Positions 1 to 46,548 of a stretch of DNA of 46,548 bases are shown here, in pieces. The stretch is from Halomonas sp. (GTDB lineage Bacteria; Pseudomonadota; Gammaproteobacteria; Pseudomonadales; Halomonadaceae). Position numbers and translations under genes: made by a program. How positions within the stretch are numbered: the first letter of the stretch is position 1; every line of letters begins with the position of its first letter. The notes below the pieces were generated by a model, which made no database searches, was not told the DNA's origin, and was given only the letters and a program-made list of their open reading frames with translations. The DNA is taken from positions 1 through 46,548 of the forward strand of contig NZ_JACUUD010000012.1 in the NCBI RefSeq assembly GCF_014859505.1. Direction: 5' to 3'.

Positions 1-355
1 CGCGGGACGCGCTGTGGCTCGCGGGACGCGCTGTGGATTGTTCCGCACAATCGAGAGCACGCACCGCTGCCGGACAGCCGGGCGGGCAGGTTTTTAAATG
101 AACGTTCAAAATAAAATACGCGGATCGCCGCCGGGCTGCAACCCTGCGTTGAATGACGGCGGGATTGCGTGGACAGAATGTCTGGCGCGCGAGTTGTCTT
201 GTTGGCTGAAATCGCTATAACTACATCACCGAATTATGACAGGGAAGACGCCCCGGATGGGGTGATCACCGCAGGATGCATCGGGACTGGAGCGAATCCG
301 CCGGGTCTTTCGCCACGGCGGGTCGATGATAACGACAAGATTTCTGGAGTATCCG
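1..355. promoter_or_regulatory. Non-coding region upstream of the TRAP operon
   Basis: No convincing gene lies here. A 17-bp direct repeat occurs at 1-17 and 20-36. It is followed by a short inverted repeat, attgt/acaat, at 37-51. An AT-rich stretch at 91-117 surrounds the perfect palindrome tgaacgttca at 99-108, which resembles operators bound by TetR-family proteins such as BetI. The region probably holds the promoter of the TRAP genes and perhaps of a gene to the left of the window. The regulator is not visible, so the BetI comparison is inference. Confidence 0.5.
99..108. promoter_or_regulatory. TetR/BetI-like operator palindrome
   Basis: A perfect 10-bp palindrome (tgaacgttca) lies in AT-rich DNA, unlike the GC-rich surroundings. 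Such cores are typical of TetR-family operators and resemble BetI sites near choline and betaine genes. It is about 250 bp upstream of the TRAP binding-protein start, so it may instead serve a divergent gene off the left edge. Confidence 0.4.
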
Positions 356-1552
356 ATGGCTCACGATAAAACGCCCGCCACCCCGGAGGTGGTCACCCAG
401 GCTGCCTCCACCGAGACCCCGGCCAGCACCTCGCGGCGCCGCTTCCTTACCGGCTCGGCCGTCGCGGTCGGCGCCGGTGCCGCGGCGGCGGTCGGCTTTC
501 CCAGCATCGCGGTGGCCCAGACCACCACGCTGCGCTTCCAGAGTACCTGGCCCAACCAGGACATCTTCCACGAGTTCGCCTCGGACTATGTACGCATCGT
601 CAACGAGATGTCCGGCGGTCGGCTGCGCCTCAACCTGCTGCCGGCCGGCGCCGTGGTGGGGGCCCTGCAGCTGCAGGACGCGGTGATCTCCGGCGCCCTG
701 GACGGCGGCCACGGGGTGACGGCCTACTGGTACGGCAAGCACAAGGCCTTCTCGCTGTTCGGCACGCCACCGCCCTTTGGCTGGGACGCCCACCAGTTCC
801 TCGCCTGGTACTGGACCGGCGGCGGCAAGGAGCTGTATGCCGAGCTGCTGGAGATGCTGGAGCTGCCGCTGGTGGGCTACCAGACTGGCCCGATGCCGAC
901 CCAGGCGCTGGGCTGGTTCAAGGAGCCGATCACCAGCGCCGATGACCTGCGCGGCCTCAAGTACCGCACCGTGGGGCTGGGTGCCGACCTGATGAACGAG
1001 TTCGGTGCGGCGGTGACCATCATGGGCGGCGGCGACATCGTGCCGGCCATGGACCGCGGCCTGCTCGACGGTGCCGAGTTCAACAATCCCTCCTCGGATC
1101 GCCTGCTCGGCTTCCCGGATGTCAGCAAGACCTGGATGCTGCGCAGCTACCACCAGGACTGCGAGGCGTTCGAGATCATGTTCAACAAGAACAAGCATGA
1201 CAGCCTGCCCGAGGAGTTCCAGGCGATCCTCGAGTACGCCGCCAAGGCGGCCTCGTCGGAGATGTACTGGAAGGCCATGGAGCGCTATCCCCGGGACCTC
1301 AACGGCATGCGCGAGGAGCAGGGGGTGCGGACCTACATCACCCCCGATTCGGTACTGCAGGCGCAGCTCGAGGCCTGGGACGCGGTCATCGAGCGCGAGT
1401 CCAGCAACGAGTTCTTCAAGAAGGTGGTCGACCACCAGCGCGAGTACTGCGAGCGGGTGGTGGGCTTCCACCTGGAGGGCACCACGCCCAAGGAGCCGGC
1501 CTACGTGCACTTCTACGGTAAGTCGCCCACCGATACCTCTACGCTCCTCTAG
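356..1552 (+). CDS. TRAP transporter substrate-binding protein (DctP/TakP type), Tat-exported
   Basis: Periplasmic solute receptor of a tripartite ATP-independent transporter, 398 residues. A twin-arginine signal is visible at residues 26-33 (SRRRFLTG), followed by an Ala/Gly/Val-rich segment and a likely cleavage near residue 55 (AVAQ). The mature protein has the DctP-family layout, with the GLKYRT segment and the following Gly-rich GGGDIVPAMDRG stretch that resemble TakP-type 2-oxoacid receptors. The start at 356 is chosen because GGAG at 346-349 is well spaced; an in-frame ATG at 326 lacks a good ribosome site. It heads an operon with the two permeases. The ligand is not predictable; an organic or keto acid is likely. 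Confidence 0.9.
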   Translation: MAHDKTPATPEVVTQAASTETPASTSRRRFLTGSAVAVGAGAAAAVGFPSIAVAQTTTLRFQSTWPNQDIFHEFASDYVRIVNEMSGGRLRLNLLPAGAVVGALQLQDAVISGALDGGHGVTAYWYGKHKAFSLFGTPPPFGWDAHQFLAWYWTGGGKELYAELLEMLELPLVGYQTGPMPTQALGWFKEPITSADDLRGLKYRTVGLGADLMNEFGAAVTIMGGGDIVPAMDRGLLDGAEFNNPSSDRLLGFPDVSKTWMLRSYHQDCEAFEIMFNKNKHDSLPEEFQAILEYAAKAASSEMYWKAMERYPRDLNGMREEQGVRTYITPDSVLQAQLEAWDAVIERESSNEFFKKVVDHQREYCERVVGFHLEGTTPKEPAYVHFYGKSPTDTSTLL

Positions 1553-1616
1553 CGGTGCCCGGCGCTTGTCGCCGGTCCCGTTCGTCCTGGTGCCAGGAAG
1601 GTGCCGGGTCATAGAC

Positions 1617-1647
1617 GACGTCGCCCCTCCGGAGGAGGGGCGACGTC
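1617..1647. promoter_or_regulatory. Perfect 14-bp hairpin between binding protein and permeases
   Basis: Positions 1617-1630 and 1634-1647 are exact reverse complements around a 3-nt loop (gga). No T-run follows, so it is not a classical terminator. It sits between the binding-protein gene and the small permease. Stable hairpins in this position often protect the 5' message and let the receptor be made in excess over the membrane subunits. That role is inferred. Confidence 0.6.
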
Positions 1648-1662
1648 CGATGAGAGGCCGTC

Positions 1663-2259
1663 ATGCGCTTCATCTTCATGATCGATCACCTCAGCACTTG
1701 GGTGGGCAAGGTGTTCGCCTGGGCGATCCTGATCCTGACCTTCGTGGTGAGCTACGAGGTCTTCATGCGTTATGTCATGGGCGCGCCCACCACCTGGGCC
1801 TATGACACCAGCTACATGCTCTACGGCACCCTGTTCATGATGAGCGGGGCCTATGCACTCGCCCACAACGCCCATGTGCGGGCCGACGTGGTCTCGCGCT
1901 ACTTCCCGATCCGTGTCCAGGCGGGGTTCGAGCTGGCGCTCTACCTGTTGTTCTTCTACCCGGGCATCCTGGCCCTGCTCTTCTACGGCTGGGACTTCTT
2001 CGCCATCTCCTTCCGCCAAAACGAGCACAGCTCCTTTACCCCGGGCGGGCCGCCAATCTGGCCCTACAAGTTCGTGATCCCCGCCTGCGCGGCCTTCCTG
2101 GCGATGCAGGGTGTCGCCGAGGTCGCACGCTGCGTGCTCTGCCTGAAGCACGGCCAGTGGCCGCGCCGGCTGGGTGACGTGGAGGAGATCGCCATTCCGG
2201 TCAACAAGGCGGCGGAGATCAAGGCCGCCCAGCAGGATTCAGTGGAGACTCGTCAATGA
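1663..2259 (+). CDS. TRAP transporter small permease (DctQ)
   Basis: A 198-residue membrane protein with four predicted helices, the usual size and topology of the DctQ subunit. Early residues (FAWAILILTFVVSYEVFMRY) match the family's first helix and its conserved R-Y element. It works with the large permease in sodium-coupled uptake of the ligand delivered by the receptor. Its stop overlaps the next start in an ATGA arrangement at 2256-2259, so the two subunits are probably translationally coupled. The C-terminal 40 residues are cytoplasmic and charged. Confidence 0.9.
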   Translation: MRFIFMIDHLSTWVGKVFAWAILILTFVVSYEVFMRYVMGAPTTWAYDTSYMLYGTLFMMSGAYALAHNAHVRADVVSRYFPIRVQAGFELALYLLFFYPGILALLFYGWDFFAISFRQNEHSSFTPGGPPIWPYKFVIPACAAFLAMQGVAEVARCVLCLKHGQWPRRLGDVEEIAIPVNKAAEIKAAQQDSVETRQ

Positions 2260-3575
2260 GTGAACCGGAAATCGGCATCCTGATGCTGGGCATGCTCGTC
2301 CTCCTGATCATGCTCGGCTTCCCCATCGCCTTCACGCTGATTGCCATGGGCATCGGCTTCGGCTATTTCGCCATCGGCGACATCATCTTCCCGCTGCTGG
2401 TGCAGCGCGCCTACGGCGTGATGTCCAATGACGTGTTGATCGCCGTGCCGCTGTTCCTGTTCATGGGCTACATGGTGGAACGGGCCAATATCCTCGATCG
2501 GCTGTTCTCCAGCCTGCAGCTGGCGGCCCGCGGCATGCCGGCGTCGCTGGCGGTGGCCAGCCTGATCACCTGCGCGCTGTTCGCCACGGCGACCGGCATC
2601 GTCGGGGCGGTGGTGACCCTGATGGGGCTGCTGGCGCTGCCGGCCATGCTCAATGCAGGCTACGACAAGCGGATGTCCAGCGGGGTGATCTGCGCCGGCG
2701 GCTGCCTCGGCATCCTGATTCCGCCGAGCATCATGCTGATCCTCTACGGCGCCATGGCCGGGGTCTCGGTGGTGCGGCTCTATGCGGCGGCGCTGATCCC
2801 GGGGCTGCTGCTGGCGGGGCTCTACATCGCCTACGTGATGGGACGGGCGATGCTCAACCCGAAGGTGGCGCCCAAGTTGTCCGCCGAGAAGCTCGACGTG
2901 CCGCTGGGCCAGGTCTACTGGGGACTGCTGACCTCGTTCGTACCGCTCTTCGTGCTGATCATGGCGGTGCTGGGGGCGATCCTGTTCGGCCTGGCCACCC
3001 CCCATGAGGCGGCGGGCATCGGGGCGCTGGGTGCGATTATCCTGGCGGCCGCCTACCGGCAGCTGACCTTCGCCCGGCTGCGCGAGGCGGTGTTCCTCAC
3101 CGCGCGCACCAGCGCCATGGTCTGTTGGCTGTTCGTGGGCTCCTGGATCTTCTCGTCGGTGTTCTCGCTGCTCGACGGCCACTCGCTGATCGAGCACTGG
3201 ATCAGCGGGCTCTCGCTGACGCCGCTGCAGTTCCTGCTGCTGGCACAGCTGATGATCTTCATCCTCGGCTGGCCGCTGGAGTGGACCGAGATCATCATCA
3301 TCTTCGTGCCGATCTTCCTGCCGCTGCTGCACATGTTCGGCATCGACCCGCTGTTCTTCGGCGTGCTGGTGGCGCTGAACATCCAGACCTCCTTCCTGAC
3401 GCCGCCCATGGCGATGTCGGCCTTCTACCTCAAGGGCATCGCGCCCAAGGGAATAGAGCTGGGAGATATCTTTATGGGGATCATGCCCTTCCTGCTGCTG
3501 GTGTTCGTGGCCATGTTCATTCTCTACATGGTGCCGGGCATTGTCTTCTGGTTGCCGGGGGTGCTCTACGGCTGA
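2256..3575 (+). CDS. TRAP transporter large permease (DctM)
   Basis: A 439-residue protein with about twelve hydrophobic segments, typical of the DctM ion-transporter subunit. Recognisable parts are the N-terminal GFPIAFTLIAMGIGFGYF helix, the ICAGGCLGILIPPSIMLILYG element and a C-terminal half repeating the same fold. It forms the sodium-driven channel of the TRAP system in the inner membrane. It is the last gene of the three-gene operon and is followed by two strong hairpins before the convergent Spy-like gene. Confidence 0.92.
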   Translation: MSEPEIGILMLGMLVLLIMLGFPIAFTLIAMGIGFGYFAIGDIIFPLLVQRAYGVMSNDVLIAVPLFLFMGYMVERANILDRLFSSLQLAARGMPASLAVASLITCALFATATGIVGAVVTLMGLLALPAMLNAGYDKRMSSGVICAGGCLGILIPPSIMLILYGAMAGVSVVRLYAAALIPGLLLAGLYIAYVMGRAMLNPKVAPKLSAEKLDVPLGQVYWGLLTSFVPLFVLIMAVLGAILFGLATPHEAAGIGALGAIILAAAYRQLTFARLREAVFLTARTSAMVCWLFVGSWIFSSVFSLLDGHSLIEHWISGLSLTPLQFLLLAQLMIFILGWPLEWTEIIIIFVPIFLPLLHMFGIDPLFFGVLVALNIQTSFLTPPMAMSAFYLKGIAPKGIELGDIFMGIMPFLLLVFVAMFILYMVPGIVFWLPGVLYG

Positions 3576-3588
3576 GACCCTGAAATGA

Positions 3589-3617
3589 CCCGGCCCGACG
3601 CCATGCGTCGGGCCGGG
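3589..3617. terminator. Hairpin terminator after the TRAP operon
   Basis: A 13-bp perfect stem (3589-3601 with 3605-3617, loop cat) begins 14 bp after the dctM stop. There is no long T-run, but its position between convergent genes and its strength fit transcription termination. Confidence 0.6.
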
Positions 3618-3632
3618 GGAGGTCTGTACCGA

Positions 3633-3660
3633 TTCGCCGCCGGCCTGGGCCGGCGGCGAA
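3633..3660. terminator. Second hairpin, likely terminator for the Spy-like gene
   Basis: A 13-bp inverted repeat (3633-3645 with 3648-3660) has a 2-nt spacer, so about 12 pairs and a tetraloop are realistic. It lies 34 bp beyond the stop of the reverse-strand Spy-like gene. With the hairpin at 3589-3617 it probably ends transcription from both sides. Confidence 0.55.
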
Positions 3661-3693
3661 CTGCTTCAGTGGCAGCGCTTCGGTTGCCGTGGT

Positions 3694-4389
3694 TCAGTTG
3701 CCGCGCTTCGCACCATGGCCGTGGTAGGCCTTGCCATGACCATAGCCGCGCTCGCCGCGCTGCATCATGGTCTCGCGCAGCTCCTCGAGCTGCTCCTCGC
3801 TGAGGAGCTCGGCCAGCGCCTCCTGGTGGCGGTCGCGCATCTCGCGCATGGCATCGCGGCGCTCGCTGCGGGAATCGAAGTCGCGGTCGCGCAGCTCGGC
3901 CATGTCGGCGTAGATCGCCTCGCGGGTCTCGCGCAGGGCCTCGCGCTCCTCGTCGGAGAGGCCCCACTCATCGACCAGCGACTCGAGGCGTTCCTGCATG
4001 CTGGCGCGGCGCTGCTCCATCATCTCGGCTCGGCGCGCCTCGCGCATCTCCTGACGGGCCTCCTCCAGGGCCTCGCGCTGCCCATCGTCGAGGAGTTCGG
4101 CCAGGCGCTCCTGGTGCTGCTCGTGGAGCTGGCGCATCGCCTCGCGGTGCTCGGTGCGGGCCTCGTCCAGGGCCTCGCGGGTCGCCTCGTCGAGGCCGGC
4201 GCGCTCGAAGAGCGCCTGACGCTGCTCGGCCCGGTACTCGGCGCGGGCCTCCTTCCACTGCTCGCGCTGCTCCTGAGTCTGCTCGGCCCCCTTGCCGTGG
4301 TGGGCGGCGGTGGCGGATAGCGCCAGGGGGGCGATGGCGATGGCGAGCAGGGCCGGCGCCAGCAGCTTGCGGGAAAGGGTCATCTTCAT
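3694..4389 (-). CDS. Spy/CpxP-like periplasmic protein with internal duplication
   Basis: A 231-residue protein starting MKMTLSRKLLAPALL, with a signal peptide ending near SATAA. The mature chain is almost entirely charged amphipathic helix. Two similar units are visible, ending HQERLAELLDDGQREAL and HQEALAELLSEEQLEEL; the LDDGQ and LSEEQ elements correspond to the LTxxQ motif of Spy/CpxP chaperones. A His/Gly-rich tail (HGKAYHGHGAKRGN) could bind metal. The start has aaggagt upstream at 4396-4402. Spy in E. coli is controlled by BaeR and CpxR, and this gene lies just downstream of a baeSR pair, which supports an envelope-stress role. The family call is based on motifs and context. Confidence 0.75.
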   Translation of the reverse strand: MKMTLSRKLLAPALLAIAIAPLALSATAAHHGKGAEQTQEQREQWKEARAEYRAEQRQALFERAGLDEATREALDEARTEHREAMRQLHEQHQERLAELLDDGQREALEEARQEMREARRAEMMEQRRASMQERLESLVDEWGLSDEEREALRETREAIYADMAELRDRDFDSRSERRDAMREMRDRHQEALAELLSEEQLEELRETMMQRGERGYGHGKAYHGHGAKRGN

Positions 4390-4489
4390 GGGGTCACTCC
4401 TTCGGGCCTGGGTTGATGGTTCCAGTCTCACCCGGCGCGGTGCAAGGTCGGTGCAACGAGCGTGCAAAGGTGGTGCATTCGAGACCGGC

Positions 4490-5209
4490 TCACTCCTCGG
4501 GCTGGTACTTGTAGCCTACCCCGTAGACCGAACGGATCACCTCGCGTTCCGGCCACACCTCGCTGATCTTGCGGCGCAGCTTCTTGACGTGGCTGTCCAC
4601 GGTGCGCTCGGAGACGATGCGGTGGTCACGGTACATGTGATCCATCAGCTGGTCCCGGGAGAAGATCCGCCCCGGGGCGTGCATCATCACCTTGAGCAGC
4701 TGGAACTCCACGGCGGTGAGGGCCAGGTCCTGGCCGTCGGCCAGGGCACGCCAGCCCTCCTCGTCGAGGACCAGGTCGCTGCCCGCGGCCTGCTCGGCGT
4801 CGTCGGCGCCCTGGCTGCGGCGCAGCACCGCCTTGACCCGGGCCACCACCTCCCGGGGGCTGAAGGGCTTGCAGATGTAGTCGTCGGCGCCCAGTTCGAG
4901 ACCCAGCAGGCGGTCTACCTCCTCGACCCGGGCGGTGAGCATGATCACCGGCAGCGCCGGCCAGCGCTGGCGGATCTCGCGGCACAGGGTCAGGCCGTCG
5001 GTGCCGGGCAGCATCAGGTCGAGCAGAACCAGCACGGGACCCTGCCCCCCCTGGCGCGCCTCGGCCAGCCAGGGCAGCACGGCGTCGCCGTGGTCCAGGT
5101 GGTGGGTGGCGAAGCCGCTGCCCGCCAGGTAGTCGGCCACCAGCCGGGCGATCTTGGGCTCATCCTCGACGATCAAGACCTGCTGTTGCTCGTGTTCCTG
5201 TGATGTCAT
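4490..5209 (-). CDS. baeR: Envelope-stress response regulator BaeR
   Basis: A 239-residue OmpR/PhoB-class regulator. The receiver domain has acidic residues E15-D16, the phospho-acceptor D64 (LVLLDLMLPGTDG) and the CKPFSPREVVARVK segment close to E. coli BaeR. The C-terminal winged helix carries the DSHVKKLRRKI recognition region. It overlaps the kinase gene by four bases (ATGA), so the pair is co-translated. BaeSR responds to envelope damage and toxic compounds and controls spy and efflux genes in enterics; the Spy-like gene directly downstream fits this. Confidence 0.88.
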   Translation of the reverse strand: MTSQEHEQQQVLIVEDEPKIARLVADYLAGSGFATHHLDHGDAVLPWLAEARQGGQGPVLVLLDLMLPGTDGLTLCREIRQRWPALPVIMLTARVEEVDRLLGLELGADDYICKPFSPREVVARVKAVLRRSQGADDAEQAAGSDLVLDEEGWRALADGQDLALTAVEFQLLKVMMHAPGRIFSRDQLMDHMYRDHRIVSERTVDSHVKKLRRKISEVWPEREVIRSVYGVGYKYQPEE

Positions 5210-6645
5210 GCGATCTCCTCCCTGGAACGGTCGTCATCGAGCGGTGGAAAGGTGAGTGTCCAGCATAACCCACCCAGCGACGAGGACGAGGGGTGCATCT
5301 CGCCGCCATGGGCCTTGACCAGGGCCGCAGCGATGGAGAGCCCCAGGCCGCTGCCGCCGCTGGCGCGATTGCGCGAGCCCTCCACCCGATAGAGACGCTC
5401 GGTGAGCCGGGCAAGTTCGCCCTCGGGCACTCCGGGGGCGCTGTCCTCCCAGGTGACCCGGATGCCCTGCGCCGTGGCGTCGAGGTTGACCCGCAGCCGG
5501 CCCGGGGCCCGGGTATAGGCGCAGGTGTTGTCGAGCAGGTTGTTCCACAGCTGGCGCAGGCGCTGGACGTCACCGCGCATCCAGGCCTCGGCCTGGATGC
5601 GGGTCTCCAGGGTGATGCCGCTGTCGGTGAGCCAGCCTTCCGCCTCCTCGAGGCGGTCGGCGAGGCTCTCGGCCAGGTCCAGCGGCGCGAGCAGCACCTC
5701 CAGGGCGCCGGCGTCGCTCTGGGAGAGCAGGCGCAGGTCGGCCACCAGCCGCTCGAGCTGGCCCACCTCCTGGGCCAGGGAGTGCAGGCTGTCCTGGTCC
5801 AGGCGGCGGATGCCGTCCTGCATCGCCTCGATCTCACCGCGCAGCACGGCGAGCGGTGTGCGCAGCTCGTGGGCGATGTCCGAGACCCAGCGGCTGCGCG
5901 CCTCGCGGCTCGCCTCCAGGGTGGCGGCCAGCACGTTGAAGTCCCGGGAGAGCCGCGACAGCTCGTCCTGGCCGCGCTCCGGCAGGCGGATGCTGTAGTC
6001 GCCCTCGGTCAGACGCCGGGTGGCCAGGGCCATGCTGCGGGTGCGCCGCCCCAGCCACCAGGAGAGCCCGCCTGCCAGCAGCAGCGAGGCGACCCCCAGG
6101 GAGCCGACGATGATCGCCAGGTTGCGCTGCTGGCGGGAGAGGAAGATATGGTCCATGCGGGCCATCAGCTGCTCCGGGGGGCGATAGCCCAGGGTGCCGA
6201 CCTGCTTCCCCTCGTGGAGGATCGGCAGCCAGCGCAGGGTGGCGGCCTCCTCCTTGTCGTCCGGGGGCAGGCCGATCACCGGCAGGCCGGCGGCATCGTG
6301 GAGTACGAAGTCCTTGGGGGCACCCAGGCGGCGCTCGATGCCCTGGGGCGGCATGCCGGCCCCTGGCCACAGCTGTTGGCGCACCAGCCGATGCCAGGCC
6401 GAGGGCGAGGCCCGCAGCCACTGCCAGTCGCCGCCGCGACTCGCCCACTCCTCGCCGAGCCCCTCGGCCAGGGTCTCGGCGCGGTTGGCCTGGGTGGTGT
6501 CCAGGTACTCGATGAAGCCGCGGTCCAGGCTGCGCGAGATGCCCAGGAACACCAGGGCCGAGATGGCCACGTTGACCGACAGGATCACCACGAACAGCTT
6601 GACGCCCAGCCGGGAGACGGCGGGCCGGGGCAGACGCAGGCTCAT
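5206..6645 (-). CDS. baeS: Envelope-stress sensor histidine kinase BaeS
   Basis: A 479-residue sensor kinase: N-terminal helix (about 16-36), periplasmic domain, second helix (about 178-198), HAMP region, H-box with phospho-His at 259 (HELRTPLAVLRGE) and a C-terminal ATPase domain. The segments RGFIEYLDTTQANRAETL, MQDGIRRL and EGSRNRASGGSGLGLSI closely follow E. coli BaeS. It phosphorylates the adjacent BaeR. The start codon overlaps the end of a small upstream reading frame. Confidence in the family is high; the inducing signal is unknown. Confidence 0.88.
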   Translation of the reverse strand: MSLRLPRPAVSRLGVKLFVVILSVNVAISALVFLGISRSLDRGFIEYLDTTQANRAETLAEGLGEEWASRGGDWQWLRASPSAWHRLVRQQLWPGAGMPPQGIERRLGAPKDFVLHDAAGLPVIGLPPDDKEEAATLRWLPILHEGKQVGTLGYRPPEQLMARMDHIFLSRQQRNLAIIVGSLGVASLLLAGGLSWWLGRRTRSMALATRRLTEGDYSIRLPERGQDELSRLSRDFNVLAATLEASREARSRWVSDIAHELRTPLAVLRGEIEAMQDGIRRLDQDSLHSLAQEVGQLERLVADLRLLSQSDAGALEVLLAPLDLAESLADRLEEAEGWLTDSGITLETRIQAEAWMRGDVQRLRQLWNNLLDNTCAYTRAPGRLRVNLDATAQGIRVTWEDSAPGVPEGELARLTERLYRVEGSRNRASGGSGLGLSIAAALVKAHGGEMHPSSSSLGGLCWTLTFPPLDDDRSREEIA

Positions 6646-6836
6646 GGGGAAGCCTCCTCGGGTTGGGGGCTGCGACGCTGAAGGCGCTCGCGCACCTCCT
6701 CCAGCATCGGGTAGAGACAGGTTACCAGCAGCAGCTGCAGGTCGCTGAGTAAGGAGGTCGCCGGCAGGGGGCCGCGGCGACGGCGCCCGCGCTGGCGGTT
6801 CGGGCAGGCCGGGAAAGGGGGCAGGGAGCGACGCAT
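6642..6836 (-). CDS. Possible small protein overlapping the baeS start
   Basis: A 64-codon frame (MRRSLPPFPAC...) ends in a four-base ATGA overlap with baeS. The first half is basic; the second (LLSDLQLLLVTCLYPMLEEVRERLQRR) could form a helix. No clear ribosome site precedes this ATG, and an alternative start at 6926 is no better. The overlap suggests coupling, but it may be a chance open frame in the baeS leader. I do not recognise the sequence. Confidence 0.25.
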   Translation of the reverse strand: MRRSLPPFPACPNRQRGRRRRGPLPATSLLSDLQLLLVTCLYPMLEEVRERLQRRSPQPEEASP

Positions 6837-6942
6837 GGGCGACTCGGGCAGGAGGGCGGAATCCACAGCATCACCGGTGGCGATGCAGCCAATGGTCATG
6901 AAAGGTGCAAGCGGTATGCAAGCCATCGGCTGCTGGAGCGCC

Positions 6943-7863
6943 TCAGAGGGAGAGGAAGAACAGGATCAGCGGCGGCGAGAGCAGCGAGAGGATGAAGCCC
7001 GAGACCACCGCCACCGGCACGCAGGTCACCCCGCCGTGCTGCTGAATCACCGGCAGGGTGAAATCCATGGAGGTGGCGCCGCCGTAGCCGATGGCCAGGG
7101 CCGCATGGCGGCGGATCACCAGGGGGATCAACACGAAGGCCAGCAGTTCCCGGGCGAGATCGTTGAAGAAGGCCACGCCGCCCATGGCCGGGCCCAGGGC
7201 ATCGCCCACCAGGATGCCGGAGAGGGAGTACCAGCCGAAGCCGGCGGCGAGGGCCAGGCCTTCGCTGGCGCGCAGGTCCAGCAGCGGTGCAACGAGCAGG
7301 CCGCCGGCAAGCGAGGTGGCCGCCAGCACCAGGGCGATGGCCAGGCCGTGGCGGTTGAGCAGGATCTGGCGCAGCGGCATGCCGGAGTTGCGCAGCTGGC
7401 AGCCGATCAGTGCCAGCAGGGCATAGAGCACCCACTCGGCTAGTGTCTCGGCGGTGCCATGAAGCCCGGAGAGGGCGCGGCCCGCCAGCCCCAGACCGAC
7501 GCCCAGCAGCACCATCCCGACCAGAGCCAGGGAGCCGCCCATGGCGGCGAGCTTGCTGACCGGGGCGCCGGGTACTACCCGACTGGGGTCGGCGCGCAGG
7601 GCGAGGCGGCTCGACAGCCACCACAGGCCGGCCAGGTTGCAGGCCGTGATCACCAGGAACAGGGCCAGCGCCTGCCCGCCCATGCGCGACAGCTGGCCGG
7701 CCAGGTCGTCCAGCCCGGCCAGGCCGATGCCCATCAGCAGCAGGATGACGTAGACCGAGGCGTTCGCCCCGCGGTTGATCACTGCCATGGTCCCGGCATG
7801 GCGAACCGGCACCAGATAGCCCAGCACCAGGGGCAGCAGGACGATCACGAGTCCGCTCAGCAT
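6943..7863 (-). CDS. lysO: Lysine exporter LysO family membrane protein
   Basis: A 306-residue inner-membrane protein with about eight helices. The segments GFGWYSLSGILVGDALG, NDLARELLAFVLIPL and GGATSMDFTLPVIQ match the LysO (YbjE, DUF340) family, which exports lysine and toxic analogues such as thialysine. The conserved acidic residue in TSMDFTLP is present. It is a stand-alone gene between a DUF3108 gene and baeS, all on the same strand. In other bacteria lysO can be governed by a lysine riboswitch; I see only a short GC hairpin at 7887-7903. Confidence 0.88.
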   Translation of the reverse strand: MLSGLVIVLLPLVLGYLVPVRHAGTMAVINRGANASVYVILLLMGIGLAGLDDLAGQLSRMGGQALALFLVITACNLAGLWWLSSRLALRADPSRVVPGAPVSKLAAMGGSLALVGMVLLGVGLGLAGRALSGLHGTAETLAEWVLYALLALIGCQLRNSGMPLRQILLNRHGLAIALVLAATSLAGGLLVAPLLDLRASEGLALAAGFGWYSLSGILVGDALGPAMGGVAFFNDLARELLAFVLIPLVIRRHAALAIGYGGATSMDFTLPVIQQHGGVTCVPVAVVSGFILSLLSPPLILFFLSL

Positions 7864-7982
7864 CGAGAGTCCCTTCCCTTTGCGATGACCGCCGCCGGCG
7901 GTCGAAAACCCGCTACTCTAACAGCCTGCCGGCCGGAAGGGAGGGGCTCGGTCGAGGAGCGAGCGCCGGTCCGTTGTGGGGA

Positions 7983-8693
7983 TCAGTCGCCGAGGGTGAG
8001 GTGGGTCAGAGAAAGGCGGCTGCGGCGCTCGCCGTCGCGATGGTAGTCCACGGCCAGCAGCAGCCCCGGGAGTTCGGGGTGAAAATGGAACACCAGGCGA
8101 CGCTCCGGCTTGCCGAGTTCGGTGACCTCCACCGCCACGGCATCGAACTCGCCAGCGGGCAGTGACACGGCCTCGGGGCCTGTCACCCGGTACTCCATCC
8201 GCTCCTCCCGGCCGCGGTGATCCTGATAGCGGAGGGTGCAGGTGCCCGTGCAGTCGCCGTTCAACGCTCGGCGGGAGAGCTCGAAGAGCGCCGCCTGGCG
8301 GTCGGGAAGCCCTTCCAGGTCGCCGGGGGCGAGGCGGTAGTCACCGCCGAAGCCCAGCAGCGAGTAGCCGCTGGCGTACTGCAGCGAACGAACGCCCCCC
8401 TCCTTGATCAGGAAGCGGCTCTGCTCCTCGCCGCGCGCCACGGCGATGGCGGCGCTCATCCGGCTCTGCCAGGAGCCGCCGTCGCGGGAGAGCCGGTGTT
8501 CGACCTGGGTGCTGGGCCAGCCGTTGACCTCCAGGCGGTAGCGGGCGTCGAAGGGCCGGGGGGCTACCCGGAGGGTGTTCTCGGTTGCCGGCAACGCCTT
8601 GCGATAGGCGGGATCCGGCGCCGCCGGCGCCTGGGCCGCGGCGACCAGCGGCAGGCAGAACAGCAGGGCGGTCAGCAGGCGTCTGAGGGGCAT
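7983..8693 (-). CDS. DUF3108 secreted protein
   Basis: A 236-residue protein with a signal peptide (MPLRRLLTALLFCLPLVAAAQA). The mature part has the DUF3108 pattern: an N-terminal beta strand FDARYRLEVNGWP, GGVRSLQYASGY in the middle, and a C-terminal segment in which a conversion value is derived (LPAGEFDAVAVEV, FHFHPELPGLLLAVDY). Members are periplasmic or envelope beta-rich proteins of unknown function. The start is placed at 8693 because the signal peptide begins there, although the frame stays open to 8759. Confidence 0.78.
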   Translation of the reverse strand: MPLRRLLTALLFCLPLVAAAQAPAAPDPAYRKALPATENTLRVAPRPFDARYRLEVNGWPSTQVEHRLSRDGGSWQSRMSAAIAVARGEEQSRFLIKEGGVRSLQYASGYSLLGFGGDYRLAPGDLEGLPDRQAALFELSRRALNGDCTGTCTLRYQDHRGREERMEYRVTGPEAVSLPAGEFDAVAVEVTELGKPERRLVFHFHPELPGLLLAVDYHRDGERRSRLSLTHLTLGD

Positions 8694-8826
8694 GGGGCGT
8701 CCGTGTCGCTGGGCGAGTTCAGTGCGATGGACCCGCCGCCCGGGTGCGGGTTCCGGCATGCCGGGAACTTCCCTATTTCACCCCGCCCGCAGCGCCGCGT
8801 CCCTGGCCGGGCGGCGGCGGCGGGGC

Positions 8827-10173
8827 TCAGCTGCTTGCCTGCAGGCGCTGGAGCTCGGGGCTCAGGTCGACCGGGTAGCCGCCGTCCCCCGGGGCGAGCC
8901 GGTGCAGGGCGTCCGGCAGGCGCTCGAGACTCTCCCGCACCCGCTCCCGGGCCTCGTCGGCCCTGGCCATCTCGTCATCGTCGAGCCGCCCGGCCCGGAC
9001 CAGCGGGCGCAGCAGCGGCTCCCCGTCGATGCCCGGTTCGTCCCGCAGGGCAATGACATCGCCGGCATAGCGGCCGTCGGCGTCCCGCCGGCGATAGAGC
9101 TGCTTGCGGCATGGCAGGTTGATCTTGCCGGGAGAGTGCTTGACCCGCGGGGTGCCGGCGTACTCCACCAGCTTGTAGGAGAGGTCGATGACCGGCGCGT
9201 CCGCCGACACGCCCATCTGGGTGCCGACGCCAAAGGCATCGATGGGGGCGCCTTCCTCGAGCAGCGCCTCGATCTGCTGTTCGTCGAGGCCGCTGCTGGC
9301 GACGATGGTGATGTCGTCGTGCCCGGCCTCGTCGAGCAGCTCGCGCGCGCCCTTCGCCAGCTCGCCCAGGTCGCCGGAGTCGAGGCGGATGGCCCTGACG
9401 CCGACCTCGGGCTCCTCGCGCATGATATCGATCACCTTGCGCACCCCCTCCAGGGTGTCATGGGTATCCACCAGCAGGGTGGTGCCGGGATAGTGGCGGG
9501 CGAATGCCCGGAAGGCCTCCCGCTCGTCGTCGTGGGCGAGTATATAGCTGTGGGCCATGGTGCCGTTGATTGCCAGGTCGTGGCGCAGGCCGCCCAGCAC
9601 GTTGCTGGTGCCGGCCAGCCCCGCGCTGCGGTAGGCCCGCACGCCGCGCACCGCGGCGTCCACGCCGTGCATGCGGCGCATGCCGAAGTCGACCACCGGC
9701 CGACCCCGGGCGGCGATCACCAGGCGCACCGCCTTGGAGGCGAGCACCGTTTCCAGCTGCACCAGATTCATCACCAGGCTCTCGAGCAACTGGGCCTGGG
9801 CGATGGGGGCGTCCACCTCCAGCAGCGGCTCGTTCTCGAACACCGGCGTCCCCTCGGGCAGCGTCCAGATGTCGCCCTCGAAGGACCAGTCGGCCAGCCA
9901 GTCGAGAAAGCCCCGATCGAACAGGCCGGTGCCGGCCAGGCGCTCGAGGGCCGTGTCGCCGAAGCGTAGTTGGCTCAGCAGCGCTGCGGCATGCTGCTGC
10001 CCGCAGGCCAGCATGAAGCGCCGGGTGGGCGGCATCTTGCGGAAGAACAGGCTGAAGGTGGCGCGTTCATGCATCGCCTCCTTCCAGTAGGCCTGGGTCA
10101 TGGTCAGCTGGTAGAGGTCGGTGAGCAGGACCAGCTCGTCATCGTCCACCCGCGGGGTGTTCGGTTGCCTCAT
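8827..10173 (-). CDS. pncB: Nicotinate phosphoribosyltransferase
   Basis: A 448-residue enzyme that converts nicotinate and PRPP to nicotinate mononucleotide in the Preiss-Handler route of NAD salvage. Typical segments are LLTDLYQLTMTQAYW at the N-terminus, FFRKMPPTRRFMLACG, GLAGTSNVLGGLR, the GTMAHSY loop with the phosphorylatable His, and GVGTQMGVSADAP near the end. It overlaps pncA by four bases (ATGA at 10170-10173), so nicotinamidase and this enzyme form a two-step nicotinamide salvage operon. The reading frame continues open upstream through pncA, but homology begins at MRQPNTPRVDDDE. Confidence 0.93.
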   Translation of the reverse strand: MRQPNTPRVDDDELVLLTDLYQLTMTQAYWKEAMHERATFSLFFRKMPPTRRFMLACGQQHAAALLSQLRFGDTALERLAGTGLFDRGFLDWLADWSFEGDIWTLPEGTPVFENEPLLEVDAPIAQAQLLESLVMNLVQLETVLASKAVRLVIAARGRPVVDFGMRRMHGVDAAVRGVRAYRSAGLAGTSNVLGGLRHDLAINGTMAHSYILAHDDEREAFRAFARHYPGTTLLVDTHDTLEGVRKVIDIMREEPEVGVRAIRLDSGDLGELAKGARELLDEAGHDDITIVASSGLDEQQIEALLEEGAPIDAFGVGTQMGVSADAPVIDLSYKLVEYAGTPRVKHSPGKINLPCRKQLYRRRDADGRYAGDVIALRDEPGIDGEPLLRPLVRAGRLDDDEMARADEARERVRESLERLPDALHRLAPGDGGYPVDLSPELQRLQASS

Positions 10174-10736
10174 GAGCGCACCTCGGCACCGGCGTCGGTG
10201 AATTCGCGCCGGCACTCGCTGGCGGCGTCGGGGTCCACCGCCGCGGAGAGGCCTTCCAGTAGCAGGGTGGCAAAGCCCTCCCGGCGGGCCTCCAGCACCG
10301 TGGCGCGGACGCAGACGTCCAGAGCCAGGCCGCAGACGATCACCCGCGCGACGCCCTTCTCCTTCAGGTAGCCGCCGAGCCCCGTGCCGTCGAAGGCCGA
10401 GTAGGCGTCGGCATCGAAGGCGGTGGCCTTGCTGACGCGGATGGCGTCGGCGGGCAGGGCGAGGTCGGGGTGGAAGGCGGCGCCCTCGGTGTCCTGCACG
10501 CAGTGCACCGGCCAGGGGCCTCCGCGGTGGGCGAAGCTCACATGGTCGATGGGGTGCCAGTCCCGAGAGGCGACCACCAGGGCGCCGGCTTCGCGGGCGG
10601 CGGCGATCTCGGCGTTGATGCCCGGCACCAGAGCCGCCCCGCCCGCCACGGCCAGGGCGCCGCCCTCGCAGAAGTCGTTCTGCATGTCGACGATCAGCAG
10701 TGCGTCGCCGGGGCCATAGTCCACGTTCGTGCTCAT
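10170..10736 (-). CDS. pncA: Nicotinamidase
   Basis: A 188-residue isochorismatase-fold hydrolase that turns nicotinamide into nicotinate. The catalytic triad is visible as D17 (LLIVDMQNDF), K103 (VSKATAF) and C142 (LALDVCVRATVLEA), with metal-binding candidates D59 and H61 in SRDWHPIDHVSF and H70. A strong gaggagg site precedes the ATG. It is translationally coupled to pncB, completing a nicotinamide-to-NaMN salvage unit. Confidence 0.93.
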   Translation of the reverse strand: MSTNVDYGPGDALLIVDMQNDFCEGGALAVAGGAALVPGINAEIAAAREAGALVVASRDWHPIDHVSFAHRGGPWPVHCVQDTEGAAFHPDLALPADAIRVSKATAFDADAYSAFDGTGLGGYLKEKGVARVIVCGLALDVCVRATVLEARREGFATLLLEGLSAAVDPDAASECRREFTDAGAEVRS

Positions 10737-10814
10737 CGCGCACCTCCTCGGAGGTTGTCGGGTTCACCTGCCTTCAGGGTAAGGCCTTCCCGGTGCTTCT
10801 TGTAGGGGCGGGGC

Positions 10815-11759
10815 TCAATAGCCGGCGTTGGGGTCGACGGTGTCCTGCACCTCGCCGGCCTCGAAGGCACGTAGCGCTTCGGCGACCTGGTCCAGGGCCG
10901 CCCCGAGGGGCGTGGGCCCGGCCATGTGCGGGGTGATCCAGACACGCGGATGGCGCCACAGGGGGCTTGCCTCGGGCAGCGGCTCCCGGGGGAAGGCGTC
11001 GAGAAGGGCCCCGCGCAGCCGGCCCACACTCCCGGCGTCGTCGACTGGCCCAAGGGCGGCGAGCAGGGCGGCCTCGTCGATCAGGGTGCCGCGCCCGGGG
11101 TTGATCAGGCTGGCCCCCTCGGGCAGCAGGGAGAGTGCTCGGGCATCGATGAGATGGCGGGTCGCAGGGGTGTCGGGCAGCAGCAGCACCAGGGTGCTGA
11201 TCCGGCCGAGCAGTGCCTCGAGGCCGTCATCGCCATGATGGCAGGTGATGCCGTCGAGGGCCTTGGGCGTGCGGCTCCAGCCGTGCACCGGGAAGCCGTC
11301 GTCGGCCACCATGGCCGCCACCTTGGCACCGATGGCGCCCAGCCCCAGCACCCCCACCGGCCAGTCGGCCTTGTCCATCACCGCGTGCTCGCGCCACTCG
11401 CCAGCGTGCTGCTGGCGGCGGTAGCGGTCGAAGTCGCGCTGAAAGTGGAGGAGGCCGTAGCGCACATAGTCGCCGATCAGCTCTCCCATACCGGCGTCGC
11501 GCAGCTTGACGATGGGCACCCCCTCGGGCAGCCCCGGGTTGTTCAGCAGGGCGTCTACTCCGGCGCCCAGATTGACGATGCCCTTGAGTGCCCCGGGCTC
11601 TCGCAGCAGCGCCTCCGGCGGCTTCCACACCGCCAGATAGTCGGCCTGGCGGCGCTGCTCCGGCGGCGCCGCGCTGGTGATCACCTCGGCCTCGGGCAGG
11701 CGCTCGGCCAGGGCGTCTCGCCACTGTTCGGCCTCGTCGATATGCACCAGTACCTTCAT
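10815..11759 (-). CDS. ghrA: Glyoxylate/hydroxypyruvate reductase A-like dehydrogenase
   Basis: A 314-residue D-isomer-specific 2-hydroxyacid dehydrogenase. The NAD(P)-binding motif GVLGLGAIGAKVA, catalytic Arg in LINPGRGTLID, and catalytic His in WITPHMAGPT are present, and the C-terminus DTVDPNAGY is characteristic of GhrA (YcdW). It reduces glyoxylate and hydroxypyruvate in the cytoplasm. An aaggagag ribosome site lies at 11761-11768. It is divergent from doeA across a 257-bp gap and leads the reverse-strand run containing pncAB. Confidence 0.88.
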   Translation of the reverse strand: MKVLVHIDEAEQWRDALAERLPEAEVITSAAPPEQRRQADYLAVWKPPEALLREPGALKGIVNLGAGVDALLNNPGLPEGVPIVKLRDAGMGELIGDYVRYGLLHFQRDFDRYRRQQHAGEWREHAVMDKADWPVGVLGLGAIGAKVAAMVADDGFPVHGWSRTPKALDGITCHHGDDGLEALLGRISTLVLLLPDTPATRHLIDARALSLLPEGASLINPGRGTLIDEAALLAALGPVDDAGSVGRLRGALLDAFPREPLPEASPLWRHPRVWITPHMAGPTPLGAALDQVAEALRAFEAGEVQDTVDPNAGY

Positions 11760-12016
11760 GGTCTCTCCTTGCGCAGGGGGTGCGTTCATCATGGAAGCCG
11801 GCGACGTTGTGAACAAGGGTGTCGGATGATAAGTAAATGCTTGACCGCCTACCGTGGGTTGGCAGTAACCTCCACTCGGAGGGGTCCCTCTCCACTGCCT
11901 CATGCCACCGACCGGTTCGCGACCCGTCCAGGCATCCGTCGGTGATCGTGACCCTGGCCGGCCTTCTCCTCATCGAGAGGGCCGATTTTCTTGATGTTGC
12001 TTTGGCGAGTGGCCTA
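11760..12016. promoter_or_regulatory. Divergent intergenic region between ghrA and doeA
   Basis: This 257-bp gap should hold promoters for ghrA (leftward) and the ectoine-degradation run (rightward). A possible -35 element ttgacc occurs near 11841. No strong ribosome site precedes the doeA ATG. An open frame in phase with doeA runs through part of the gap but shows no family features. I cannot define the DoeX operator by eye. Confidence 0.4.
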
Positions 12017-13216
12017 ATGATCCAGGTAAACCTGCCCTTCACCCGCGAGGAGTACGCCAGCCGGCTGTGGAAGGTGCGTGCCGAGATGGCCAGCCGTGGC
12101 ATCGACGTGCTGATCATCAGCGACCCCTCCAACATGGCCTGGCTCACCGGCTATGATGGCTGGTCGTTCTACGTGCACCAGTGCGTGCTGCTCGGCCTCG
12201 AGGGCGAGCCGGTGTGGTACGGCCGGCGCATGGACGCCAACGGGGCGCTGCGCACCTGCTGGATCGACCCGGACAACATCACCTACTACCCGGACTACTA
12301 CGTCCAGAACCCCGACATGCACCCCATGGACTACCTGGCCCAGTCGATCATGCCCGATCGTGGCTGGCACCTCGGTGTGATCGGTATGGAGATGGACAAC
12401 TACTACTTCTCCGCCAAGGCTTACCAGAGCCTGCTGCGCGAGCTGCCTCACGCCCGCTTCATGGACGCCAACGCCCTGGTCAACTGGTGCCGTGCCATCA
12501 AGTCGCCTCAGGAAGTCGAGTACATGCGGGTGGCTGCCAAGATCGTCGAGGGCATGCACTCGCGCATCCTCGAGGTGATCGAGCCTGGCCTGCCGAAGAG
12601 CAAGCTGGTCTCGGAGATCTACCGGGTGGGCATCGAGGGCTGGCGCGACGAGCAGGGCCGGGTGTTCGGCGGCGACTATCCGGCCATCGTGCCCATGCTG
12701 CCCACCGGCAAGGACGCCGCCGCCCCCCACCTGACCTGGGACGACACGCCGTTTCGCAAGGGCGAGGGCACCTTCTTCGAGATCGCCGGTGTCTACAAGC
12801 GTTATCATGCGCCGATGTCGCGCACCGTCTTTCTGGGGCGGCCGCCCCAGGAGTTCATCCGTGCCGAGTCGGCGCTGCTCGAGGGTATCGAGAACGGCCT
12901 GGCCGTGGCCAAGCCCGGCAACCGCACCGCGGATATCGCCATGGCACTGGGCGCGGCGATGGACAAGTACGGCTTCGACCGCGGTGGCGCTCGCTGCGGC
13001 TACCCCATCGGCATCAGCTACCCGCCGGACTGGGGCGAGCGCACCATGAGCCTGCGTCCCTCCGACGAGACCATCCTCAAACCCGGCATGACCTTTCACT
13101 TCATGCCTGGCCTGTGGGAGGACGAGTGGGGCCTGGAGATCACCGAGAGCATCCTGATCACCGAGACCGGCTGCGAGACCCTGGCCGATTTCCCGCGCCA
13201 GCTCTTCGTGCGCTGA
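12017..13216 (+). CDS. doeA: Ectoine hydrolase DoeA
   Basis: A 399-residue member of the M24 (creatinase/prolidase) fold. Residues near the start, ISDPSNMAWLTGYDGWSFYVHQ, are strongly characteristic of DoeA/EutD, and the C-terminal half shows the pita-bread fold (GEGTFFEIAGVYKRYHAPMSRT, MTFHFMPGLWEDEWG). DoeA opens the ectoine ring to N-acetyl-2,4-diaminobutyrate in the cytoplasm. The start at 12017 gives the usual family length; the longer in-phase frame from 11837 is non-conserved. It is followed by doeB, doeX and the rest of the catabolic run. Confidence 0.93.
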   Translation: MIQVNLPFTREEYASRLWKVRAEMASRGIDVLIISDPSNMAWLTGYDGWSFYVHQCVLLGLEGEPVWYGRRMDANGALRTCWIDPDNITYYPDYYVQNPDMHPMDYLAQSIMPDRGWHLGVIGMEMDNYYFSAKAYQSLLRELPHARFMDANALVNWCRAIKSPQEVEYMRVAAKIVEGMHSRILEVIEPGLPKSKLVSEIYRVGIEGWRDEQGRVFGGDYPAIVPMLPTGKDAAAPHLTWDDTPFRKGEGTFFEIAGVYKRYHAPMSRTVFLGRPPQEFIRAESALLEGIENGLAVAKPGNRTADIAMALGAAMDKYGFDRGGARCGYPIGISYPPDWGERTMSLRPSDETILKPGMTFHFMPGLWEDEWGLEITESILITETGCETLADFPRQLFVR

Positions 13217-13247
13217 GAGAAAGCGGCAACGGCCACCGCGAGGGGCG

Positions 13248-13342
13248 CCGGGGATAGGCCGGAAGGGAGGTCCTATGCCATGGATGGCATCGGTAGCGCC
13301 CAGGGATGGGTTTACAGCGCCTCCCTGAAGGCCTATCGCCGG
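13248..13342. repeat. Long imperfect palindrome in the doeA-doeB gap
   Basis: The 23-nt arms 13248-13270 and 13320-13342 pair at 19 of 23 positions. They enclose about 50 nt with an inner palindrome, atgccatggatggcat (13275-13290). The size and layout resemble dispersed intergenic palindromes of gammaproteobacteria. It lies between two co-directional genes, so it could also fold in the message. Whether further copies exist in the genome cannot be seen here. Confidence 0.55.
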
Positions 13343-13391
13343 AACAGCCCCGAGCGTTTGTCCGCAAACACAGAACAAGGAGTTCCCTGAC

Positions 13392-14435
13392 ATGACCAAG
13401 CGTCCCAGCCGAATGCGGCCCAGCCGAATGCGGCCCAGCCCGATCAGCGCCACCGTCGACTTCGACGCCGACGGCGTCCAGCACGGCTTTCTCAAGCTGC
13501 CCATCTCGGTGGACGACTCCGCCTGGGGTGCCGTGATGATCCCGGTCACCGTCGTCAAGAACGGCCAGGGCCCCACGGCGCTGCTCACCGGCGGCAACCA
13601 TGGCGACGAGTACGAGGGCATCACCTCGCTGCTCAAGCTCTCGAGTTCGCTGTCGGCTGGGGAGGTCAGCGGCCGGGTGATCATCGTGCCCTGCATGAAC
13701 ACCCCGGCGGTGATGGCCGGCAAGCGCACCTCCGGGCTCGACGGCGGCAACCTCAACCGCAGCTTCCCCGGCGACCCCGACGGCAGCGTGACCGAGCGGA
13801 TCGCCGACTACTTCACTCGGGTGATGGTGCCGATGTGTGACGTGGTGCTCGACCTGCACTCCGGCGGGCGCACCCTGGACATCATCCCCTTTGGTGCCTC
13901 CCACGTGCTGGAGGACGCCGAGCAGCAGCGCAGTGCGCTGGAGGGCGCCAAGGCCTTCGGCGCCCCCTACGCCATGATGATGTTCGAACTCGATGCCGCG
14001 GCGCTGTTTGACACCGCGGTGGAGAGCCAGGGCAAGATCTTCGTGGCCACCGAACTCGGCGGCGGCGGCACCTCCACCCCCGAGAGCATGGCGATCACCG
14101 AGCGCGGCATCCGCAACTTCCTGATCCACTACGGCCTGCTGGCCGGCGAGGTGGAGATGCCGGCGGAGCCCCAGGTCTACCTCGACATGCCCGATGCCAG
14201 CTGCTACGTGCAGAGCGAGCACTCCGGCGTGCTGGAGCTCTGCTTTGCCCTGGGCGAGCGGGTCGAGAAGGGCGAGGTGGTGGCCCGGGTCTACGACATG
14301 ACCCGCAGCGGCAGCGCGCCGGTGGAGTACCGTGCCAGCCGCAGCGGGGTGCTGGCCGCCCGTCGCCATCCGGCGCTGGTCAACATGGGCGATACCATCG
14401 CGGTGATCGCCGATGTCGTCGACTCGCTGGGCTGA
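13392..14435 (+). CDS. doeB: N-alpha-acetyl-L-2,4-diaminobutyrate deacetylase DoeB
   Basis: A 347-residue zinc enzyme of the succinylglutamate desuccinylase/aspartoacylase family. Zinc ligands are visible as H70 and E73 (GGNHGDEYEG) and H156 (DLHSGG), and the substrate loop GLDGGNLNRSFPGD is intact. It removes acetate from N-acetyl-diaminobutyrate, the product of DoeA. An aaggagttccctgac ribosome region precedes the ATG. The extreme N-terminus carries a short repeat (SRMRP twice) caused by a 15-bp tandem duplication; it lies outside the catalytic fold. Confidence 0.93.
   Translation: MTKRPSRMRPSRMRPSPISATVDFDADGVQHGFLKLPISVDDSAWGAVMIPVTVVKNGQGPTALLTGGNHGDEYEGITSLLKLSSSLSAGEVSGRVIIVPCMNTPAVMAGKRTSGLDGGNLNRSFPGDPDGSVTERIADYFTRVMVPMCDVVLDLHSGGRTLDIIPFGASHVLEDAEQQRSALEGAKAFGAPYAMMMFELDAAALFDTAVESQGKIFVATELGGGGTSTPESMAITERGIRNFLIHYGLLAGEVEMPAEPQVYLDMPDASCYVQSEHSGVLELCFALGERVEKGEVVARVYDMTRSGSAPVEYRASRSGVLAARRHPALVNMGDTIAVIADVVDSLG
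13404..13440 (+). repeat. 15-bp tandem repeat in the doeB 5' end
   Basis: Unit cccagccgaatgcgg is present at 13404-13418 and 13419-13433, with a partial third copy to 13440. It is in frame and encodes a repeated Arg-Met-Arg-Pro-Ser. Each unit contains an ATG, so it also adds potential start codons. Recent slippage is the simplest cause. Confidence 0.8.
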
Positions 14436-14451
14436 GGGTGCCGGAATCACG

Positions 14452-14928
14452 ATGAAACTGGATCGTTACGACCTGAAGATCCTCGAGATCCTCTCCCGGG
14501 ATGGGCGCATCACCAAGTCGAAGCTGGCCGAGGCGATCAATCTCTCGGTCAGTCCCTGCTGGGAGCGTGTGCGCCGGCTGGAGAAGGCCGGCATCATCGA
14601 GGGCTACAGCGCGCGGATCAATGGCGCCGCGCTGGTCAAGCGCACCCCGGTGTGGGTGCAGATCGAGCTCAAGGCCCACAACGCCGAGAGCTTCGCCCGC
14701 TTCGAGGCGCTGGTCCAGGCCACCCCCGAGGTCACCGAGTGCGTGGCGGTGGGGGGCGGCGTCGACTATCTGATCAAGGTCGAGGCCGACTCCATCGACG
14801 CCTACCAGCGCCTGATCGATGCCTGGCTGACCGGTGAGGCCGGCATCGAGCGCTACTTCACCTATATCGTCACCAAGACGGTCAAGCGCCCCGAACCGGG
14901 ATTTTCCCGCGACGATTTCTCCCCCTGA
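14452..14928 (+). CDS. doeX: Lrp/AsnC-family regulator DoeX
   Basis: A 158-residue regulator with an N-terminal helix-turn-helix (ILSRDGRITKSKLAEAINLS, then SPCWERVRRLEKAGII) and a C-terminal RAM domain. The position directly after doeB is that of DoeX in Halomonas elongata, the presumed sensor of an ectoine breakdown intermediate. It begins 16 bp after the doeB stop, so it is probably co-transcribed. The effector and operator are not visible from sequence. Confidence 0.88.
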   Translation: MKLDRYDLKILEILSRDGRITKSKLAEAINLSVSPCWERVRRLEKAGIIEGYSARINGAALVKRTPVWVQIELKAHNAESFARFEALVQATPEVTECVAVGGGVDYLIKVEADSIDAYQRLIDAWLTGEAGIERYFTYIVTKTVKRPEPGFSRDDFSP

Positions 14929-15128
14929 CCTCCGTTCTCCCCGCCTGCGGGCCCGGCCTGCGCGAGTCCAGCGTTGATTGCCCGGAGGTGCCGGTGGCAT
15001 ATGCTTACCCAAGTGTGTGAGCATGGGCTTACCCAAGCCGGGCGGTCCTTCCGGCACGCTTTTCAGGTGCCGGTCATGGCTGACACTGCCCCGGAAGAGA
15101 CGAGATCGCCTGACGCAGAGAGACTGCC

Positions 15129-15998
15129 ATGTCCTACTTCACGATTGCCGGTGTGCAGATGCATGCCCTGCATCACGGCGACAACACCGAGGCCATGCGC
15201 CACCGGGTCGACGTGCTGATGAGTCGCTTTCCCCAGGTCCAGATGGTCCTGTTCAGCGAGCTGATGCCCATGGGGGCCTCGCCTCACCACGCCCAGCCGA
15301 TGCCCAGCCACGCCGAGCAGTTCTTCTGCCAGCTCGCCGAGCAGCACCGTATCTGGCTGATCCCGGGCTCGATGTTCGAGCAGACCGAGCAGGGGATCTT
15401 CAACACCCTGTCGGTGATCAACCCCCACGGCCAGGTGGTGGCCCGCTACCGCAAGATGTTCCCCTTCCTCCCCTACGAGGCGGGAGTGGAGAGCGGCAGC
15501 GAGTTCGTGGTCTTCGACGTGCCCCACGTGGCGCGCTTCGGGGTCTCGATCTGCTACGACATGTGGTTCCCCGAGACCACCCGCACCCTGGCCGCCATGG
15601 GCGCCGAGGTGATCCTGCACCCGACCATGACCGATACCATCGACCGCGATATCGAGCTGTCGATCGCGCGCACCAACGCCGCGGTGAACCAGTGTTACTT
15701 CTTTGACATCAACGGTGCCGGTGCCATCGGAAATGGTCGTTCCATCGTGGTCGGCCCCTCGGGTGACGTCATCCACCAGGCCGGCACCGGCGAGGAGGTG
15801 ATGCCCATCGAGGTGGACCTCCACCGGGTACGTCGCGAGCGCGAGACCGGCCTGCGCGGCCTCGGCCAGCCCCTCAAGAGCTTTCGCGACCGCCGCGCGG
15901 ATTTTTCGGTCTATCGCAGCGAGAACGGAACCCCCCCCTTCCTCGATACCCTCGGGCCGCTGAGAAAGCCGCTGCGCGCCGACGTCGAGGAGTACTGA
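15129..15998 (+). CDS. Nitrilase-superfamily carbon-nitrogen hydrolase
   Basis: A 289-residue amidase-fold protein with the Glu-Lys-Cys triad: E44 (FSELMPMGA), K109 (YRKMFPFLPYE) and C142 (SICYDMWFPE). The superfamily hydrolyses or condenses amides, carbamoyl groups or nitriles. The substrate cannot be named. It begins a block of four genes between doeX and doeC whose partners are an ATP-grasp ligase, a C45 hydrolase and a PLP decarboxylase. This suggests hydrolysis of an amide linked to amino acid or diamine metabolism. The closest neighbours in function may be polyamine-type amidases, but that is inference. Confidence 0.8.
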   Translation: MSYFTIAGVQMHALHHGDNTEAMRHRVDVLMSRFPQVQMVLFSELMPMGASPHHAQPMPSHAEQFFCQLAEQHRIWLIPGSMFEQTEQGIFNTLSVINPHGQVVARYRKMFPFLPYEAGVESGSEFVVFDVPHVARFGVSICYDMWFPETTRTLAAMGAEVILHPTMTDTIDRDIELSIARTNAAVNQCYFFDINGAGAIGNGRSIVVGPSGDVIHQAGTGEEVMPIEVDLHRVRRERETGLRGLGQPLKSFRDRRADFSVYRSENGTPPFLDTLGPLRKPLRADVEEY

Positions 15999-16163
15999 TC
16001 CACCGCCCCCTGTCCCGGTAAGGAGACCCCCATGCCGTTGGAGTCCCTCAAGCGCGCCCTGTGCCGATTTTTCCGCCGCCGGGACTCCGCCTCCCCCACC
16101 GCGACACGATCCGCCGCGAGAGCGGCCAACGCTTTCCCATCCGCCATCGTTGGAGCGACAACA

Positions 16164-17636
16164 ATGAACAAGATCACCAGCATTGCCGGTGTCCGCCGCC
16201 ACTTCCTCAACAACAAGGAGCCGATCTACTTCATCTCGGCCACCAACTTCAACCTGCTCGGCATCGGCGACTGGGTGGGCAACTTCCGCCATATCAACTA
16301 CATCGATTGTTTCGACGGCCAGCAGCGCAACGTCTTCGTGCCCAAGGAGAAGTTTTCCCGGGACTTCGAGAGCATCGAGGACATCAACAACTACCTCCTG
16401 GAGCACAAGGAGGTGATCGACTTCATCCAGTCGCGGGCTGACGGTGACAATGCGGGCACGGCGGCCTTCCTGATGTTCGACGAGCACACCGAGGAGGTGT
16501 GCGAGCAACTGGGGCTCAAGGTGGCCTTCCCGCCGGCGACGCTGCGTCAGAGGATGGATAACAAGATCGAGACGGTGCGCATCGGCAACAAGGCCGGCGT
16601 GCCCAGCGTGCCCAACGTGCTGGCCAGGGTTGGCAGTTACAAGGAGCTCTGCGAGGTGAGTCAGGAGCTCGGCCCCGACCTGGTGGTGCAGACCGCCTTC
16701 GGCGATTCCGGCCACACCACCTTCTTCATCGCCAGCGAGGACGACTACTACAAGCACGCCGAGGAGATCGAGGCCGAGGCCGAGGTCAAGATCATGAAGC
16801 GCATCAACTGCCGCGGCTCGGCCATCGAGGCCTGTGCCACCCGCTGCGGCACCGTGGTGGGACCGCTGATGACCGAGCTGGTCGGCTTCAAGACCCTGAC
16901 CCCCTACAAGGGCGGCTGGTGCGGCAACGAGATGTTCGCCGGCGCCTTCACCCAGGAGATTCGCGACAAGGCGCGGGAGTACACCTTCAAGTTCGGCGAG
17001 GCGCTGCGCGAGGAGGGTTATCGCGGCTACTTCGAACTCGACTTCCTGATCGACATGGACAACGGCGAGGTCTACCTGGGCGAGCTCAACCCCCGGGTCA
17101 CCGGGGCCAGCTCGCTGACCAACGTGGCGGCCTTCGCCCACTCCGATATTCCGCTGTTCCTTTTCCACCTGCTGGAGTTCTCCGATGTCGACTTCGATCT
17201 CGACATCAACGAGATCAACGAGCGCTGGGCCCACCCCGAGAGCGTCGACAGCTGGAGCCAATTGGTGATCAAGCACACCGACGAGAGCGTCGATCTGCTG
17301 ACCGGCGCCCCGCGCACCGGGGTGTGGAAGATGGCAGGCGATGGCAGTATCGCCTACGACCACTACAGCTATCACCCCCACGCCGCCGAGAACGAGCAGG
17401 AGGGCTTCTTCCTGCGTATCAGCGGCGCCGGCGACTTCCGCTACGAGGGGGCCGATCTGGGCATTCTGATCACCCGCGGGCGGCTGATGGACGACGACTT
17501 CCAGCTCAACGAGCGGGCGAAGGCCTGGATCGACGGCATCCGCGGCCAGTACGCGGGGCAGTCGCTGCAGGATCCCGTGGTGGAACAGGTCGCCGTCAGC
17601 CATGCCGTGGGCGGCGGCAACTTCAAGATCCTGTGA
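16164..17636 (+). CDS. ATP-grasp ligase (biotin-carboxylase-like), unknown substrate
   Basis: A 490-residue ATP-grasp protein. The ATP-grasp core is recognisable in DLVVQTAFGDSGHTTFF, the catalytic strand FELDFLIDMDNGEVYLGELNPR and the acidic/Asn metal ligands within it. Such enzymes join a carboxylate to an amine or thiol through an acyl-phosphate. No biotin carrier domain or partner is present, so true biotin carboxylation is unlikely. GGAG at 16152-16155 supports the start at 16164. An in-frame ATG at 16032 also has a strong site (taaggag) and would add 44 basic, low-complexity residues. Its setting between an amidase, a C45 hydrolase and a decarboxylase points to an amino acid or amine amide. 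Confidence 0.8.
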   Translation: MNKITSIAGVRRHFLNNKEPIYFISATNFNLLGIGDWVGNFRHINYIDCFDGQQRNVFVPKEKFSRDFESIEDINNYLLEHKEVIDFIQSRADGDNAGTAAFLMFDEHTEEVCEQLGLKVAFPPATLRQRMDNKIETVRIGNKAGVPSVPNVLARVGSYKELCEVSQELGPDLVVQTAFGDSGHTTFFIASEDDYYKHAEEIEAEAEVKIMKRINCRGSAIEACATRCGTVVGPLMTELVGFKTLTPYKGGWCGNEMFAGAFTQEIRDKAREYTFKFGEALREEGYRGYFELDFLIDMDNGEVYLGELNPRVTGASSLTNVAAFAHSDIPLFLFHLLEFSDVDFDLDINEINERWAHPESVDSWSQLVIKHTDESVDLLTGAPRTGVWKMAGDGSIAYDHYSYHPHAAENEQEGFFLRISGAGDFRYEGADLGILITRGRLMDDDFQLNERAKAWIDGIRGQYAGQSLQDPVVEQVAVSHAVGGGNFKIL

Positions 17637-17683
17637 AGGGGGAGGGGGCCGCTTCCGTTCCCCAGGGGGCGGCGCCTATCAAA

Positions 17684-18685
17684 ATGGACGACAAGACGCT
17701 GGTCTTTCGCACCCTGCACGAGGCGACGCCGGGCCCCAAGTGGCGGTCGATCTTCGATGCGCACTGGTCTGCCTACGAGGCTTGGTACCTGGCCGAGGGG
17801 GAGCGCGAGCGACCGGGGTATCTGGCCTGTCTCAATGCCCTGCGTCGGCACATGCCGGAGCTGCTGCCTACCTATCTTGCGCTGTGCGAGCTGGCCGGCG
17901 GCGGTGACCTGGCCTCCCGCTTCCTGAGCCTCTATCAACCGCCGCCCTATATCACCGGCTGCTCCCAGGCGGTGCTGGCCCGCCCCGGCACCACCCTGCT
18001 GGCCCGCAACTACGACTACCCGCCGGAGCTCTGCGAAGGGTCGATCCTCTATACCCGCTGGAACGGTCGTGGCGTGATTGCCATGTCCGACTGCCTGTGG
18101 GGGGTGCTCGACGGCATGAACGACCGCGGGCTTGCCGTGTCGCTGGCCTTCGGCGGGCGCAAGGCGGTGGGTGACGGCTTCGGCGCGCCGGTGATCCTGC
18201 GCTACCTGCTGGAGTTCTGCGACAGCGTGCCCGAGGCCGCCGAGGTGCTGGCGCGCGTGCCGACCCATATGGCCTACAACATCACCGTGGCCGATGCTGC
18301 CGGTCGCTACGTGACGGCGATGATCGGGCCGGACCGCCAGGCCAGCATTCGCCGGGTACCGGTGGCCACCAACCACCAGAAACGCATCGAGTGGTACGCC
18401 CATGCGCTGGCCTCCGAGACGCTGATCCGTGAACGCCAGCTCTCCATCCTGGTGGACGACGAGGCCACCAGTGAGGCGCGTCTGGAGGCGGCATTCTTGG
18501 CGCCGCCACTGTTCCGTCATGACTATCGCCACGGCCTGGGCACCATCTATTCGGCCTTCTATCGTCCCGGGGAGGGTAGCGTGCGCTACCACTGGCCAGG
18601 CCTCGATCTGGACCTGAGCTTCGACCACTTTCCCGAAGAGCTGATCACCGTGCGCTATGGCGTGCTGGAAAGGTTCGGCAGCTGA
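17684..18685 (+). CDS. C45-family Ntn-hydrolase (acyltransferase/amidase-like)
   Basis: A 333-residue protein of the C45 (acyl-CoA:6-aminopenicillanate acyltransferase, Tan/carcinine hydrolase) type. The expected autocleavage pair is G92-C93 in YITGCSQAVL, which would free C93 as the N-terminal nucleophile. The following LLARNYDYPPEL and GVLDGMNDRGLAVSLAFGG are family hallmarks. Members cleave or transfer acyl groups on amines. It lies 47 bp after the ATP-grasp gene, so the pair may make and break the same kind of amide bond. The start at 17684 fits family length; its ribosome site is weak (gggggc). Confidence 0.8.
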   Translation: MDDKTLVFRTLHEATPGPKWRSIFDAHWSAYEAWYLAEGERERPGYLACLNALRRHMPELLPTYLALCELAGGGDLASRFLSLYQPPPYITGCSQAVLARPGTTLLARNYDYPPELCEGSILYTRWNGRGVIAMSDCLWGVLDGMNDRGLAVSLAFGGRKAVGDGFGAPVILRYLLEFCDSVPEAAEVLARVPTHMAYNITVADAAGRYVTAMIGPDRQASIRRVPVATNHQKRIEWYAHALASETLIRERQLSILVDDEATSEARLEAAFLAPPLFRHDYRHGLGTIYSAFYRPGEGSVRYHWPGLDLDLSFDHFPEELITVRYGVLERFGS

Positions 18686-18725
18686 TCGATATCGACAACG
18701 ACAATCACCAGAGAAGGGTGTCGCC

Positions 18726-21509
18726 ATGCAAGAGACCAGCCAATCAGAAACGCCCTATACCGCGCTGGGCTTCTACCACAAGATCTCCCAGCTGCGTGCC
18801 GATACCTGGAACGCCCTCAAGCGCGACCTGGGCCAGCTGGTGCGTCTGACCGACGACGCTCGGGTCAGAAACCTGGTGAAGTCGATCGACGTCAAGCTGA
18901 CGCGGCTCGAGATCATCGAGGACTACCATGCCTTTCCCTCCAAGGAGGATTTCCGCCATCTCTGGTCGTTGTTCGATCGTGAGGAGTACGGGCTGCTGGA
19001 GAAGGTGGTCAAGCGCCTGGTGCGGGCGCTGATCAGCGAGTCATACCGCCGGCGCCATGTCGATCTCAGCGAGACCGACGCCGATGCCGAGGACATGGAG
19101 ACCCTGGATGCCCTGGCCCAGCTGCGTCGCGGTCACCCGGCCTCCAACAGCGCGGCCCAGCCCTACTTCGAACTGCTGATCGTCGACAACCTCTCTGCCC
19201 CGGAAGAGGAAGTGGTGCGCGAGGCCTTCCACAACATGCGCCGCCCGGAGGACCGCTTCGTCTATGACGTGGTGACGGTGAGAAGCTTCGAGGATGCACT
19301 CATCGCCGTGCTGGTCAACCCCAACATCCAGGCCTGCCTGATCCGCTACGAGTTCCCCTACAAGTCGAAGTACAACCTCAGCGCCCTTCGCAACTACCTC
19401 GAGGGGATCTCCGAGCAGTCCCTCGAGCACCAGTCCGAGGCCGAGCGCAGCATCCTGCTGAGCAGCATGATTCACGAGCTGCGTCCCGAGATCGACCAGT
19501 TCCTGGTCACCAGCGGCGACGTGGAGGCCACGGCGAGTCGCGATATCCGTCACTTCAACCGCATTTTCTACCGCGAGACGGACTATATCGAGCAGCACCA
19601 CACCATCCTGAGGGCCATCGACAACCGCTACCGCACCCCCTTCTTCGATGCCCTGCGCGAGTACAGCAAGAAGCCCACCGGGGTCTTCCATGCCATGCCC
19701 ATCTCGCGGGGCAAGTCGATCACCCGCTCCCACTGGGCCGGGCAGATGATCGACTTCTACGGCATCAATATCTTCCTCGCCGAGACCTCGGCCACCTCCG
19801 GCGGCCTGGATTCGCTGCTGCAGCCCTATGGGCCGATCAAGAAGGCCCAGGAGTACGCCGCCCGGGCCTTCGGCGCGCGGCAGAGCTTCTTCGTTACCAA
19901 CGGCACCTCCACCGCCAACAAGATCGTGGTGCAGGCACTGGTCAAGCCCCGAGACATCGTGCTGATCGACCGCGACTGCCACAAGTCGCATCACTACGGC
20001 ATGGTGCTGGCCGGGGCCCACGTCAGCTACCTGGACTCCTATCCGCTGCACGACTACTCCATGTATGGCGCGGTGCCGCTCAAGGAGATCAAGAAGACGC
20101 TGCTCGAGTACAAGCGTTCTGGCCAGCTGCACAAGGTCAAGATGCTGCTGTTGACCAACTGCACCTTCGACGGCGTGGTCTACAACGTGCGCCGGGTGAT
20201 GGAGGAGTGCCTGGCGATCAAGCCCGACCTGGTGTTCCTGTGGGACGAGGCGTGGTTCGCCTTCGCCGGCTTCAACCCCACCTACCGGCCACGCACCGCC
20301 ATGCACGCCGCCCGCACCCTGCGCGACCGCTATCGCAGCGAGGCCTACCAGGAGGAGTACGCGGCCTGGAAGGCGGAGTTCGATCAGCTCGACCCGGACG
20401 ACGACGCCACCTGGCTCGACCGCCCGCTGATGCCGGATCCTGATCAGGTGCGCATCCGTGCCTATGCCACCCACTCCACCCACAAGACCCTGACCTCGCT
20501 GCGCCAGGGGTCGATGATCCATGTCTGGGACCAGGATTTTCGTCAGAAGGCCGAGGCGCCGTTCCACGAGGCCTACATGACCCATACCTCGACCTCGCCC
20601 AACTACCAGATCATCGCCTCGCTGGACGTGGGTCGCATGCAGGCCGAGATGGAGGGCTTCGAGCTGGTGCACGCCCAGGTGGAGGCGGCACTGTCGCTGC
20701 GCGAGCAGCTCTATACCCATCCGCTGTTGCAGAAATACTTCCGGGTGCTGATCAACAAGGACATGGTGCCGCTGGAGTACCGTCAATCCGGGGTCGACAC
20801 CTTCTACGACCCGGTTACCGGCTGGAACAAGATGGAGGAGGCCTGGGCCAACGACGAGTTCGTCGTCGACCCCAGCCGCATCACCATCGCCATCGGCACC
20901 ACCGGGATCGACGGGGATACGTTCAAGAACGAATTCCTGATGAACAAGTACGGCATCCAGATCAACAAGACATCGCGCAACACCGTGCTGTTCATGACCA
21001 ATATCGGTACCACCCGGGGCTCCATCGCCTACCTGCTCGACGTACTGATCAAGCTGGCCAAGGAGTTCGAGGCCCGCTGGGATGAGAGCAGCCGGCCGGA
21101 GCGCAAGATCATCGAGAATCGGGTCCACTCGCTGACCCAGGAGCTGCCGCCGCTGCCGGACTTCAGCCGCTTCCACGCGGCCTTCCGTCCCGACCCCGAC
21201 GGCAATACCCCCGAAGGCGATATCCGCTGCGCCTATTTCCTGGCCTATGACGAGGTGAACACCGAGTACCTGCGCTTCGACAACGGTGAGCTGCAGGCCG
21301 AGATGCGCGCGGGTCGAGACGTGGTCTCGGCGAGTTTCGTGATCCCCTACCCGCCGGGCTTCCCGGTACTGGTCCCGGGCCAGGTGGTCAGCGATGAGAT
21401 CCTCCACTTCCTGCAGGCTCTGGACGTCACCGAGATCCACGGCTATCGCCCGGAACTGGGTCTGCTGGTGTTCACCGAGGCGGCGCTGATCGATCCCGAG
21501 GCGGGCTGA
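18726..21509 (+). CDS. Orn/Lys/Arg decarboxylase-family PLP enzyme, long form
   Basis: A 927-residue fold-type I decarboxylase. The PLP lysine is K587 in ATHSTHKTLTSLRQGS, with D508 (FLWDEAW) contacting the cofactor and the DCHKSHHYG stretch stacking on it. The N-terminal 300 residues include a helical extension followed by a receiver-like wing domain. The protein is clearly longer than the usual 715-780 residues. It should remove CO2 from a basic amino acid to give a diamine or agmatine, but the substrate (ornithine, lysine, arginine or diaminobutyrate) cannot be read from sequence. agaagg upstream fits the start. It closes the amide/amine cassette before doeC. Confidence 0.87.
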   Translation: MQETSQSETPYTALGFYHKISQLRADTWNALKRDLGQLVRLTDDARVRNLVKSIDVKLTRLEIIEDYHAFPSKEDFRHLWSLFDREEYGLLEKVVKRLVRALISESYRRRHVDLSETDADAEDMETLDALAQLRRGHPASNSAAQPYFELLIVDNLSAPEEEVVREAFHNMRRPEDRFVYDVVTVRSFEDALIAVLVNPNIQACLIRYEFPYKSKYNLSALRNYLEGISEQSLEHQSEAERSILLSSMIHELRPEIDQFLVTSGDVEATASRDIRHFNRIFYRETDYIEQHHTILRAIDNRYRTPFFDALREYSKKPTGVFHAMPISRGKSITRSHWAGQMIDFYGINIFLAETSATSGGLDSLLQPYGPIKKAQEYAARAFGARQSFFVTNGTSTANKIVVQALVKPRDIVLIDRDCHKSHHYGMVLAGAHVSYLDSYPLHDYSMYGAVPLKEIKKTLLEYKRSGQLHKVKMLLLTNCTFDGVVYNVRRVMEECLAIKPDLVFLWDEAWFAFAGFNPTYRPRTAMHAARTLRDRYRSEAYQEEYAAWKAEFDQLDPDDDATWLDRPLMPDPDQVRIRAYATHSTHKTLTSLRQGSMIHVWDQDFRQKAEAPFHEAYMTHTSTSPNYQIIASLDVGRMQAEMEGFELVHAQVEAALSLREQLYTHPLLQKYFRVLINKDMVPLEYRQSGVDTFYDPVTGWNKMEEAWANDEFVVDPSRITIAIGTTGIDGDTFKNEFLMNKYGIQINKTSRNTVLFMTNIGTTRGSIAYLLDVLIKLAKEFEARWDESSRPERKIIENRVHSLTQELPPLPDFSRFHAAFRPDPDGNTPEGDIRCAYFLAYDEVNTEYLRFDNGELQAEMRAGRDVVSASFVIPYPPGFPVLVPGQVVSDEILHFLQALDVTEIHGYRPELGLLVFTEAALIDPEAG

Positions 21510-21728
21510 CGCTCCGCCCCCCCCCCTTCGGCAGAAAAACCTCCTGTCAGGCGTGGGCGGACAAAAAAAAGCGCATCTTCCCCGCCGTCCAACGAAAAGT
21601 CCCCCCCGCCCATCTCCCTTACCATGAACTCATCGAGCCGCACCGAGGGAGTTCCTCCGGCGGCTCGCCCGTTTTTTCAACACCGGTCCACAACGTCAAT
21701 CCGGCCGGTGTGTCAGGGGAGGTGCCGC
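21510..21728. other. Intergenic region before doeC, with C10 tract
   Basis: A run of ten C residues lies at 21517-21526, just after the decarboxylase stop, and an A8 run occurs about 40 bp later. No convincing hairpin terminator is seen. An in-phase frame begins at 21624 but has no family similarity, and the doeC ribosome site (ggggagg, 21716-21722) decides the start at 21729. Confidence 0.5.
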
Positions 21729-23228
21729 ATGAACATGAAGCTGTCCAGGACGCTGTCCACCATGCTCGACGATCCGCGTCTGTTTCGTCAGCACGCCTAC
21801 GTCAACGGCCAGTGGACCCACGGCGAGGGGGGCCGCGAGGAGGCCGTGTTCGATCCGGCCACCGGCGAGGCGCTGGGCTATATCCCCTGGCTGGAACCGC
21901 ACCAGATCCGCGCTGCCGTGGATGCCGCCGAGGCCGCCTTCGTGCACTGGCGCGCACTGCGCGCCGACGAGCGCTGCGAGCGCCTGCTGGCCTGGTACGA
22001 CCTGCTCCTGGCCAACCGCGAGGACCTGGCCACCATCATGACCCTGGAGCAGGGCAAGCCGCTGCCGGACGCCCGCGGCGAGGTGGAGTACGGGGCCAGC
22101 TTCGTGCGCTGGTTCGCCGAGGAGGGCAAGCGCACCTTCGGCGAGACCATCCCCAGCCACATCCCCAACGCCGCCCTGGGCACCCTCAAGGAGCCGGTGG
22201 GCATCGCCGCGCTGATCACGCCCTGGAACTTCCCGCTGGCGATGATCACCCGCAAGGCCGCCGCCGCGCTCGCCGCCGGCTGCCCGGTGATCGTCAAGCC
22301 CGCCGGTGAAACGCCGTTCTCGGCGCTGGCCCTGGCGGAGCTGGCCGAGCGCGCCGGCATCCCGGCGGGCATCTTCAACGTGGTGCTGGGCGAGCCCGCC
22401 GAGGTGTCGCAGCTGCTGTGCGCCGAGCCGCGCGTCAAGGCGCTCTCCTTCACCGGCTCTACCCGGGTCGGCCGCCTGCTGCTGGCGCAGAGCGCCAATA
22501 CCGTCAAGCGGGTCTCCCTGGAGCTGGGCGGCGACGCTCCCTTCATCGTCGGTCCGGACATGGACCCGAAGGAGGTGGCCTTCGCCGCGGTGGCGGCCAA
22601 GTTCCAGACCTCCGGGCAGGACTGCCTGGCCGCGGACCGCATCCTGGTCCACGAGTCGATCCATGACGAGTTCGTCGAGCACTTCGCCGAGCGCATGGCG
22701 GCGCTCACCGTGGGCAACGGCATGGAGAGCGAGGTCGATCTGGGGCCGCTGATCCACCGCCAGGCGGTGGAGAAGGCCGCCGGCATCGTCGACGACGCCC
22801 TCTCCAAGGGCGCCACCCTGGTGGCCGGCGACCAGAGCCAGGCCCCGGGCGAGAACTTCTTCATGCCGGTGCTGCTGACCGGGCTGACCCGCGACATGCG
22901 CCTGTGGCAGGAGGAGAGCTTCGCCCCCATCGCCGGCGTCATGGCCTATGCCGATGATGACGAGGCCATTGCCCTGGCCAACGACACCCAGTACGGTCTC
23001 GCCGCCTACGTCTACACCCACGATATACGGCGCATCTGGAAGCTGCTGCGGGCGCTCGATTTCGGCATGGTGTCGGTCAACTCGGTGAAGATGACCGGCC
23101 CGCCCGTGCCCTTCGGCGGCGTCAAGCAGTCCGGCCTCGGCCGCGAGGGCGGCAGCACCGGCATCGACGAGTATCTCGAGACCAAGTATTACTGCCTCGG
23201 CGCTTTAGGGTCGGTCTCCGGAAGCTGA
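21729..23228 (+). CDS. doeC: Aldehyde dehydrogenase DoeC (aspartate-semialdehyde dehydrogenase of ectoine breakdown)
   Basis: A 499-residue NAD(P)-dependent aldehyde dehydrogenase close to succinate-semialdehyde dehydrogenases. Motifs include ITPWNFPLAMITRK, the NAD-binding FTGSTRVGRLL, the general base Glu in LELGGDAPFIV, and the nucleophile C299 (TSGQDC). In ectoine degradation DoeC oxidises aspartate semialdehyde, made by DoeD, to aspartate. A doeD gene 72 bp downstream supports this over a GABA role, although sequence alone does not exclude succinate semialdehyde. Confidence 0.85.
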   Translation: MNMKLSRTLSTMLDDPRLFRQHAYVNGQWTHGEGGREEAVFDPATGEALGYIPWLEPHQIRAAVDAAEAAFVHWRALRADERCERLLAWYDLLLANREDLATIMTLEQGKPLPDARGEVEYGASFVRWFAEEGKRTFGETIPSHIPNAALGTLKEPVGIAALITPWNFPLAMITRKAAAALAAGCPVIVKPAGETPFSALALAELAERAGIPAGIFNVVLGEPAEVSQLLCAEPRVKALSFTGSTRVGRLLLAQSANTVKRVSLELGGDAPFIVGPDMDPKEVAFAAVAAKFQTSGQDCLAADRILVHESIHDEFVEHFAERMAALTVGNGMESEVDLGPLIHRQAVEKAAGIVDDALSKGATLVAGDQSQAPGENFFMPVLLTGLTRDMRLWQEESFAPIAGVMAYADDDEAIALANDTQYGLAAYVYTHDIRRIWKLLRALDFGMVSVNSVKMTGPPVPFGGVKQSGLGREGGSTGIDEYLETKYYCLGALGSVSGS

Positions 23229-23254
23229 GCCTTTAATTGAACTTGATGACCATC

Positions 23255-23277
23255 CTCCCCGGCGGGACGCCGGGGAG
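23255..23277. promoter_or_regulatory. Hairpin between doeC and doeD
   Basis: A 9-bp perfect stem (23255-23263 with 23269-23277, loop gggac) lies in the 72-bp gap. No T-run follows. It could reduce read-through or stabilise the doeC message. Confidence 0.5.
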
Positions 23278-23300
23278 CCTGACATGAGCAGAGGAAAGAC

Positions 23301-24719
23301 ATGAGCCAGCAGCACCAGGACCTGATCGACCGCGACCGCAAGGTGACCTTCCACGCCTCCACCCACCTGCGCGATTTCGCCCAGGGCGATGCGCCGGGTC
23401 GCGTGATCACCGGCGGCAAGGGCATCCATATCCTCGACAAGGACGGCCGCGAGTTCATCGATGCCTTCGCCGGCCTCTACTGCGTCAACATCGGCTATGG
23501 TCGCACCGAGGTGGCGGAGGCAATCTACCAGCAGGCCCTGGAGCTTTCCTACTACCACACCTACGTGGGCCACTCCAACGAGCCTCAGATTGCCCTCTCC
23601 GAGAAGATCATCGCGCTCGCCGGCCCCGGCATGTCCAAGGTCTACTACGGCCTGGGCGGCAGCGATGCCAACGAGACCCAGCTCAAGATCGTGCGCTACT
23701 ACAACAACGTGCTGGGTCGCCCGCTGAAGAAGAAGGTGATCTCGCGCATGCGCGGCTACCACGGCTCGGGCCTGGCCACCGGCTCGCTGACCGGCCTCAA
23801 GGCGTTCCACGACCAGTTCGACCTGCCCTTCGAGGGCATCCTGCACACCGAGGCGCCCTACTACTACCACCGCGCCGCCGAGCAGCAGGGCATGACCGAG
23901 CGGGAGTTTTCGCAGTATTGCGCCCAGAAGCTCGAGGCGATGATCCTGGCCGAGGGGCCCGAGACCGTGGCCGCCTTCATCGGCGAGCCGGTGCTCGGCA
24001 CCGGCGGCATCGTGCCGCCGCCCGAGGGCTACTGGGAGGCGATCCAGGCGGTGCTGGCGAAGTACGACGTGCTGCTGATCGCCGACGAGGTGGTGTGCGG
24101 CTTCGGGCGCATCGGCGCCGACTTCGGCAGCCACTTCTACGGCATCAAGCCCGACCTGATCACCGTCGCCAAGGGGCTGACCAGCGCCTACCAGCCGCTC
24201 TCCGGCGTCATCGTCGGCGAGCGCGTCTGGCAGGTCCTGGAGCAGGGCACCGGCCAGTACGGCCCCATCGGCCACGGCTGGACCTACTCCGGCCACGCCC
24301 TGGGCTGTGCCGCGGCGCTGGCCAACCTGGCGATCATCGAGCGCGAAGGGCTCACCGAGAACGCCCGCGACACCGGCGCCTACCTGCAGCAGGCCATGGC
24401 CACCGCCTTCGGCGACCACCCCATCGTCGGCAACGTGCGCGGCGTGGGCATGCTGGCGGCGCTGGAGTTCTCCGTGGACCCCGAGCAACGCAGGCACTTC
24501 GACCCGGCCCTCAAGGTGGGCCCGCGCATCGCCGCCGCGGCCCTCGACGAGAACCTGATCGCCCGCGCCATGCCCCAGGGCGACATCCTGGGCTTCGCAC
24601 CGCCGCTGGTGACCACCCGCGACGAGGTGGACGAGATCGTCGCCCGCGCCCGCCGCGCGGTGGACAAGGTCACCGACGCGCTGGTGTGCGAGGGCGCCGT
24701 CCAGGCCGTGCGCGCCTGA
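23301..24719 (+). CDS. doeD: Diaminobutyrate-2-oxoglutarate aminotransferase DoeD
   Basis: A 472-residue class III aminotransferase. The PLP lysine is K291 (ITVAKGLTSAYQP), the cofactor Asp lies in LLIADEVVCGFGR, and the substrate loop SYYHTYVGHSNEP is typical of omega-aminotransferases. In ectoine degradation DoeD moves the amino group of 2,4-diaminobutyrate to an oxoacid to give aspartate semialdehyde for DoeC. A gaggaaag site precedes the start. Other omega-amine or polyamine substrates are possible given the neighbouring decarboxylase. Confidence 0.87.
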   Translation: MSQQHQDLIDRDRKVTFHASTHLRDFAQGDAPGRVITGGKGIHILDKDGREFIDAFAGLYCVNIGYGRTEVAEAIYQQALELSYYHTYVGHSNEPQIALSEKIIALAGPGMSKVYYGLGGSDANETQLKIVRYYNNVLGRPLKKKVISRMRGYHGSGLATGSLTGLKAFHDQFDLPFEGILHTEAPYYYHRAAEQQGMTEREFSQYCAQKLEAMILAEGPETVAAFIGEPVLGTGGIVPPPEGYWEAIQAVLAKYDVLLIADEVVCGFGRIGADFGSHFYGIKPDLITVAKGLTSAYQPLSGVIVGERVWQVLEQGTGQYGPIGHGWTYSGHALGCAAALANLAIIEREGLTENARDTGAYLQQAMATAFGDHPIVGNVRGVGMLAALEFSVDPEQRRHFDPALKVGPRIAAAALDENLIARAMPQGDILGFAPPLVTTRDEVDEIVARARRAVDKVTDALVCEGAVQAVRA

Positions 24720-24876
24720 TAGAAAACGGCAGTTGCCGACGAGAGTGCCGTGGGGGAAACCCCGCGGCGCTTTCATGTTCACGGGACACGTGCTCGGGGG
24801 CAGGTTCTGCGGGGCTTGAGCCTCGGGGGCATGAGCCCCATGCTCTGCGTTCGATATCCAAGTGAGGAGCGCGACG

Positions 24877-25560
24877 ATGGCAACGGTACTGGCCTTTGAT
24901 GTTTACGGCACCCTGATCGACACCCATGGGGTGGTCACCGAGCTGGAGGCACGGCTTGGCGCCGTCGGCAGGGGGGAGCTGGCCGCCGAGTTCTCGCGCC
25001 GCTGGCGCGACAAGCAGCTGGAGTACAGCTTCCGGCGCGGTCTGATGGGGGCCTATGTGCCCTTCGGTCAGTGCACCCGTGAGGCCCTGGAGTTCACCGA
25101 CCGCGCCCTGCAGACCCGCCTGGCCGACGTCGACAAGGAGCACCTGATGGCCGTCTACGCCCGGCTGCCGGCCTTTGCCGAGGCGGCCAGCGCCCTCGAG
25201 CGACTGACCCGGGCAGGGGTGCGCTGCGTGGCCTTCTCCAACGGCACCCGGGAGGCGGTGGAGGGGCTCCTCGAGCAGGCCGGCCTGCGTGGGTACTTCG
25301 ACGAGGTGGTCAGCGTCGACGAGGTCAAGCGCTTCAAGCCCGACCCGGCGGTCTATGCCCACCTTCGCCAGCGGCTCGAGGTGGCGCCGGGCGACACCTG
25401 GCTGATCTCAAGCAACCCCTTCGACGTGATCGGTGCCCGCCACGCCGGGCTGCATGCCGCCTGGGTGCGCCGCAGCCCCGAGGCCCCCTTCGATCCCTGG
25501 GGCGTCGAGCCGGACATGACCGTCGCCGACCTCGACGCCTTGGTCGAGCGGCTAGGGTAG
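24877..25560 (+). CDS. HAD-superfamily hydrolase, haloacid dehalogenase type II-like
   Basis: A 227-residue HAD protein with nucleophile D8 (LAFDVYGTLID), FSNGTREAVEGLL as motif II, K in DEVKRFKPDPAVY, and the acidic motif IV replaced by SSNPFDVIGARHAG. This pattern fits L-2-haloacid dehalogenases and their phosphatase relatives. GAGGAG at 24864-24869 selects the ATG at 24877 over a GTG at 24862. It follows doeD by 157 bp on the same strand; a link to ectoine metabolism is not evident. Confidence 0.83.
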   Translation: MATVLAFDVYGTLIDTHGVVTELEARLGAVGRGELAAEFSRRWRDKQLEYSFRRGLMGAYVPFGQCTREALEFTDRALQTRLADVDKEHLMAVYARLPAFAEAASALERLTRAGVRCVAFSNGTREAVEGLLEQAGLRGYFDEVVSVDEVKRFKPDPAVYAHLRQRLEVAPGDTWLISSNPFDVIGARHAGLHAAWVRRSPEAPFDPWGVEPDMTVADLDALVERLG

Positions 25561-25579
25561 GTCACCGGACCGACACCAA

Positions 25580-25611
25580 AGCGCCCCGCGGCCAGGGGCC
25601 ATCGGGGCGCT
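25580..25611. terminator. Bidirectional terminator hairpin
   Basis: A 9-bp outer stem (25580-25588 with 25603-25611) contains an inner ggcc/ggcc element. It lies midway between the convergent HAD and rhodanese genes, preceded by an AAA run that reads as a short U-tract on the reverse strand. Confidence 0.65.
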
Positions 25612-25636
25612 GTGGTTCATCAGGGCAGGGCTGGTG

Positions 25637-26593
25637 TCAGTTGACCAGCTCGCCCACGGTTACGATGCCGCGGTCGGCCAGCTGCATGGCGCGGGCGTCG
25701 TCCCGGGTCCACTCGGCCATGGAGCCGTCGTACATGCTGACATTCTCAATGCCGCCGATCTCGCTCAGCTGGAACCAGCCGCTGGCGGCCCAGTGGCCGG
25801 TATTGCAGAACGCCACGGTGGGCGCCTGGCGATCAAGCCCCAGGGCATCGATGCTGGCGTTGAGCCGCTCCGGCTCCAGGTAGTAGGCGCCGTCGCGCTC
25901 GACCAGGGCACCGTCATGGGGCAGGTTGACCGCGCCGGGAATGGTGCCGGGGGCGCGGGTGGCGGGGGACTGGGTCTCGCCAGTGAAGAAGCCCGGTGGG
26001 CGGGCATCCACCAGCGGCTCTTCGGCCTCCCGGGCCGCCTCCACCTCATCAGTGGTGGCCAGCAGATGCGCCTGCAGGGAGCCTGCAAAGTCGGTGGCCT
26101 CGGGCGCGTCGGGGGAGCCCGAGGCGACATCGAAGCCCTGGGCCTGCCAGCCGGCGAAGCCGCCGTTGAGGATCGTCACCTCGTCGTGGCCCAGTGCCTT
26201 GAAGGTCCAGTAGATCCGAGTCGCGCTGCCGAAGTCGGTGGGGCCCGTGCCGCCGGCGACCACCACCAGGGTGTCGTCGTTGCCGATGCCCAGGCCGCCG
26301 ATCAGCGCCTCCAGGTCGGCGACGTCCGGCATCATGCCGGCTACGTCGTCGCGTGTCTCTCGCCAGCCGGCATCGGTATAGCTGCTGAAGCGGCTGCCGG
26401 GGATGCGGGCGGCCTCGAAGCTCTCGCGGTCGCCGCCGTCGTCGATGGCCGAGCGCACGTCCAGCACCACCAGGCCGTCACTGCCCAGCTGCTGGTCGAG
26501 CCACTCGGCCTCGACCAGCGGCGCGGGGTGAACCGCATGCGCCTGGCCGGCGATGGCCAGGGCGCCGGCGGCGATGATCAGTCGGGATCTCAT
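25637..26593 (-). CDS. Periplasmic rhodanese-type sulfurtransferase
   Basis: A 318-residue protein with a signal peptide (MRSRLIIAAGALAIAGQAHA) and two rhodanese domains. The C-terminal active-site loop is CNTGHWAAS with C263 as sulfur carrier. The first domain has the structural elements VVLDVRS and ILNGGFAGW but no Cys. It would move sulfane sulfur from thiosulfate or a mercapto acid to an acceptor in the periplasm. The gene stands alone, with a 147-bp gap to its upstream neighbour. Confidence 0.87.
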   Translation of the reverse strand: MRSRLIIAAGALAIAGQAHAVHPAPLVEAEWLDQQLGSDGLVVLDVRSAIDDGGDRESFEAARIPGSRFSSYTDAGWRETRDDVAGMMPDVADLEALIGGLGIGNDDTLVVVAGGTGPTDFGSATRIYWTFKALGHDEVTILNGGFAGWQAQGFDVASGSPDAPEATDFAGSLQAHLLATTDEVEAAREAEEPLVDARPPGFFTGETQSPATRAPGTIPGAVNLPHDGALVERDGAYYLEPERLNASIDALGLDRQAPTVAFCNTGHWAASGWFQLSEIGGIENVSMYDGSMAEWTRDDARAMQLADRGIVTVGELVN

Positions 26594-26740
26594 GAAGGAA
26601 CCTCCTCGTCAGGAATGGGGCATGGCCGCCATGTTGCAACGGGGTGGCGCTCCCTCGCCAAGAATGCTTCCTGACACATCTAGTAGATTTGGTTATATCC
26701 AGATCTGCTGTTATCCCTGTTTCGCCTTCCGGCGACGGCT

Positions 26741-27310
26741 TCAGCCCTGCCAGGCGTGGCCGGCGAAGGCGTCATCCACTTCCGGGTGGTTGACGTGGTT
26801 CGAGTAGTTGGAGAGCGTCTTCACGGCCAGGGCCAGCACGATCTGCAGCACCTGCTGCTCCTCGAAGCCGGCCTCCAGGAATGCCTTGACGTCGGCCTGG
26901 CTCGGCTTGCCGCGGGTCTCGAACATCACCCGGGTGAACTCGGCCAGCGCCGCGAGGCGCTCGTCGGGGATCGGCTGGTCACTGCGAATCGCCTCGAGCA
27001 CATCGGCCGGGACCTTGGACATCTTGTCGGCCAGCATGCTGTGGGCGGACATGCAGTAGCCGCAGCCGTTGAGCCGGCTGATGGTCAGGAAGACTACCTC
27101 CTGCTCGGGCGGCGCGAACCCCGAATCGTTGCGGAACAGCTCATAGCCGTGCAGGTAGGTGCTCAGCACGCCCGGTGCCTTGGCCATGCCCTCGTACATG
27201 TTGGGCACGAAGCCCAGTTTGGCGTTGGCCTGCTCGAGCAGCGGCCTTGCCTTGGCGTCTGCCGTATCGAGTGTCTGCGGGGCCAGTTGCATCTGATAGA
27301 TGGCTGTCAT
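26741..27310 (-). CDS. Carboxymuconolactone decarboxylase/AhpD-like protein
   Basis: A 189-residue alkylhydroperoxidase-like protein with the redox motif C83-x-x-C86 and H90 in NGCGYCMSAHS. The preceding GFVPNMYEGMAKAPG is typical of the peroxidase-related AhpD subgroup. It probably reduces peroxides with a thiol partner in the cytoplasm. Downstream of its TetR regulator on the same strand, it has its own operator at 27363-27386, so repression and induction by an electrophile or peroxide are likely. Confidence 0.87.
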   Translation of the reverse strand: MTAIYQMQLAPQTLDTADAKARPLLEQANAKLGFVPNMYEGMAKAPGVLSTYLHGYELFRNDSGFAPPEQEVVFLTISRLNGCGYCMSAHSMLADKMSKVPADVLEAIRSDQPIPDERLAALAEFTRVMFETRGKPSQADVKAFLEAGFEEQQVLQIVLALAVKTLSNYSNHVNHPEVDDAFAGHAWQG

Positions 27311-27362
27311 GGGGTGCTCCTTCTTCGGTTGACGAGTGATCGTGGGTGCTGCCGGGGTGCGA

Positions 27363-27386
27363 TATATGGAACGATCGGTCCATATA
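27363..27386. promoter_or_regulatory. TetR-type operator before the AhpD-like gene
   Basis: A 24-bp palindrome has exact 8-bp outer arms (tatatgga and tccatata) around the core cgatcg. It lies 53 bp upstream of the AhpD-like start. The same core recurs at the promoter of the neighbouring TetR gene. Confidence 0.75.
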
Positions 27387-27413
27387 GAGCAAAAAAATAG
27401 TGCAAAAAATGTG

Positions 27414-28004
27414 TCATCTGCGCAGAGTGTCGAGCAGCAGGCCGACGGCCTGTCGGGCCTGATCGATGTCCGCGCCGCTCTTCAGCAGGGTCCTGAGTCC
27501 CGCCATGCCCATCGTCAGGTAGGTGGCCAGCGCCTCGGCGTCCCGCTCCTGTGCGATGTCGCCCTCGCGCTGGGCCTGGACCACCGCTAGGTGGAATAGC
27601 TCGGTGATGGCGGCCAGGCTCTGCCGCGCATGATGCGAGGGCAGGTCGCCGCGCTGGCCGAGCTCGGTGGCGGAGTTGAAGATCAGGCAGCCCAGGGCGG
27701 CGCGCTCGCTGCCGGCCTCGTCGGCCGTCTCGCGGAATAGCGCCTCGAGGAAGGTCATGGCCGTGGGGACGGTCTCCAGGCGCCGGCCTAGCCGGCCGAT
27801 CAGCGCCTCGCGATAGCGACGCAGGGCCTCGAGGAACAGCTGCTCCTTGCTACCGAAGGCCTGGTAGAGGCTGCTTCGCGAGATATGCATGGCCGCGAGC
27901 AGGTCCCGGGTTGAAGCGGCATCGTAGCCTCGGGCCCAGAAGACCTGCATGGCGGCGGTGGCAGCCTCGTCCGGGCTGAAGGCGATGGGGCGTCCTCGTG
28001 TCAT
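27414..28004 (-). CDS. TetR/AcrR-family repressor
   Basis: A 196-residue regulator. Residues 1-55 form a standard TetR DNA-binding domain (RGYDAASTRDLLAAMHISRSSLYQAFGSKEQL). The C-terminal domain carries a Cys in ALGCLIFNSATELG, a feature of TetR proteins that sense electrophiles such as NemR-like repressors. The start at 28004 gives MTRGRPIAFSPDEA, the normal family N-terminus. An operator core shared with the AhpD-like promoter overlaps its own upstream region, so autoregulation is likely. Confidence 0.88.
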   Translation of the reverse strand: MTRGRPIAFSPDEAATAAMQVFWARGYDAASTRDLLAAMHISRSSLYQAFGSKEQLFLEALRRYREALIGRLGRRLETVPTAMTFLEALFRETADEAGSERAALGCLIFNSATELGQRGDLPSHHARQSLAAITELFHLAVVQAQREGDIAQERDAEALATYLTMGMAGLRTLLKSGADIDQARQAVGLLLDTLRR

Positions 28005-28012
28005 GCTCTGTA

Positions 28013-28036
28013 ATTTAGTACCGATCGTTCCATAAA
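28013..28036. promoter_or_regulatory. TetR-type operator before tetR
   Basis: The core ccgatcgttccat (28021-28033) is identical to the core of the reverse complement of the 27363-27386 operator, with a weaker left arm. It sits about 10 bp before the TetR start codon, which fits negative autoregulation. Confidence 0.7.
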
Positions 28037-28155
28037 TCAAGGCCGCGACAGATCACGCTCGAGTTGCTATCGATGTAAGGAGACCCTAAATATGACGACA
28101 CAATCCCGAGGACACACTCCACCACTTGTGCCTCGGGGAAGAGGAGATGACCCGC

Positions 28156-30537
28156 ATGACCGAGCAGCATTCGCCGACCAGGCGCTTCTGGCTGGGTGGC
28201 CGAAGGGCCGCCGAGCAGGACCGGTTCTTCCGCGAGGCCCTGGAGCCGCTGGGCTGGGAGGCCGGGGACGAGCAGGAGTGGGACGCCGGCTGGGTCACCG
28301 GCATGCCCGACCCCGCCCAGTTTCGTCGGGTATCGCCGGCGCGCCGTCTCAACCACTTCCCCGGCAACACGGCGCTGACCATCAAGAGCCGGCTCCACGC
28401 GAGCCTTTCCACACTGCGCGAGCGCATCGTGGCGAGCCACGGGGCTGACAGCGACGCGGCGTCGCGGCTGGCGTTCTTCCCGCATTCCTGGGTGATGCCC
28501 CACGACTATCACGCCCTGCAGGAGGCCGCCCTGGCCAATCCCGAGCAGCGCTGGATCCTCAAGCCCACCAATGCCTCCAAGGGCAAGGGCGTGCGGGTGC
28601 TGCGCGACGCGGGCGAGGCACCGCTGGCGGCAGACTGGCTGGTGCAGGAGTACCTGGCGAACCCGCATACCATCCGCGGGCACAAGTATGTGCTGCGTCT
28701 CTACGTACTGATCAGCTCGCTGGAACCTCTCCGCGTCTATCTCTACCGGCAGGGCTTCGCCAAGCTGGCCTCGGAGCCCTGGGACCCTGAGGATGCCGAC
28801 AACCCCTACAGCCAGCTCACCAACCCGGACATCAATGCCCTCAACGACCGCGCCGAGGTGCCGGTGGAGTTCATCGACCTGGAGCGCTACCGGACCTGGC
28901 TGCGGGACCAGGGGCATGACGACGATCGCCTTTTTGCCCGCATCCACGACCTGGTGGCCTTGACGGCCATCTCGGGGGTGGATGCCATGCGAAGCCGCAC
29001 CGCCGAGGTGGGGGCCGACCCGCGAGGCTGCTATGAGCTGCTGGGGTTGGACTGCCTGGTGGACGATACCCTCAAGCCCTGGATCCTGGAGTGCAATCTC
29101 AGTCCCTCGCTGGGTATCTGTGCCGCCCCGGAGAGTGGCGGACGCATCGAGGAAGCGGTAAAGGGCGGTCTGGTGCGGGACATGGTCGCGCTACTGGATA
29201 TCCCCGGCATCGACGCGACGCAGCCCGAAGAAGACATGACCGCTGCACGTCTGGTCACCGAGGCCGAGGCGGAGCAGGCCAGAGCCGGCGACTTCCTGCG
29301 CTTGCTGCCGGCCGAGGAGCCGGCCCGGTACCTGCCGTTCTTCTCGCTGCCGACCCTGGCTGACCTGCAGCTGGCCGAGGGGCTGGCGGGCCAGTCCCTG
29401 CCGCAGCCGGTGCTGCAGCGCCGCCGGGTGGCGGAGCTGCTGGACGATGACCAGCTGGCGCTCCATGACACCCGCAGCGGTCACTACTATCGGCCCAACG
29501 ACACGGCGGCGATGATCTGGCTGCTGGCCACGGAGGGGCTGGACCCCGATGCCATCGTCGATCAGCTGGCCCTGGCCGCCGCCCAGACGGAGGGCTCCCC
29601 GGACCTGGCGGCCCTGCGGCGCGACGTCTGGTCCACCCTTGGGGAGTGGTGCCGCGATGGCCTGCTCTGTCAGCGTGGCCCGGCCCTGGACGACGCCCCG
29701 GCGACGGAGGCGGTGCCGACGGCCCGTGCCCGGCCACATCTGCTGCAGTTGGACCACGACGGCCAGCGCTGGGCGCTGGAGGTCGGCACCCCTGCGGCCC
29801 TGGCTCGGCTGACGCCGTTGTTCGGGGAGCGGCTCACCCCGCTTGACGAGTTGGCTGCGGTCGGGCTTCCGCGCCTGGCCCTGCTGCCCGGAGCGACCGG
29901 CTACGCCCTGGTGGCCGACCACGGGGTGGCAAGGACGCGACTGACGCTGGCCGAGCTCGTCCCGGCGCTGCTGGCCCACCTGGTCGGCGAGGCCGCGCGG
30001 CCCGGTCGCCCGGTGATCGATGCCGGCCTGCTGGTCACCCCGGAAGGGGTGGGGGTACTTTGCCTGCTGCCCGACGAGGCGGCCCGCCAGGCGCGGCTGC
30101 AGTGGCTGACGGCCACGGGGGGGGGCCTGACTCGCGGCGTGCGGCTGTCCTTGTCGGCGCCCGACGAAGCCGAGCCGCTGAGCCTGCCGCTGGCGATGCC
30201 CGCCGGAGAGGCCCCGGCGTCGACGCCGGACAGGGTGGCGATCCGGGCCGTGCTGGTGCCCGCCGAAGCGGAGGAGGCGATGGCTCCCGCCGGGGTGCTG
30301 GACGTCATGGGGGCGCTGCTGTCGCGCTGCATCACGGCGCCGGACGTGCCCCTGACACCTGGCGAGGTCACCGCCCTGAGCGAGTGGGTCTCCCGGCTGG
30401 AACGCCTCGCCGTGGGCGACGTCGATCATTCGCCCACGGCCGATCCGCTTATCGACTGGCTGACCGGCCGAGACGCTACCGTCAGTCGGTCGGTTGACCC
30501 GGCCATGGCGGGGAAGCGACGGGCATCGCGTCGTTGA
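28156..30537 (+). CDS. Tubulin-tyrosine-ligase-like (TTLL) ATP-grasp enzyme fused to a PqqD-like domain
   Basis: A 793-residue protein. Residues about 60-350 match TTL/TTLL amino acid ligases: ILKPTNASKGKGV (K136) binds ATP, VQEYLANPHTIRGHKYVLRL and YVLISSLEPLRVYLYRQGFA follow in family order, LTNPDIN holds a conserved Asn, and LKPWILECNLSPSL gives metal ligands E312 and N314. Residues about 421-505 resemble PqqD-type peptide-binding domains (ALHDTRSGHYYRPNDTAAMIWLL). Residues 515-793 are unassigned. TTLLs ligate Tyr, Glu or Gly to protein tails. The next gene encodes an acidic Glu/Gly/Ala repeat peptide, a plausible substrate. GAGGAG at 28141-28146 favours the ATG at 28156 over that at 28147. 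Confidence 0.82.
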   Translation: MTEQHSPTRRFWLGGRRAAEQDRFFREALEPLGWEAGDEQEWDAGWVTGMPDPAQFRRVSPARRLNHFPGNTALTIKSRLHASLSTLRERIVASHGADSDAASRLAFFPHSWVMPHDYHALQEAALANPEQRWILKPTNASKGKGVRVLRDAGEAPLAADWLVQEYLANPHTIRGHKYVLRLYVLISSLEPLRVYLYRQGFAKLASEPWDPEDADNPYSQLTNPDINALNDRAEVPVEFIDLERYRTWLRDQGHDDDRLFARIHDLVALTAISGVDAMRSRTAEVGADPRGCYELLGLDCLVDDTLKPWILECNLSPSLGICAAPESGGRIEEAVKGGLVRDMVALLDIPGIDATQPEEDMTAARLVTEAEAEQARAGDFLRLLPAEEPARYLPFFSLPTLADLQLAEGLAGQSLPQPVLQRRRVAELLDDDQLALHDTRSGHYYRPNDTAAMIWLLATEGLDPDAIVDQLALAAAQTEGSPDLAALRRDVWSTLGEWCRDGLLCQRGPALDDAPATEAVPTARARPHLLQLDHDGQRWALEVGTPAALARLTPLFGERLTPLDELAAVGLPRLALLPGATGYALVADHGVARTRLTLAELVPALLAHLVGEAARPGRPVIDAGLLVTPEGVGVLCLLPDEAARQARLQWLTATGGGLTRGVRLSLSAPDEAEPLSLPLAMPAGEAPASTPDRVAIRAVLVPAEAEEAMAPAGVLDVMGALLSRCITAPDVPLTPGEVTALSEWVSRLERLAVGDVDHSPTADPLIDWLTGRDATVSRSVDPAMAGKRRASRR

Positions 30538-30599
30538 CAGGCAGGTTGACGAGATACATTGGCAAGCCAGATTGGCAAGGTAGCTGGTACCGAGCAGAG

Positions 30600-30625
30600 G
30601 GCGGCGCCCACCCGTGGGCGCCGCC
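30600..30625. promoter_or_regulatory. GC hairpin between TTLL and the repeat-peptide gene
   Basis: A 12-nt inverted repeat (30600-30611 with 30614-30625) lies 63 bp after the TTLL stop. It may terminate or attenuate transcription from the TTLL gene, leaving the peptide gene to be expressed at a different level. Confidence 0.5.
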
Positions 30626-30633
30626 GAAGGGAG

Positions 30634-30657
30634 GCCAGCCTCGATGAGGAGGCTGGC
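30634..30657. promoter_or_regulatory. Second hairpin before the repeat-peptide gene
   Basis: A 9-bp perfect stem (30634-30642 with 30649-30657, loop gatgag) follows the first hairpin after 8 bp. The pair forms a structured leader or terminator region 74 bp before the peptide start. Confidence 0.5.
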
Positions 30658-30730
30658 GTCACTGCAAGACGGCGTGCTGAGGCATGCCGTCCATCGCATC
30701 GCGAGATGCACCACCGAGGAGATCATGACC

Positions 30731-31036
30731 ATGACACAACAAGACGAGAAGCGCCGCAGCCTGCTGGGGCGCCTGGGTCGACAGCTGGGCTACACGACCC
30801 CGGCGCTGCTGCTGGTCGCCAGCGGTGCGGCCTTCCAGGCAGTGGCCAGCGACACGGCCACCGAGCCGACCTACACCAGCGGTCAGGAAGCCCCGCTGAT
30901 GCTGGCGGAGGCCCATGCCGAGGGCGGCGCGGAAGGCGCCGGTGAAGCCCAGGGCGAGGCTGAAGCGGAAGGCGAAGCCGAGGGTGAGGCTGAAGGAGAG
31001 GCAGAAGGTGAGGCCGAGGGCGAAGCCGGGAACTGA
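30731..31036 (+). CDS. Acidic Glu-Gly-Glu-Ala repeat peptide, candidate TTLL substrate
   Basis: A 101-residue protein. Residues 1-20 are basic (MTQQDEKRRSLLGRLGRQLG), 21-38 hydrophobic, 39-58 variable, and 59-100 a low-complexity acidic tail of EGEA units. The N-terminus matches that of the cytochrome at 45320-46021 in KRRxLLGRLGRQLxY and in a following hydrophobic stretch. It could be a Sec or Tat signal, a membrane anchor, or a leader for the PqqD-like domain encoded just upstream. The tail resembles tubulin C-termini, the natural targets of TTLL enzymes. gaggag at 30716-30721 and alignment with the paralogue favour the ATG at 30731 over the one at 30725. The family is not recognised; the substrate role is inference. 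Confidence 0.8.
   Translation: MTQQDEKRRSLLGRLGRQLGYTTPALLLVASGAAFQAVASDTATEPTYTSGQEAPLMLAEAHAEGGAEGAGEAQGEAEAEGEAEGEAEGEAEGEAEGEAGN
30932..31032 (+). repeat. Coding 12-bp degenerate repeats (EGEA units)
   Basis: Tandem units encode Glu-Gly-Glu-Ala. Neighbouring units use different synonymous codons for Glu, Gly and Ala. That argues for selection on the protein pattern rather than fresh DNA slippage. Confidence 0.8.
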
Positions 31037-31058
31037 CGCCTCGCCAGCGACTGGCCGA

Positions 31059-31089
31059 GGGCCGGTCCGCGCGCCATGGGCGCCGGCCC
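31059..31089. terminator. Possible terminator after the repeat-peptide gene
   Basis: A 7-bp outer stem (31059-31065 with 31083-31089) encloses an inner cgcc/ggcg stem. It begins 23 bp after the peptide stop. There is no clear T-run, so this is tentative. Confidence 0.4.
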
Positions 31090-31142
31090 GGCCTTCCCCG
31101 AAGCTCTCATGTCACCCCACCGGCAACCTGGAGAACCCGGCC

Positions 31143-31709
31143 ATGACACAGCCTGTATCAGGACGACCCCACCCGCTGGAGGGGCTCATCGAGGAAAACC
31201 TCATGGCGCTGGCCCAGTTGAAGGGCCTGCTGGATGACCTGACGCCTGCCGCCTACCGACAGCCCTTCGGTGCGGACGGCCGCCATACCCTGGGCAAGCA
31301 CGTTCGACACATCATCGACCACTACGATGCCCTTCTTGGCGGCCTGGAGGCCGGTGGCCCCCGTCTCGACTACGAACACCGTCGCCGTGACGAGGTCCTC
31401 GAGCAGTGGCCCGCCCGAGCCGCCCGGCGAGTCACCGACCTCGAGGTCGCACTGCTGGCGCTGGCCGACCAGGCGCTCCCGGCGTCCCTGGCACTGGCCT
31501 ATCCCGTGGGCGAGGAGCCGTTGGCGCTGCCCACCAGCCTGGCGCGTGAGCTGGCCTTTCTGACCAGCCACACCATCCACCACATGGCGATCCTCGGCCT
31601 GCTGGCCGAGCAACTCGGTCTGGCACTGCCCGAGTCGTTTGGCGTTCACCCCTCGACCCTGCGCCACTGGCGGCGGGAAGCCCTGCCGGTGATGGCGGAG
31701 GGGGCGTGA
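31143..31709 (+). CDS. DinB-like four-helix protein
   Basis: A 188-residue protein with the DinB/YfiT-type helical bundle. Metal-ligand candidates are the His residues in GKHVRHIIDHYDALL and TSHTIHHMAILGLL, placed as in metal-dependent DinB hydrolases and thiol transferases. The specific reaction is unknown. GGAG precedes the start at a suitable distance, and the stop overlaps the next start by one base (TGATG), so it is co-translated with the DUF302 gene. It follows the repeat-peptide gene by 106 bp; a shared role is not established. Confidence 0.75.
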   Translation: MTQPVSGRPHPLEGLIEENLMALAQLKGLLDDLTPAAYRQPFGADGRHTLGKHVRHIIDHYDALLGGLEAGGPRLDYEHRRRDEVLEQWPARAARRVTDLEVALLALADQALPASLALAYPVGEEPLALPTSLARELAFLTSHTIHHMAILGLLAEQLGLALPESFGVHPSTLRHWRREALPVMAEGA

Positions 31710-32206
31710 TGGCCACGACGCGATGGGCCTCATGGCTGACGGTATGGCTGATGGTGCTGCTGCTGGCCGCTCCCGCCGCGGCCGACGCTCGCTGGCCCGA
31801 ACAGGGTTGGCGGGTCCTGCCGGTGTCATCGAGCTATGCCGAGCTGCTGGAGGCCCTGCGTGAAGCGGTCGAGGCGGAGGGCATGTTCATCGTCACCGAG
31901 GCAGGCCCCACCGAGGCGGCTGCCCGACGCGGCGAGACGATACCCGGTAACCGTGTGGTGGGGGTCTTTCGCAATGACTATGCCGTGCGCACCCTTCGCC
32001 TAAGTGTCCCGGCGATGATCGAGGCGCCGATCCGTTTCTATGTCACCGAGAATGATGACGGTATCGCCACCCTTGCCTGGAAGACGCCGAGCCATGTGCT
32101 GGCGCCTTACCTCGAAGAGGGCGGTGAGGCCCTGGCGGAGATCGGTCGGGAGCTCGATGCCGTGTTCGACGCCATCGGGCGCCGGGCCCGGGCCGCCGCG
32201 CAGTAG
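31709..32206 (+). CDS. DUF302 protein, exported
   Basis: A 165-residue protein with a hydrophobic signal (WLTVWLMVLLLAAPAAADA). The mature part has the DUF302 layout: a first helix with YAELLEALREAVEAEGMFIV, then VVGVFRNDYAVRTLRLSVPA and IRFYVTENDDGIATLAWKTPS. DUF302 is a small alpha/beta fold of unknown function, often exported. It overlaps the DinB-like gene by one base. A second DUF302 gene lies at 33779. Confidence 0.8.
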   Translation: MATTRWASWLTVWLMVLLLAAPAAADARWPEQGWRVLPVSSSYAELLEALREAVEAEGMFIVTEAGPTEAAARRGETIPGNRVVGVFRNDYAVRTLRLSVPAMIEAPIRFYVTENDDGIATLAWKTPSHVLAPYLEEGGEALAEIGRELDAVFDAIGRRARAAAQ

Positions 32207-32244
32207 CGAAGCCTTCTCAGGCCGAGTTCCGAGGAGAACCGCGG

Positions 32245-32352
32245 ATGGCATTCGAGACCCATCGAGAGCTCCCTGCTCCCAGGGACACCCTCATCGAAGC
32301 GGCGCTCATCGGTAACCTGATCTGGAGCTACGGCGATCTGCTGTTTGCATGA
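32245..32352 (+). CDS. Candidate 35-residue small protein
   Basis: A short frame encodes 35 residues, beginning MAFETHRELPAPRD and ending LIWSYGDLLFA. It is preceded by an excellent ribosome site, gaggag at 32231-32236, eight bases before the ATG. The C-terminal half is amphipathic to hydrophobic. It lies in a gap otherwise without genes. No family is recognised; translation is plausible but unproven. Confidence 0.4.
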   Translation: MAFETHRELPAPRDTLIEAALIGNLIWSYGDLLFA

Positions 32353-32495
32353 GCCGGAAGTCCGGTGCGCTGTCCCTCTTCCAGGCTGCCTATCTTCCTC
32401 TGTAAGCCTGTGCCGCCATCATCGACAAAGGGTCTCGCCGATGGGCAAGCACCCGGGCAATGTGTGAAATTTTCCAAGGTATCATGGAGGTGAAA

Positions 32496-32963
32496 GTGAG
32501 AAAGGCACTGGGTCTATTGCTGCTGAGGGTGTCGCTTGGCGGTCTGCTGCTGGTGTGGGGGGTGAACAAGATTGTCAATGTCGATCACAGCCTGGCCATC
32601 GCCGACAATTTCTATGCCGGCTTTCTGTCTAGCGAGTTCCTGTTGCCGCTGTGGGGCGTCTCTCAGCTGGTGATCGGCCTGCTGGTGATCATCGGGCTGG
32701 CCAGGCGGTGGGTCTATCCCCTGCAACTGGTGATCAACGGGGCGTCCCTGCTGGCCGTCTTCCCCTCGGTGATCGACCCGTGGGGCTGGTTCCTGGAAGG
32801 TACCAATGTGCTGTTCTATCCCTCATCGATCATCCTGGCGGCAAGCCTGGTGATGATGGCCTTTCGTGACGAGGACAGCCTCGCCCTGGATGCCAGGCGG
32901 AAGTCACGGCCCAGCACCTGGGTGGGGGGGCACCAGTGTGGCCAGGTGGTGCGCCAGAGGTAG
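32496..32963 (+). CDS. DoxX-family membrane protein
   Basis: A 155-residue protein with four hydrophobic segments, beginning KALGLLLLRVSLGGLLLVWGVNK, the usual DoxX N-terminus. Other family elements are LPLWGVSQLVIGLLVIIGLARR and the acidic/aromatic loop. DoxX-like proteins are inner-membrane proteins linked to redox processes, with no settled activity. The GTG at 32496 is chosen because GGAGG at 32486-32490 is ideally placed; upstream ATGs at 32484 and 32460 are alternatives. The C-terminal 30 residues are basic and poorly conserved in character. Confidence 0.8.
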   Translation: MRKALGLLLLRVSLGGLLLVWGVNKIVNVDHSLAIADNFYAGFLSSEFLLPLWGVSQLVIGLLVIIGLARRWVYPLQLVINGASLLAVFPSVIDPWGWFLEGTNVLFYPSSIILAASLVMMAFRDEDSLALDARRKSRPSTWVGGHQCGQVVRQR

Positions 32964-32985
32964 GCGAATGGATGCCGGTGGGATC

Positions 32986-33651
32986 TCAGGGACAATCGGG
33001 TGGCTCGTCACTGGCCGAGAACCCGAGATTCGAGAACCAGGCAGTGGCATCGACGCCGGCATTGTCACCATCGCTCATCAGCGCCACGCCATCGAGTCGG
33101 TCGGCTTGGTCACCGAAGAGTGATGCGAAATCCTCCCCGACGTGGCGGACTTCCGCTACCCACTCACCGACGCGTGACTCTCCACTCTGCAGTGCCAGCA
33201 GATGGGCCCGCGAGGTGAAGGCATTGGGCCAGTCCGCCCCCTTCGGCTGACTCGAGGCCCAGACATAGTTCACCGACTGGACCTGCCAGGGAAGGATGCC
33301 CGTCTTGCGTGCCACATAGACCCGGGCCGGATAATCATCTCCGGCCCGGGTCGTTTCATCCAGTCCATGGTGAATGCCCGAGACCTGCCAGCACCAGTGG
33401 AGATAGGGGGTGCGATTCAGGTTCACCCCCATCTCGAGATACTTTGCCGAGGCCTGCCCCTTCGACCTGGCCTGCAACACGCGCGCGCCTTCCCGCTCGA
33501 CGACCCGGTACTCCGTCTCTCCTTCAAAGGAGCGTGTCGGCCAGGCCATCATCGACTCCGGGGAAAAGCTGACGTCGGCTGCCGTCGCGGATAGTGCGCT
33601 GGCCAGCAGCAACACGCCAGTCAGCAGGGTGTCCTTGGTCATCTTGGTCAT
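32986..33651 (-). CDS. DUF3047 secreted protein
   Basis: A 221-residue protein with a signal peptide (MTKMTKDTLLTGVLLLASALSATA). The mature part shows the DUF3047 pattern: YRVVEREGARVLQARSKGQAS, TPYLHWCWQVSG, GDDYPARVYVAR, SVNYVWASSQPKGADWPN and a final ISDGDN-like VALMSDGDNAGVDATAW. The beta-rich fold suggests carbohydrate or ligand binding, but the function is unknown. It is divergent from the DUF302 gene at 33779 across a 127-bp gap and converges on the DoxX gene. Confidence 0.83.
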   Translation of the reverse strand: MTKMTKDTLLTGVLLLASALSATAADVSFSPESMMAWPTRSFEGETEYRVVEREGARVLQARSKGQASAKYLEMGVNLNRTPYLHWCWQVSGIHHGLDETTRAGDDYPARVYVARKTGILPWQVQSVNYVWASSQPKGADWPNAFTSRAHLLALQSGESRVGEWVAEVRHVGEDFASLFGDQADRLDGVALMSDGDNAGVDATAWFSNLGFSASDEPPDCP

Positions 33652-33778
33652 AGAGTTGATCCTCTGAGGTTACTATCGGCTGGGAGGGATTGGCTTTGCG
33701 GCAAGCGAATGCCGGGGCTTGGCTTGCAACCCGACACCGGGTCGACCACGCTGAAGGCTGACATAGAGGAGAGACCCC

Positions 33779-34234
33779 ATGAGCAAGTTACCCCTGCTGA
33801 TGACCGCCCTGCTGCTGACCGCCGGCGGACTGGCCCAGGCCGGCGAGCATGGCATCGAGCAGCGCGCCAGCGACGACGGGATCGAGGCGGTGGACCAGCG
33901 GCTGCGGGCAGCGCTAGAGGAGCGCGGCATGCGGCTGGTGACGGTGGTGGATCATGCCGGCAATGCCGAGAGCGTCGAGCTGTCCCTGCCGCCGACCCGC
34001 ACCTTCATCTTCGGCAACCCTGAGGTCGGTACGCCCATGATGAAATGCCAGGGGAGCCTGGCCCTGGACCTGCCCCAGAAGATGGTGATCCGCGTCGATG
34101 GCGAGCAGACCCTGGTGGAGTGGAACTCGCCGCATTACCTGGCCGAGCGCCATGGGCTGGGCGACTGCGAGCTCCCGCTGGACAGGGTGGCGGAAGCTCT
34201 GGAGGGAATCGCCGCCGAAGCGGCGGGTGACTGA
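33779..34234 (+). CDS. DUF302 protein, exported (second copy)
   Basis: A 151-residue protein with a signal peptide (MSKLPLLMTALLLTAGGLAQA). The mature DUF302 domain includes DQRLRAALEERGMRLVTVVDH, PTRTFIFGNPEVGTPMMKCQGSLA and LPQKMVIRVDG, closer to the family consensus than the copy at 31709. Two Cys residues could form a disulfide in the periplasm. It converges with the anti-sigma gene, leaving only ten bases between them. Confidence 0.83.
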   Translation: MSKLPLLMTALLLTAGGLAQAGEHGIEQRASDDGIEAVDQRLRAALEERGMRLVTVVDHAGNAESVELSLPPTRTFIFGNPEVGTPMMKCQGSLALDLPQKMVIRVDGEQTLVEWNSPHYLAERHGLGDCELPLDRVAEALEGIAAEAAGD

Positions 34235-34244
34235 CTGCCATGTC

Positions 34245-34475
34245 CTACTCCCGGCGTCCGGGGCCGCCAGTGCCGGCGCCGTCATCGCCGGGCATCTTTT
34301 CGAGCTCATCCTCGAAGCGCTTCCCCGCCCGATGCAGCAGGGAGAACTGACGGTCGCATTGCCGGCAGGCATCGCACATTGTCAGGTGAAAACGCAGCGA
34401 CATGCTTTCCTGGAACGTCAAGCGGCGATCCTGCTTGAGTGACATCAGGCGGGTCGCCTCCTTGCACATCATCAT
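34245..34475 (-). CDS. Zinc-binding anti-sigma-type protein
   Basis: A 76-residue soluble protein with an H-x3-C-x2-C arrangement (HLTMCDACRQC) and an upstream Cys (MMMCKEATRLMS), matching zinc-finger anti-sigma proteins of the ZAS/HC2 type. No transmembrane helix follows, so it would act in the cytoplasm and could respond to oxidation. It overlaps the ECF sigma gene by four bases (34472-34475). The expected role is to hold that sigma factor inactive. Confidence 0.85.
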   Translation of the reverse strand: MMMCKEATRLMSLKQDRRLTFQESMSLRFHLTMCDACRQCDRQFSLLHRAGKRFEDELEKMPGDDGAGTGGPGRRE

Positions 34476-35086
34476 GTTCTTTCCTCCTTCAGCCAGCCAC
34501 TCTGCAGGCAGGCCCGCAGCCGCAGCCGCGCGCGATGCAGAATGACCCAGCAGTTGTTTTCCTTGATATCGAGTTCCCTGCAGATCTCTTCGGTGGAGAG
34601 CCCCATCAGCTCCCGCAGCGAGAAGACCCTGGCGGTGTTGTCCGGGAGCGTGATCATGCAGGCATCGAATACCTGCCAGAAATGCTCGTTCTCGAAGACC
34701 TTGTCGGGGTTTCCCCAGCTTTCCGGGCGGGCCTGGTCCTGCCAGCGTCCGTTGTCTTGGAACTGCCGGTCGATGGCATCTTCGTCGCTCTCGTCATCCA
34801 GAGGCTGCAGTCGCCCCTGTCGTTTCTGGAAGCGCATCACATCGAGGATCTTGTACTTGAGGATGCCAAATACCCAGGTTTCATAACCCGAGCGCCCGGC
34901 AAAGCTGGCGTCCTTTTCGATAGCGGCCATCATCGCCTCCTGCACGGCATCCTCGGCCAGTGCATTGTTCCTCAGGTGCAGCCGGGCAAAGGAGAGCAGT
35001 CGGGGCCTGACCGCCGACAGTCGCTCCATGCGGGTGGGAGGAGCTGCCTGGGCGGCATCGTCCTTGGGGGTGTGCTCGTCGGTCAT
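34472..35086 (-). CDS. ECF-type sigma-70 factor
   Basis: A 204-residue sigma factor. Region 2 is seen in RPRLLSFARLHLRNNALAEDAVQEAMMAAI and GYETWVFGILKYKILDVMR; region 4 in VFSLRELMGLSTEEICRELDIKENNCWVILHRARLRLR. A longer linker (LQPLDDESDEDAIDRQFQD) separates them. The start at 35086 (MTDEHTPKDD) has GGAG about ten bases upstream; the frame remains open to 35230. Co-translated with its likely zinc anti-sigma factor, it probably controls nearby envelope genes in response to redox or envelope stress. Confidence 0.87.
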   Translation of the reverse strand: MTDEHTPKDDAAQAAPPTRMERLSAVRPRLLSFARLHLRNNALAEDAVQEAMMAAIEKDASFAGRSGYETWVFGILKYKILDVMRFQKRQGRLQPLDDESDEDAIDRQFQDNGRWQDQARPESWGNPDKVFENEHFWQVFDACMITLPDNTARVFSLRELMGLSTEEICRELDIKENNCWVILHRARLRLRACLQSGWLKEERT

Positions 35087-35362
35087 GGGCTGCAGGCTCC
35101 AGGTTCCAGAGGATGACTCTCGTTCATTCGCCAGTTCGGTACTTTGCATCGCACGTGTTCGGACTTCATCGAAGTGAGTCGCTGAAAAGGGGCATTTCAT
35201 TACACTTGTTTCAAGACTGTTTTCTCTCAAGCTTATTGAAATTTTTTTTATCCTGATGCCTCGAATATCGTAAGAAAAACGTCTTCCTGACTACCAATTC
35301 ACAAGGATTCACAACGGGTGATCCTGGCAACGAAATGAAATGGCAGAGGAAGGAGAACCATC
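35087..35362. promoter_or_regulatory. AT-rich divergent region between sigma and secreted-protein genes
   Basis: A 276-bp gap with an AT-rich core (about 35205-35300) unlike the rest of the window. It should hold promoters for the sigma operon and for the secreted protein at 35363. I could not identify a convincing pair of -35/-10 elements shared with other neighbours. Confidence 0.45.
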
Positions 35363-35773
35363 ATGAAACATTCAACGATTATGACCACGGCGCTGCTCAC
35401 CGGTATGCTCGCCATGGGCCTGGCAACCCAGTCATCCGCCATGGTGACCAATGGCACCTTCGAACTCAAGAATGGCAATACGCCATCACGCATGATCCCG
35501 GGAGTCGATCACTATCGCTTCGAGGTGAACAGCTCCAGCGAGTTGCGCGTGGAGAGCCAGCTCTGGAGCCCCGCGGCGGCCGGCGGCAGGATGAAAGCCG
35601 AACTTCGCGATGGTAACGGTAATGTGGTTGCACGCTCGAATTCGCGCGGCAAGGACTTCGTCCTCCAGCAGAGCCTTTCGCCGGGCCGCTACACCCTGGA
35701 GGTGCACGGCTCCCAGTTGGGAGGTCGCAAGGAGTCCACACAGCGTTATTACCTGAACACCGATCTGCGTTGA
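35363..35773 (+). CDS. Small secreted beta-rich protein of unknown function
   Basis: A 136-residue protein with a signal peptide (MKHSTIMTTALLTGMLAMGLATQSSA). The mature part has the rhythm of a bacterial pre-peptidase C-terminal-like beta sandwich: VDHYRFEVNSSSELRVESQL, KAELRDGNGNVVARS and LSPGRYTLEVHGSQ. No catalytic residues are visible. An aaggaga ribosome site lies upstream. It is divergent from the ECF sigma operon and may be one of its targets. Its lower GC upstream region sets it apart from neighbours. Confidence 0.75.
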   Translation: MKHSTIMTTALLTGMLAMGLATQSSAMVTNGTFELKNGNTPSRMIPGVDHYRFEVNSSSELRVESQLWSPAAAGGRMKAELRDGNGNVVARSNSRGKDFVLQQSLSPGRYTLEVHGSQLGGRKESTQRYYLNTDLR

Positions 35774-35795
35774 TCCTGATCAAAAGGCAATATTT

Positions 35796-35818
35796 CCCGC
35801 CCGGCCCTGCCGGGCGGG
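35796..35818. terminator. Terminator hairpin after the secreted-protein gene
   Basis: A 10-bp perfect GC stem (35796-35805 with 35809-35818, loop cct) begins 22 bp after the stop. No T-run follows, but the position fits. Confidence 0.6.
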
Positions 35819-35853
35819 TGCCGGTCGCTCTGATCAACGTCTTTCGGCTAGGA

Positions 35854-35889
35854 GCCTGTCGGGGTCGATATCGCGACCCATCGACAGGC
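35854..35889. repeat. Long hairpin upstream of the YiiX-like gene
   Basis: An 8+6-bp stem (35854-35866 region with 35874-35889) has a 2-nt bulge and an atatcg loop. It lies in the gap before 35925 and may be a second terminator, a leader structure or a dispersed palindrome. Confidence 0.5.
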
Positions 35890-35924
35890 CCCTGCGGTGC
35901 TGTCGGTGGCCCGAGGAGGACCCC

Positions 35925-36791
35925 ATGTCAAAGCTGCTAGAACGCTGTGGCTACCGATTGAGCTGCTGGCTCTCCAGTCCGCGCCCCTGGCATCGGGTCG
36001 AGTCCCCTCCCGAGCCCGAGGCGCTGGCCTGCCTGCAGCCGGGCGATGTGCTGCTGGTCGACGGGTCTTCCCGGTTGAGCACGGTGATCAAGTACCTCAC
36101 CCAGTCCTCCTGGTCCCACGCGGCGCTGTTCGTCGGGCATGAGGTCGCACGGGATGCCGGTGGACGCGACGGCGACTGCTTCGTCGAGGCTGACCTGGCC
36201 GATGGGGTGAGGCTGGTGGGTGTCGACGAATTTCTCGGCTTGCCGTTGCGCATCTGCCGCCCGATGGGGCTGGCCCCCGAGGAGACCTCGACGCTGGTTC
36301 GATTCGCCTCCCAGCGGGTGGGGCATCGCTACGACCTGCGCAACATCGTCGATCTGGCGCGCTACCTGCTGCCGCTGCCCCCGGTCCCGATGCCCTGGCG
36401 CCGGCGCATGCTGGAACTGGGCAGCGGGGATCCCACCCGGGCGATCTGCTCGACCCTGATCGCCCAGGCCTTCCAGTCGGTTCGCTATCCGATCCTGCCC
36501 ATCGAGGCGTGGCAGGAGGATGAGCAGCGCTGCGTCGGATGCCGGCGGCGGACCCTGCGGCGTCGCCATCACAGCCTGTTCACGCCCCGGGATTTCGACC
36601 TGTCGCCCTACTTCCAGATCGTCAAGCCGGCGCTGCTGGGGGATTTCGACCCGCACTGCCTGCGCTGGGAGAATTCAGCGCAACGCCGCTCCCTCGTCGG
36701 GGTGGCGCCCGGGCAAGTCGAGCCATCGCCGCAGGTCCTCGGGCCGGTCGACGTCCCAGACGGTGGCGGGGCAGGCCAGGCGCCAGCCTAG
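35925..36791 (+). CDS. YiiX/YebB-like permuted NlpC/P60 cysteine hydrolase
   Basis: A 288-residue papain-like protein. The His of the permuted NlpC/P60 fold is H65 (SSWSHAALFVG) and the nucleophile is C175 (RAICSTLIAQAF), preceded by LQPGDVLLVDGSS. Relatives include lipid or peptide amidases. No signal peptide is obvious. A gaggagg site precedes the ATG. The last 39 codons overlap, in the opposite direction, the 3' end of the glycosyltransferase gene (36675-36791); these residues are Pro/Gly-rich and probably a run-on tail after loss of an earlier stop. Confidence 0.8.
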   Translation: MSKLLERCGYRLSCWLSSPRPWHRVESPPEPEALACLQPGDVLLVDGSSRLSTVIKYLTQSSWSHAALFVGHEVARDAGGRDGDCFVEADLADGVRLVGVDEFLGLPLRICRPMGLAPEETSTLVRFASQRVGHRYDLRNIVDLARYLLPLPPVPMPWRRRMLELGSGDPTRAICSTLIAQAFQSVRYPILPIEAWQEDEQRCVGCRRRTLRRRHHSLFTPRDFDLSPYFQIVKPALLGDFDPHCLRWENSAQRRSLVGVAPGQVEPSPQVLGPVDVPDGGGAGQAPA

Positions 36792-37316
36792 CGCCACGAT
36801 CCGTTCGTCCGTCTTGGCCATCACGCTGCCGGTACCCCAGGCGATGTCGTCGAACAGCCGCGGGTCGGGATGGCGAACGCCGATCAGGCCATAGCCCCCG
36901 TCCTCGGCGGGCAGGCAGACGGCGTCGTGGTCCTGCAGTCGCTCGGCGCAGGCCGTCAGCAGTGCGGGGGAGAGCATCGGGCAGTCGCTGCCGATGACCA
37001 TGGCGGGGCCACCGGCCTGCCAAAGGGCGCGATGCATCCGCTCCCCCAGGTCCCCCTCGGGCTGGGGGAGCAGAATGATACCGTGTCGTGTGGCCAGCTC
37101 CAGGAACAGCGGATGGTCGTGATCCAACGCCGTCCACAGCGTGATCCGCGCGGGGGGCAGGGCATGGCAGGCCACCTCCAGGGTCCGATGCAGCAGTCGG
37201 GCGTGGAGGCGCGCGGCCCCCTCGGGCCCCAGCGCCGGGATCAGGCGGGTCTTGGCCTTGCCCGGGATCGGTGCCTTGGCCAGGATGGCGAGTGATACGC
37301 CGGCATCAGCGCACAT
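36675..37316 (-). CDS. TIGR04282-family glycosyltransferase (CofC-like)
   Basis: A 213-residue nucleotidyl/glycosyltransferase-fold protein. LAILAKAPIPGKAKTRL is the signature N-terminus, followed by GSDCPMLSPALL and EDGGYGLIGV. TIGR04282 proteins are partners of TIGR04283 transferases in clusters with radical-SAM/selenodomain or arsenosugar genes; the donor sugar is unknown here. The start MCADAGVSLA at 37316 overlaps the upstream transferase by 11 bp. Its 3' end overlaps the convergent YiiX-like gene by 117 bp. Confidence 0.87.
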   Translation of the reverse strand: MCADAGVSLAILAKAPIPGKAKTRLIPALGPEGAARLHARLLHRTLEVACHALPPARITLWTALDHDHPLFLELATRHGIILLPQPEGDLGERMHRALWQAGGPAMVIGSDCPMLSPALLTACAERLQDHDAVCLPAEDGGYGLIGVRHPDPRLFDDIAWGTGSVMAKTDERIVALGWRLACPATVWDVDRPEDLRRWLDLPGRHPDEGAALR

Positions 37317-37995
37317 GGCGATACTCCCTGGCCAGGCGTTCCGGCGACTCGCCACGCCAGTAGCGCCAGCGCAGCGCCCACATCAGCCGGATGGTTGCCC
37401 AGGCGCCCTGCCTCTCCCAGCGACGGCCACTGCTCACCACGCGCTGGCGCAGGCAGGCGGGGGAGGAGCGACGCTTCAGCCGGCGTGACATCTCGATGTC
37501 CTCCATCAGCGGCTGCTCGGGAAAGCCCCCGACGGCCTCGAAGGCCTCGCGGGTCATGAACAGCGCCTGGTCGCCGGTGGCGATGCCGGTCAGCCGTGAA
37601 CGCTGGTTCATGGCCGCGGCGATGACCGACAGCAGGCGGGGCGTCCCTTCCAGGCAGACGTCGAAGCGTCCCCAGCAGTGCCGTCCGGCCAGCGCGCCGT
37701 CGATCAGGCGGTCGGCGCCGGGCGGCAGGCGCGTGTCGGCATGCAGGAAGAGCAGCCTGTCGCCCCTGGCCGCCGCCGCTCCCTGATTCATCTGCCTGGC
37801 GCGGCCGGGGGAGGCCTCGATCACCCGAGTGCAGAGGGGTGCTGCCAGAGCAGCAGTGTCGTCTCGACTGCCACCGTCCACCACGATCACTTCGACTCCC
37901 CGTTGGATCAGCGGCTGCAGGGAATCGAGGGTGGCGGCGATGGTCGAGGCTTCGTCCAGGACGGGCATGATCAGGCTGAGCGTCGGCGCAGGCAT
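37306..37995 (-). CDS. TIGR04283-family glycosyltransferase 2
   Basis: A 229-residue GT-A glycosyltransferase with LSLIMPVLDEASTIAATL at the N-terminus, VIVVDGGSRDDTAAL, the ASPGRARQMNQGA signature of TIGR04283, and the metal motif FLHADTRLP (DxD-like). The ATGDQALFM and LMEDIEMSRRL segments complete the family pattern. It is the usual partner of TIGR04282 and overlaps it by 11 bp, so the two are co-translated. Confidence 0.88.
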   Translation of the reverse strand: MPAPTLSLIMPVLDEASTIAATLDSLQPLIQRGVEVIVVDGGSRDDTAALAAPLCTRVIEASPGRARQMNQGAAAARGDRLLFLHADTRLPPGADRLIDGALAGRHCWGRFDVCLEGTPRLLSVIAAAMNQRSRLTGIATGDQALFMTREAFEAVGGFPEQPLMEDIEMSRRLKRRSSPACLRQRVVSSGRRWERQGAWATIRLMWALRWRYWRGESPERLAREYRHVR

Positions 37996-38190
37996 CGTCT
38001 CTTTCTCGCTATCGTGATGGGCATGGCCAGCGGATCATGCTGACGCCTGCCTTGGTCGCATGCTGGCCGTGGAACTTTCATTCCTAGCCTTCATTCCGAG
38101 CCTGGCCTGTAAGGATGATGAGCCGCTGGTGACTCATTCAGGCATGCCCCTGCGAGGCAAGCAACCCTTTCAGACCACCAAGGAGGCCAG

Positions 38191-40389
38191 ATGAACTCTC
38201 GCCGTCTGTTGCTCGTGTTAGTGATTGTCGCCGCCGTGGCGGCCTTCTTCCTGTCCGGTGCCAGCGACTTCCTGACGCTGGAGACCCTTCAGGCGGAGCA
38301 GGCCCGCTTCCAGGCCTGGTTGGCGCGGGAGCCTGTCACCGTCATAGGTGGCTTCTTCCTGCTCTACGTGGTCATGGCGGGGCTCTCCTTGCCGGGCGCT
38401 ACCCTGATGACGGTGCTGAGCGGAGCCCTGTTCGGCCTGGGCTGGGGGCTCTTGATCGTCTCCTTCGCCAGCACCCTGGGCGCGACCCTGGCGGCGCTGA
38501 TTGCACGTACCCTGCTGCGTGAGCCCCTGGAACAGCGCTATGCCAGGCAGTTGGAACGCATCAATGCCGGGATCCGCCGCGAAGGGGCGCTATACCTCTT
38601 CACTCTGCGTCTGATCCCGCTGTTCCCCTTCTTCGTGATCAACCTGGTGATGGGGCTGACGCGGATGCGATTGGTTACCTTCTACTGGGTCAGCCAGGTG
38701 GGCATGCTGGCGGGCACGGCGGTATTCGTGAACGCCGGCAGCGAGCTGGCCGAGTTGCAGGCCCTGGGTGACATCCTCTCGCCTTCACTGATGGCCTCCT
38801 TCGCGCTGATCGGCGTCTTTCCCTGGCTGGCCAAGGGCCTGGTGGCGCTGGTCAGGCGTCGTGCCCTGGCACGTCGGCATCGCCGGCCGACGCGCTTCGA
38901 GCGTGACATCGTGGTGATCGGCGCCGGTTCGGCAGGGCTCGTGGCCAGCTATATCGCCGCGGCCGTGCGAGCCAAAGTGACGCTGGTGGAGCGCGAACAG
39001 ATGGGCGGGGACTGCCTCAACACCGGCTGCGTGCCCTCCAAGGCGCTGATCCGGGCCGCGCGCTCCGTCCGGGAGGTGCGTGGCGCCTCCCGCTTCGGTG
39101 TCAAGGTGGCCGAGCCGAGCGTGGATTTCGCCGCCGTGATGGGCCATGTACAGGGCGCCATCGAGGCCATTGCGCCCCATGACAGCGTCGAACGCTACGA
39201 GAGCCTCGGGGTGGAGGTGGTCAAGGGCGAGGCGAGCCTGGTGAGCCCCTGGCAGGTGCGGATAATGACGCCGGAGGGGGAGCGCACCCTGACTACGCGT
39301 CATGTGATTATTGCCAGCGGGGCGCGGCCCAGGGTGCCCGAATTGCCCGGTATCGAGTCGGTGGAGGTGCTTACCTCCGATACCCTGTGGCGGCTCCGGC
39401 AGTTGCCCGAGAGGCTGGTGGTACTCGGCGGTGGACCGATTGGCTGCGAACTGGGGCAGAGCTTCGCCGTGCTGGGCAGCCAGGTGACCCTGGTGGAGTG
39501 GGCCGGCCAGTTGCTGCCCCGCGAGGATGCGGAGGTCGCCGAGGAACTGCAGGAAGTCATGCGCGAGGACGGCATTCAGATCCTGCTGGGCCATCGGGCG
39601 CTCGGGGTGGTGACGGACGATTCGGGCTCGGCGCTGGAGGTGGTGAACGCCGATGGCCGCCATGAACGACTCCCCTTTACGCACCTGCTGGTGGCCGTGG
39701 GGCGCGAGGCCAACGTCACTGGCATGGGGCTCGAGGAACTCGGCATTGGTACCCGCGAGAACGGCACCCTGGACGTGGATGGGACGCTGCGCAGCGTGCT
39801 GCCCAATGTCTGGGCCTGCGGCGATGTGGTCGGCCCCTACCAGCTGACCCACGCCGGCGCTCACCAGGCCTGGCATGCCACGGTCAATGCCCTGTTTGGC
39901 GAGGTCAAGCAGTTTCGGGTCAGCTACCGGGCGCTGCCGGCGGTGACCTTCACCACCCCGGAGGTGGCGCGGGTCGGACTCAACGAGCGTGAGGCCCGCG
40001 AGCAGGGGCTCGAGCACGAGGTGACTCGGTATGCGCTGGAGGAACTCGATCGCGCCCTGGCCGAGGCCGAACCCCGCGGTTTCATCAAGGTGCTGACTCC
40101 TCCCGGGAGCGATCGCATCCTCGGTGCCACCATCGTCGGCGAGGGGGCAGGCGAGATGCTGGCCACCTTTACCCTGGCGATGACCCGTGGGATCGGGCTC
40201 AATCGCCTGCTGTCCACCATTCACCCCTATCCCACACGCAGCGAGGCGGTCAAAGCCACCGCCGGGGTATGGAAGAATGCCCACAAGCCCGAGCGACTGC
40301 TGGGCTGGCTGGCGCGCTACTTCGCCTGGCGGCGCGGGGCGGGTCGCGTCACCGAAACATCACGGCGGCAGGACCTCACTCGAGGGTGA
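38191..40389 (+). CDS. TVP38/TMEM64 membrane domain fused to FAD-dependent disulfide oxidoreductase
   Basis: A 732-residue two-domain protein. Residues 1-230 form a TVP38/TMEM64 (DedA-related) membrane domain with LSLPGATLMTVLSGALFGLGWG and FTLRLIPLFPFFVINLVMGLTR. Residues from about 235 are a mercuric-reductase/lipoamide-dehydrogenase-like flavoprotein: FAD site IGAGSAGLVAS, redox pair C275/C280 (CLNTGCVPSK), NAD site VVLGGGPIGCELGQ, and C-terminal dimer domain. No N-terminal metal-binding domain or C-terminal Cys pair of MerA is seen. It likely reduces an unknown disulfide or metal compound at the inner membrane. An aaggagg site precedes the start; it faces the TIGR04282/3 pair divergently. 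Confidence 0.88.
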   Translation: MNSRRLLLVLVIVAAVAAFFLSGASDFLTLETLQAEQARFQAWLAREPVTVIGGFFLLYVVMAGLSLPGATLMTVLSGALFGLGWGLLIVSFASTLGATLAALIARTLLREPLEQRYARQLERINAGIRREGALYLFTLRLIPLFPFFVINLVMGLTRMRLVTFYWVSQVGMLAGTAVFVNAGSELAELQALGDILSPSLMASFALIGVFPWLAKGLVALVRRRALARRHRRPTRFERDIVVIGAGSAGLVASYIAAAVRAKVTLVEREQMGGDCLNTGCVPSKALIRAARSVREVRGASRFGVKVAEPSVDFAAVMGHVQGAIEAIAPHDSVERYESLGVEVVKGEASLVSPWQVRIMTPEGERTLTTRHVIIASGARPRVPELPGIESVEVLTSDTLWRLRQLPERLVVLGGGPIGCELGQSFAVLGSQVTLVEWAGQLLPREDAEVAEELQEVMREDGIQILLGHRALGVVTDDSGSALEVVNADGRHERLPFTHLLVAVGREANVTGMGLEELGIGTRENGTLDVDGTLRSVLPNVWACGDVVGPYQLTHAGAHQAWHATVNALFGEVKQFRVSYRALPAVTFTTPEVARVGLNEREAREQGLEHEVTRYALEELDRALAEAEPRGFIKVLTPPGSDRILGATIVGEGAGEMLATFTLAMTRGIGLNRLLSTIHPYPTRSEAVKATAGVWKNAHKPERLLGWLARYFAWRRGAGRVTETSRRQDLTRG

Positions 40390-41017
40390 TGATCCGCCCA
40401 CCGGCCGCTGCGGCGTCTGCGTGGTCATGGGTGACCAGCAGGCTGGGCAGTCCCGCCTCGCGCAGCCTGTCGAACACCAGCTCTCGCATCTCGTGGCGCA
40501 AGGCCGTGTCGAGCTTGGAGAAGGGCTCATCGAGGAGCACGGCGCTGGGGGCGGAGAGCAGCAGGCGCATCAGTGCCACCCGCGCCTGCTGGCCGCCCGA
40601 CAGAGTGGACGGATCGCGCTCGCCGAAGCCCGCCAGACCGATCGCGGAAAGCGCCGCCTCGACCCTGGCGGCCTTGTCGGGGGTGGCGCTCGGCAGGCCG
40701 AAGCGCAGGTTGCCGGCCACCGACAGGTGCGGGAAGAGCAGCGGGTCCTGGAACAGCAGACCGATGCCGCGTCGCTCGGCGGGCAGCGCGGTGATGTCCC
40801 TTTCCGCGAGGCGTACCTGCCCCGTGGCCTCGAAGGTGGTCGCGAGGAAGCCGGCGGTGAAGGCGAGCAGGGTCGATTTTCCCGAGCCGGAGGGTCCCAT
40901 CACGGTGAGCACCTCCCCGGGCGCGATACGGGCATCGAGCGCCAGCAGCGTCCTGCCGTGCAGGGCGATATGCACCTTGTCGAAGATCAGGTCGAGCTCG
41001 AGGCAGGGGTCGGTCAT
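40376..41017 (-). CDS. ynjD: ABC transporter ATP-binding protein, YnjD-like
   Basis: A 213-residue ABC ATPase with Walker A GPSGSGKST, signature LSGGQQARVAL, Walker B AVLLDEPFSKLD and switch His in LLVTHDHADA. It powers the importer formed with the YnjC-like permease, with which it overlaps by four bases. Its 3' end overlaps the convergent flavoprotein gene by 14 bp. The pattern of three subunits follows the ynjBCD set of enterics, whose ligand is not firmly known and may be a thiamine-related compound. Confidence 0.87.
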   Translation of the reverse strand: MTDPCLELDLIFDKVHIALHGRTLLALDARIAPGEVLTVMGPSGSGKSTLLAFTAGFLATTFEATGQVRLAERDITALPAERRGIGLLFQDPLLFPHLSVAGNLRFGLPSATPDKAARVEAALSAIGLAGFGERDPSTLSGGQQARVALMRLLLSAPSAVLLDEPFSKLDTALRHEMRELVFDRLREAGLPSLLVTHDHADAAAAGGRIITLE

Positions 41018-42708
41018 GGAGTTCCTCGCATTCCGCGTCGGTTGGACCAGAGCAGCCGTGGCAGGCCCACGGCAATGAGAAAGCCCACCAGCGGCAGGCT
41101 GGCCTGGACCAGCGCCCAGACGCCGATCAGGCGGCGGTTGCCACCGGCGGCCAGGGCCACCGCCTCGGTGGTCACGGTGGTAACGCGTCCGGCGCCCAGC
41201 AGCAGGGTGGGCAGGTACTGGCCGATGCTGACCGCCAGGCCTACCGCCATGGCGGTGAGCAGCGGCGCCAGCAGCATCGGCAGGCGCACCCGCCAGAAGG
41301 CGCCGTTGGGCGTGGCACCGAGGGTCAGCGCCACCCGCGTCCAGCGCGGATCGAAGCGCCGGTAGGCCTCGGACAGCGACAGGAACACATAGGGCAGCAC
41401 GAACAGCAGGTGGCCGAAGATCACCAGCCACGTTGTGGGGCGCGTGCCCAGCGCTTCCATCACCACCACCAGGCCGAACAGGAAGGCGATCTGCGGCACG
41501 ATCAGCGGCAAGTAGAGCAGGGTGAGTGCCGAGGTGAGCCGTCCCTGGGCCGGGTGTCGCCCGCTGCGCTGCTCGTTCTCCAGGGCCGCCAGGGACAGCC
41601 CCAGGGCGAGCAGCGTCGAGACGGTGGCGATCATCAGGGTGGCGGTGACCGGCCCGCCCAGGGAGGGCAGGGCGCGCTGCCAGTGCTGCCAGGTGAAGGC
41701 CTGGGGCAGGGCGTCGGGAAAGCGCCAGAAGCCGGCCAGGGAGTTGAGGGCCAGGCCGGCGATGCCCACGAGGGCGGTCCCCGCCGCCAGCAGGATCAGC
41801 GCCTTGCCGGCCAGGCGCAGCACCCGTTCGCCGCGGCGGCGCTGGCCGCCCGTCACCCAGCCCCGTCCCAGGCGCCGCACCAGGCACTCGAGCCCCCACC
41901 AGCTGGCCAGCGCCGCGGCGGTGACCCCGAATTGCAGCAGCGCACCGGCCGAGGCCATGAAGCGCCGCGACAGGTCCGGGTCGTTGAACCAGGTGAGGAT
42001 GGAAACGGCCAGCGTGGGCGGCAGGGTGGGGCCGAGGATCATGGCCACGTCGACCACCGAGGAGGCGTAGGCGATCACTGCGAAGACCGGCAGGCGGATC
42101 AGCGGGTAGAGCGAGGGGACCACCACCTTCAGCCAGGCGATGGCCGGGCGATAACCCAGCGAGCGAGCCATGGCCACGCGCCGCTCGGCGTCGAGCTGGT
42201 GCAGGGCGGCCAGACTCATCAGCAGCAGAAAGGGGATCTCCTTGATGATGAGCCCTGCCATCAGCGCAAGCCCCCAGGGATCGTTGACGACGAGCGCATC
42301 CGGCGGGCGCTCCCAGCCGGTGAGCTCGGGCGACACCAGCCGCGCGAGCAGCCCAGAGGGAGCGATGAGAAAGGCCAGGCCGAAGGCGGCTGCCGCGTGG
42401 GGAATCGACAGCAGCGGCGAGATCATGCGCCGGATCCAGCGGTCCAGCCGGCTGCCGGAGGCCCCGGCCAGGAACAGCAGCACCACCGCAAGCGAGATGG
42501 CGGTGGTGACCAGGCCGCTGGCGAAGCTGATCGCCACCGAGCGAGCCAGGCCCGGCTGGGCGAACAGCGCCTGCCACGGAGCGAGGCTGGCGGCCTCGCC
42601 GCCCAGTGCCGGCAGGTAGCCGAAGGCGGGCAGTACGGCCATGGCCAGGCCGGCCAGAATCGGGCCCACCAGCAGGCTGATGATCAGCCAGGGGGCGAGT
42701 CTCAGCAT
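41014..42708 (-). CDS. ynjC: ABC transporter permease, YnjC-like fused double permease
   Basis: A 564-residue membrane protein with about twelve helices arranged as two BPD-type permease halves. The EAA-like loops are RRVAMARSLGYRPAIAWLKV in the first half and TRVALTLGATPNGAFWRV in the second. This single-chain double permease is typical of YnjC and ThiP. It lies between the binding protein (15 bp upstream) and the ATPase (overlapping ATGA). Confidence 0.88.
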   Translation of the reverse strand: MLRLAPWLIISLLVGPILAGLAMAVLPAFGYLPALGGEAASLAPWQALFAQPGLARSVAISFASGLVTTAISLAVVLLFLAGASGSRLDRWIRRMISPLLSIPHAAAAFGLAFLIAPSGLLARLVSPELTGWERPPDALVVNDPWGLALMAGLIIKEIPFLLLMSLAALHQLDAERRVAMARSLGYRPAIAWLKVVVPSLYPLIRLPVFAVIAYASSVVDVAMILGPTLPPTLAVSILTWFNDPDLSRRFMASAGALLQFGVTAAALASWWGLECLVRRLGRGWVTGGQRRRGERVLRLAGKALILLAAGTALVGIAGLALNSLAGFWRFPDALPQAFTWQHWQRALPSLGGPVTATLMIATVSTLLALGLSLAALENEQRSGRHPAQGRLTSALTLLYLPLIVPQIAFLFGLVVVMEALGTRPTTWLVIFGHLLFVLPYVFLSLSEAYRRFDPRWTRVALTLGATPNGAFWRVRLPMLLAPLLTAMAVGLAVSIGQYLPTLLLGAGRVTTVTTEAVALAAGGNRRLIGVWALVQASLPLVGFLIAVGLPRLLWSNRRGMRGTP

Positions 42709-42723
42709 TGCGCTACCTGCCGA

Positions 42724-43935
42724 TCAGCGGCCGACGTAGCGTGCTTGCCAGGCCTCGGCCAAGGCATCGACCCAGGTGGGGTGAGGTTGACCCAGCACCT
42801 CGCCGAGTTCGTCCGGCGAAAGCGTCGCGATGCCCAGGTCGATGCCGTCGAACCGGGCGCGGTCGGCCTCGTCGAGGGTCTCAACCGAGAGCACCGTGTT
42901 GCTGCCCCAGACCCGCGGGTCCTGCTTGTGGGCCTGAGCCTCGGGGCTCAGCAGGAAGTTGGCCACCACCATGGCGCCGGCCTTGTGCTGGGCGTTATAG
43001 GGAATCGCCATGAAACTCATGTTGCCGATCATGCCGTGGTCGTGCACATAGCTGCGCACGCTGTCGGGCAGTTCCAGGTTGGCGATGGCGCCGGAAGCCT
43101 CGGTGGTGCTGAAGGAGAGAGCGAGGCTGATCTCGCTGTCGCCCATCAGGCGGCGTAGCTCCGAGCTGTTGGCGGGGAAGGCCCGGCCGCCTCGCCACAG
43201 CAGCGGATGCAGTTCATCCAGGAAGGCCCACAGCGGTGCGGTGATCTCGTCGAAGTCCGCTTCCTGCATGTTGGCATAGAGGATCTCGCTCTCCTCGGCC
43301 AGTTCCAGCAGCGCCTGGGTGATGAAGGCGTTGCCGAGGAAGTTGGGGACCCGGGCGTAGGTGAACTCCCCGGGGTTGTCGTGCGCCCAGTCGAGCAGTT
43401 CCGTCATGGAGCGCGGGTGGGCATCGACCAGTGCCGTGTCGTAGTAGAACACCACCTGGGAGCTGCTCCAGGGCGACTCCAGGCCGTCTACCGGGATCGT
43501 CCAGTCATAGCGTACCGCCGGGGTGTTTTCCGGGTCGGTGAGCGGGTAGTGGGGCAATTGCTCTGACCAGGGGCCGAACAGCAGGTCGTTGGCCTTCATG
43601 GTGGCGAAGTTCTCGCCGTTGATCCAGATCATGTCGACGTTGCCGCGATCGTCGTTGCCGGCCTGCTTCTCGGCCAGCACCCGGGAGACCGCCTCGGCGG
43701 TGTCGCTGAGCTTCACATGCACCAGCTCGATATCGAAATCCTCGGCGACCCGGTCGGCGGTCCACTGGATATAGTCGTTGGTCCGCTCCTCGCCGGCCCA
43801 GGCATACCAGTAGACGGTCTGGCCGCGGGCCTCATCGAGCACCGCGTTCCAGTCGGTGGGGTCCGGGGCGGCCTGGAGAGGGCCGGCGAGCATCAGGGCA
43901 AGGGCGGGAAGCAGGGCAAGAGGGCGGATCGGCAT
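42724..43935 (-). CDS. ynjB: ABC transporter substrate-binding protein, YnjB-like
   Basis: A 403-residue periplasmic protein with signal peptide MPIRPLALLPALALMLAGPLQA. The mature part begins DWNAVLDEARGQTVYWYAWAG and includes VDMIWINGENFATMKANDLLFGPW, the YnjB signature. It delivers an unknown ligand to YnjC/YnjD. AAGGAC is placed upstream of the start at 43935; the longer frame from 44025 would only add residues from a tandem repeat and lacks a signal sequence at its start. Confidence 0.87.
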   Translation of the reverse strand: MPIRPLALLPALALMLAGPLQAAPDPTDWNAVLDEARGQTVYWYAWAGEERTNDYIQWTADRVAEDFDIELVHVKLSDTAEAVSRVLAEKQAGNDDRGNVDMIWINGENFATMKANDLLFGPWSEQLPHYPLTDPENTPAVRYDWTIPVDGLESPWSSSQVVFYYDTALVDAHPRSMTELLDWAHDNPGEFTYARVPNFLGNAFITQALLELAEESEILYANMQEADFDEITAPLWAFLDELHPLLWRGGRAFPANSSELRRLMGDSEISLALSFSTTEASGAIANLELPDSVRSYVHDHGMIGNMSFMAIPYNAQHKAGAMVVANFLLSPEAQAHKQDPRVWGSNTVLSVETLDEADRARFDGIDLGIATLSPDELGEVLGQPHPTWVDALAEAWQARYVGR

Positions 43936-43950
43936 TCGGGCAGTCCTTGT

Positions 43951-43974
43951 CGGGTGGGTCGGGTGGGTCGGGTG
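43951..43974. repeat. 9-bp tandem repeat before ynjB
   Basis: Unit cgggtgggt occurs at 43951-43959 and 43960-43968, with a partial third copy to 43974. It lies in the 43-bp gap between the kinase-like gene and ynjB, next to the ynjB ribosome site. The G-rich strand could form a non-B structure. Confidence 0.7.
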
Positions 43975-43978
43975 TGGA

Positions 43979-45058
43979 TCATTCCCCAAGGGCAACCTTG
44001 AGGTCATCCAGTTCATGTCGCACACGGTCGATCACCGTCGGGGAAAGGTAGTGCTCGACCCGCTCGCGGACATGGGCCACCAGGGCATCGTCGCTGAGTT
44101 GGGCCGACCAGTCCTCGCCGGTGGCATCGGCATCCCGGCCCCGGCCGTGCTGTGCCCGCCACTTGGCGCACCAGGTCAGGGACCATAGCCACATGGCCCG
44201 GCGGCAGGCCAGCAGCGTGGCGGGCTCAGTGGCCAGGCCGGCCGCGCTTCGCCAGTGGCGATAGAAGTCGGCGACCTCCGCGGGGCTCAGAACGGCGCGG
44301 CTGTGCAGGTCCCAGGTGGTGGAGGTATAGAGGGTGGCGTGGGCCAGGTCGAAGCCCGGCAGACCGTAGCGGCATTTCTCCAGGTCCACGAGCACCGCCC
44401 GCCCCGAGTCGGTGATCAGGAAGTTGCCGGGGTGGGCATCGAAGCTGATCAGCCGAGGTGCCGCGCCGGGCACCTGTGGCAGTTGTTCCGGCAGGGCGGC
44501 GAGTTCGGACTCGATCAGCGCCCTTGCCTCCCGGGAGAGGGCGGCCTGCTCCAGCCACTCCGCCTGTCGGGCGACCTCTTCGCGCATGGCACGCCAGGGG
44601 TCGGCAGGGGCGTTGAGGGGTGGGCGATCCGCCTCGAGGGGCACGTCAAGGCTGTGGATGGCGGCCAGCGCCTCGGCGATGGCCGGCAGATCCTCGGGCA
44701 GGCGAGCCGGTCGCCCGCGGACCGCGCTGACCAGCAGCCCGCCGCGGGGCAGTTCGGGCCCGGGCGGCAGCACGCCGTGCAGCGCCGGCGTATGGCCGCT
44801 GTGGCTGGCGCGGGCGAAGCAGGCCGCCTGGTACGCCAGGTTGTCGTCGGCCGGCAGGCCCATCTGGCTCTGCTTGGGCAGGCGTGCCACCCAGTCGATG
44901 GTGTCGCGCGAAAGCCACACATGGGTATGGGCCAGGCCGGTATCGGCCATCGGGCGCATGGCGCGGATGTCGGCCGTCAGCCCGGCGCGCGCCAGGGCCC
45001 TGGCCAGGGCATCGTGTGCGTCGAGTCGAGTGTCCGCGCAGGAGACAGAATCCGGCAT
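43979..45058 (-). CDS. Aminoglycoside/choline-kinase-like phosphotransferase
   Basis: A 359-residue APH-fold protein. The catalytic loop reads LISFDAHPGNFLI, in which the Asp and Asn of the Brenner motif are kept but the usual His before the Asp is absent, and the metal-binding Asp is in LVDLEKCRYGLPGFDLAH. It probably phosphorylates a small hydroxylated metabolite. It leads the ynjBCD operon, so it may act on the imported ligand, as a thiamine or vitamin-like kinase might; that is inference. A gaggaac ribosome site lies just upstream. Confidence 0.8.
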   Translation of the reverse strand: MPDSVSCADTRLDAHDALARALARAGLTADIRAMRPMADTGLAHTHVWLSRDTIDWVARLPKQSQMGLPADDNLAYQAACFARASHSGHTPALHGVLPPGPELPRGGLLVSAVRGRPARLPEDLPAIAEALAAIHSLDVPLEADRPPLNAPADPWRAMREEVARQAEWLEQAALSREARALIESELAALPEQLPQVPGAAPRLISFDAHPGNFLITDSGRAVLVDLEKCRYGLPGFDLAHATLYTSTTWDLHSRAVLSPAEVADFYRHWRSAAGLATEPATLLACRRAMWLWSLTWCAKWRAQHGRGRDADATGEDWSAQLSDDALVAHVRERVEHYLSPTVIDRVRHELDDLKVALGE

Positions 45059-45093
45059 GTCGTTCCTCGGTGTCGGGGGTTCGGCGTCCTGTC

Positions 45094-45115
45094 ATGGTCG
45101 GGCGAGGCCGACCAT
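45094..45115. promoter_or_regulatory. Hairpin in the leader of the kinase-ynjBCD operon
   Basis: An 8-bp stem (45094-45101 with 45108-45115, loop gcgagg) lies 36 bp before the kinase-like start. It is short for a terminator. I found no thiamine-pyrophosphate riboswitch pattern on this strand. Confidence 0.4.
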
Positions 45116-45319
45116 CCTTACACTTACATTACATCTCCGATGGCAGAGGGCATTTCTGGCGGCTTGATGCCGTTGACTTCCCGATGACCTGTAAGCCATC
45201 CGACCATCCGCCGACAGAACCTGACCGCAACGATAGGCGGTGGGCCGGGCGAAGAGGCGTGTACCCGGCCGAATGACGCTCCAGCGTCGTCACGACTTGC
45301 CATCACGGAGATAACTACC

Positions 45320-46021
45320 ATGTCACAACATGACGATAAACGCCGCAGGCTGCTCGGACGCCTTGGACGACAGCTGGCCTACTCGGCGCCGGTGCTCGCC
45401 CTGGTGGCGGGCGGTGTCACTCTGCATGCCACCGTCGGCGACGATGAGACCTCTCCACAGCTGGCGACGTTCTCTGCCACCTCATTGCTCTTCGCCAACG
45501 CTCATGCAGAGGCCCACGCTGAGGGAGGCGCCGAGGCGCAGGCGGAAGGTGAGGCCGAAGCAGAGGGCGAAGCCGAAGGTGAGGCAGAGGGGGAGGCGGA
45601 AGGTGAAGCGGAGGGCGAGGCCGAGGCGGGGTCTGCCGATGCCGTGCAGCGCCCAGCGGGCTACGAGCCGGCCTACAGCGATAGCGGCGATAACCCGCCC
45701 GAACTCCTGGCCCGCGGCGAGGAACTCTATTACGACACTTCGCTGAGCACCAACGGGTTCTCCTGTGCGACCTGCCACGGCAGCGATGGTCAGGACATGG
45801 GCTATAACCCCACCTTCGAGGAGGCCTTCCCCCACCGGGTGGCCATGGCCGAGAACCAGTTCGGCATGTCCGAGGTGTACGCCGACGAGATGGTGCAGAT
45901 CTGCATGGTGGCGCCGATGCAGGCAGACCCCCTCGACTGGGGCGGCGAGGCGCTACCGTCGCTCTCGGCCTACATGGTGGAGGTGCAGCGCCGCGTGTCT
46001 GGCCAGCCCCACGACCTCTGA
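45320..46021 (+). CDS. c-type cytochrome with acidic EGEA repeat and TTLL-peptide-like N-terminus
   Basis: A 233-residue protein. Residues 1-37 (MSQHDDKRRRLLGRLGRQLAY and a hydrophobic stretch) match the N-terminus of the peptide at 30731-31036. Residues 62-104 are the same acidic EGEA-type repeat. From about 115 a c-type cytochrome domain follows, with heme motif C149-A-T-C152-H153 and possible axial Met residues in ICMVAPMQADPLDW. It must be exported for heme attachment, so the N-terminus is a signal or anchor. The repeat may be modified by the TTLL encoded at 28156. GGAG at 45307-45310 supports the start. Confidence 0.85.
   Translation: MSQHDDKRRRLLGRLGRQLAYSAPVLALVAGGVTLHATVGDDETSPQLATFSATSLLFANAHAEAHAEGGAEAQAEGEAEAEGEAEGEAEGEAEGEAEGEAEAGSADAVQRPAGYEPAYSDSGDNPPELLARGEELYYDTSLSTNGFSCATCHGSDGQDMGYNPTFEEAFPHRVAMAENQFGMSEVYADEMVQICMVAPMQADPLDWGGEALPSLSAYMVEVQRRVSGQPHDL
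45509..45628 (+). repeat. Coding degenerate repeats (EGEA units) in the cytochrome gene
   Basis: Tandem 12-bp units encode Glu-Gly-Glu-Ala, with mixed synonymous codons between units as in the peptide gene at 30932-31032. Confidence 0.78.
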
Positions 46022-46040
46022 CGTTCTCGCGGTACCTTCC

Positions 46041-46070
46041 GGACACCGGTGTCTTCCCGACCCGGTGTCC
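46041..46070. terminator. Terminator hairpin after the cytochrome gene
   Basis: A 9-bp perfect stem (46041-46049 with 46062-46070) with a 12-nt loop starts 20 bp after the stop and is followed by a pyrimidine-rich stretch. Confidence 0.6.
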
Positions 46071-46254
46071 GTCCTCCTCCCCTTTGTCCCCCTCCTGACA
46101 TGTGGCATGACGATCCCCCCCCGGCGGACCGAGCTGTTGCGGCCTATGCCTGCCAGCGCCTACGCTGATAGTGGTATCGGCTGAATCCACGCCATGAACC
46201 AAGTGCCGTGCCGACACTCACACCCACTGTACGGGTCGCGCAGGGAAGATCACC

Positions 46255-46548
46255 ATGAGCCGAGTTCATGCCGCCCTGATCGGGCGACGCCTCCTCCTGT
46301 TCAGCCTCTTCTGCCTGGCACTGGGGGTGTTGCTGGCCATTTTCCAGTCGGTGGTCCAGGCCCAGCAGAACGAGCGTACGGCGCTGGTGATGACCGTCGA
46401 GGGGGCCATAGGTCCCGCCACCAGCGACTACTTTCAGCGCGGCCTGCGCAGGGCCGCCGAGGGCAATGCCGAGATCGTGGTGGTGCAGATGGACACCCCC
46501 GGCGGCCTGGATGCCTCCATGCGCGACATGATCCGCGCCATGCTCACC
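46255..46548 (+). CDS. NfeD/ClpP-type membrane-bound serine protease (5' part)
   Basis: The first 98 codons of a gene cut by the window edge. A signal or anchor segment (LLLFSLFCLALGVLLAIFQSVVQA) is followed by ALVMTVEGAIGPATSDYFQRGL and IVVVQMDTPGGLDASMRDMI, the ClpP-like N-terminal part of long-form NfeD proteins (stomatin-operon proteases). The catalytic Ser lies beyond the edge. A slipin gene would be expected downstream. A weak agggaag site precedes the start. Confidence 0.85.
   Translation, partial: MSRVHAALIGRRLLLFSLFCLALGVLLAIFQSVVQAQQNERTALVMTVEGAIGPATSDYFQRGLRRAAEGNAEIVVVQMDTPGGLDASMRDMIRAMLT

Follow-up and report, generated by a model that had tools for sequence, protein, structure and literature searches.

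A bacterial TTLL-type ligase with a PqqD-like domain and its acidic EGEA-repeat peptide: a candidate RiPP-like modifying system

The window analysed here is a stretch of 46,548 nucleotides from Halomonas sp. It carries a ligase gene, a short gene for a peptide with an acidic repeat tail, a gene for a DinB-like protein and, farther downstream, a gene for a c-type cytochrome (Table 1). A first-pass annotation had listed the ligase and the peptide as a candidate modifying system. Both parts stand, and to them we add a pseudo-HprK part of the ligase, an export-type leader, the DinB-like gene and a cytochrome partner, all of which it had missed.

Table 1. Features of the ligase locus and the cytochrome gene, in positions of the window.
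Feature	Residues	Positions	Strand	Remark
TTLL-PqqD-pseudoHprK ligase		28156..30537	+	793 aa; Pfam TTL + PqqD
TTL/TTLL ATP-grasp catalytic core	62-321	28339..29118	+	Pfam TTL
PqqD-like domain, presumed leader binder	436-504	29461..29667	+	Pfam PqqD
HprK_rel_A-like domain without Walker A	about 505-767	29668..30456	+	hhalign
Intergenic stretch, three GC-rich hairpins		30538..30730	+	between ligase and precursor
Precursor peptide	leader about 1-62, acidic tail 63-101	30731..31036	+	101 aa; ATG at 30731, stop ends at 31036
Five EGEA units	80-99 of the precursor	30968..31027	+	five perfect units
DinB_2-superfamily protein, putative metalloenzyme, third core gene		31143..31709	+	Pfam DinB_2
c-type cytochrome, precursor-type leader and acidic AEGE-repeat linker; candidate second substrate		45320..46021	+	CxxCH

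The best-known activity of TTLL enzymes is the modification of microtubules. The catalytic core of the Halomonas ligase matches Pfam TTL (PF03133) at E 1.9e-49, with 168.9 bits against a cut-off of 20.1; no NCBIfam model was reached, the best giving 23 of 70 bits. Eight residues (K136, G143, Q164, K177, R181, D299, E312 and N314) are identical in all 80 aligned proteins, and K136, K177, R181, D299, E312 and N314 line up with the motifs of TTLL6. Judged by its sequence, the ligase is a member of the TTL/TTLL family, with the domain above the curated cut-off and the ATP/Mg and substrate residues intact, much as the first-pass annotation had read its ATP and metal motifs. Relatives were found in Halomonadaceae, Halofilum, Alkalilimnicola, Marinobacter and others, and we take many or most of the carriers to be halophilic or halotolerant bacteria. 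Because the source databases name these proteins as variously as amylase, tubulin polyglutamylase TTLL5, hypothetical protein and PqqD family peptide modification chaperone, the system has been hidden by annotation. One relative with the TTL part only (L132 in genome G471) adjoins a quite different leader protein.

The PqqD-like domain, also part of the earlier reading, reaches 28.2 bits against a Pfam cut-off of 23.4 and has matches of E 0.01 or lower in all 11 rows of one alignment (A3). Among eight distant relatives it is matched in all eight and lies above the Pfam cut-off in just one; weak matches to solved structures were to TbiB1 and TfuB1. A longer segment, residues 425-767, aligns with two PqqD-HprK proteins at a probability of 98.9 and E 3.9e-17. 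A P-loop (GxxxxGK[ST]) after residue 400 is absent from 80 of 80 aligned ligases, one of which has AxxxxGKS, and the candidate role of an HprK_rel_A kinase was dismissed on this Walker A test. The HprK_rel_A kinases of two loci used for comparison (L133 and L134) keep the motif as SGNGKST and SGSGKST.

The peptide is one of 52 small precursors with a common leader and an acidic tail in which Glu mostly occupies every second position. The tails consist of 41% E, 25.5% G and 24.5% A, and successive Glu residues are spaced by exactly 2 in 635 of 787 cases. The basic and hydrophobic leader that had been noted ahead of the EGEA tail is conserved across the family, follows the motif R-x-x-L-x-x-x-L-x(8)-P and resembles a signal peptide. 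Its net charge is at least 2 in 49/52 small precursors and in 10/10 cytochrome precursors, and a hydrophobic stretch (mean at least 1.6) is present in 41/52 and 9/10, respectively. The precursor is probably exported. Tat export is not favoured, since the twin arginine is not conserved (present in 40/52 and 5/10). Attachment of haem to cytochrome c takes place outside the cytoplasm, so the leader common to the cytochrome paralogues should be an export leader. With a small precursor, a conserved leader, a variable core and an adjoining enzyme with a domain of leader-binding type, the locus has the predicted makeup of a RiPP system.

The cytochrome encoded in the window matches the SoxA/TsdA cytochrome c domain at E 1.7e-5, below the cut-off of that model. 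Genes of the same build (leader, acidic repeat, cytochrome c) lie within the ligase cluster in both Marinobacter-type loci (L144 and L145). Genome G008 keeps such a gene with neither ligase nor DinB-like gene, and the acidic linker may therefore have a use of its own.

The co-occurrence survey that the first-pass annotation had proposed was run on 250 genomes of the family, and the failure to co-occur that would have spoken against the pairing was not what it found. The ligase is present in 67, the leader in 68 and both in 66, so that the leader accompanies 66 of the 67 ligases and appears in 2 of the 183 ligase-less genomes; within the family, such counts are inflated by relatedness and common synteny. 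A scan of 51 loci, 50 of which have the ligase, caught the small peptide by pattern in 47. Two peptides missed by the pattern were found otherwise, giving a peptide downstream on the same strand in 49 of the 50 ligase loci, or 47 of 48 once two repeated contigs are set aside. Pairing is repeated in two further families, in Halofilum-type (L129-L131) and Marinobacter-type (L144-L145) loci, and a partnership of ligase and precursor is strongly supported.

The DinB-like gene is linked to the ligase as tightly as the peptide: it accompanies 66 of the 67 ligases (in G077 as a 28-residue remnant) and is found in none of the 183 other genomes; G251 has ligase and peptide without it. Its product matches Pfam DinB_2 with 40.7 bits (cut-off 24.8), and all 48 sequences compared, including two that come from repeated contigs, share H53, H56, H60, H143, H146 and H147. 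A search of solved structures gave no useful relative for this protein. Sequence comparison thus shows the genes for ligase, precursor and DinB-like protein to be inherited together as a unit.

Among the neighbouring genes, none of DUF302, AhpD/CMD, TetR and DUF3047 was found in the five loci of the two further families, and a sigma factor had one match there, at 28% identity; none of these was retained as a core part. A rhodanese gene, tried as an indicator of the vacant site in relatives that lack the ligase, was matched in 12 of 12 genomes, with more than 60% identity only in G014 and G022. Anti-phage defence and a plasmid-borne element were likewise set aside, as PADLOC had no match for four proteins and a plasmid collection gave none. 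The stretch between ligase and precursor has a fold z-score of -5.2, and by a rough shuffle z lay below -2 in 18 of 33 intergenic stretches measured, 17 more having been dropped for length; no known RNA family from Rfam was matched between 27900 and 32500.

We infer the added residue, the linkage, the export route and the role as follows. The PqqD/pseudo-HprK part of the ligase would bind the precursor leader, and the TTLL domain, with ATP, would form isopeptide bonds that join an amino acid, most likely glutamate, to the side-chain carboxyls of tail Glu residues, possibly extending the chains. After modification of the tail, the leader would double as the export signal, and the modified tail, in some proteins together with a cytochrome c domain, would form a highly acidic brush or linker outside the cytoplasmic membrane. 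The DinB-like protein may be a second modifying or trimming enzyme. We put the probability of such a RiPP-like system, with leader binding, modification of tail Glu by the TTLL part and subsequent export, at about 0.6. A point against it is that a leader of export type competes with modification inside the cytoplasm. More tentative, and rather doubtful in its full extent, is an envelope counterpart of the tubulin code, in which a TTLL recruited to a dead PqqD-HprK reader puts branched chains of glutamate on the exported EGEA peptides as well as on the cytochrome linker, leader binding delays export until this is finished, the DinB-like metalloenzyme edits or erases, and a polyglutamate brush stands outside the membrane.

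The donor amino acid is where the modifying system is most easily read in another way. The first-pass annotation had allowed Glu, Gly, Tyr or another residue, added to Glu side chains or to the C-terminus. Of these options glutamate on side chains is the most likely, because the ligase is closer to TTLL6, TTLL7 and TTLL11 than to TTL and the tails are rich in Gly and Glu; selectivity of polyglutamylases for Glu within Gly-Glu motifs has been suggested (PMC9117372). The nearest solved structure is the polyglutamylase TTLL6 (E 1e-51, aligned over profile positions 34-395), TTLL7 follows at 5.9e-43, and TTLL11 is also among the nearest solved relatives. TTL structures reach 6.6e-12 at best. The structure 5vlq, with the file name LOC100158544 protein, which we take to be the TTLL3 glycylase, gives 1.2e-13; the comparison with glycylases is incomplete, as TTLL8 and TTLL10 are absent from the match list. 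Addition at the C-terminus, in the manner of TTL, is not favoured, since the C-termini of the 52 tails vary and a folded domain makes up the end of the cytochrome version. Nearness to TTLL6 is no proof of the donor, the fold gives no read-out of donor specificity, relatives of the family with a common core structure include glycylases and TTL (PMC9117372), and a C-terminal Tyr occurs in a few of the 52 precursors (three with GY, one with AY). A ligase with glycine, tyrosine or some other donor within the same system is nevertheless unlikely given the distances above.

Even less probable is a peptide that serves the ligase as ligand, scaffold or decoy while another protein is the true substrate. 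The link between ligase and peptide rests on co-occurrence and domain logic, and the TTL-only relative in L132 has a different leader protein as its neighbour; however, the leader precedes two kinds of tail carrier, the small peptide and the cytochrome c, both with Glu-rich repeats, and the repeat itself is under selection at the protein level. When the five EGEA units are compared in all ten pairs, 27 of 120 positions differ and all 27 are synonymous third codon positions, so that selection acts on the acidic sequence and a microsatellite artefact was rejected.

ATP-grasp ligases make ester and amide cross-links in microviridin-type RiPPs, and some Marinobacter tails are rich in lysine, so that tail Glu could be joined to Lys, Ser or Thr side chains. 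This chemistry is very improbable for an enzyme of the TTL/TTLL family and was rejected as the general one, because 19 of the 52 tails lack any Lys, Ser or Thr nucleophile; Thr is missing from 51 of 52.

Anchored cytochromes often have flexible linkers of acidic residues, the surroundings of the locus are syntenic across Halomonas, and G008 has its linker without the ligase, but chance neighbours with an unmodified tail as linker or anionic spacer are hardly credible. Ligase and peptide are found together again, amid mostly different neighbours, in genomes of Halofilum and Marinobacter type. The pairing survives relocation in G005 and G219, where the ligase lies on one contig and peptide and DinB-like gene on another, and it was lost jointly in G077, where a single junction fuses residue 204 of the ligase to residue 154 of the DinB-like protein and the peptide has disappeared. 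Finally, the 183 ligase-less genomes hold the DinB-like gene in none and the leader in two.

The modifying system thus preferred suggests a so far undescribed route to glutamate-branched peptides, and the literature searches made brought up no publication on it. If it is borne out, it would offer a small, genetically tractable bacterial system for learning how TTLLs pick donor and site, and an additional RiPP-like class with an export-type leader on its precursors, extending maybe to a full protein, the cytochrome. A further question would be which purpose an acidic polymer with side-chain branches serves in the envelope of mostly salt-loving bacteria.

Compared with known systems, the likeness is partial in each case. 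In graspetides, too, an ATP-grasp ligase modifies a ribosomal peptide at its acidic side chains, whereas the present ligase is of the TTL/TTLL family and 19 of the 52 tails lack the nucleophiles for cross-links. RimK, a bacterial ATP-grasp enzyme, likewise attaches glutamates to a protein (PMC4431377). It belongs to another ATP-grasp family, its substrate is ribosomal protein S6 instead of an exported peptide, and it is not known to have a leader-binding domain. The export-type leader is reminiscent of bufferins and other MNIO-modified RiPPs with Sec signal peptides: there, signal peptides replace typical leaders, which is rated highly unusual for bacterial RiPPs, and doxX genes occur in many bufferin clusters (PMC12452194). 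In contrast to bufferins, the present tails have no Cys motifs and the enzyme is a ligase rather than an oxidase. Among the proteins scanned with Pfam, a selection of the ORFs of the loci, none matched MNIO or DUF2063.

Also alike in part are the HprK_rel_A (HPr-rel-A) systems, made up of a PqqD-HprK kinase, an NTP_transf_5 nucleotidyltransferase and a leader peptide, to which ligase residues 425-767 are homologous. The kinases of L133 and L134 lie beside small peptides with the leader RR-x-F-L-K-K-A-G-K-F-A-V-Y-T-P-P-A; set against the L133 leader, nine of 17 precursor leaders outscored all 300 shuffles, and 1 to 12 shuffles reached the scores of the other eight. Unlike these systems, ours has no P-loop, the TTLL catalytic part takes the place of the kinase, the cores are acidic instead of basic or mixed, and no nucleotidyltransferase was seen among the ligase neighbours examined. 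With the eukaryotic polyglutamylases TTLL6, TTLL7 and TTLL11 the ligase shares the catalytic core, the Lys, Arg, Asp, Glu and Asn motifs and an acidic, Gly-Glu-rich presumed target. It differs from them in being bacterial, in its fusion to PqqD and pseudo-HprK parts, and in a presumed substrate that would not be tubulin but a peptide of its own or a cytochrome, probably exported.

The gene for the ligase and that for the small peptide which follows it are inherited together. The survey of their co-occurrence that the first-pass annotation had suggested was run over 250 genomes of the family, in which ligase, leader and DinB-like genes were counted (the listed handles agree; the non-matching genomes are listed in part). 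The ligase is present in 67 genomes and leader profile A2 matches 68, with both found in 66. The sole ligase genome lacking the leader, G077, holds only a ligase remnant, while the leader genomes lacking the ligase are G008, with a leader of the cytochrome type, and G085 (E 2e-4), in which an acidic tail was looked for and not found. The Fisher p for the pairing, 6e-57, is too strong because the genomes are related, and synteny inflates the counts. That the acidic linker is kept in G008 without a ligase counts against the proposed system. At closer range, 51 loci were examined, 50 with a ligase, and a pattern search found the small peptide in 47. It found none in L079 (a ligase remnant), L136 (no ligase), L145 and L043, although small peptides are present in the last two. 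The peptide thus lies downstream of the ligase on the same strand in 49 of the 50 ligase loci; since the contigs of L083 and L084 duplicate those of L039 and L042, this is 47 of 48 distinct ligase loci.

Features of the window and of two related loci
Feature	Sequence	Position	Strand	Remark
Rhodanese gene	window	25637-26593
Ligase	window	28156-30537	+	793 aa
Intergenic stretch	window	30538-30730		three GC-rich hairpins, fold z -5.2
Precursor peptide	window	30731-31036	+	101 aa
DinB_2-type protein	window	31143-31709	+	in 66 of 250 family genomes
DoxX gene	window	32460-32963
C92 (YaeF/YiiX-type) papain-like amidase gene	window	35925-36791
Cytochrome version	window	45320-46021	+	second leader gene; leader, AEGE repeats and CxxCH domain, SoxA/TsdA-related
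DoxX gene	L129	5410-5829		between ligase and peptide
TTL-only protein and following gene	L132	5923-7968		367 aa and 248 aa

Ligase and leader are also found beyond the family. Ligase homologues are named in Halomonadaceae (best 120 of 493 matches) and, outside it, in Halofilum, Alkalilimnicola, Aquisalimonas, Natronocella, Sediminicurvatus, Marinobacter, Tamilnaduibacter and proteobacterial MAGs including Lysobacter sp. (best 120 of 412 matches), with organism names as given by the source databases and 8000 best candidates scored in each search. Ligase profile A3, built from 11 relatives, matches 10 of 369 class genomes: our own, three Halofilum-type genomes strongly (one of them, G638, over positions 1-476 only) and six with weaker TTL-only or PqqD-HprK pieces. 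It also matches 6 of 341 order genomes: our own, two others from its family, a pair of the Marinobacter type and one that is weak. A plasmid collection gave no match. Leader profile A6 matches 4 of 321 class genomes, namely our own, two ligase-bearing Halofilum-type genomes and, weakly, G518 (7e-5). A database search with the leader returned 75 proteins. Those with a named source belong to Halomonadaceae, Marinobacter, a Lysobacter MAG and Alkalispirillum, all of them ligase-bearing groups except Alkalispirillum, which is absent among the ligase names listed.

The architecture first claimed for the ligase holds. Pfam TTL covers residues 62-321 (E 1.9e-49), Pfam PqqD residues 436-504 with a score above the Pfam cut-off, and the catalytic-type residues K136, G143, Q164, K177, R181, D299, E312 and N314 do not vary in 80 of 80 aligned proteins; no NCBIfam model was reached. 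Compared with solved structures, A3 is closest to TTLL6 (E 1e-51, profile positions 34-395), followed by TTLL7 (5.9e-43) and TTLL11 (8.4e-26), with 1.2e-13 for 5vlq, which we take to be a TTLL3 glycylase, and 6.6e-12 at best for TTL itself. PqqD is matched at E <= 0.01 in all 11 rows of A3. Eight relatives from further away all match it as well (E up to 1), one of them above the Pfam cut-off. The stretch C-terminal to PqqD has no Pfam name, and in profile comparison residues 425-767 match the two PqqD-HprK proteins of loci L133 and L134 (probability 98.9, E 3.9e-17), the L133 protein itself matching TIGR04352 HprK_rel_A at E 1.4e-26, under that model's cut-off. A kinase P-loop was not found in the ligases, apart from one degenerate match among 80. 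Given the TTL and PqqD domains and an HprK-like stretch without a P-loop, the enzyme may be read as a TTLL ligase set on a PqqD-pseudo-HprK substrate-binding platform.

The neighbouring peptide likewise has the EGEA tail described for it, with five units at residues 80-99. In their ten pairwise comparisons 27 of 120 bases differ, all at third codon positions; the protein repeat is therefore maintained while its DNA drifts and is not a product of recent slippage. Across 17 diverse leaders the start Met, L11, L15 and P24 are invariant and A37 nearly so, and R8 is invariant in A2. The leader starts basic, continues with a hydrophobic stretch and closes with small residues; another hydrophobic motif, a short one, comes before the tail. 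In the tails of 52 small peptides 41% of residues are Glu, 25.5% Gly and 24.5% Ala; the distance from one Glu to the next is two residues in 635 of 787 cases, and 19 of the tails lack any Lys, Ser or Thr. In one Lysobacter MAG the repeats are of the AEAEAAAEAHP type, and in several Marinobacter tails Lys is abundant; these Lys-rich tails depart from a purely acidic rule. Chromohalobacter- or Modicisalibacter-type loci (L071-L074, L077) carry two different acidic-tail peptides in tandem downstream of the ligase, one with SPEA-type repeats. The stretch between ligase and precursor folds at z < -2 in 18 of 33 measured relatives, mostly Halomonas, by a rough shuffle (17 further stretches were dropped for length); its hairpins possibly set the peptide-to-ligase ratio.

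The DinB-like gene accompanies every ligase genome but G251, an absence that counts against the proposed system, and is found in none of the 183 genomes without the ligase. None of 12 same-genus genomes without the ligase has it, the 250-genome search being the positive control. All 48 sequences compared (two from repeated contigs) share six His and a Y-E-x-R-x-R motif without change; four members gave no NCBIfam match, and the gene was not found in L131, a Halofilum-type locus. In G005 and G219 the ligase lies on one contig and the peptide-DinB pair on another, and in G077 a junction fuses ligase residue 204 with DinB residue 154, the peptide being gone and the DinB-like gene a 28-residue remnant. 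We infer that the three form a functional trio, in which the DinB-like protein may modify or trim. A C92 amidase, conceivably a remover of isopeptide-linked residues, lies near the ligase in 10 of the 24 near loci, in 2 of the 18 family loci that are more distant, in both Marinobacter-type loci and in none of the 3 Halofilum-type loci.

The leader is also carried by more than ten cytochrome-type genes, ten of them collected by pattern search of the 51 loci and the rest seen apart from it. Both Marinobacter-type loci (L144, L145) read ligase, small peptide, DinB-like gene and cytochrome on a single strand, with one extra ORF called before the cytochrome in L145; in L144 a putative signal end, PSAEA, immediately precedes AQGEAEGE. 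Since the attachment of haem c takes place outside the cytoplasm, the leader of the cytochrome version should direct export, and by analogy that of the small peptide would do likewise. In members of three families a rhodanese lies near the ligase: in 16 of the 24 near loci, 13 of the 18 family loci that are more distant, one of the 3 Halofilum-type loci and one of the 2 of the Marinobacter type. The rhodaneses of L131 and L145 have a Sulf_transp/YeeE-type gene close by. Taken with the SoxA/TsdA-type cytochrome, the rhodanese may point to a sulfur theme.

Sequence comparison establishes the domains, the invariance of the catalytic residues, the co-inheritance and the selection on the acidic repeats. 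Enzymes of the TTLL family build isopeptide linkages on the side chains of Glu, and according to a review polyglutamylases have been suggested to favour Gly-Glu sites (PMC9117372). In the mechanism proposed here, the PqqD part would capture the leader, glutamate would be the donor, export would come after modification and the acidic product would have a role. The weak PqqD match in distant relatives and the varied Marinobacter tails count against it. Searches of a literature excluding most subscription journals found no paper on TTL with PqqD, on ATP-grasp with RiPP and TTL, on Halomonas with TTL, or on glutamylation of ribosomally synthesized peptides by an ATP-grasp ligase, and no match listed in a further search had the word PqqD; an earlier description of the system may exist. 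Six papers that did appear deal with RimK (PMC4431377) and its proteases, SidJ, CDC123 and TTLL12.

Among related systems, the PqqD-HprK kinases of L133 and L134 have an intact P-loop, unlike the ligase, and adjoin small peptides whose leader, RR-x-F-L-K-K-A-G-K-F-A-V-Y-T-P-P-A, resembles that of the ligase system. Compared with 17 ligase-system leaders, the L133 leader outscored every one of 300 shuffles in 9 cases; in the other 8, between 1 and 12 shuffles came up to its score. This suggests, if weakly, that leader and reader share their ancestry in the two systems and that the catalytic part was exchanged. The peptides of L133 and L134 have very different cores, and L133 also has an NTP_transf_5 (nucleotidyltransferase) gene. 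At L132 a TTL-only protein is followed by one whose leader is twin-arginine-like and ends VVLPAHAQTS; the two may be a further pair of TTL and substrate. DoxX relatives occur in 3 of 3 Halofilum-type loci, another lies within the window, and DoxX is common in bufferin clusters as well (PMC12452194). The bufferin paper calls signal peptides in precursors "highly unusual" for bacterial RiPPs and offers the speculation that masking hides the signal until the precursor has been modified; by analogy, such masking could apply to the ligase-precursor system too.
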